Shown in pieces: positions 1 to 30,062 of a stretch of DNA of 30,062 nt (its first letter is position 1; each line of letters opens with the position of its first letter). The DNA lies in the IMG/VR virus record IMGVR_UViG_3300008050_000195, positions 1 through 30,062 of that record; one strand, given 5' to 3'. The DNA comes from a virus. Made by a program: the position numbers and the translations under genes. Under the pieces are notes generated by a model. It saw only the letters and a list, made by a program, of their open reading frames with translations, had not been told where the DNA came from and ran no database searches.

Positions 1-2354
1 CAGGAGCAGGAGCAGGAGGTGCAGGAGGAGCAACAGGAGCAGGAGCAGGAGGTGCAGGAGGAGCAACAGGAGCAGGAGCAGGAGGTGCAGGAGGAGCAAC
101 AGGAGCAGGAGCAGGAGGTGCAGGAGGAGCAACAGGAACAGGAACAGGAACAATCACAGGAACAGGAGGAACAACAGAACCAGGAACAACAGATCCTATT
201 GGAGGGGGACTCGTTGAACCGACAGGCACAGGAGCACCCACAGGGGGACAACAGGGTGAAGTTCCAAGAGGAGGATCTTCTCAAGGAGGAGGAGGAGGCA
301 GCCCAACACCAATTCCACCAGGAGGACCCATCCGTATGCCACCAGAAACAGGAAGACCAAAGTACCCAATAGGTCCAGGAGGTCTTCCTCGACCACTCTC
401 ATTGGAGAAATACCTTGCCGAAGAGTGGATGCCAGAACCTGCTAGCATGTCTGAGCCTATTACGTCTTTAGTTCTTGCAGATCCAGCTTTCAATCCTTAT
501 GATATGAAATATAATTATGGAATTGAGGCAAATCAGGATATATTAGAGTTAGCAACAACACAGACTCCTAATAGATTAGGATTAGATCCTAATGGAATAT
601 ACGCAACCTCCTTAAGTTTAGTTCTAAAAGATGTGCTATCTTCAAAGGGGGCAAATACTTTTGTACCATTTAATGGGGTTACTATTGGGTCATTTTTATA
701 TCAAACTAATTTAGTTAAAAACTCTCTCAGCCAGCAAACAATAAATAGTTTAGATTTTTTAAAGAATCAAAATCTTACATCGTATAATATAGGTGCTTAT
801 CTATTAGCTGCAATTAAACAGGCAACCTACAAGGGTGTTATTGGTGATTATAATCCGCGCTTGTTTAGTACTCTTGCCGAAGGAGCGGCATCGGTATTTC
901 CAAATGGACTTCCTACGTTTTCTGATCCAATAACAAATAGAAATACTGCTCTTACCCTCATAAGAAATAAGAAAATAAGTTTAAATCCACAAAAATATAC
1001 AGAGTCTGGGGATGCCTCTAGATTTGCACAAAGGCACTATATCGTCCCCACAGATATTCGTCTTCAGGCTTCCGTAGTTCGGAGAGACTCCTCTATATGT
1101 GGTGTAAAGTTTAAAGCTGATAGTGCTATAAGTGTTGTAAAAAGAGATGGCACAGAGGAAGATGTTTTTGAGACGAATGAGTTTTTGCCCGTAGTTCGTA
1201 GAGACTCCTCTATACGCGGTGTAGCTCTTTATTCGGATAGGGATAAAGCATATAAATTTAATTTATCTGAACTATCCGTAATTTTAGGTCTATTAGGAGA
1301 TCGTTCTACTAATCCAGATGCGGTTAGTGAATATAGTGTTGACCTCAATGTAAGTGCTACCTTTGGTACTGAGGTGACTGATGGTGTTTCCATACCTGAT
1401 GCTATGCTGTACTCCTTAGTAGGTAGTAGCATTACCGACCAACCTCCCTCAACCCCTGATGGGCTTCTAAGAACTACTACAGCCAAGTACAAAAGGGTAT
1501 GGAAGGAGGGGGACGACAGTGATGATGATTTTAATTCTACAGTAGCTGCCTTCTCAGGTCCTAGACAAAACTTCTACATACCAGCAGATGATCCTGTTTG
1601 GAATTTTATTTTAGAAGCTAACGCCACGGACTCTGAATTTTATATAGAAGTTACTTATAACGATTTAGATATCCCATTAGATGGAAATGTATACCCTAGA
1701 AGAATACTAACCGACTTCTGTATATTCCCCACAGATAAAACTAATTTTAATATATTCCAAGGGAGATCTATATTGAACTCCTACCCTGAGGGGGAAACAC
1801 TAACTAGGAGTATGTCTTTTATAATGAGCCCATTCTCCGATACTAAAAGTAGGGTTTCTACTAAGCCAGTTAAAGCTACAACTGGATTAAATGCGGCCAG
1901 TGAGCCTGATTTGAATGCTATAAACTTTACCAAAGCATTCTCTGCTGGAGATAAAATAAAGTTATTATCTAAAACAGGAGAAAGCTTCTCATCTAAAAAA
2001 TCTATATTAGGTAAGTTTTTAACTACTCTTTCTGATATAGATACTAATTATGATTTACAAGATGGGAACTTAGGTAAAAGACTTCCTATGGGAGATCTAT
2101 TTTCCTTTATGGATATAACTGATATGCTTGATTTATCTATGGGCCAATTATCTTCGGGTATAATAAATAGCTTATTTTTCGGGCAGTTAAATGGTATCAA
2201 ATTATTCTCTGTAAAGAAGACAGATTCAGAGAAGACCTATATATCTAGTACCCGATTAAAAAGTGGAGGAGCATCCTTGGAGAGCGACCAGAATCAAAAG
2301 ACAGTCCCTAAAATAGGATACTTCCCCCCAGCCTTTAAGGACATACTTTGGTAA
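1..2354 (+). CDS. Large Gly-rich protein, 5' end outside window, probably virion-associated
   Basis: The frame is already open at base 3 and runs to TAA at 2352-2354, so the true start lies upstream; the ATG at 336 is internal. The first ~110 visible residues are low complexity: four copies of an 11-residue Gly/Ala/Thr unit, then Gly-Thr, Gly-Gly and Pro-Gly stretches, which look like a flexible linker. The remaining ~670 residues look globular, rich in Ser, Thr, Asn and Asp, with no membrane segment. They hold a duplicated VVRRDSSI-[CR]-GV motif. I recognise no family. The PAAR tail-tip gene starts 5 bases after the stop, and head genes follow, so a baseplate, hub or other virion role is plausible but inferred only from context. 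Confidence 0.75.
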   Translation, partial: GAGAGGAGGATGAGAGGAGGATGAGAGGAGGATGAGAGGAGGATGTGTGTITGTGGTTEPGTTDPIGGGLVEPTGTGAPTGGQQGEVPRGGSSQGGGGGSPTPIPPGGPIRMPPETGRPKYPIGPGGLPRPLSLEKYLAEEWMPEPASMSEPITSLVLADPAFNPYDMKYNYGIEANQDILELATTQTPNRLGLDPNGIYATSLSLVLKDVLSSKGANTFVPFNGVTIGSFLYQTNLVKNSLSQQTINSLDFLKNQNLTSYNIGAYLLAAIKQATYKGVIGDYNPRLFSTLAEGAASVFPNGLPTFSDPITNRNTALTLIRNKKISLNPQKYTESGDASRFAQRHYIVPTDIRLQASVVRRDSSICGVKFKADSAISVVKRDGTEEDVFETNEFLPVVRRDSSIRGVALYSDRDKAYKFNLSELSVILGLLGDRSTNPDAVSEYSVDLNVSATFGTEVTDGVSIPDAMLYSLVGSSITDQPPSTPDGLLRTTTAKYKRVWKEGDDSDDDFNSTVAAFSGPRQNFYIPADDPVWNFILEANATDSEFYIEVTYNDLDIPLDGNVYPRRILTDFCIFPTDKTNFNIFQGRSILNSYPEGETLTRSMSFIMSPFSDTKSRVSTKPVKATTGLNAASEPDLNAINFTKAFSAGDKIKLLSKTGESFSSKKSILGKFLTTLSDIDTNYDLQDGNLGKRLPMGDLFSFMDITDMLDLSMGQLSSGIINSLFFGQLNGIKLFSVKKTDSEKTYISSTRLKSGGASLESDQNQKTVPKIGYFPPAFKDILW
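3..134 (+). repeat. Four perfect 33-bp tandem repeats coding GAGAGGAGGAT
   Basis: Units at 3-35, 36-68, 69-101 and 102-134 are identical and in frame with the large upstream-truncated gene, each coding GAGAGGAGGAT. The array continues as degenerate GGA-ACA (Gly-Thr) codons to about 170. The array may extend beyond the left edge. Read one frame off it gives a Gln/Glu-rich peptide, which is a shadow. Confidence 0.9.
1074..1223 (+). repeat. Diverged 33-bp direct repeat pair inside the first gene
   Basis: Bases 1074-1106 and 1191-1223 match at 30 of 33 positions and code VVRRDSSICGV and VVRRDSSIRGV. They start 117 bases (39 codons) apart, so both are in frame. A weaker SVVKRDG copy lies between them. 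This suggests duplication of a strand-turn unit within the protein. Confidence 0.8.
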
Positions 2355-2359
2355 ACTAG

Positions 2360-2650
2360 ATGCCAGCAGTTACAAGATATGGCGATGCAGACGTTACTCA
2401 CTGTAGCACCCCCTACAGGAAGGGGAGATCGTCCAATGTTATAGCTAATGGTTTAGGTATATCAAGACAAAGAGATCATAATTCAGTACACTTGCTTCCT
2501 GGAAGCCCATGACCTTCCCACACTGCCCCTATTGCCGTTGGCAGTAAATCAGTTTTTGTAAATGGAAGAGGATGTGGAAGGGTAGGAGACCGTATTGCTG
2601 GGTGTACTAGAGTTGCTACGGGGTCAAAGAATGTTTTTGCGGGAGGATAG
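2360..2650 (+). pseudogene. PAAR-domain tail spike tip protein interrupted by in-frame TGA
   Basis: From ATG 2360 the frame reads MPAVTRYGDADVTHCS and continues through SSNVIANGLGISRQRD to TGA at 2510-2512 (codon 51). The same frame then resumes as PSHTAPIAVGSKSVFVNG, GCGRVGDRIAGC and ends VATGSKNVFAGG with TAG at 2648-2650. Both halves fit the PAAR family: a start like MPAVTRxGD, two copies of S-x-x-V-x-x-N-G followed by R-x-x-D, and an ending with GS-x-NVFAG. The total of 96 codons is a normal PAAR length. PAAR proteins cap the membrane-piercing spike of contractile tails (T4 gp5.4). Nothing is missing except the codon now read as TGA, where Cys or Trp is one base away. No ATG or GTG lies in frame soon after the stop. 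It may be a sequencing error, a recent knock-out or a readthrough product. Confidence 0.8.
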
Positions 2651-2692
2651 CCTGCAAAATAAAAATAAAAATAATATATTTTTATCGAAATG

Positions 2693-2701
2693 TGTAAATA
2701 C
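2693..2701 (+). promoter_or_regulatory. Candidate late promoter TGTAAATAC
   Basis: TGTAAATAC lies 52 bases before the ATG at 2754, in the AT-rich gap after the PAAR gene. The core GTAAATA is one base from the ATAAATA core of the T4 late promoter TATAAATA. It recurs before the scaffold gene and the sheath block. Recognition by the gp55-like factor encoded here is inference. Confidence 0.4.
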
Positions 2702-2753
2702 ACTGTAGGGACATATCTATTGTCCTGTGCTAATTAAATTAAGGAAAAATCTT

Positions 2754-3239
2754 ATGTCAGATCGTATTTTAGTTGAAAACAGTTTTGTAGAATCCCTTAT
2801 TAAAAACGCTGCTTGGGACGCAGCTCGTGTCTCTCTAAAAGAGGGAGCGGTTGTAGAGGAAGTTGCCGTTACTTGTCCTTTGTGTGAGTCCACTATTGCT
2901 GAAGAGATTACAGACAAGCAATTGAAGGCTCATTTAGATCAAATTAGTGAAGCTTTAGATAGTATTGGCGAGGCTAAGAAGGCTAAGTTGAAGGAGAAGG
3001 CTAAGAAGGTTAAGGAGATGGAGGACGAAGAGGAAGAGGAGGAGGAGCTTGAGGAGTTTCGGGGGCGAGTTGTACCACCAGAAGATATGGGATTCCCACC
3101 CGAGAAAGGGGAGGACGAAGACGAAGACGAAGAGGACGAAGACGAAGATGAAGAGGATGTAGATGAGAAGTCCAAAAAGAAAGAGTCTAAAGTTATGAAG
3201 AAGGTAAAAGAACTTAAGGCTTCTGCAAAGGGTAAGTGA
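2754..3239 (+). CDS. Acidic-tailed prohead core candidate protein
   Basis: I start at ATG 2754 because AAGGA lies 8 bases upstream; a GTG at 2727 in the same frame lacks such a site. The 161-residue product begins MSDRILVENSFVESLIK and carries one CPLC motif near residue 42. A Lys/Glu-rich helix follows, then a run of alternating Asp and Glu residues and a Lys-rich end. The strong charge blocks suggest a core or scaffold component, like the small charged prohead core proteins gp67 and gp68 that precede gene 21 in T4. That parallel rests on position and composition, not on a sequence match I can prove. It opens the head operon; the next gene starts 9 bases after its stop. Confidence 0.7.
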   Translation: MSDRILVENSFVESLIKNAAWDAARVSLKEGAVVEEVAVTCPLCESTIAEEITDKQLKAHLDQISEALDSIGEAKKAKLKEKAKKVKEMEDEEEEEEELEEFRGRVVPPEDMGFPPEKGEDEDEDEEDEDEDEEDVDEKSKKKESKVMKKVKELKASAKGK

Positions 3240-3248
3240 AAATAAATT

Positions 3249-3713
3249 ATGGAATTTTCAGTTGGAGATTTTGCAGAAAATTTGTTAGCACAAGACAAGA
3301 TTGAAAAGAGGGCCACTACAATTTCTGCGCCCTCTTTTCAATCTGATACTTCCATATATTCCCCCCGAATTACTGATCAGGTGGACATATCTGATGTTGA
3401 GGTTCCTAACGATTTTGTTCAAAGTATCGTGGAAAATAGGGAGGTAGTGTTAGAAGAGACCCCAGCCCCCCCTGCTCCCGTTGTTGAGTCTAACGATTTC
3501 GCGAATATGATGTTAGAAATTAGAGATCTATTGGTAGAAGTTAAGCAAACCCTTTCTGAAATTAATACGGTGGGTGCGTTTACGCCCAATTTAGCACCTA
3601 AGAAAAAGAAGGCTAAAAAGAAAGTTAAAAAGGCTCCCAAAAAACAAGAAGACGAAGAAGAAGATATTGTAGAGCTTTTAATGAAAAAGCTTAGAAGTAA
3701 GGTGGTTGACTGA
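3249..3713 (+). CDS. Head-operon protein with Lys-rich tail (prohead core candidate)
   Basis: This 154-residue protein begins MEFSVGDFAENLLAQDK. It has a disordered-looking middle with ISDVEVPNDFVQSIVE and a Pro-rich stretch, then a helical segment (residues ~82-105, MMLEIRDLLVEVKQTLSEI). It ends in a Lys-rich block (KKKKAKKKVKKAPKK) followed by acidic residues. There is no good Shine-Dalgarno site before the ATG, so translation is probably coupled to the gene 9 bases upstream. Its TGA stop shares one base with the next ATG. Position just before the basic protein, protease and scaffold genes points to a prohead core role; I do not recognise the family with certainty. Confidence 0.7.
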   Translation: MEFSVGDFAENLLAQDKIEKRATTISAPSFQSDTSIYSPRITDQVDISDVEVPNDFVQSIVENREVVLEETPAPPAPVVESNDFANMMLEIRDLLVEVKQTLSEINTVGAFTPNLAPKKKKAKKKVKKAPKKQEDEEEDIVELLMKKLRSKVVD

Positions 3714-4165
3714 TGACCCTATTTACTATATTAGAAACGAGAACTGAGTCTGGTCAAGGCTCTAAGAAGGGCAGAGAGAAGTATACCGCCCCTAAAGACT
3801 CCCCGAAGAAGAAGGGAGCCGTTAAGGCTAAGAAGTCTAGAGTCCGTATCTACCCAACCATTGCAGACGCATTAAGGTTGGGAAAGGTTGGAGAGATGTT
3901 CAGTACAGAGGGGGCTGATAGGGTTTATGTTATCTCTAAGGCTGATTGGGGATTAAAAAGCAAGGGAAAGATTGCTAAGGGGTTTACTCCTGGATCATCT
4001 ACTCCAGGTGCTGATTTTAAAAGCATGAAGGCTCATTCGGTTAGAACTATGCTGAAGCACGGAACTACTAAATCTGCACGGCTTGAAAAACTATATGGTC
4101 CAGGCGCAAAGAATAAGATTAAAAATTCTGAGAAGGCAGCAGCTAAAGCTAAGAAAGGCAAATAA
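3713..4165 (+). CDS. Highly basic protein, candidate internal head protein
   Basis: The product has 150 residues and is dense in Lys and Arg over most of its length, with few acidic residues, ending EKAAAKAKKGK. It starts MTLFTILETRTESG. T4 internal head proteins carry a short N-terminal capsid targeting peptide that the gp21 protease removes after (Leu/Ile)-X-Glu; ILE followed by TRTESG at residues 6-8 fits that rule. A mature, very basic protein sealed in with the DNA would be DNA-binding. The gene lies immediately before the protease gene, sharing one base on each side (TGATG at 3711, TAATG at 4163). The packaged-protein role is inference from charge, motif and place. Confidence 0.7.
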   Translation: MTLFTILETRTESGQGSKKGREKYTAPKDSPKKKGAVKAKKSRVRIYPTIADALRLGKVGEMFSTEGADRVYVISKADWGLKSKGKIAKGFTPGSSTPGADFKSMKAHSVRTMLKHGTTKSARLEKLYGPGAKNKIKNSEKAAAKAKKGK

Positions 4166-4773
4166 TGTTCATTTCAGATACATTTATTATTGAAAATTTA
4201 CAAATTCTTGAGGAATCTAAAAGCTCAGGAACTATGAAAATTGCAGGTATTTTCCAAAGAGCGGGTACTCCTAATCATAATAATCGAATTTATGAAAAGA
4301 AACTACTTGTCAGAGAAATGAAAAGATTAGGTGAGGCAATTACTGAGCGGAGATTAATGGGGGAGTTAGATCACCCAACTCAAGATGCGGTAAAGCTTCA
4401 CAATGTTTCCCATCTTGTTACCGTGCTGGAAATGCGAGGAAATGAGATGTATGGGGAAGCAGAGATACTTAATACCCCATGCGGACAGGTGGCTCAGGCT
4501 CTAATTAAGGGGGGAGTAAAGCTTGGTATTTCCTCTAGAGGTATGGGATCTTTAAAAGAACGGTCAGACGGCAAATCTATGGTTAATGACGATTTTAAGT
4601 TAGTAACTTTTGATTTGGTAGCTGATCCCTCCACTAAAGGTGCCTTCCCTGGATTAGTTAATGAGGAGAGTAATTCAAAGTTTATTGAGGATACAGTTAG
4701 GGTAACTTATGAAAAAGCCCAATCGGAAAAGATCTTTATTACTATGCTTAAAAATAAACTAAGCAAAAAATAA
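4165..4773 (+). CDS. gp21: Prohead maturation protease, T4 gp21-like
   Basis: This 202-residue protein matches the T4 gp21 serine protease family, which has a herpesvirus-assemblin-like fold and trims scaffold and capsid proteins inside the prohead. The two family landmarks are present: LMGELDHP with His70, and LGISSRG with Ser123/Ser124. VTFDLVADPS follows, as expected. T4 gp21 is of similar size. The N-terminus includes QILEESKSSG, a fit to the Ile/Leu-X-Glu cleavage rule, which would allow self-removal of about 16 residues. Its start shares one base with the preceding stop (TAATG). It sits directly before scaffold and capsid genes, its expected substrates. Confidence 0.93.
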   Translation: MFISDTFIIENLQILEESKSSGTMKIAGIFQRAGTPNHNNRIYEKKLLVREMKRLGEAITERRLMGELDHPTQDAVKLHNVSHLVTVLEMRGNEMYGEAEILNTPCGQVAQALIKGGVKLGISSRGMGSLKERSDGKSMVNDDFKLVTFDLVADPSTKGAFPGLVNEESNSKFIEDTVRVTYEKAQSEKIFITMLKNKLSKK

Positions 4774-4801
4774 AAATTTTTACTACTATATAGATGCTAT
4801 A

Positions 4802-4810
4802 TGTAAATAT
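4802..4810 (+). promoter_or_regulatory. Candidate late promoter TGTAAATAT
   Basis: TGTAAATAT lies 23 bases before the scaffold ATG at 4834, in the 60-base gap after the protease gene. It shares the GTAAATA core with the sites at 2693 and 9522. A TATAAT directly follows at 4811-4816, so either box could be the -10 element. Confidence 0.4.
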
Positions 4811-4833
4811 TATAATGACTGGAGTTTATTTTT

Positions 4834-5475
4834 ATGAAAAAAACTAAAGAAGAACAAACCCTGCCCATCGCTGAATTACTGCCTGAGGGGCTCTCAGAAG
4901 CAGCAATCAATGATGTAGCAGAATTAGTAAATAACATCATCTGCGAACAGGTCGAGGAGAAAACTTTACAGCTTGAAGCTAAAGTAAAGGGATTTCTTAG
5001 AGCGAGAGTAGATGAATTAAAGGACCAAGCCGTTAGAGAGCTGCACGAAGAGGACGAAACCATTAGGAATGCTAGCCTTTTTGAATCAGTTAAAACTTTG
5101 ATGGCTTTGGAATTGAAGAAGGATGATGAGGATAATGTAATTTCTGATCTCGTCCAAGAGCAGCGAGAAGTTGAAGGTGAAGTTGATATCTTGATGGAAG
5201 AACTCAGAAAATCTTTTGAGGAAACCGAAAAGTTAGAGACATCGCTTAAGGCTCTCGGTAAAAAAGTTGGAAAGCTTGAAGAAGATAGGGCTAAACTATT
5301 AGAGGCAGTCTCAATTTTAGAGGAATCTAAGGAAAAGCCATTCAAGTCTTCAGAAAAAGCAGTTATCATCTCAGAAGATGTTGACAATAAGAAAATCACT
5401 AAGTCCAATCCAAGGGCGTTCAATGATTTTTTAACCCCCGAAGTCATGAAGTTCATGCCTTCTGATAAATCTTAA
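4834..5475 (+). CDS. gp22: Prohead scaffold core protein, T4 gp22-like
   Basis: The 213-residue product is almost entirely charged helix with heptad-like spacing, as for the T4 gp22 scaffold that fills the prohead and is degraded by gp21. The region around residues 18-75 (LPEGLSEAAINDVAELVNN, then QLEAKVKGFLRARVDELKD) resembles gp22 of T4-like phages. SILEESKEKP near residue 167 repeats the ILEESK of the protease N-terminus and fits the Ile/Leu-X-Glu cut site. TGGAG lies about 10 bases before the ATG. The gene stands between protease and major capsid genes, as in T4. Confidence 0.88.
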   Translation: MKKTKEEQTLPIAELLPEGLSEAAINDVAELVNNIICEQVEEKTLQLEAKVKGFLRARVDELKDQAVRELHEEDETIRNASLFESVKTLMALELKKDDEDNVISDLVQEQREVEGEVDILMEELRKSFEETEKLETSLKALGKKVGKLEEDRAKLLEAVSILEESKEKPFKSSEKAVIISEDVDNKKITKSNPRAFNDFLTPEVMKFMPSDKS

Positions 5476-5492
5476 GTAAGGAAAATTTACAC

Positions 5493-7037
5493 ATGTTAGA
5501 AGAAAATCCAGAAATTTTAACCAAGTGGGAACCCGTACTTGAGGGGATTAATAATGACTATACCCGTAAGGTCACAGCGCAGCTTCTTGAGAATCAAGCT
5601 AAGTCGATCCTATCTGAAAATGCAGATAGAGTGGACGAGGTTGCTGCGCCAACCACAGTGGGTAAACTTGGTACATTCCAAAAGTTTGCATTCCCCCTCA
5701 TTCGTCGCGTGTATCCGCAACTAATCGCAAACAGCATCGTAGGCGTTCAGCCTATGGGTGGCCCCGTTTCGCAGATATTTTATCTAGGCCATGATCGCCA
5801 TCTGGGCGAGACACCACGCACTGAGACAGTCTATAGCAAGTATCGCCTGACCTATGGCGGTAATACTGCAAGTTCTATCTTCACGGGCAACGGCCACGTT
5901 GCAGGTGGAGCAGGGACAAACTTCAGTGCTATCTTAGGTGACACTTCTGGTGCACCGTCTACCACAATGGGGGGTCAGATTGCTTCTTGGCCCGACAGCC
6001 AGACCATTCTTGGTTACAGCGTTTCTGCTGGTGAGGCTCTTTCAGACGACGAAATTGCTGAAATCAATATGCACATTGAGCAGCAACCCGTTGTTGCTCG
6101 TACACGCAAGATGAGAGCACTTTGGACTCTTGAGGCAGCTCAGGATCTTCGTGCGTATCACAACCTTGATATGGAGGGCGAACTTACTGATCTCCTGTCT
6201 AAGGAACTTACTCTTGAAATTGACCGTGAGTTGATTGAAGATCTTCGTATGCTATCATACGATCCTTCTAATATTGGTGGATGGGACAGAGGATCACTCG
6301 ACAACGGCAACTCCAACGACTTCAAGAACACGGGTACAAAACATATTCCTACTGCTGGAACGGGTGTTGAGAGTTTTATTCCTGGTGAATATCTTTACGA
6401 TTTTGCTAATAAGGATGCTTTTAATCCGTCAGGAACTAACAGCAATGTCTACTTAGTGGACCTATCAAGTTCGTTCCTAGGAACTGCTTTTGCACCACAG
6501 CATGTTGGTCATGTGTATGCTAACCTTCTTGCTGCAATTAACTTTGCATCAAATGATATCTACAAGACCACCTTCCGTGGTCCAGGTACTTGGGTAGTTA
6601 CTTCACCTTTAGTTGCTTCTATGCTTGAATCTGCTGCGAAGCTTGAAGGTGGTATGCAAGCTGCTGATCGTCCAACAAATATGACTGCTAACTCTATTGA
6701 GTACAAGGGTAAGTTTGCTGGTAAGTATGATCTCTATGTAGATCCTATGTACCCAGAAGACGAGATTATGATTGGTTATAAGGGCTCTGGTCCTATGGAT
6801 TCTGGCTTTGTTTATTGCCCGTATATTCCATTGCAGCAGCTCCCAACTATTACTGATCCTCTTACCTTCCAACCAAGGAAGGGTATCTTGACCCGTTACG
6901 GCAAAGCTGCTGTTTCACCAGGGTCAAGATTCTATCGAATCATTAGACTCGTTGGTCTCTCTGCTAACTGGTTATTCCAACCAGGTAATAAGACTACCAA
7001 TTCTGCTGTCGCAGGAGGTAACGTAGTTGGTGCATAA
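5493..7037 (+). CDS. gp23: Major capsid protein, T4 gp23-like
   Basis: The product has 514 residues (T4 gp23 has 521). The start, MLEENPEILTKWEPVLEG, parallels the T4 propeptide (KWKPLLEG), followed by AQLLENQAKSIL. The core begins near FAFPLIRRVYPQLIANSIVG and VQPMGGPVSQIF, matching the T4 RRAIPNLIA...GVQPM region. In T4, gp21 removes the first 65 residues; here LSE ending at residue 42 fits the Leu/Ile-X-Glu rule and is a candidate cut site. Codon choice looks richer in C-ending codons than in neighbouring genes, which often marks very highly expressed proteins. AAGGA lies upstream of the ATG, and a strong terminator follows 22 bases after the stop. Confidence 0.96.
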   Translation: MLEENPEILTKWEPVLEGINNDYTRKVTAQLLENQAKSILSENADRVDEVAAPTTVGKLGTFQKFAFPLIRRVYPQLIANSIVGVQPMGGPVSQIFYLGHDRHLGETPRTETVYSKYRLTYGGNTASSIFTGNGHVAGGAGTNFSAILGDTSGAPSTTMGGQIASWPDSQTILGYSVSAGEALSDDEIAEINMHIEQQPVVARTRKMRALWTLEAAQDLRAYHNLDMEGELTDLLSKELTLEIDRELIEDLRMLSYDPSNIGGWDRGSLDNGNSNDFKNTGTKHIPTAGTGVESFIPGEYLYDFANKDAFNPSGTNSNVYLVDLSSSFLGTAFAPQHVGHVYANLLAAINFASNDIYKTTFRGPGTWVVTSPLVASMLESAAKLEGGMQAADRPTNMTANSIEYKGKFAGKYDLYVDPMYPEDEIMIGYKGSGPMDSGFVYCPYIPLQQLPTITDPLTFQPRKGILTRYGKAAVSPGSRFYRIIRLVGLSANWLFQPGNKTTNSAVAGGNVVGA

Positions 7038-7059
7038 TATCTAACTACTGTTAGAAATT

Positions 7060-7098
7060 AATAAGGGCTTAGATTTAAATATCTAAGCCCTTATTTTT
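7060..7098 (+). terminator. Rho-independent terminator after the capsid gene
   Basis: A perfect 15-bp stem pairs 7060-7074 (AATAAGGGCTTAGAT) with 7081-7095, with a 6-base loop TTAAAT. A run of T residues follows to 7098. It closes the head operon directly after the major capsid gene. Confidence 0.93.
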
Positions 7099-7124
7099 TA
7101 CCTATATAACTTAAAGGGGTTATT

Positions 7125-7352
7125 ATGAAATATAGGTATAATGGAACTTTGTCAACTGTATTATTAGTAGAAGATGCTCTAATTAGTATTAGTAGGGGGG
7201 ATGTTGTAGACATAGATTCTCCTCCATCTTCTGAATTTATATTGGTTGAAACTACAAAGCCAGTTAAAACTACTAAGAAGAAGAAGACAGTATCGAAGAA
7301 AGTAAAGAGGATAACTAATGCCGATAAAACCGAAACTAGCGGCCTACGGTAA
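7125..7352 (+). CDS. Small protein with basic tail, unknown function
   Basis: The 75-residue product has a strand-rich first half (MKYRYNGTLSTVLLVED, then ISISRGDVVDIDSPPSSEF) and a Lys-rich second half (TTKKKKTVSKKVKR). AAGGGG lies 8 bases before the ATG. It is the first gene after the capsid terminator and overlaps the neck gene by 35 bases. The N-terminal half resembles small beta-rich proteins common in tail and neck clusters, but I cannot name a family. The basic tail could contact DNA or an acidic partner, which is speculation. Confidence 0.65.
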   Translation: MKYRYNGTLSTVLLVEDALISISRGDVVDIDSPPSSEFILVETTKPVKTTKKKKTVSKKVKRITNADKTETSGLR

Positions 7353-8181
7353 CAGTTTCTCCCAATATGGGGGAAAGAATGTTGAGGATGGAACCCCTAA
7401 CGGCGAAATAGATATAGAAAAATTAAACGCTACCACCATAGTAGATGGAGTAGAGTGGAGCCACTTTGAGGAGACTCTTAAAGATTTTATCTTAGCCAGA
7501 TTGGGACACCCTGTTGTACGAGTAGAGCTTACGCCCTTCCAACTAAAGACTTGTATAGATGAGTCTATTAGTACTATGTATAATCATGCACCTCTATTCT
7601 CTACACAGTTTGTAGCGTTTCAGACAACCGCTGGTATTAATACTTATGATATACCTAGTTATATTTTAAATAACTTAGAGTATGTAGTATACAAGAAGAC
7701 TTTACTTTCTATTCAATCTCAGGCTGGGACCTTAGAATTTGACTTTTTTATAAAATACTTCCAAGATAACTTCTTATTTCAAAATTTTGGGATAGGGGAT
7801 TTTTATCTTCTTCAGCAAAATCTAGAAATGACTAGAAAGATTTTAGGTCAGGAGGGGTCTTTTACTGTATTGGATAATAGGTATTTACATATAACACCTA
7901 AGCCCGTCACTAATGATCAAGTTGTTATTATTATTTACAGAGGACTAAACTCTGATACCCTACATCCTGCATATAGAAACTGGATTCAGCAGTACGCCTT
8001 AGCATGTGCAAAAGGAGTACTTGGAGAAATTAGAGGCAAGTACCAAACAGTCCCATCTCCTGGTGGGGGTGCTAAACTTAATGGGGATGCTCTCCTTAAG
8101 GAAAGCCAAGAAGAAAAAGAAAAACTATTACAGAGATTGATTGATGAGTTTGAAGAGCCAGCAAGGTTCTCAACATACTAA
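7318..8181 (+). CDS. gp13: Neck protein, T4 gp13-like head completion protein
   Basis: The 287-residue protein contains FKDFILARLG-type sequence (LKDFILARLGHPVVRVEL, residues ~53-70), a pattern typical of the gp13 neck protein in T4-like phages and cyanophages. PAYRNWIQQYALACAKG near residue 220 and SPGGGAKLNGDALLKES near 245 are further family features. T4 gp13 (309 residues) forms part of the neck that closes the DNA-filled head before the tail docks. The first ~45 residues are variable, so the exact start is less sure, though AGAGG precedes the ATG. Its last base overlaps the next ATG (TAATG). The split of names between gp13 and gp14 follows gene order and similarity by eye. Confidence 0.82.
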   Translation: MPIKPKLAAYGNSFSQYGGKNVEDGTPNGEIDIEKLNATTIVDGVEWSHFEETLKDFILARLGHPVVRVELTPFQLKTCIDESISTMYNHAPLFSTQFVAFQTTAGINTYDIPSYILNNLEYVVYKKTLLSIQSQAGTLEFDFFIKYFQDNFLFQNFGIGDFYLLQQNLEMTRKILGQEGSFTVLDNRYLHITPKPVTNDQVVIIIYRGLNSDTLHPAYRNWIQQYALACAKGVLGEIRGKYQTVPSPGGGAKLNGDALLKESQEEKEKLLQRLIDEFEEPARFSTY

Positions 8182-8777
8182 TGAATAATAATTATAAAGC
8201 CAACGGACCTTCTATGCCAATTCCTCATATAGAAGAATCCACAGGCCAATTAAACTTTTTTGACCCCGCTAATCCTGATATTAATTTATTTAATTTAGTG
8301 GACGACGAGCTAATTAAAATCTCTGGCTCTGAGATACTTTATTTTCCGTACATGCAAGGTGAGTCTCAATTTGATGATGTGTATATGGAAGAGCGCAATA
8401 AGCCCATAACAAAAGAACCTGTTATAGTTTATGGACATTATGAACCTAAAGTGATTGAAGAAAATCTAAGCCAGTTTGGTATAGAGCTTACAAACGATCA
8501 AGTATTTATATTCAATAAAAGCTATATGGAACATCGAATTAGTGGAAATATAAAAGCAGGAGATGTACTTCAGCCAAGGTTCCAAAATCAAAAGTATGAA
8601 GTGTTTGAGGTTCAGGAAGATAGCTTTGAATTGTATGGCGTTTATCATTTAGTATGTTCCGCTAAACTCCTCCGTGATTCGTTGGATGTGCAGGACACAC
8701 CTTTGTCAAAAACTACAGATCCTTTAGGAAGACCAAATACTATTCAAAGTTTGGAGGACTCTTACGATGAGCTTTAA
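8181..8777 (+). CDS. gp14: Neck protein, T4 gp14-like
   Basis: This 198-residue protein contains DDELIKISGSEILYFPYM followed by DDVYMEERNKPI, which matches the gp14 neck family of T4-like phages: a helix entering 'I-x-x-x-G-x-x-x-x-Y-x-P', then an acidic stretch and 'Y-x-E'. The downstream pattern of IVYGHYEP, FGIEL, RISGNIKAGDVLQPRF and YEVFEVQED is also as expected. gp14 works with gp13 at the head-tail junction. The start is coupled to the gp13-like stop by a one-base overlap, and the end overlaps the next gene by 11 bases. Confidence 0.8.
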   Translation: MNNNYKANGPSMPIPHIEESTGQLNFFDPANPDINLFNLVDDELIKISGSEILYFPYMQGESQFDDVYMEERNKPITKEPVIVYGHYEPKVIEENLSQFGIELTNDQVFIFNKSYMEHRISGNIKAGDVLQPRFQNQKYEVFEVQEDSFELYGVYHLVCSAKLLRDSLDVQDTPLSKTTDPLGRPNTIQSLEDSYDEL

Positions 8778-9492
8778 AACAAACAGCATAGAATCAACAG
8801 CTAAGGGAGAGTTCCCAGACTTAGAGAAAAAGAAGGGTGCTACTGAGTGGGCTAGAGATGTTATCTATGAAAAAACTACTAAAGTAAGCCAAATTCCCAT
8901 GTTTTATAAAGAGAGTTTGCGATTTATTATATCTAAACTAGGCACTTTAAGTTATATTAATTCAGAATCAAAACTGATTGATATTAAATGTATTCATGCT
9001 AATCCAGAAAGAACGATAGCAAAACTAACGCAAGAGAATAATATCATTCTTCCTATAATTTCTATAGATCAAAACTCCTCAAACAATGCCGACCCCAGAA
9101 GAAGAGCCTCTTTCTCGCTAGTTAATGAGTCTTTTTGGAGTGAGAAGAAAAAACGAGCATTTAGAGTAGTAAGTATAGCTCCAAGAGCATTAGATATTGA
9201 ATATAAAATAAATATTTGGTCTAAATACAAAGCTAATTTAGATCAAATTATAGAACAAATAAGATTACTTTTTAATCCACATTTAGTTATAAAGAATTCT
9301 CATACAAATTCAGCCATTGCTTTCTTGGATCAAGAAACAGATGGGTCAACATTAGAGGCAGATGACCGTCAGGACAGGATCCTCAGGCGAACATTTTCCG
9401 TTAAATTAGAGGGATATATCCCTAATCCAAAATTCCTCATAACTTCTACAGGAGAAATTGAAGAATTTAATACAGATAGTACAATCTATTAA
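8767..9492 (+). CDS. gp15: Tail completion/sheath stabiliser, T4 gp15-like
   Basis: The product has 241 residues (T4 gp15 has 272). Around residues 105-145 RRRASFSLVNESFWSEKKKR is followed by a beta segment reading FRVVSIAPRALDIEYKINIW. Next come KYKANLDQIIEQIRLLFNPH and, near the end, RRTFSVKLEGYIPNPKF. This order is characteristic of gp15-type tail terminators that cap the tail tube and sheath. GGAGGA lies 8 bases before the ATG. Gene position between neck genes and the sheath gene agrees with T4 order 13-14-15-18 (16 and 17 are absent here and must lie elsewhere). Confidence 0.72.
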   Translation: MSFKTNSIESTAKGEFPDLEKKKGATEWARDVIYEKTTKVSQIPMFYKESLRFIISKLGTLSYINSESKLIDIKCIHANPERTIAKLTQENNIILPIISIDQNSSNNADPRRRASFSLVNESFWSEKKKRAFRVVSIAPRALDIEYKINIWSKYKANLDQIIEQIRLLFNPHLVIKNSHTNSAIAFLDQETDGSTLEADDRQDRILRRTFSVKLEGYIPNPKFLITSTGEIEEFNTDSTIY

Positions 9493-9521
9493 AAAAAATT
9501 ATAAAAAAATACTACTAAAGT

Positions 9522-9530
9522 AGTAAATAC
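9522..9530 (+). promoter_or_regulatory. Candidate late promoter AGTAAATAC
   Basis: AGTAAATAC lies 14 bases before the ATG at 9545, just upstream of AAGGAG. It is the third GTAAATA site in a gap preceding structural genes. TACTAC and GTAGTA flank a 4-base loop just upstream (9509-9524), a weak hairpin overlapping the box. Confidence 0.4.
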
Positions 9531-9544
9531 TAAGGAGAACAATT

Positions 9545-9721
9545 ATGAAGTCTATTACCAACACAAGTCTACAGAGCTGGAGTTTGCCACTGAGAACCCC
9601 CAAAGGGGTCCAGGATTTTTATCTAACCCCCAAACAGACAATAAAGGTCCCTGCTTCATACATTACTGATCACGTTATAAGGTTCCAATTACGGAATCTA
9701 ATAGCAATTAGAGACGCATAA
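9545..9721 (+). CDS. Small conserved-looking protein before the sheath gene
   Basis: A 58-residue protein runs from ATG 9545 to TAA 9719-9721, with AAGGAG 7 bases upstream. It begins MKSITNTSLQSWSLPLRTPK and continues with FYLTPKQTIKVPASYIT. The layout (short strand, Asn-Thr-Ser, then hydrophobic-Pro, then an 'L-x-P' turn) resembles small proteins often found next to tail sheath genes in phages, whose function I do not know. It lies 16 bases before the sheath gene and should be cotranscribed with it. The good ribosome site and tight spacing support a real gene despite its size. Confidence 0.72.
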   Translation: MKSITNTSLQSWSLPLRTPKGVQDFYLTPKQTIKVPASYITDHVIRFQLRNLIAIRDA

Positions 9722-9737
9722 CAGGAGATTATTTAAA

Positions 9738-11912
9738 ATGCCGAATTTCGTAAGTCCAGGTGTATATGTTATAGAGAAAGATATCTCTGATTACCCACCA
9801 ACCCTAAACTCTTCTGTTGTGGGTATTGTAGGGTTCGCTTCGAGAGGTCCAATTGCTGGACTTAATCAGAGAAAAGCCGAGTTAATTACTTCACAACAGG
9901 GTCTTATTGACACCTTTGGAGAGCCTTCAGAAGACCTTAAGGGTCAAGCTCTTGAAGGTGCATTGGAGATTTTAGAATCTACAAACTCTCTGCGCTTTAT
10001 TCGCTGCGCTGATACCGCTGTAGCTGTAGAGGCTTCCGCTGCTGTACAACTGGGAGCATGTCCCGCATTTAAGGTAAGTGGTACGCACAGTGGTCCCATT
10101 AAATATAGGCCAACTGATATTGGAATGTCCGCTATCGGAAGTGCTGACCTTGGTACTTCAGGTATTAGATTTATTGTTACTACATACGATAATGCTAGAT
10201 CAAAAATAGTAGATGCTAAAACTTATACTATTCCGTCTGGGACAATCACAGCCTCTGCTTCTGAGGGGGCAACCACTATTCAAGCTTTGAAGAAAGTTAT
10301 TGGAGGAAGTTTAGACGCTGATAGATTTGGAGCCTTTGCGGACGGAAATACGGGTGATGCTTCTTCTTTCCTTGTAGGTGCCGCAGCAGGAAGTTTAGCA
10401 ACAGTAGACTGCCAGATGCAAATTCTATCTTCAACAGGGGGGGATTGGCTTGATGTTCAGGGGATTTCACCGTTAGATTATCTAGGAGCATCGGGAACCG
10501 CCACAGCAGATGGTGTAGCTTCGGGGACTATTATGAATACAAGTTCTGTTTCCTACCTTGTTAAAAGTATATGGCCTGGAGCAGGATACAACGCTGGGAC
10601 CAAGGCAGACGGAACTACTAGTGGAGTATCCTTTGAGGTTGATGTTAACGGGGCTGATAACGCTATTGAACAGGTTAATAACTTGGGTGTTGTCGCTGAA
10701 AACTTTAAATCAGGAATGTTATCCTCTTCATTCTTAGAGACAAATATTGGTAATAGCTATGATGCCAGAACATCAGACTATATAACTGCAAATTTTGCGA
10801 CTGGTACATATGATGATACCGTAGCAGTTACATCATTAACTTCCTTTGAGAAGCCTCTAGCCAGTTTAGTGGGTGGAACTATTACAGGGACCAATGGCAC
10901 CATAGCCACCACCACCACCGTTAACCCAAGATTTGTTAAACTTGTTCAAGGTACTTATAATCTTGCAGGGGGAAATAATGGAGTCCCAACCACTCCTGCT
11001 TTGACAGCAACTGCTATTATTGGACAAGTTAAAGCGGACGGCGGTAAGACAGGAATGGAAGCGTTGGACGACCCAGTTCTTAATATTTCCCTTGCTATAG
11101 CTCCAGGACCTGGAGTAGGAGACAACCAAACTATCCAGAATGGATTAGTTACCGTCGCAGAAAGAACTACAGATTTCCTTGCACTCTTATCCCCACCATT
11201 TGCGGTGGGAAAACCAGGAGATGCTATTGACTGGAGTAATGGTTTTGCTACAACAAGGACAGCAGCTATTAATAGCTCTTACGCTTCGCTGTACTGGCCT
11301 TGGGTTAAGGTCTTCCAAGTCTTTGACAAGAAGGACCGTTGGCTTGCCCCTGAGATCTATGGAGCCCGTCAGATAGGTGTTACAGATGCTGTGGCAGACC
11401 CGTGGTTTGCACCTGCTGGCTTTGTTCGTGGACGCTTGACCAAGCCTACGGATGTGGAAGTTGTCCTCAACCAAGGGGATAGAGACTCAATGTACTCAGG
11501 TGGTAACTGCCTGAATCCCATCGTTAACTTCCCCCAGAATGGTATCGCTATCTTCGGACAACGTACTACGCAGAGACAACCCACTGCACTTGATAGAATC
11601 AATGTTCGTAGAATGATGATTTATATTAAGAAGCAGATTCTTGCCTCTACTCAAAGATTAGTATTTGAGCCTAATGATAAATTTACTTGGGAAAGAGTAG
11701 AGGGTATTCTAAACCCAATGTTAGATGATATCTCTCGAAGAAGAGGCATTACAGAGTTCAGAGTAGTTTGTGATGAGACTACTAATACACCTGTTAGAGT
11801 TGACAGAAACGAAATGTGGACTAAGGTTTTAATTAAGCCAACCAAGACCGCAGAAATGGTAGTTTTCGAGTTGAATCTAACTAATCAATCAGCACAACTA
11901 GGAAGTTTATAG
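9738..11912 (+). CDS. gp18: Contractile tail sheath protein, T4 gp18-like
   Basis: The product has 724 residues, somewhat longer than T4 gp18 (659). The N-terminus, PNFVSPGVYVIEKDIS, has the PGVYV signature of sheath proteins, followed by VVGIVGFASRGPI. The C-terminal part carries the other hallmark, the conserved insertion-free domain: RINVRRMMIYIKKQI, then FEPNDKFTWERVEGILNP, RRRGITEFRVVCD and EMWTKVLIKPTKTAEMV. The middle (residues ~120-480) is Gly/Ser/Thr-rich and variable, probably surface-exposed domains. Sheath subunits surround the tube and contract to drive it through the host envelope. AGGAG precedes the ATG; the tube gene follows 12 bases after the stop. Confidence 0.96.
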   Translation: MPNFVSPGVYVIEKDISDYPPTLNSSVVGIVGFASRGPIAGLNQRKAELITSQQGLIDTFGEPSEDLKGQALEGALEILESTNSLRFIRCADTAVAVEASAAVQLGACPAFKVSGTHSGPIKYRPTDIGMSAIGSADLGTSGIRFIVTTYDNARSKIVDAKTYTIPSGTITASASEGATTIQALKKVIGGSLDADRFGAFADGNTGDASSFLVGAAAGSLATVDCQMQILSSTGGDWLDVQGISPLDYLGASGTATADGVASGTIMNTSSVSYLVKSIWPGAGYNAGTKADGTTSGVSFEVDVNGADNAIEQVNNLGVVAENFKSGMLSSSFLETNIGNSYDARTSDYITANFATGTYDDTVAVTSLTSFEKPLASLVGGTITGTNGTIATTTTVNPRFVKLVQGTYNLAGGNNGVPTTPALTATAIIGQVKADGGKTGMEALDDPVLNISLAIAPGPGVGDNQTIQNGLVTVAERTTDFLALLSPPFAVGKPGDAIDWSNGFATTRTAAINSSYASLYWPWVKVFQVFDKKDRWLAPEIYGARQIGVTDAVADPWFAPAGFVRGRLTKPTDVEVVLNQGDRDSMYSGGNCLNPIVNFPQNGIAIFGQRTTQRQPTALDRINVRRMMIYIKKQILASTQRLVFEPNDKFTWERVEGILNPMLDDISRRRGITEFRVVCDETTNTPVRVDRNEMWTKVLIKPTKTAEMVVFELNLTNQSAQLGSL

Positions 11913-11924
11913 GAGTAAATAAAA

Positions 11925-12488
11925 ATGACAACAGAAAGAATAGTTGATAGTAAAAGAGGAATGAATGGGGTTACACTTCCTCTGATTTCTCAAGGTCTTG
12001 ATTCAGTAAGAGCTTATCAATTCGAGATTCATTTCGAGATACCTACTACTGTCGCAGGGGTAGAGTCCAAATTCCTGACCTTGGCTGCAAAGCAAGTAAC
12101 GCAGATAGGATTTGCTTCTGAGGATATTGAAGTACACAGGGTTAATGATAAGGTCTTCTATCCTGGAAAGTCCAGTCCTGAGGCTCTGACAGTGACCTTC
12201 GATAATCAGTATCAAAATAAAATATCAGAAACTCTTTGGAATTGGTATACGTCCATTTATGATCCTATGAATGGTACAATGCAGACCGCAGGTAACTTCA
12301 AGGCACCGAAGGCTACTATTATACACTTGGACCCTAAGGGTAAGCCTAAGTATGAGACTACTGTGTATGGGGTATACCCCAAATCATGGAAGACTGCTGA
12401 ATTTAATTATGGGACTAATGAGTTCCATACTATTGAGGTGGAATTCCGTTACGACTTCATGGATCACGGCGATTCGAGTTCTAAATAG
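11925..12488 (+). CDS. gp19: Tail tube protein, T4 gp19-like
   Basis: The 187-residue product (T4 gp19 has 163) contains DSVRAYQFEIHFEIP near residue 26, EDIEVHRVNDKVFYPGK in the middle and SETLWNWYTSIYDP around residue 100. KSWKTAEFNYGTNEFHTIEVE near the C-terminus is the usual ending of myovirus tube proteins. Tube proteins stack as hexameric rings inside the sheath and form the DNA channel. AGGAG lies 9 bases before the ATG. A terminator lies 37 bases after the stop. Confidence 0.95.
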   Translation: MTTERIVDSKRGMNGVTLPLISQGLDSVRAYQFEIHFEIPTTVAGVESKFLTLAAKQVTQIGFASEDIEVHRVNDKVFYPGKSSPEALTVTFDNQYQNKISETLWNWYTSIYDPMNGTMQTAGNFKAPKATIIHLDPKGKPKYETTVYGVYPKSWKTAEFNYGTNEFHTIEVEFRYDFMDHGDSSSK

Positions 12489-12524
12489 TTAAACATAGGT
12501 GAGAAAAATAAAAAGATAGTATCT

Positions 12525-12557
12525 GCCCAGCCTGGATTATTCTGGGCTGGGCTTTTT
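12525..12557 (+). terminator. Rho-independent terminator after the tail tube gene
   Basis: GCCCAGCC (12525-12532) pairs perfectly with GGCTGGGC (12545-12552), with a 12-base loop, and TTTTT follows at 12553-12557. It ends the neck-tail operon. The T run abuts a TATAAT box for the next gene. Confidence 0.92.
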
Positions 12558-12558
12558 C

Positions 12559-12564
12559 TATAAT
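12559..12564 (+). promoter_or_regulatory. TATAAT box close to the start of the 1297-residue gene
   Basis: TATAAT is followed by 9 bases and then ATG at 12574. No Shine-Dalgarno sequence lies between, so a transcript from this box would have a leader of only about 3 bases. Placement directly after a terminator supports a fresh start of transcription. No -35 element is evident. Confidence 0.45.
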
Positions 12565-12573
12565 AAGAATATC

Positions 12574-15500
12574 ATGGACTATTATTACGCTTTATTAGAT
12601 AATTATAAGTTACTTAGGCAGAGAAGGTTTAAACTCTCTTTGCGTGAGGAAGAGGCAGAGGGTATGTCCGAAGAGGATAAGATCCGAGCAGTTATAAGTA
12701 CTGCTGGGGAGGCGAAGTTCGAAGCACCCGCCACATGGCCTGAGGGAAACATAAAGTTATATAAGTCTGACACGGGCTCCATTATGGCTACCGATAATGA
12801 AAAGGGAAGTACGGGTCAAGTGCAGTGGGCTGGTGTTGTTGATAAGTATGGAAAAAGAGGACAATCGGGATTTGCCAAAAAGTATTGGAGACTAATGTTT
12901 CCATCGGAAGCTAAGAAGTCTAAGCCCACCAGCAATACGGAGGATGAAGGTGGTGAAGGTGGTGAAGGTGGTGAAGGTGAAGGGGGTCAAGAGGTGTTGG
13001 AGGCTCCTGGACCTGCCGCCGCAGAGCGTGCAGCGGTAGTACTATCTAAGGCTTTGGAAGATGATAATCAACGGGCACTTGCAACTGCTGATAGCGCGCA
13101 TCGAAAAATATCAGAACAGGATATAGACACAGAGCTTGAAAAAATGAGAGATCTGGCAGAGCTAACGGCAGAAGTTACTGATATAGATGAGCGAACCATA
13201 GTTGTGACTCTGGAAGGAGTTACAGAGTTCCTAAAATTAGGGATGGATATCCAAAATCACCCAGAAAAGGCTGCTAATGGAGACTATACACATGATATCA
13301 ACAACCTAATACAAAAATATGATATTTCCGTTGATCAGTACGGATGTATTAGATTCGGAGGCACCGCAATAGGTGCATGTACCGCCTCAGAATCTCTAAT
13401 ACAAACTAAGATGAGAGATCATTTACTGGCAATTAGAACAACTATAGACTCGGATAGGGCGGAAAGAGGTATTGGGAGTGAGTCCATCGCGATACCTGAA
13501 ATATCTATTGATGAAGAGGGTCCAGTTTATACCATGGCAGGAGAGGATCGTCGAGGAACAGCAGTAGAAAATTTAGATACTTATTCTCGTAGACTTGATG
13601 ATTGTATAGAGGGTGCGGCGGAGAAGGAGGATTGGGGTTGTCTTGATGAATTTGGTGACGGGGTTTTGGAAGACTGGGAATCGGGGCTATGGTCTGCTGA
13701 TGCCCTTCTTAGGTCTCTTGCTGTTGGCTATTTAGCTATGGATTCTGCTATCCTTACACAAGAAGGGGAAATACAGGCCGTTGCAATTTATAACTTTTTA
13801 ATGGAGCGTTTGGTGGCCGAAGGAGCAAAGCCCGAAGATGCTGAAGCATTTCTTAAAAAGGCTGCGGGTATTGGTGATGACGGGAAGATAAAAACAGATG
13901 ATAACGGTAATCCAGTAAATGCTGATAGATTAAAAGCCATTCTCGCTGTTATTATAGGTAATAGACACTTTGCCGAAGGCATTGCGCCTACGGGTATGCC
14001 CCCTGATTTTACAATAGGGGCGGGACAGGGCCAACTAGGGGCATCTAATGTGTTGGGGGCTAAACAGGACTTGTTAGATATTTATTGTGTGGAGGGAGAT
14101 GTTAAAGAGGAAGGCGTAGGAGAGGAAAAAAGGATAAAACTTAGAGAGTATGCTAAAGGGTTAATGAATGATGAGCAAACAGATTTTCTAAGGAAAGAGT
14201 GCGGGAAGTATCCATCAGAGGATGACGATGGGTTCACGGGTCCCGATACATACTTAGATAAGTATATTGATGACAACCTTATCAGAGAGATAGATAATGA
14301 AACTTTGCAAGGATATGGTGCTGATTGTGGTGAAAATGCAACTGCTTTTGCTATTTCTAGGGAGCCTAAGGTTCATTCTCCCGCGCAAGGAGAGAGAGTT
14401 CAATCCAGCACAATGGGGGACATTGGGTCCACAAAATTACCTGCGGTAATGGAATATATATGTCGCGATGAGGATAAAGAGTATGTTGGTACTCTGAGTG
14501 AGACGGAGACTGATCATATAGATAATATTAAAAAGCTATTTGGTGAATGTGCTGATAGTGGGGAATCGCTTGGGAAAGAAGCTTTTTCGGGAGCGTGTAA
14601 AATTTACAAAAAGATAATTAAATCTACGAAGCCCTTGATAGAGACTTTAACACCTGGAACACTGGCAAAGGGTCCTGACGGGCAGATGATTGAAGCAGGG
14701 TTAGCGACAATTGACCTGTGGGAGGATGCAATTTCAGGCGCGAAGAAAGAGCGGTTGAAGCGTGAGGGGGCGGGGTCGAGTCTTAACGAACACCAGGAAC
14801 GAAGAGCAGGGGCTATTAGAGCGTTAAAAGGAGAAGACCCAATTCCTCCCGCGACAATAGAATCCGATGCAGAGCACTTAGAAAAGATCAGGACCGCCAT
14901 TCGTGACAGCGGTGTGAAACAAGTACTTATGGCAAGCAAGGAGAGGAACAGCCAAGACGGTACTCTTACTGGTGATGCTAAAAGCTATGCCCAAGTAATG
15001 TATGCACTAGGGGCACTGGCACATCAGGATGTTATTAATGAAAAAAGAGACTTGACGCACAACAGACACTATGCGGGAGCTAGAAATGCAGAAGTTATAC
15101 GCAATGTTCAAACAGCAACATTTGTACACCAAGGAGGAAGCGCTATTTATGTGAATCAGGGGGATGACCAAAGAGCATTGATAAAGAGGGATCGTGGTAA
15201 CACTAAAGTCCAGACTGGTTCTTCAGAAACTCTATACAAACTAATTTCTGATAGAGATACCGCCGAAGAGGGGAGACAGGGAGAAGCTAAGAAAAGGGCG
15301 GAAGCGCAAAAGAAAGAGGATAAGAAGAATCTTACTCCTGCCGAATTTACAAAGAAGTACGCTGATCTGGAGAAGAGAGCGAAGGAGGAAGCGGCGAGGA
15401 GAAAGGAGCTTGTGGCGCAGGAGAAAGAGGATAGGGAACCCCTAAGAGCTGCCTTTTCGAAGAATAAGAAAGCGGAGGAGAAAGTGAAGAAAGAGGAAGC

Positions 15501-16467
15501 TAGGGTTGAGACAGAGGCAGCTAAGGCAGATAAGGAGGCAGCTAAGGCTACGAGAGCTGAAGAGGAGGTAAAGAAGGCAAAGAAGGCAAGGACGGCAGCT
15601 AGGACTAGGGCTACGAATGCGGAAACTGAGGCAAAGCAAGCAACTAAAAAGAATAAAGAGGTAGCGAAGAATGCAGCGGAGATGGCTAGGGCAGCAGCGA
15701 CTAAGGCTGAGGAGGCAGTTAAGGCAGCTGAGGCTAAGGCAGTTAAGTATAGGGCAGTAGCGGATAGGGCGAAGGCCACTGAGAAAAAGCGGGTGGAAAG
15801 GGCGGAGGCCGCTAAGGAGGAGCGAGTGAAGAAAGCGGAGGCAGAGAGGGACGCAGCGGCAGCTGAACTGAAGAAAGTGAGGGAATTGACTCCAGAACAG
15901 TTGAAGGAAAAAGCGGCAGCGGATAGGAAAGCTAAGAAAGCGAGGGAGGAGGCTATTAAAACTCTGGGTCCATCTTTTCATGAAAAATGGGCAGAGAAGT
16001 TTAGAGAAGAAAATCCCAATGATGAGGACCGTTTCAAACCAACTACAGATAAGAAATGGGCTAAGGAAAATGAACCCGAGGACGGCTGGGGAGATGAGGG
16101 TCCACAGGTAGATATTTTAAATACTAATTTTAAGGATCTGCCCAAGGATGCTCAAAAGGAAAACACAAATGCTGCAAAAGCGGCTGTGGACAGCGTCGAA
16201 GTCGCAGGAACCGAGGAGGAGGCTGCTGAAGCTGTTCATGAGGCTTGGATGAAGAGAAACAGGAGGAAGAAAAAGAAGAACCCTGAATTGTTTGTACCTT
16301 ACGCTGAACTGTCTCAGGAAGAGAAAGATAAAGACCTTTATCAAGTTAGGGCAGCTGCTAAAGCGCTGGGAAAGAAGTGGGGAGAACCTAAGGAAGAAAG
16401 CTTGCTGATTGCTTTCTTACGAGGACAACAAATCCTCTTAGAGAAACTCATGGATAAAACCACATAG
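12574..16467 (+). CDS. Giant protein with coiled coil and RyR-like C-terminal domain
   Basis: This 1297-residue protein matches no family over its length that I can name. Visible parts in order: a 25-residue basic, aromatic N-terminal peptide (MDYYYALLDNYKLLRQRRFK) ending at LRE, a fit to the Leu-X-Glu prohead protease rule. An acidic Gly-Glu linker covers residues ~120-140, and a mixed alpha-helical region ~150-880 has scattered Cys. A Lys/Glu/Ala-rich coiled coil runs ~890-1130. At ~1221-1269 EAWMKRN, LFVPYAELSQEEKDKD and AAAKALG resemble the ryanodine-receptor (RyR) domain pattern (W ... PY-x-x-L-x-x-x-EK-x-x-D). The tail ends GQQILLEKLMDKTT. It stands alone after the tail operon terminator. 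An internal, ejected virion protein is one possibility; an infected-cell effector is another. Confidence 0.85.
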   Translation: MDYYYALLDNYKLLRQRRFKLSLREEEAEGMSEEDKIRAVISTAGEAKFEAPATWPEGNIKLYKSDTGSIMATDNEKGSTGQVQWAGVVDKYGKRGQSGFAKKYWRLMFPSEAKKSKPTSNTEDEGGEGGEGGEGEGGQEVLEAPGPAAAERAAVVLSKALEDDNQRALATADSAHRKISEQDIDTELEKMRDLAELTAEVTDIDERTIVVTLEGVTEFLKLGMDIQNHPEKAANGDYTHDINNLIQKYDISVDQYGCIRFGGTAIGACTASESLIQTKMRDHLLAIRTTIDSDRAERGIGSESIAIPEISIDEEGPVYTMAGEDRRGTAVENLDTYSRRLDDCIEGAAEKEDWGCLDEFGDGVLEDWESGLWSADALLRSLAVGYLAMDSAILTQEGEIQAVAIYNFLMERLVAEGAKPEDAEAFLKKAAGIGDDGKIKTDDNGNPVNADRLKAILAVIIGNRHFAEGIAPTGMPPDFTIGAGQGQLGASNVLGAKQDLLDIYCVEGDVKEEGVGEEKRIKLREYAKGLMNDEQTDFLRKECGKYPSEDDDGFTGPDTYLDKYIDDNLIREIDNETLQGYGADCGENATAFAISREPKVHSPAQGERVQSSTMGDIGSTKLPAVMEYICRDEDKEYVGTLSETETDHIDNIKKLFGECADSGESLGKEAFSGACKIYKKIIKSTKPLIETLTPGTLAKGPDGQMIEAGLATIDLWEDAISGAKKERLKREGAGSSLNEHQERRAGAIRALKGEDPIPPATIESDAEHLEKIRTAIRDSGVKQVLMASKERNSQDGTLTGDAKSYAQVMYALGALAHQDVINEKRDLTHNRHYAGARNAEVIRNVQTATFVHQGGSAIYVNQGDDQRALIKRDRGNTKVQTGSSETLYKLISDRDTAEEGRQGEAKKRAEAQKKEDKKNLTPAEFTKKYADLEKRAKEEAARRKELVAQEKEDREPLRAAFSKNKKAEEKVKKEEARVETEAAKADKEAAKATRAEEEVKKAKKARTAARTRATNAETEAKQATKKNKEVAKNAAEMARAAATKAEEAVKAAEAKAVKYRAVADRAKATEKKRVERAEAAKEERVKKAEAERDAAAAELKKVRELTPEQLKEKAAADRKAKKAREEAIKTLGPSFHEKWAEKFREENPNDEDRFKPTTDKKWAKENEPEDGWGDEGPQVDILNTNFKDLPKDAQKENTNAAKAAVDSVEVAGTEEEAAEAVHEAWMKRNRRKKKKNPELFVPYAELSQEEKDKDLYQVRAAAKALGKKWGEPKEESLLIAFLRGQQILLEKLMDKTT
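12946..12981 (+). repeat. 9-bp Glu-Gly-Gly codon repeat in the giant gene
   Basis: GAAGGTGGT occurs three times in tandem, then GAAGGTGAA, coding EGGEGGEGGEGE at residues 125-136. It is a short, slippage-prone acidic linker between the N-terminal segment and the helical body. Confidence 0.85.
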
Positions 16468-16966
16468 AGTCCCAATCTTTTAGAATTTCTTCAAATAAAT
16501 AAACTTTATATGTTTTATTTTTGTGTATTTCTATGTACTTTTCTGCCTCAGTGAATATCACCTCTTGGGGTACGATAGCTAGCGTTGGTTGCCTGTCTTG
16601 CTTAAAAATCACCATCGGTATTTTGTCACATTTCTTAGAATCTTTCTCACATTGTTCTATAAATTTCCAGATGTCTGAACTATAATTGTATAAGCTATAA
16701 AGGTTTATATTATTGTATCCTTTTTTACATTCAATGCAGTATTTAAAGTTCTTAGGTGTTATTAGATCACCATATATTTTTAAGTATTCAGGTAGTGAGT
16801 GGGTTGTGGCAAAAGCCCCAGATCCAGGACTTCTTGAAAATTCCTTGGTCTTGAATCTATCATTGAATGTCTTCGCTATTTGCCTCTCGAAGGTGCTGCC
16901 CTTGGTACGGCTGTTCTTTCTTTTTGGCTTCTTGCGAAGATTAGTTAAATCGTAATTATCCTTCAT
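16448..16966 (-). CDS. Holliday-junction-resolvase-like PD-(D/E)XK nuclease
   Basis: The 172-residue protein has the layout of archaeal Hjc-type resolvases: a basic N-terminus, then GSTFERQIAKTF (Glu27), SRSPGSGAF (Arg45, Ser-Gly turn), GDLI (Asp67) and CIECKKG (Glu79-x-Lys81). Together these are the metal-binding residues of the PD-(D/E)XK fold. The family cuts four-way DNA junctions. In a phage this resolves branched replicating DNA before packaging, the job of unrelated T4 gp49. It lies on the opposite strand and overlaps the end of the giant gene by 20 bases. AGGAG lies 10 bases upstream of its ATG, and a TATTAT box shared with the divergent gene lies beyond. Substrate preference is inferred from the family. 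Confidence 0.82.
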   Translation of the reverse strand: MKDNYDLTNLRKKPKRKNSRTKGSTFERQIAKTFNDRFKTKEFSRSPGSGAFATTHSLPEYLKIYGDLITPKNFKYCIECKKGYNNINLYSLYNYSSDIWKFIEQCEKDSKKCDKIPMVIFKQDRQPTLAIVPQEVIFTEAEKYIEIHKNKTYKVYLFEEILKDWDSMWFYP

Positions 16967-16985
16967 TTTTTTTCGTCTCCTGAGC

Positions 16986-16992
16986 TATAATA
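16986..16992. promoter_or_regulatory. Candidate bidirectional -10 element, leaderless on + strand
   Basis: TATAATA on + reads TATTATA on -. On + the hexamer ends 6 bases before ATG 16998, exactly the usual spacing to +1, so the mRNA would start at the A of the start codon. On - it leaves a short leader holding AGGAG before the resolvase ATG. No clear -35 is seen either way. TATAATAGAC then NA then ATG is repeated at 18014. Confidence 0.55.
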
Positions 16993-16997
16993 GACAA

Positions 16998-17357
16998 ATG
17001 GAAAAACCACAGACCTTAAATTATGAGTTCCGTCCCGAAGGTTGGAACATAAAAACAGAGTATAGGAGTAAGAACAGGATGAAATTTCAGTTAAAATTAA
17101 ACCAAGAAGAAGCAGAAGCCTTTCGCAACTTCGCCAACACGGTAAAACCCACTGACCTCGGTATGAATGAGTTCGTGAGGTCTATATTTTTTAATGGGAT
17201 TCGAGCCTTAGAAGAGCAGCTAACCTCAAATCTCGTCCAGCATATGGAGGAGAACAGGGATGACTACGAAGCCTCAGGGTTTAACTTCGACGAAGAAGGT
17301 AAGCTTATTGGGGTGGACGAAGAGGCCGCGAAAGAAAACATTGAGATTGTAGAGTAA
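16998..17357 (+). CDS. Small ribbon-helix-helix-like protein
   Basis: The 119-residue protein has one strand (RMKFQLKLN, residues ~27-35), then a helix (QEEAEAFRNFANTV) and, after a short loop, a second helix (MNEFVRSIFFNGIRALEEQL). This is the strand-helix-helix order of Arc/MetJ-type DNA-binding proteins, though the loop is long. The C-terminal ~40 residues are acidic. A transcription role would fit its place between a resolvase and the sigma and polymerase genes, but this is inference. There is no ribosome site upstream: the ATG lies 6 bases after a TATAAT box, implying a leaderless mRNA. Its stop overlaps the next start by one base (TAATG). Confidence 0.6.
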   Translation: MEKPQTLNYEFRPEGWNIKTEYRSKNRMKFQLKLNQEEAEAFRNFANTVKPTDLGMNEFVRSIFFNGIRALEEQLTSNLVQHMEENRDDYEASGFNFDEEGKLIGVDEEAAKENIEIVE

Positions 17358-17674
17358 TGAACTTTACTCCAATTTTTCTTAAGACAGAGAATGAACTCAA
17401 TAAGATCTTAAGAAAACAGAGGAAGCATAGGCAGCGGTTGGGTATCTTGTTTTTATCTACTTGGGACGAAGGATCTAAAACTCTTCTCAAGGCAATTAAA
17501 AATAGTACCCCCTCCGAAAAGAGCGTTCCCCTTTATATTGTGGATAGCTTTAAAATGCCTCATGCATTTGTTATTTTTAAGACAACCCAAGTGCCTCACT
17601 TGGTGCAGTTTAAAAGATCAGGGATTGAGTCGGAGGATTATTTATCCTGCGTGTATCAAGAGCTTGGTTTGTGA
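17357..17674 (+). CDS. Thioredoxin-fold protein lacking the CXXC site
   Basis: The 105-residue product reads as a thioredoxin-like fold: strand and active-site loop LGILFLSTWDEGSKTLLKAI (residues 28-47), strand SVPLYIVDSF (56-65), and TTQVPHLVQF (76-85) with the cis-Pro at 80. Where thioredoxins have W-C-G-P-C this has W-D-E-G-S, so it cannot do dithiol chemistry; the only Cys is at 98. Translation is coupled to the upstream gene by TAATG. E. coli thioredoxin is the processivity factor of T7 DNA polymerase in a role independent of its cysteines. A similar role for the family A polymerase encoded about 350 bases away is an attractive but untested idea. Fold assignment is by eye. Confidence 0.6.
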   Translation: MNFTPIFLKTENELNKILRKQRKHRQRLGILFLSTWDEGSKTLLKAIKNSTPSEKSVPLYIVDSFKMPHAFVIFKTTQVPHLVQFKRSGIESEDYLSCVYQELGL

Positions 17675-17692
17675 GAACCTTTTAGCTCTTGA
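17656..17692. terminator. Hairpin at the convergent gene ends
   Basis: TCAAGAGCT (17656-17664) pairs perfectly with AGCTCTTGA (17684-17692), and GGTT and AACC can pair inside the loop. The stem starts on the stop codon of the - strand sigma gene, and the loop holds the stop of the + strand gene. T-rich sequence follows on + only 11 bases later, so it is an imperfect intrinsic terminator, perhaps acting from both sides. Confidence 0.45.
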
Positions 17693-18009
17693 TAGTCACT
17701 TATCTTTTTTTCGTACTTTTTGTTTTTAGTGTACAGAAGCTTTAGGTTATTTACGATAACGGTTGTGAAGTAATTAAACGCGCTGCCTTTGGAGGGTTGG
17801 AAATTTTTCAAGGTCTTCAAGATCAGCAAAAAACATTCTTGCTTTGCATCTTCTTTATTTATATTAAACTTAAAGCTCTCTATAATATTAGTGATGAGTA
17901 GATCGAAAAGTTCCATTAACTCATCTTCATACTCTTTAGTATTTTGAAGATAGAGGGGAATGATTTCTTCAAACCTGTCGTTATCTATGTAATAAACCTT
18001 CTTAACCAT
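17656..18009 (-). CDS. gp55: Minimal late sigma factor, T4 gp55-like
   Basis: The 117-residue protein resembles region 2 of sigma factors: LLITNIIESFKFN, then KEDAKQECFLLILKTLKNFQ (residues 52-71), PSKGSAFNYFTTVIVNN and a basic KNKKYEKKISDYQE. This is the pattern of T4 gp55, which directs RNA polymerase to late promoters with only a -10 box. It is much shorter than T4 gp55 (185 residues) and stops soon after region 2, so the C-terminal part that contacts the sliding clamp in T4 is absent or very short. It is divergent from the polymerase and shares a symmetrical TATAATA with it. No ribosome site lies before the ATG, so its mRNA may be leaderless. Confidence 0.75.
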   Translation of the reverse strand: MVKKVYYIDNDRFEEIIPLYLQNTKEYEDELMELFDLLITNIIESFKFNINKEDAKQECFLLILKTLKNFQPSKGSAFNYFTTVIVNNLKLLYTKNKKYEKKISDYQELKGSHKPSS

Positions 18010-18013
18010 AACT

Positions 18014-18020
18014 TATAATA
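18014..18020. promoter_or_regulatory. Candidate bidirectional -10 element between sigma and polymerase genes
   Basis: TATAATA on + has its hexamer end 6 bases before ATG 18026, so +1 would be the A of the start codon. On - it reads TATTAT, 5 bases before the ATG at 18009. Only 16 bases separate the two ORFs, leaving no room for a second promoter or for ribosome sites. The + side is nearly identical to 16986-17000. Confidence 0.6.
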
Positions 18021-18025
18021 GACTA

Positions 18026-19048
18026 ATGCAAGAACTAGAAAACCTGTATAGCGGCTTAAATCCCTCCTGCTCCAATTCTCTTTGTGAAGGATGTTCCATC
18101 CTAAAGGAAAGCAAGCCTGAACATTCTTACTTAGATTACGAAAAACTTAGAGAAGGACCAGTCCTATTTCTATCTGATTCCCTGAAGTATAAGTTTGGGA
18201 AGCTTATACCCTTTTCTAAAAAGGAAATGAATCTACTTCTAAAGCACTACCCAGAAGACGCTCAGTTTGCTGCATCTGTTAAATGTCCCTCCGTCAAAGA
18301 GGGCGATATGACACCAGTAAACATGAAGTTGTGTCGTGAGCATTTAGACGCTACTATTGATAAGGTTAAACCCAAGTTAGTTTTTACTTGTGGGAATTTG
18401 TCAATGAAAATGCTCATTAAGAAAAGTGGAATAACAAGTAAGCGAGGTAGCTCTTTCCCATACTCCACCAATTCTGGGCATGAGTGTACCGTTGTCCCCA
18501 TCTTTCACCCATACGCTGTGATAAAAGAACCCAGACACTCATATTTGTTTGAGACGGATATTAAAAATGCGTATGATAAGTATATTCTAGGCAACACAGG
18601 TTCAGGTGATTTCTCTTATGAGGTACTTACAACTCCTGAAGAAGTAGTCTCCTTGGGAGAGAAGCTTAAACAGTGTAAGGAAACTTTGGCCGTGGACTTA
18701 GAAACTACAGGTCTTAATTTTCTTCGAGATAAGATAATGAGCATATCCATATCCTCTGAGGATGGTACTTGGGTAATCCCTTGGGATCACAAGGACAGTC
18801 CCTTCAAGGAGGGCGAGGAAGATTCTAAAACAATGCGGAAGTGGGTTAAAATAATTTTAGAGAACCCCTATAATAAAAAAGTATTCCACAACGCCAAGTT
18901 TGATCTTAAGTTTTTGCTGAATCATGGGATAAATGTAGAGTGTGTGTGGGACACTAAGATTATGCACCACTTTATCAATGAGACGGCACCAAAGTCCTTG
19001 ATGGACTTGGTTAAGCTTTATTTCTCGAATGAATTGGAAAACCTTTAA
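18026..19048 (+). CDS. Polymerase piece 1: Fe-S UDG-like domain plus start of 3'-5' exonuclease
   Basis: Residues 1-190 follow family 4 uracil-DNA glycosylase: Cys20-x2-Cys23, Cys87 and Cys103 (C-x15-C) fit its 4Fe-4S pattern. FTCGN and FHPYA fit the 'lG' and HPS regions. The catalytic GExPG motif is replaced by LSDS, so glycosylase activity is doubtful and the domain may be structural or DNA-binding. Residues 200-340 begin a family A proofreading domain: Exo I LAVDLETTG (Asp224, Glu226) and Exo II FHNAKFDLKFLL (Asn289, Asp293). The ORF stops between Exo II and Exo III with TAATG, and the next ORF continues the same domain. The ATG lies 6 bases after a TATAAT box without a ribosome site, implying a leaderless mRNA. 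Confidence 0.85.
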   Translation: MQELENLYSGLNPSCSNSLCEGCSILKESKPEHSYLDYEKLREGPVLFLSDSLKYKFGKLIPFSKKEMNLLLKHYPEDAQFAASVKCPSVKEGDMTPVNMKLCREHLDATIDKVKPKLVFTCGNLSMKMLIKKSGITSKRGSSFPYSTNSGHECTVVPIFHPYAVIKEPRHSYLFETDIKNAYDKYILGNTGSGDFSYEVLTTPEEVVSLGEKLKQCKETLAVDLETTGLNFLRDKIMSISISSEDGTWVIPWDHKDSPFKEGEEDSKTMRKWVKIILENPYNKKVFHNAKFDLKFLLNHGINVECVWDTKIMHHFINETAPKSLMDLVKLYFSNELENL

Positions 19049-19527
19049 TGCTTACTATAAGTAACCCGAAAACTTTCAAATGGTCGGAGATGTCACTCTC
19101 TGATTGTTGCGAAGGTAACGCTATGGATACTTACTTTACTTTGAAACTTTTTAATCTTATTGAAGATAAGATTAAGGACCTAGGGATGGGTAAGATTACG
19201 TCCGAATTAATAATGCCAGCTCTGACTCCGTTTTCTGAGATGGAGTTTAATGGGATGCATGTAAGCGAGGGCAGGTTAGGATCTGTGGCAAGGCAACTAT
19301 CCTCTTCAAATATAGAAGAGGAGGATAACCTTTATACCTTTGACCAAGTTAGTACGTCCGATAATATGGCATCTAATAAAGATCTTATTGATATACTATA
19401 CACAAGGGAGGGGTCTTTTGAGGTGTACCCCCCTGATAGAACTCCGAAGGGTAAGCCTTCTGTGTCCGCACCCACTCTTAAATTATTATTGTCCCAAGTA
19501 GAAGAGGAGCTAGAAAGCCGTGGGTAA
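19048..19527 (+). CDS. Polymerase piece 2: end of exonuclease and first part of polymerase domain
   Basis: This 159-residue ORF resumes where piece 1 stops, one frame back. DCCEGNAMDTYFTLKLF (residues 19-35) aligns with the Exo III region of family A enzymes, normally Tyr-x3-Asp-Ala. Here the metal-binding Asp is Asn24 and the Tyr is Cys20, so proofreading is probably weak or lost. ALTPFSEMEFNGMHV (residues ~57-71) is the classic 'L-x-x-M-E-x-x-G' entry to the polymerase domain, and TPKGKPSVSAPTLKLLL matches the later 'T-x-x-G-x-x-S' segment. The start shares one base with the preceding stop, giving coupled translation. The end overlaps piece 3 by 8 bases. The polypeptides presumably assemble, as proposed for split phage polymerases. 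Confidence 0.83.
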   Translation: MLTISNPKTFKWSEMSLSDCCEGNAMDTYFTLKLFNLIEDKIKDLGMGKITSELIMPALTPFSEMEFNGMHVSEGRLGSVARQLSSSNIEEEDNLYTFDQVSTSDNMASNKDLIDILYTREGSFEVYPPDRTPKGKPSVSAPTLKLLLSQVEEELESRG

Positions 19528-20641
19528 ATGGAACTACAGGGATGAAGGTAAGAAGATAAGCTTATCAGTGTTGAAGGAGAAGAGTACGGGGGAACTTAGG
19601 AATCTTCAAGGGTTTTTGAAGGGGTTACTATCCCTCCGTAAATCGCAAAAGTTAGAGAAGACTTATGTGGTAGGTACGAAGAAGGCTATTGAGTACAACG
19701 AAACGCCAAGAGTGTATGTGGACTACAGGTTTGATGGAACATCCACAGGTCGCTTGTCATGCGCTGCCTACACTGCTCAGAAGCCTATGGGGGTGTCTTT
19801 TCATACGTTACCCAGAGATAAAGACAATAACATTAGAAGCCTGTTCACATGTCCCAAGGACCATTGCTTTGTTACTGTGGATTACTCTGCTATGGAGCTT
19901 CGTGTTCTAGCCCACATTGCCAAAGAAGGTAACATGCAGAAAGCTTTTAATGAGGGCGTAGATCTGCACACATATACTGCCAAACTCCTATTTAACAAAG
20001 AGAATATTACTAAAGATGAGAGACAAATTGCAAAAACTGTATCCTTCCTTATTGTCTACGGGGGTGGTGCTTTTAATTTGGCAGAGGTAACGGGCATATC
20101 CTTATCTAGAGCTAAGAAAATTATTAATAACTTTAAGAACGTATATCCTGGGATCTTTTCTTACATGGATTTCGTTAATAATTTTATCAAAACAAATGAG
20201 TATGCCTATACCATATTTCATAGGAGAAGGAACCTACCTGACATTAGATCAAAAGATTTTTCAGTACAGAACAGATCCCTACGTCAAGGTCTTAATTTTA
20301 CTATCCAATCTACTGCCTCTGATATTCTTTTATGTGGGCTTCTAGGCACCTATAGACGGTTTAACGAAGAGAATATAAATGCTCATCTCGTAGCTACGGT
20401 TCACGATAGTTTAGAGGTTATTTGTCACAAAGATAGTTTGTCCGATTGTTTAGAAATTATTTATGATGAGATGGTTAACTACCCTTTTATCAAGGATACT
20501 TTTAACATTAATTTTGATGTACCTCTAAAAATTGATGCAGAGGTTGGCTTTTCTTTTGGGGATGGGGTCGAGGTAGACTTTAATAAAGAGGGAGTACCCC
20601 AGAACATAGGGGATGTAATGAAATATATGGATAGTAAATGA
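19520..20641 (+). CDS. Polymerase piece 3: family A palm and fingers catalytic core
   Basis: The 373-residue ORF holds all three polymerase motifs: A, VTVDYSAMELRVLAHIA (Asp121, Glu126); B, RQIAKTVSFLIVYGG (Arg168, Lys172, Phe176, Tyr180); C, ATVHDSLEV (His295, Asp296). In motif C the usual Glu after the Asp is Ser297. RFDGTSTGRLSC before motif A is also typical. Phe176 at the nucleotide-selecting position is as in E. coli Pol I; T7 has Tyr. The start must be GTG 19520, since TAG lies three codons before it in frame; GAGGAG stands 10 bases upstream. The stop overlaps thyX by 4 bases (ATGA). This is the replicative polymerase by context: no family B gp43 is seen. Confidence 0.93.
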   Translation: MGKWNYRDEGKKISLSVLKEKSTGELRNLQGFLKGLLSLRKSQKLEKTYVVGTKKAIEYNETPRVYVDYRFDGTSTGRLSCAAYTAQKPMGVSFHTLPRDKDNNIRSLFTCPKDHCFVTVDYSAMELRVLAHIAKEGNMQKAFNEGVDLHTYTAKLLFNKENITKDERQIAKTVSFLIVYGGGAFNLAEVTGISLSRAKKIINNFKNVYPGIFSYMDFVNNFIKTNEYAYTIFHRRRNLPDIRSKDFSVQNRSLRQGLNFTIQSTASDILLCGLLGTYRRFNEENINAHLVATVHDSLEVICHKDSLSDCLEIIYDEMVNYPFIKDTFNINFDVPLKIDAEVGFSFGDGVEVDFNKEGVPQNIGDVMKYMDSK

Positions 20642-21297
20642 AAATTTCTTGTTTGGATAAGGGCTGGACCCATTACCTGTCTCACGGGGGAGATGATCTT
20701 CTTGTGGTTAATGCAGCAAGGGCATCCTTTAGTAATCATCACGATGTATTTAATTCAAAGAGGGATGTGGGTCTTATAAATTATTTGGCAAAGAATAAAC
20801 ACTTACTCCCCTTTAGACACCCTTCAGTAACCCTCAGGCTTAAAGTTCCTATATTTGTATTAAGACAATTAGGGAAGCATCAGGTTGGAATGTCTATGTC
20901 TGAAGTAAGTAGGAGGTATATTACTCAAAAACCTACATTCTATACCCCTGAGACATGGAGATCTAAGCCAAAAGATTCCATAAAACAAGGTAGTGGCGAT
21001 GGTCTAATACCCGAAAAAGATATTGAATATAAATCTTTTTGTAATTCTTGCATAGATCAGTATAATAATTTGCTGAAAATGGATGTTGCTCCTGAGATGG
21101 CCCGTATGGTTCTGCCACAGTCTATGTACACGACGATTGTTTGGACTGGGACTCTCTTGGCATGGTTTCATTTATACAAGCTTAGAATTGATTCTCATAC
21201 ACAACTAGAGACGAGAGAGTATGCGGAGGCTATTAGTAATATATTATTCTCTTTGTTTCCTGAGAGCTGGGGTGCGCTTTGCGAACACTTGTTATAA
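20638..21297 (+). CDS. thyX: Flavin-dependent thymidylate synthase ThyX
   Basis: ThyX makes dTMP from dUMP using FAD, NADPH and methylenetetrahydrofolate. The 219-residue protein has VPIFVLRQ followed by KHQVGMSMSEVSRRY (residues 80-94), the phage-type form of the RHR-x7-S-x-R signature with Lys and Gln in place of both Arg and one extra residue. The C-terminal LRIDSHTQLETREYA (Arg183, Asp185, Ser186, His187) matches the conserved R-x-DSH-x-Q-x-E motif. ARMVLP near residue 155 is also typical. It overlaps the polymerase stop (ATGA) and the gp47 start by 19 bases. Coupling to polymerase and reductase genes fits dNTP supply during replication. Confidence 0.95.
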   Translation: MKISCLDKGWTHYLSHGGDDLLVVNAARASFSNHHDVFNSKRDVGLINYLAKNKHLLPFRHPSVTLRLKVPIFVLRQLGKHQVGMSMSEVSRRYITQKPTFYTPETWRSKPKDSIKQGSGDGLIPEKDIEYKSFCNSCIDQYNNLLKMDVAPEMARMVLPQSMYTTIVWTGTLLAWFHLYKLRIDSHTQLETREYAEAISNILFSLFPESWGALCEHLL

Positions 21298-22271
21298 CGG
21301 ATCTTCATCTTAACTCCAGAATAGGGGGACTACTAGACGCACAGCTCAAATGTATTTCTGGAATATATTCAAAAGAGACTCCAGATGACGTTATTATAAT
21401 GGGTGATGTCTTCATGTACAGGAAGCCCTCTCCAAAAGAGCTTCTAACCTTTAAGGCTATCTTAGATGGTATGTCTGACTCTAAAAATATCTATGTGATT
21501 AGAGGAAATCATGATAGCGAGACCAAAGCAGACGATGGTATAACTGCATTAAGTCTTTTTGAAGACGAAGGTGTGAAGATAATTGAACATACTTACGTTG
21601 ATGACGAGAACAGAAGGGTATTTATACCTCATTATGAAAATGAAAAAACTATTATTGATGCCTTGGAAATGGTTCCTTCGGGCTATACGGTATTCGGCCA
21701 TTTTGGTTATATCGGTTGTCTTAATTCCGCTGGTGATGCTGACTTTAGCCTTACTCTTTCTAATTTTAACTCTACTACTTATTTGGGCCATATTCATGGT
21801 TTTTGTGAGCGACGAGGAGGATTACGGGAGCCTCATTCAAAGGTAGTTTGCTTGGGAACACCCTACACTACTAATTACGGAGAGTGTTTTAAGGATAACT
21901 TCTATGCTATTTTAGATGATGGCAGCGTAGAGTATAAGTTGGTGGACTCAGGGCCAAGACATCTCCTGTACCCAGTTCATGATCTTGAGAGAAATTTAGA
22001 GGCTATCAATGACCCTAACTACTTTACCTTTCTTAGGATTCTGGTAGACTCAGATCATTGTCCCATACCTTATGATAAGTTAAAGGCTAAGTATGTGGAT
22101 ATAAAGTACTCACCTGTGTTCAACGAAGAGGACATCTCGTCATACGATCCCGACAGGGATTTGTTTTCTTTAAATGATATAATCATATCAGACTATGTAG
22201 AGGCCGCTAATTCTACAATTTCTACTGAAGTTTTGATGGAGGGGTATAGGTTATTGAAGGATGAAAATTGA
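21279..22271 (+). CDS. gp47: Recombination nuclease subunit, T4 gp47/SbcD-like
   Basis: This 330-residue calcineurin-type phosphoesterase carries every metal-binding motif of the Mre11/SbcD family: DLH (8-10), GD (42-43), GNHD (76-79), GH (140-141) and GHIH (170-173). With gp46 it forms the complex that resects DNA ends for recombination-dependent replication. The start is TTG 21279, giving MRTLVITDLHLNSR, which places the first motif at the usual distance from the N-terminus; the region before it belongs to thyX. GGGG lies a few bases upstream. Its end overlaps the gp46 start by 11 bases. Confidence 0.95.
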   Translation: MRTLVITDLHLNSRIGGLLDAQLKCISGIYSKETPDDVIIMGDVFMYRKPSPKELLTFKAILDGMSDSKNIYVIRGNHDSETKADDGITALSLFEDEGVKIIEHTYVDDENRRVFIPHYENEKTIIDALEMVPSGYTVFGHFGYIGCLNSAGDADFSLTLSNFNSTTYLGHIHGFCERRGGLREPHSKVVCLGTPYTTNYGECFKDNFYAILDDGSVEYKLVDSGPRHLLYPVHDLERNLEAINDPNYFTFLRILVDSDHCPIPYDKLKAKYVDIKYSPVFNEEDISSYDPDRDLFSLNDIIISDYVEAANSTISTEVLMEGYRLLKDEN

Positions 22272-23850
22272 AAAAGTAAGGGCACAAAATTTTTATTCGT
22301 TTAAAGAGGTTTCTTTAGACTTCTCAAACTATAGTAACCTTACCTTAATAAAGGGTAAGAATAATGATACGGGTGGCTCAAATGGTTCAGGGAAGAGTGC
22401 CCTAATTGAGGCGTTGTTCTTTGGGCTAACGGGTAAGACTATTAGAAAAAGCACGGAGAGTAGCCTTGTTAATAATCAGGCTAAGAAGAAGTGTAGGGTA
22501 GAGGTGCATATAACGCACAACGATGAAGACATAGTGATTACCCGACAAAAGAAACCAACTAAGCTTGAGTTCCTTGTAGGTAAAGAAAACAGGACCAAAG
22601 ATTCTGTAATAGCTACACAGGCAGACATTAATTCATTTCTAAATATTAATCACAAAGTCTTATTAGCCTCCATGTTTTTTGGGCAATCTAATGATGTTAA
22701 CTTCTTAGACTCTTCAGCGGACGATAAGAGGACAATCATCAGAACCTTTCTAAATCTTGATGATATTTTCTTGATGCGGGATAAGATACGCTCTAATAAA
22801 TCAGCCTTCTATCAAGGTATAAAAGAAAAAGAAGCGGTAATAACAGAGAACAGTAAGAATATAGATATCCTTAATAAAAAAATTGATAAGGTAGAAGAAG
22901 CAAAAAAAGAATTTAAGTCTTATAATGACCACATACTGTCTCTGTCTTTAGATGATATTTTAGAAGAGGAGAATACCTTTTCCCAAAACAACATAAAGAT
23001 TAGGGATATTAAGGGGGAGGTGGCTGCTCTTTCTAATAAGATAAATAAGCTTTCTAATAAGCTTGAGAGTTTTGGGAAAGAAGAGCCGTGCGGTGAGTGT
23101 GGACAGACTGTGGTTATTTCATTCGATAAAGATAGGGGAATTAGAAATCTAACTCTTATGAAGGAGGATAGAGACAGTTACAATGACGAGCTTAATTCTC
23201 TGCTGAGTAATTTAAAGCGTCCTGAAGTATCTTCAAAAGAGTTCTCTTCTATTTTAGAGTATAAGAACTTGTGCAGGGATGAGACAAACTACGAAGACAT
23301 AAAAAAGGAACTATCAGATTCAATTGAAGAGGCAAGGAAGGAGCAGGACTTTAATAAGATTTGGTATGAGGTTATGCGCTTCTGGGAGAAAGCGTTCTCC
23401 GAGCAGGGGATTATAAAACATATTATTAATAATATATTAGAGCATTTTAATGATAGGTGTAATTTTTACTTATCATACTTAACAAACTCTAAGTATTTTG
23501 TAGAATTTGATAGAGAATTAAACGAAAAAATAGAGACCGATGGAAGATTGATTCAGTATATATCTCTGTCTGGTGGTGAGAAACGTAAGGTAAACTTGGC
23601 AATCATGCTTGGGCTAAAAGACTTACTTCTTCTAACGGACAAGTCTCATGTTGATTTAATCTTCTTCGACGAAGTGGCTGAAAATATTGATGAAGAAGGC
23701 ATACAAGGTCTTCATCAACTATTGATGGAACTTAAGAAGACCAAGACTATCTTCGTTATAACTCATAATAAATATTTGAAGACTCTTCTCGATTCTTCGC
23801 CCCGATTGTCTATCATAAAAGACAAAGGTATTTCGTACATAAAGGAATAA
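22261..23850 (+). CDS. gp46: Recombination ATPase subunit, T4 gp46/SbcC/Rad50-like
   Basis: The 529-residue SMC-type ATPase has a Walker A at residues 41-47 (NGSGKSA), the ABC signature LSGGEKRKVNLA near 437 and a Walker B LIFFDEVAENID near 467. Coiled-coil arms flank the zinc-hook motif CGEC (Cys277, Cys280). T4 gp46 has 560 residues. The hook dimerises two arms through Zn while the heads, with gp47, process DNA ends. ATG overlaps the gp47 frame (11 bases), so the two subunits are translated together. Confidence 0.95.
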   Translation: MKIEKVRAQNFYSFKEVSLDFSNYSNLTLIKGKNNDTGGSNGSGKSALIEALFFGLTGKTIRKSTESSLVNNQAKKKCRVEVHITHNDEDIVITRQKKPTKLEFLVGKENRTKDSVIATQADINSFLNINHKVLLASMFFGQSNDVNFLDSSADDKRTIIRTFLNLDDIFLMRDKIRSNKSAFYQGIKEKEAVITENSKNIDILNKKIDKVEEAKKEFKSYNDHILSLSLDDILEEENTFSQNNIKIRDIKGEVAALSNKINKLSNKLESFGKEEPCGECGQTVVISFDKDRGIRNLTLMKEDRDSYNDELNSLLSNLKRPEVSSKEFSSILEYKNLCRDETNYEDIKKELSDSIEEARKEQDFNKIWYEVMRFWEKAFSEQGIIKHIINNILEHFNDRCNFYLSYLTNSKYFVEFDRELNEKIETDGRLIQYISLSGGEKRKVNLAIMLGLKDLLLLTDKSHVDLIFFDEVAENIDEEGIQGLHQLLMELKKTKTIFVITHNKYLKTLLDSSPRLSIIKDKGISYIKE

Positions 23851-23854
23851 ATAA

Positions 23855-25771
23855 ATGGCAATTACATCGTTGACCACTCTTGGTCAAGAAATCTTTGAAT
23901 CACGATATGCATATCCTGGAGAGACAAAATGGGCAGAAAGAGCTAAGGTTATTTCTAAAACCGTTTCTTCTGCTGAGAGGGATGAAGACAAGGAAAAAGT
24001 AGAAAAAGCTGTTTACGATGTAGTGGGGTCTGGGGATTTTATTCCTGGAGGCAGAATTATCTTTGGAGCAGGTAGAAATAGTGGACATCACAACCTACTT
24101 AACTGCTATGTAATTATCCCAGAAGATAGTGTGGACTCCATAGGGAGAACCGTACAGGATATGTATAAGATTTCCTGTGCTGGTGGTGGAGTTGGGTTTA
24201 ACGTGTCCAAGCTCCGTCCCAAAGGCGATCACATAGGTAGTGTGGCTAATTCAGCCCCAGGAGCCGTTTCGGTCCTGAAGATGATCAATGAGGTGGGAGA
24301 GCATGTACGAGCGGGTAAGAACCGCAGGACTGCCCTCATGGGGATCCTCAATATCACCCACCCTGACCTTCTTGAGTTTCTTTCTGTTAAGTTGGACCAA
24401 GGCCAGCTAAATAACTTTAATATCTCTGTAGCCATAACGGACAGATTTCTCGAAGCAGTTGAACTAAATGAGGACTGGTTTTTTTCGTTTAATAACAAAG
24501 AATACCACATGTATGACCTTCTTCGGTGTAAGAAGGGGGATGTGGACGACTCAGAAGTAGTAAGGGTCATCGGTCTTGATGAAGAAGATGTTAGGGTTAG
24601 AGCGGAGAACTTCCACAGGGAAGATTGGAGAGATACTTTTGAGGTTATTAGGCTGAATGATATGAAGGCAAAAGAACTTTGGGATCTTATCTGGAAGAAT
24701 TCTGTTGAGTCTGGTGATCCTGGAATTTTTAATATTGATTTTGCTAATAAATATACCAATGTTTCTTATTTTGAGAGGCTAGATTCCACTAATCCTTGTG
24801 GGGAAATCTCACTACCTTCTTACGGTAACTGTTGTCTGGGTAATATTAACCTAAACAATATGGTCTTGGAGGATGGTAGTAATGTGGATTGGAAGAGATT
24901 AGCTAAAGCGGTTCGTACGGGTGTTAGATTTCTAGATAATGTTCTTACTATTAATGCGTTCCCCACTGAGGAGTGTAAGACTGTGGCAAACCGTTCCCGC
25001 AGGATTGGACTAGGGGTAATAGGTATGCACTACATGCTAATCAAACTTGGGATTAAGTATGGGAGTGAGAAGTGTTTAGAGTTTTTGGATAGGCTATTTA
25101 CTACGATTAGGGACGAGTCTTACAAGATGTCAATTTATCTGGCGAGGGACAAAAGTCCGTTCCCAGAGTTTGATTACAAGAAGTACCTTAGTGAGGATTT
25201 TGCAAAAACTTTACCTGCTAGAATCCGAATGTTAATTAAGAGATATGGGATTCGTAACGCTGTGATGCTTACTATTCCTCCTTGTGGAACTATCTCAATG
25301 CTTCATGGGGTTAGTTCAGGCATTGAGCCTATTTTCTCCGCAATGTACCACCGTAGATACCGACAAAATAATATTTGGAAGCAAAAGCTTGTAGTTGATC
25401 CCCTTTTTGAGGAATACTATAAGAATAATAAGAGCATTGAAAACTTTGTGGGGGCGTATGATATTACCCCAGAGGATCACATCAGAGTTCAGGCTACCAT
25501 TCAGAAATATATTGATTCCTGCATATCGAAAACTATAAATCTACCCTCAACTGCTACTCCTAAGGATTTCTCCCAAACAGCACTAGATTATGCACCCTAC
25601 TTAAAGGGGCTAACTGTGTATCGAGCGGGGTCAAAAGGTAATGAGCCTTTAGAAGCAATTACTCTTTCGGACGAGAATATAACTAAATATATGGGAGAGA
25701 GTGGCGAGAGGGAGCAAGGGACCGAAACAGGAGAAGCCTGTTCTCTTGCAGGTGGGGAGTGTGGAGCATGA
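23855..25771 (+). CDS. nrdJ: Class II (B12-dependent) ribonucleotide reductase
   Basis: The 638-residue protein is a single-subunit reductase of NrdJ type. Landmarks: LNCYVI (Cys84), GGGVGFNVSKLRP, NPCGEISL (Asn313, Cys315, Glu317 of the radical site), GNCCLGNINL (Cys326/327), PPCGTISMLHGVSSGIEP and the redox pair Cys629/Cys636 in the tail ACSLAGGECGA. Length is close to compact bacterial NrdJ proteins of ~640-700 residues. No small-subunit gene (nrdB) lies nearby, in line with class II, which uses adenosylcobalamin and works with or without oxygen. Residues ~212-266 look like an acidic insertion absent from the short forms I recall. AAGGA precedes the ATG. Confidence 0.92.
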   Translation: MAITSLTTLGQEIFESRYAYPGETKWAERAKVISKTVSSAERDEDKEKVEKAVYDVVGSGDFIPGGRIIFGAGRNSGHHNLLNCYVIIPEDSVDSIGRTVQDMYKISCAGGGVGFNVSKLRPKGDHIGSVANSAPGAVSVLKMINEVGEHVRAGKNRRTALMGILNITHPDLLEFLSVKLDQGQLNNFNISVAITDRFLEAVELNEDWFFSFNNKEYHMYDLLRCKKGDVDDSEVVRVIGLDEEDVRVRAENFHREDWRDTFEVIRLNDMKAKELWDLIWKNSVESGDPGIFNIDFANKYTNVSYFERLDSTNPCGEISLPSYGNCCLGNINLNNMVLEDGSNVDWKRLAKAVRTGVRFLDNVLTINAFPTEECKTVANRSRRIGLGVIGMHYMLIKLGIKYGSEKCLEFLDRLFTTIRDESYKMSIYLARDKSPFPEFDYKKYLSEDFAKTLPARIRMLIKRYGIRNAVMLTIPPCGTISMLHGVSSGIEPIFSAMYHRRYRQNNIWKQKLVVDPLFEEYYKNNKSIENFVGAYDITPEDHIRVQATIQKYIDSCISKTINLPSTATPKDFSQTALDYAPYLKGLTVYRAGSKGNEPLEAITLSDENITKYMGESGEREQGTETGEACSLAGGECGA

Positions 25772-25793
25772 TAAGAATTAAAGAGGATTAAAC

Positions 25794-26219
25794 ATGGCAG
25801 TATACGAATGGGTTTGTGATGATTGTAATATTTATTGGGAAAGAGACTACTCTATAGGAACAAACCCCAAAAAGACTAAATGTCCTGAGTGCAAGAAGCT
25901 ATCAGAGAGATATTGGGGTGGAGGTGCCCCTGCTGTACATTTTAAAGGTGCGGGTTGGACTTGCGCTGTAGGGGTGCAGAAAACTGGGGGGTCGGATGAG
26001 ATTAATGCTAAACTTCAAGAAGAGAGTAAGGAGAGAATGGATAATGGATGGAAAGCTTATGCGAAGTACACCCCCTCTGATCAATGGATCAAGGATAATG
26101 GTGGTAGACGGCTAACTGAAGGAGAACTTGCTGATAAATTAGATGCTTCCCGAAAACTCTCGGCCAATCACTATGATAAGGCAGGGATTGACCCACACAA
26201 AAAATACAAACCACAATAA
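25794..26219 (+). CDS. FmdB-type zinc ribbon protein
   Basis: The 141-residue protein begins MAVYEWVCDDCNIYWERDYS and continues with KCPECKKLSERYWGG. This gives the two CXXC pairs (Cys8/11, Cys30/33) and the Tyr-x-x-x-C start of the FmdB zinc ribbon family. The rest is helical and polar (residues ~70-141) without a known domain. FmdB-like ribbons are common in phages; their role is unclear, and regulation or nucleic-acid binding is usually supposed. It lies between the reductase and helicase genes with GAGG before the ATG, and is surely in the same operon. Confidence 0.8.
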   Translation: MAVYEWVCDDCNIYWERDYSIGTNPKKTKCPECKKLSERYWGGGAPAVHFKGAGWTCAVGVQKTGGSDEINAKLQEESKERMDNGWKAYAKYTPSDQWIKDNGGRRLTEGELADKLDASRKLSANHYDKAGIDPHKKYKPQ

Positions 26220-26231
26220 ATAGAGGACGAC

Positions 26232-27536
26232 ATGTATCAATTTAGCGAAAATATTCAAAGAGGAGTTTTGTATCTCCTCAAATCAGATAAAGATTTTTAC
26301 CTGCAAATTGTTAATTTAGTACAACCAAGTTACTTTGAGTTTCCAGTACACGGAAGAATCTTTTCTGTGGTGCGGGATTATTACGAGAAGTATAAGAAAT
26401 TACCTACTGATGATTTCATTGAACAAGAAATCAGGGAAACCAAAGCTGAGAGGGAGTCCCTACATGATTATACTGACGAACTTCAGTACATTAATAAACT
26501 TGATACGTCTGCATTAGACGGACAGGAATACTATTTAGATTTAATTGAGACTTTTGCCAAGCGTGAGGCTATGAAGGAGGCAATTAAAGAGTCTTTGATT
26601 CTTATTAAAGAAGATAGGATGGAAGAAACCGAGCAGCTTGTTAGAAAAGCCTTGACGGTTAGTAGGAGTGTGGATGTAGGTCAGACGTATTTCTCCGATT
26701 TTGGAGAAAGGTGGGACAGAACCTACAATTCAGAGGAGCAGGATAAATATAAGACTTTGTTACCCGCTCTTAACCGCTCTTTGGAGGGGGGTTTGGGAAA
26801 TAAGGAACTGGCTATGGTTATAGCACCTCCTGGAGTTGGTAAATCCCTTTGGTTAGTGAATCAGGCTATCCAAAGTATGATGGAGGGGCGTAAGGTTCTT
26901 TATGTGTCGTTAGAGATGTCTGAAGACAAGATCGCCCAACGATTCGATTCGGTGGCTACCTTAATACCACAAGGCCAACTTAAGAATGCATCCTCGCAGC
27001 TAAAAGTTGGAGAACGCCTAAGTATTTTCCAAAACAATTTTCCTGATAGTAAGCTTGTTATTAAAGAGTTTCCTACTGGAACAGCGAACGTAAACTCTTT
27101 AAGAGCCTTGATGGTACAGCTCCATAACTATGAAGATTTTACTCCTGATGTAATCATTGTTGATTACTTAGAGCTTCTGAGACCTGTACGAGAGAATCAA
27201 CATGAGTATCAAGCACAGCAGAGAATTGCGGAGGAGCTTAGAGGGTTAGCGATGGAGACAAACGTACTATTGTGGACAGCAACCCAGACCAACAGGCAAG
27301 GTCGTGCTGTTAAGATTATTACAGATGCGGAGCTAGGGGACTCCTATGGTAAAATTAGAACTTGCGACTTTGCGGTATCTTTGAACCAAAGTGAGCAGGA
27401 ATTTGACGAAGGAAGAATGAGAGCGTATGTTGTAAAATCTAGAAACGGCAGACCGCGCTTTACCGTGCCTATGACTATAGATTATAATATATTGAGAATG
27501 GCAGAGGGGGAGGATATTGAGGTAGAGGGTGAATAG
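26232..27536 (+). CDS. gp41: Replicative DNA helicase, T4 gp41/DnaB-like
   Basis: The 434-residue protein has a DnaB-type N-terminal helical domain (residues 1-~130, FSENIQRGVLYLLKSDKDF) and a RecA-like motor. Walker A is APPGVGKS (198-205); VLYVSLEMSEDKIAQRF is the H1a-like strand with Glu; VIIVDYLELL is Walker B; LWTATQTNR and SYGKIRTCDFAVSL follow as in DnaB. T4 gp41 has 475 residues. As a hexamer it unwinds DNA at the fork. GAGGA precedes the ATG. No separate primase is seen in this window, nor a zinc primase domain in this protein. Confidence 0.94.
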   Translation: MYQFSENIQRGVLYLLKSDKDFYLQIVNLVQPSYFEFPVHGRIFSVVRDYYEKYKKLPTDDFIEQEIRETKAERESLHDYTDELQYINKLDTSALDGQEYYLDLIETFAKREAMKEAIKESLILIKEDRMEETEQLVRKALTVSRSVDVGQTYFSDFGERWDRTYNSEEQDKYKTLLPALNRSLEGGLGNKELAMVIAPPGVGKSLWLVNQAIQSMMEGRKVLYVSLEMSEDKIAQRFDSVATLIPQGQLKNASSQLKVGERLSIFQNNFPDSKLVIKEFPTGTANVNSLRALMVQLHNYEDFTPDVIIVDYLELLRPVRENQHEYQAQQRIAEELRGLAMETNVLLWTATQTNRQGRAVKIITDAELGDSYGKIRTCDFAVSLNQSEQEFDEGRMRAYVVKSRNGRPRFTVPMTIDYNILRMAEGEDIEVEGE

Positions 27537-27888
27537 AGTTCTTAAAAATCTCCCCAAAGGCTTTGATGTGGGCTGGGCAAAGTTTACTTTTAAGATTAAG
27601 AAAAACTTAAAAGAAGAGGGGGATAAATGTTATGGGGTCACAGATTTTAACAATCATGAAATATTGTTAGAAGAATCAATGGATGAAAGGACCACCATAC
27701 ACTCTATAATACATGAGGTTTGTCATGTACTTATGGAAACTTTTGGACTGGGAGGTTCGGAAGAGAATGGCTCAGTGGTATCGGATAACGAATTTATAAC
27801 CGAAGCAGTATGTAGGAGTTTTTTGATGTTTAAAAACGAAAATCCTAAGCTTTGGTATTTACTTTTTGAGGAGAATTATGATGAGTAA
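27529..27888 (+). CDS. Putative small HEXXH metalloprotease-like protein
   Basis: The 119-residue protein contains SIIHEVCHVLMETFGLG, giving the zinc-peptidase motif His62-Glu63-x-x-His66, and SDNEFITEAVCRSF, where Glu88 or Glu92 could be the third ligand. NHEILLEESMDERTTIHSI before the motif is the usual strand-then-helix lead-in. Such single-domain proteins occur in many phages without known substrate. The start is GTG 27529, overlapping the helicase end by 8 bases; AGAGG lies just upstream. A peptidase activity is likely from the motif but unproved. Confidence 0.75.
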   Translation: MNRVLKNLPKGFDVGWAKFTFKIKKNLKEEGDKCYGVTDFNNHEILLEESMDERTTIHSIIHEVCHVLMETFGLGGSEENGSVVSDNEFITEAVCRSFLMFKNENPKLWYLLFEENYDE

Positions 27889-28321
27889 ATCATTACACTT
27901 GTTAGAAGCACTTGATGATCTTACATGGGAAAACTATGTGGACATCGCAGACGAAATTACAAAATTTAGTAAACATGAGATTGATGATGAGATTACTCGT
28001 CAATCTTCAATATACTCGTATTATCAAGGTCTTTTGTCTGTAGCAAAAAAGAGACTTGATGATGCTAATTTGGAATTAACAAAATATGTAGCTCAAACGA
28101 GAAAGGAGAGAAAATCAACTTCGTCCACTAAGCAGACCGCTAAAGATCTAGATGATTTTGTTGAGTCCTCAGAGGAGTTCTCCACGTTAGCCTCCTGCGT
28201 CAATGATGCGTCTTTTAAGTACACCCTGCTCAAGGGCTTGGTGTCCTCTTTGGACCACAAGAAGGACATGCTCGTACAGCTCTCGTCTAACCGCAGATCC
28301 GAAACAAATTTGTACAGATAA
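27881..28321 (+). CDS. Helical protein, recombination mediator candidate
   Basis: I choose ATG 27881 (147 residues), 7 bases after AGGAG; an ATG one codon earlier and a TTG at 27866 share the frame. The product is all-helical: TWENYVDIADEITKFSKHEI, then YYQGLLSVAKKRLDDANLEL, and a C-terminal helix KGLVSSLDHKKDMLVQLSSN ending RRSET. Size, helical make-up and place near helicase and SSB genes recall T4 UvsY (137 residues), which loads UvsX recombinase on gp32-coated DNA. I cannot show homology, and no UvsX lies in this window. The start overlaps the previous stop by 8 bases. Confidence 0.6.
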   Translation: MSKSLHLLEALDDLTWENYVDIADEITKFSKHEIDDEITRQSSIYSYYQGLLSVAKKRLDDANLELTKYVAQTRKERKSTSSTKQTAKDLDDFVESSEEFSTLASCVNDASFKYTLLKGLVSSLDHKKDMLVQLSSNRRSETNLYR

Positions 28322-28338
28322 TATAGAAATTTTATAAA

Positions 28339-29037
28339 ATGCAAGAAGTAGAAAATAAATATAACTTACATCTAGTCGGGGGCAGTGCTGAAGATAAAAG
28401 TAGTGATCCTAAGTACCTATGCTTAGACATGCTGCCAACGAAAGCAAGGGTTCTATCCTTAGGTCTTTCGTGGATTACTCAGGTAGGCTTTGAGGCAGGT
28501 ATGTTAAGTGCTGGGCATAAAGTGGTAGGATGCGATCCCAGTGTCCCCTCCTGTTATACTGCATGGAAATTAGGGTCTCTTTTCCCCAATTTTAGCTTTA
28601 TGGCAAAGGCAGTATGTGGGGAAGATGGCATTATTAAGATCAGATATGAAAAAAACCAAGATTTTGAAATGGCGGCTCATACCACTCATGATGATTTCAA
28701 GCAATTTGATAAAGAGACCTACAAAGAAGTAGAAGCGGTTTCCGTGGAAACCCTTGTTAAACTCTATGGGGGTTTTGATGTTTTAAAAATGAATATTGAG
28801 GGTTTTGAATACGATATTATCAATTCTCTCAATACTTTAGATATTGCTCAAGTAGCAGTTTCTTTCCATCATCGCTGTTGTGATGAATACTCTATGGAGG
28901 ATACCTTAGCGGCTATAGAAAAAATTAAAAATATGGGATATGATACCATTGATCTACACGATGTAGATCCTGCTTGGATTACTGAACCTAGTGAAGAACT
29001 TCTTTTTATTAAACAAAGTTCCTCCAAAAAAAACTGA
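28339..29037 (+). CDS. FkbM-family methyltransferase
   Basis: The 232-residue protein shows the SAM-binding fold: VLSLGLSWITQVGFEAG (residues 38-54) as motif I and VVGCDPS with Asp66 ending the second strand. GGFDVLKMNIEGFEYDIINS (~144-163) is the FkbM hallmark, 'LK-x-D-x-EG-x-E', with Asn in place of the usual Asp. FkbM enzymes mostly O-methylate sugars or small molecules. In a phage, changing host surface glycans or a modified nucleotide are both possible. There is no Shine-Dalgarno site before the ATG, and the gene looks more AT-rich than its neighbours, hinting at recent acquisition into the replication operon. Confidence 0.8.
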   Translation: MQEVENKYNLHLVGGSAEDKSSDPKYLCLDMLPTKARVLSLGLSWITQVGFEAGMLSAGHKVVGCDPSVPSCYTAWKLGSLFPNFSFMAKAVCGEDGIIKIRYEKNQDFEMAAHTTHDDFKQFDKETYKEVEAVSVETLVKLYGGFDVLKMNIEGFEYDIINSLNTLDIAQVAVSFHHRCCDEYSMEDTLAAIEKIKNMGYDTIDLHDVDPAWITEPSEELLFIKQSSSKKN

Positions 29038-29047
29038 TTGTATAGAC

Positions 29048-29053
29048 TATAAT
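29048..29053 (+). promoter_or_regulatory. TATAAT box upstream of the SSB gene
   Basis: TATAAT lies 37 bases before the ATG at 29091, in the only clear gap of this operon. No convincing -35 hexamer is present. A separate promoter for the abundant SSB would make sense. Unlike the boxes at 16986 and 18014 it leaves a normal leader with AAGGAG. Confidence 0.5.
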
Positions 29054-29090
29054 ACGGTAACTGGCCCTACTAACTATAAGGAGTTTTAAC

Positions 29091-29831
29091 ATGGCTATTG
29101 ATTTGGACGCTCTTCGAGCAAAACACAGTGAACTTAGTAACAAAGGTTCTGGGAATGCAAATACTGATTTTTTGGATAAGTTCTTGCGGATTCAAGATGG
29201 AACTAATGCAGTGCGAATCCTTCCTGGTAAGGATGAGGACACTATGTTCTACGCAGAAACAAGTATTCATCGAATCCCTACTGGGGACGGACAAGTAAAG
29301 AACGTACATTGCCGAAAGATTCACGGGGAACCGTGTCCTCTCTGCGATACTTATTACTCTCTTTGGAAGGAGCCTAATAAGGATGAGGATCTCGCTAGGC
29401 AGATTAAACCTCGATCTCGGTACTACCTTAATGTTGTAGATCGAGAAACGGGAGATGTTAAGATTCTATCTATTGGGGTGATCCTTTTCAAAAAGGTTAT
29501 TGCTGCAATGTTGGATGAAGATTTTGGGGACATTACTGACTTGGAATCAGGACATGATTTTAAGATTGTAAAAATTATGGAAGGTCAGTGGCCTAAGTAT
29601 GATCAGTCCCAACCTCGACCCAAAGCTTCAGAAGCAGGTAGTCGGGCAGAAATTGCATCATGGATGGATTCCCTCCACGATATTCACGGTTTAGTTAAGT
29701 TGGAAGAGTATGAGGTTGTTAAGACTTTCGCACAAAGCGTTGTCCCCTCATATGAAGGAAGTAGTTCTACTCCGCAACCCACAGAAAATGTTGCTGATGA
29801 TGACTATATTCAGAAGATGAAAAGTAATTAG
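29091..29831 (+). CDS. gp32: Single-stranded DNA-binding protein, T4 gp32-like
   Basis: The 246-residue protein (T4 gp32 has 301) has an N-terminal segment, then an OB-fold core. The core contains FLRIQDGTNAVRILPG, a zinc site CRKIHGEPCPLC (Cys74, His78, Cys82, Cys85) and SRYYLNVVDRETGDVKILSIG. It ends in an acidic tail with DDDY, the usual docking site for other replication proteins. It coats single-stranded DNA at forks and recombination intermediates. AAGGAG lies about 10 bases before the ATG, and its own TATAAT box lies upstream. Confidence 0.93.
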   Translation: MAIDLDALRAKHSELSNKGSGNANTDFLDKFLRIQDGTNAVRILPGKDEDTMFYAETSIHRIPTGDGQVKNVHCRKIHGEPCPLCDTYYSLWKEPNKDEDLARQIKPRSRYYLNVVDRETGDVKILSIGVILFKKVIAAMLDEDFGDITDLESGHDFKIVKIMEGQWPKYDQSQPRPKASEAGSRAEIASWMDSLHDIHGLVKLEEYEVVKTFAQSVVPSYEGSSSTPQPTENVADDDYIQKMKSN

Positions 29832-29841
29832 GAGTTAATAA

Positions 29842-30062
29842 ATGGACTGGGGAGCATTAATCGAAAATGTAGCGATGAGTGAGACGGTTTGGGGTTTAGT
29901 AGGACTAGCCCTAACATGGCTTATCGGACATGTATATAATTGGTTACGAAAACAAGGAATTGAGAATGAGGCTATCGACGCTCTTCGGGATGGGATTGCC
30001 CAGACTGGTGACGAGTTTGTAGCTTTCCGTAAAAGAGCAGCCGCAGATGGTAAGCTCACTGA
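29842..30062 (+). CDS. Membrane-anchored small protein, 3' end outside window (holin-like?)
   Basis: From ATG 29842 (AGGAG 6 bases upstream) the frame stays open to the window edge, 73 residues visible. A single hydrophobic segment (VWGLVGLALTWLIGHVYNWL, residues ~17-36) follows a short N-terminus, then comes a charged amphipathic helix (ENEAIDALRDGIAQTGDEF). One-segment proteins with charged helical tails include some phage holins, such as the LL-H type. Lysis function is only a guess; a membrane tether near the SSB gene is the alternative. Confidence 0.75.
   Translation, partial: MDWGALIENVAMSETVWGLVGLALTWLIGHVYNWLRKQGIENEAIDALRDGIAQTGDEFVAFRKRAAADGKLT

What the first reader, a model, noticed from the sequence alone, without database searches (positions are those of the whole stretch)
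2360..2650. PAAR spike-tip gene with a lone in-frame TGA
Both halves are well preserved around codon 51, so the break is recent, artefactual or bypassed. TGA serves as a normal stop in other genes here (e.g. at 3237 and 3711), so recoding is not general. A readthrough-made tip protein, needed in about one copy per virion, would be an elegant dosage control. Loss would imply a spare PAAR elsewhere.
Basis: partly seen in the sequence, partly recalled or inferred. Interest (0 to 1): 0.62.

Follow-up and report, generated by a model that had tools for sequence, protein, structure and literature searches.

The report
Phage spike-tip gene with in-frame UGA
In one marine phage species the gene for the needle-like tail tip carries a UGA stop codon exactly where its relatives encode a metal-holding cysteine; this is either a recent knock-out or a hint that the phage inserts selenocysteine there, and the sequence data alone cannot decide.

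Summary
ORF 2360-2650 is a PAAR spike-tip gene with a lone in-frame TGA at codon 51 (2510-2512). Three other IMG/VR contigs of the same species (99.8-99.9% identical, several differences elsewhere) carry the same TGA and an identical gene, so it is not a sequencing error. TGA is absent from 9,209 other codons of the window.

Two readings remain: (1) a recently fixed premature stop; (2) UGA decoded in place, most specifically as selenocysteine. Favouring (2): the exact Cys column (4 of 37 possible one-step nonsense changes), an undecayed 3' half, at most one PAAR gene per record in relatives, and a hairpin that meets the published bacterial SECIS model. Against (2): 10-31% of synonymous recodings meet that model too, no diverged homolog has TGA, no tRNA-Sec was found, and the host is unknown. 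I put the stop at about 0.5, selenocysteine about 0.27, other decoding about 0.18. Leaky readthrough as dosage control has no positive support.

The parts
2360..2650 (+). PAAR spike-tip gene, 96 codons plus TAG, with one in-frame TGA
   Evidence: fold matches 4jiw, 4jiv, 4ku0
2510..2512 (+). in-frame TGA at codon 51, the column that is Cys in homologs
2522..2553 (+). SECIS-like stem-loop: 7-bp hairpin 2530-2546 with loop GUU at 2537-2539, on a 4-bp lower helix 2522-2525 / 2550-2553
   Evidence: weak, because 10-31% of synonymous recodings pass the same rule
2399..2401 (+). codon of His14, possible further metal ligand
   Evidence: near-invariant column; ligand role inferred from PMC10715212
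2519..2521 (+). codon of His54, presumed metal ligand of the [C/H]xxH motif
   Evidence: invariant column; ligand role inferred from PMC10715212
2603..2605 (+). codon of Cys82, possible further metal ligand
   Evidence: ligand role inferred from PMC10715212

Best explanation
A marine T4-like myophage has a single known PAAR tip gene whose codon for the presumed zinc-ligand Cys51 has become TGA, in all four records seen. Most likely, narrowly, this is a recently fixed premature stop. Termination would leave a 50-residue N-terminal half without the H54/C82 side of the metal site, so virions would have a blunt or otherwise capped spike, unless low UGA readthrough supplies a few tips. Shown: the TGA, its column, its presence in four records, the intact 3' half. 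Inferred: that termination really happens and that the phage tolerates it.
For: No diverged homolog carries TGA at this column; the sister genome L068 and all other homologs have a sense codon there. Pattern scans found TGA at this column only in this species. TGA is an ordinary stop in 7 genes of the window. No tRNA, tRNA-Sec or suppressor tRNA in the window or sister contigs. SECIS criteria are met by 10-31% of synonymous recodings, so the hairpin may be chance, and the 91-nt fold is ordinary (z=0.34). The one host hint for a distant relative is a Prochlorococcus cell without SelA/SelB above cut-off. PAAR genes at this locus diverge strongly between relatives, which suggests some tolerance.
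Against: A random stop falls on a Cys codon in only 4 of 37 one-step changes, and on codon 51 in 1 of 37. The 3' half shows no decay: 67-78% identity to homologs against 53-63% for the 5' half. The TGA is in 4 of 4 records. Larger relatives show one PAAR or none, so no spare is evident. PAAR and its metal ligands are needed in the EAEC T6SS (PMC10715212).
Confidence: 0.5

Rival explanations
1. Selenoprotein: the host's SelA/SelB/tRNA-Sec system decodes UGA-51 as selenocysteine, directed by a SECIS hairpin just downstream, giving a full-length tip in which Sec replaces the Cys metal ligand.
For: TGA exactly at the near-invariant Cys column; TAA/TAG pattern at that column found nothing in IMG/VR; hairpin meets the published bacterial SECIS model in loop, stem, spacing and energy, whereas 15 of 17 Cys homologs tested do not; intact 3' half; same TGA in four records.
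Against: The SECIS rule passes for 10% (strict) to 31% (loose) of synonymous recodings and for 9-14 of 90 Cys codons in the window. No diverged TGA homolog. No second recoded gene seen. Host unknown; the only hint lacks SelA/SelB. Known selenoproteins are mostly redox enzymes (PMC1088965), not structural tips.
Confidence: 0.27
2. Leaky readthrough: near-cognate tRNAs read the weak UGAC context at a few percent, making few full-length tips from many initiations.
For: The context is UGAC, regarded as a weak terminator (general knowledge); C follows only 4 of 45 TGA stops in long ORFs of the clade and none of the 7 in the window. One tip per spike is needed (3:1 gp5C to gp5.4; PMC7600766).
Against: Trp, the usual readthrough residue, occurs in no homolog at a presumed ligand position; C41A in EAEC PAAR is non-functional. 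Does not explain why the stop is at a Cys codon.
Confidence: 0.12
3. UGA read as cysteine by an opal tRNA-Cys of the host, restoring the ancestral residue.
For: Opal-anticodon selC-like tRNA-Cys exists in Desulfobacterales (PMC7609411). Explains the Cys column without a SECIS.
Against: No such tRNA in the window, sister contigs or relatives. Host unknown.
Confidence: 0.06
4. Sequencing or assembly error.
For: None found; reads could not be inspected.
Against: Four records that differ elsewhere agree on the whole gene.
Confidence: 0.02

Closest known systems
T4 gp5.4 and other PAAR-repeat tip proteins (PDB 4ku0, 4jiw, 4jiv; Pfam PF05488)
   Same: Fold, length, near-invariant residues and metal-ligand motif
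   Different: An in-frame UGA stands at the presumed ligand Cys, seen in no other homolog
PAAR genes of marine cyanophages P-HM1, P-HM2, S-H34 and others
   Same: Closest cultured relatives of the gene, 59-65% identical over full length
   Different: The phage itself is not close to them: its head protein is about 31% identical to cyanophage ones
Bacterial selenoproteins with Cys/Sec pairs and bSECIS (Sargasso Sea set, PMC1088965; model in PMC13188914)
   Same: TGA paired with Cys in homologs; downstream hairpin within the model
   Different: Not shown to be decoded; a single species; a structural virion protein and not a redox enzyme
Basilisk-like Bacillus phages reported to encode a tRNA-Sec (PMC6145125)
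   Same: A phage link to selenocysteine
   Different: There a tRNA and not a selenoprotein; no tRNA-Sec reached the cut-off here or in larger relatives

Membership tests
PAAR-repeat spike-tip proteins | PAAR_motif profile match above the curated cut-off | tested here: met
   PF05488, 29.1 bits, cut-off 27, on the part after the TGA
PAAR-repeat spike-tip proteins | PAAR fold | tested here: met
   AlphaFold model of the read-through protein, pLDDT 86, TM about 0.8 to 4jiw, 4jiv, 4ku0
PAAR-repeat spike-tip proteins | Conserved metal-ligand residues at the apex | tested here: inconclusive
   H14, H54 and C82 present; the Cys51 codon is TGA
PAAR-repeat spike-tip proteins | Full-length protein is made and mounted on the spike | not testable with these tools
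   Needs proteomics
Bacterial selenoprotein | TGA aligned with Cys in homologs | tested here: met
   25 of 26 aligned rows, the window counted as Cys; L077 is gapped there
Bacterial selenoprotein | bSECIS hairpin after the TGA | tested here: inconclusive
   All published constraints met, but 10-31% of synonymous recodings also meet them
Bacterial selenoprotein | TGA conserved in at least two different sequences | tested here: inconclusive
   Four records, but one species with identical genes
Bacterial selenoprotein | Organism has SelA, SelB and tRNA-Sec | tested here: inconclusive
   Host unknown; a Prochlorococcus cell holding a 57% relative lacks SelA and SelB above cut-off; no tRNA-Sec above cut-off in the phage records
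Phage with generally reassigned UGA | TGA used as a sense codon in many genes | tested here: not met
   0 TGA in 9,209 codons; 7 genes end in TGA
Split gene with re-initiation after the stop | In-frame start codon after the TGA | tested here: not met
   No ATG, GTG or TTG between 2513 and 2647, only two ATT

The most novel reading that the evidence does not exclude
A phage virion selenoprotein: a PAAR spike tip whose metal-ligand cysteine is replaced by selenocysteine, decoded by the host's Sec machinery through a SECIS hairpin inside the phage gene.
Probability: 0.27. Interest if true: 0.88.

Novelty: new variant of a known kind. Interest (0 to 1): 0.5.

Why it matters
If UGA-51 is decoded as selenocysteine, it would be a selenoprotein in a phage particle, of which the papers searched gave no example, with selenium in a structural metal site; it would tie the phage to Sec-using hosts and show that phage annotation truncates such genes. 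If it is a stop, it is a natural knock-out of the tail tip in a circulating marine phage and makes the need for the PAAR tip in contractile phages directly testable.

Tried and rejected
General UGA reassignment. Sequencing error. Re-initiation of a split tip protein. A second PAAR in the window or on the sister contig. Other TGA-at-Cys PAARs in IMG/VR: pattern hits L059, L063, L174 and L175 were translated and are chance matches. Other recoded genes in about 170 related loci: only wrong-frame or gene-boundary stops in the output shown; the output was truncated and the list read by eye. dN/dS of the 3' half: dS is saturated against the nearest homologs, so it shows only absence of decay. SNPs among the four records all fall outside this gene, so they say nothing on selection in it. 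Locating the samples from IMG identifiers through the literature gave nothing useful. The profile alignment to 4jiw puts column 51 slightly off the first His of its HPPH motif, while the pairwise phmmer alignments of L068 to 4jiw, 4jiv and the T4-like 9f4b put it on that His, so the ligand assignment is inferred.

Full report
What is there. The window is a 30-kb virus record of a T4-like myophage (major head protein, head maturation protease, head-tail adaptor, sheath stabiliser, DNA polymerase, ribonucleotide reductase, thymidylate synthase). ORF 2360-2650 starts 5 nt after the stop of the upstream gene and has one in-frame TGA at codon 51. It is a PAAR gene by Pfam, by homology to cyanophage PAAR genes and by predicted fold.

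It is not an error. Three IMG/VR contigs of the same species carry an identical 291-nt gene. They differ from the window at 14 substitution sites and two 1-base indels elsewhere, so the four records are not one assembly. The search that found them would also have found a strain with a sense codon; none appeared.

The codon sits on the presumed metal-ligand cysteine. In a 26-row alignment (window read as Cys) the column is Cys in every row but L077, which has a gap there. The motif is mostly CPxH. In pairwise alignments the Cys of the sister protein falls on the first His of HPPH in c1882 (4jiw), of HPSH in VCA0105 (4jiv) and of HDTH in the T4-like tip 9f4b; the profile alignment is shifted slightly. 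PAAR tips bind zinc through three His and one Cys in the V. cholerae, E. coli CFT073 and T4 proteins, and through C41, H46, C74 and probably H14 in EAEC PAAR, where C41A does not complement (PMC10715212). That column 51 is a metal ligand here is a good inference, not a measurement.

How surprising is the position? With codon 51 set to Cys, 37 single-base changes create a stop in this gene; four hit a Cys codon and one hits codon 51. At the same column in IMG/VR, the TGA pattern found only this species plus chance hits, and the TAA/TAG pattern found nothing. Before priors this favours a Cys-related cause over a random stop by roughly tenfold.

Is the sequence beyond the TGA alive? The 3' half is 67-78% identical to homologs, the 5' half 53-63%, with lower dN in the 3' half. 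There is no frameshift and the proper stop is in place. So the TGA is either young or translated. dS is saturated, so this cannot separate the two.

SECIS test. The published bacterial model (PMC13188914) asks for a 3-9 nt apical loop, a 4-16 bp upper stem, a G in the first two loop positions, 16-37 nt spacing and MFE at or below -7.5. The sequence after the TGA folds into a 7-bp hairpin UAUUGCC-GUU-GGCAGUA, with the loop 24 nt after the UGA and -9.8 to -14.3 kcal/mol depending on the stretch folded. It meets all constraints. But 31% of synonymous recodings meet the loose rule and 10% a stricter G[G/U] rule, as do 14 and 9 of the 90 Cys codons tested in the window. Rule plus equal energy together gives 3-7% for stretches of 45-60 nt; at 66 nt the observed fold no longer meets the rule, and the 91-nt fold is ordinary (z=0.34). 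The stretch lengths and the strict rule were my choices, made while looking at the data. I count this as weak support.

Machinery and host. No tRNA was found in the window or its sister contigs. Two larger relatives and the phage contig in a Prochlorococcus single-cell genome (head protein 57% identical to the window's) carry tRNAs only for Arg, Leu, Ile and, in two of them, Asn in the stretches read. No tRNA-Sec reached the cut-off. That single-cell genome has no SelA or SelB above the curated cut-off. No psbA was found in the virus records of the clade, so a cyanobacterial host for the window phage is not established. The closest PAARs in cultured phages are from cyanophages, but cultured marine T4-like phages are mostly cyanophages. 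The host is unknown.

Need for the gene. Relatives with contigs of 48-130 kb show one PAAR each, or none detectable. No spare is evident, though most of this genome is unseen. PAAR sequences at this locus diverge strongly between relatives, which suggests fast replacement and some tolerance.

Weighing. Premature stops in conserved genes are known events, although I saw no other convincing one on the forward strand of the related loci in the output shown. I know of no phage selenoprotein, and the library searches showed none; they cover open-licence papers only. The specific evidence (Cys column, intact 3' half, presence in four records, hairpin) favours decoding; the prior favours a stop. I end near 0.5 for a stop, 0.27 for Sec, 0.12 for leaky readthrough, 0.06 for Cys and 0.02 for error. 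These are judgements, not computed posteriors. General UGA reassignment and re-initiation at a common start codon are excluded.

The dosage-control idea lacks support, because a metal-ligand position is a poor place for an unspecified residue. The better novel reading is a candidate Sec-PAAR.

Noticed in passing
window 18026-20641: A family-A DNA polymerase is split over three overlapping ORFs (340, 159 and 373 aa; all match phrog_17). The same junctions recur in L179, and the 159-aa and polymerase ORFs also in L182 and L185, so the split is conserved in the clade and not a sequencing error.
   Followed up: partly
window 1-150: A tandem repeat encoding GAGAGGAGGAT opens the window; the corresponding array in a sister contig (L176, upstream of the same gene) is longer and begins a protein with a low-complexity N-terminal region.
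   Followed up: no
L173 (QCKN01000003.1): A 130-kb contig in Prochlorococcus single-cell genome AG-409-P03 carries a head protein 57% identical to this phage's, a possible host link for the wider clade.
   Followed up: partly
L067-L172, region upstream of the head protease gene: PAAR genes at the same locus differ strongly between relatives whose proteases are 76-86% identical, and some (L094, L096, L126) are barely recognisable, which suggests fast replacement of the tip.
   Followed up: no
window 399-1317 and 3022-3449: Most differences among the four near-identical records lie in the gene upstream of PAAR and in the two genes downstream, several of them non-synonymous.
   Followed up: no
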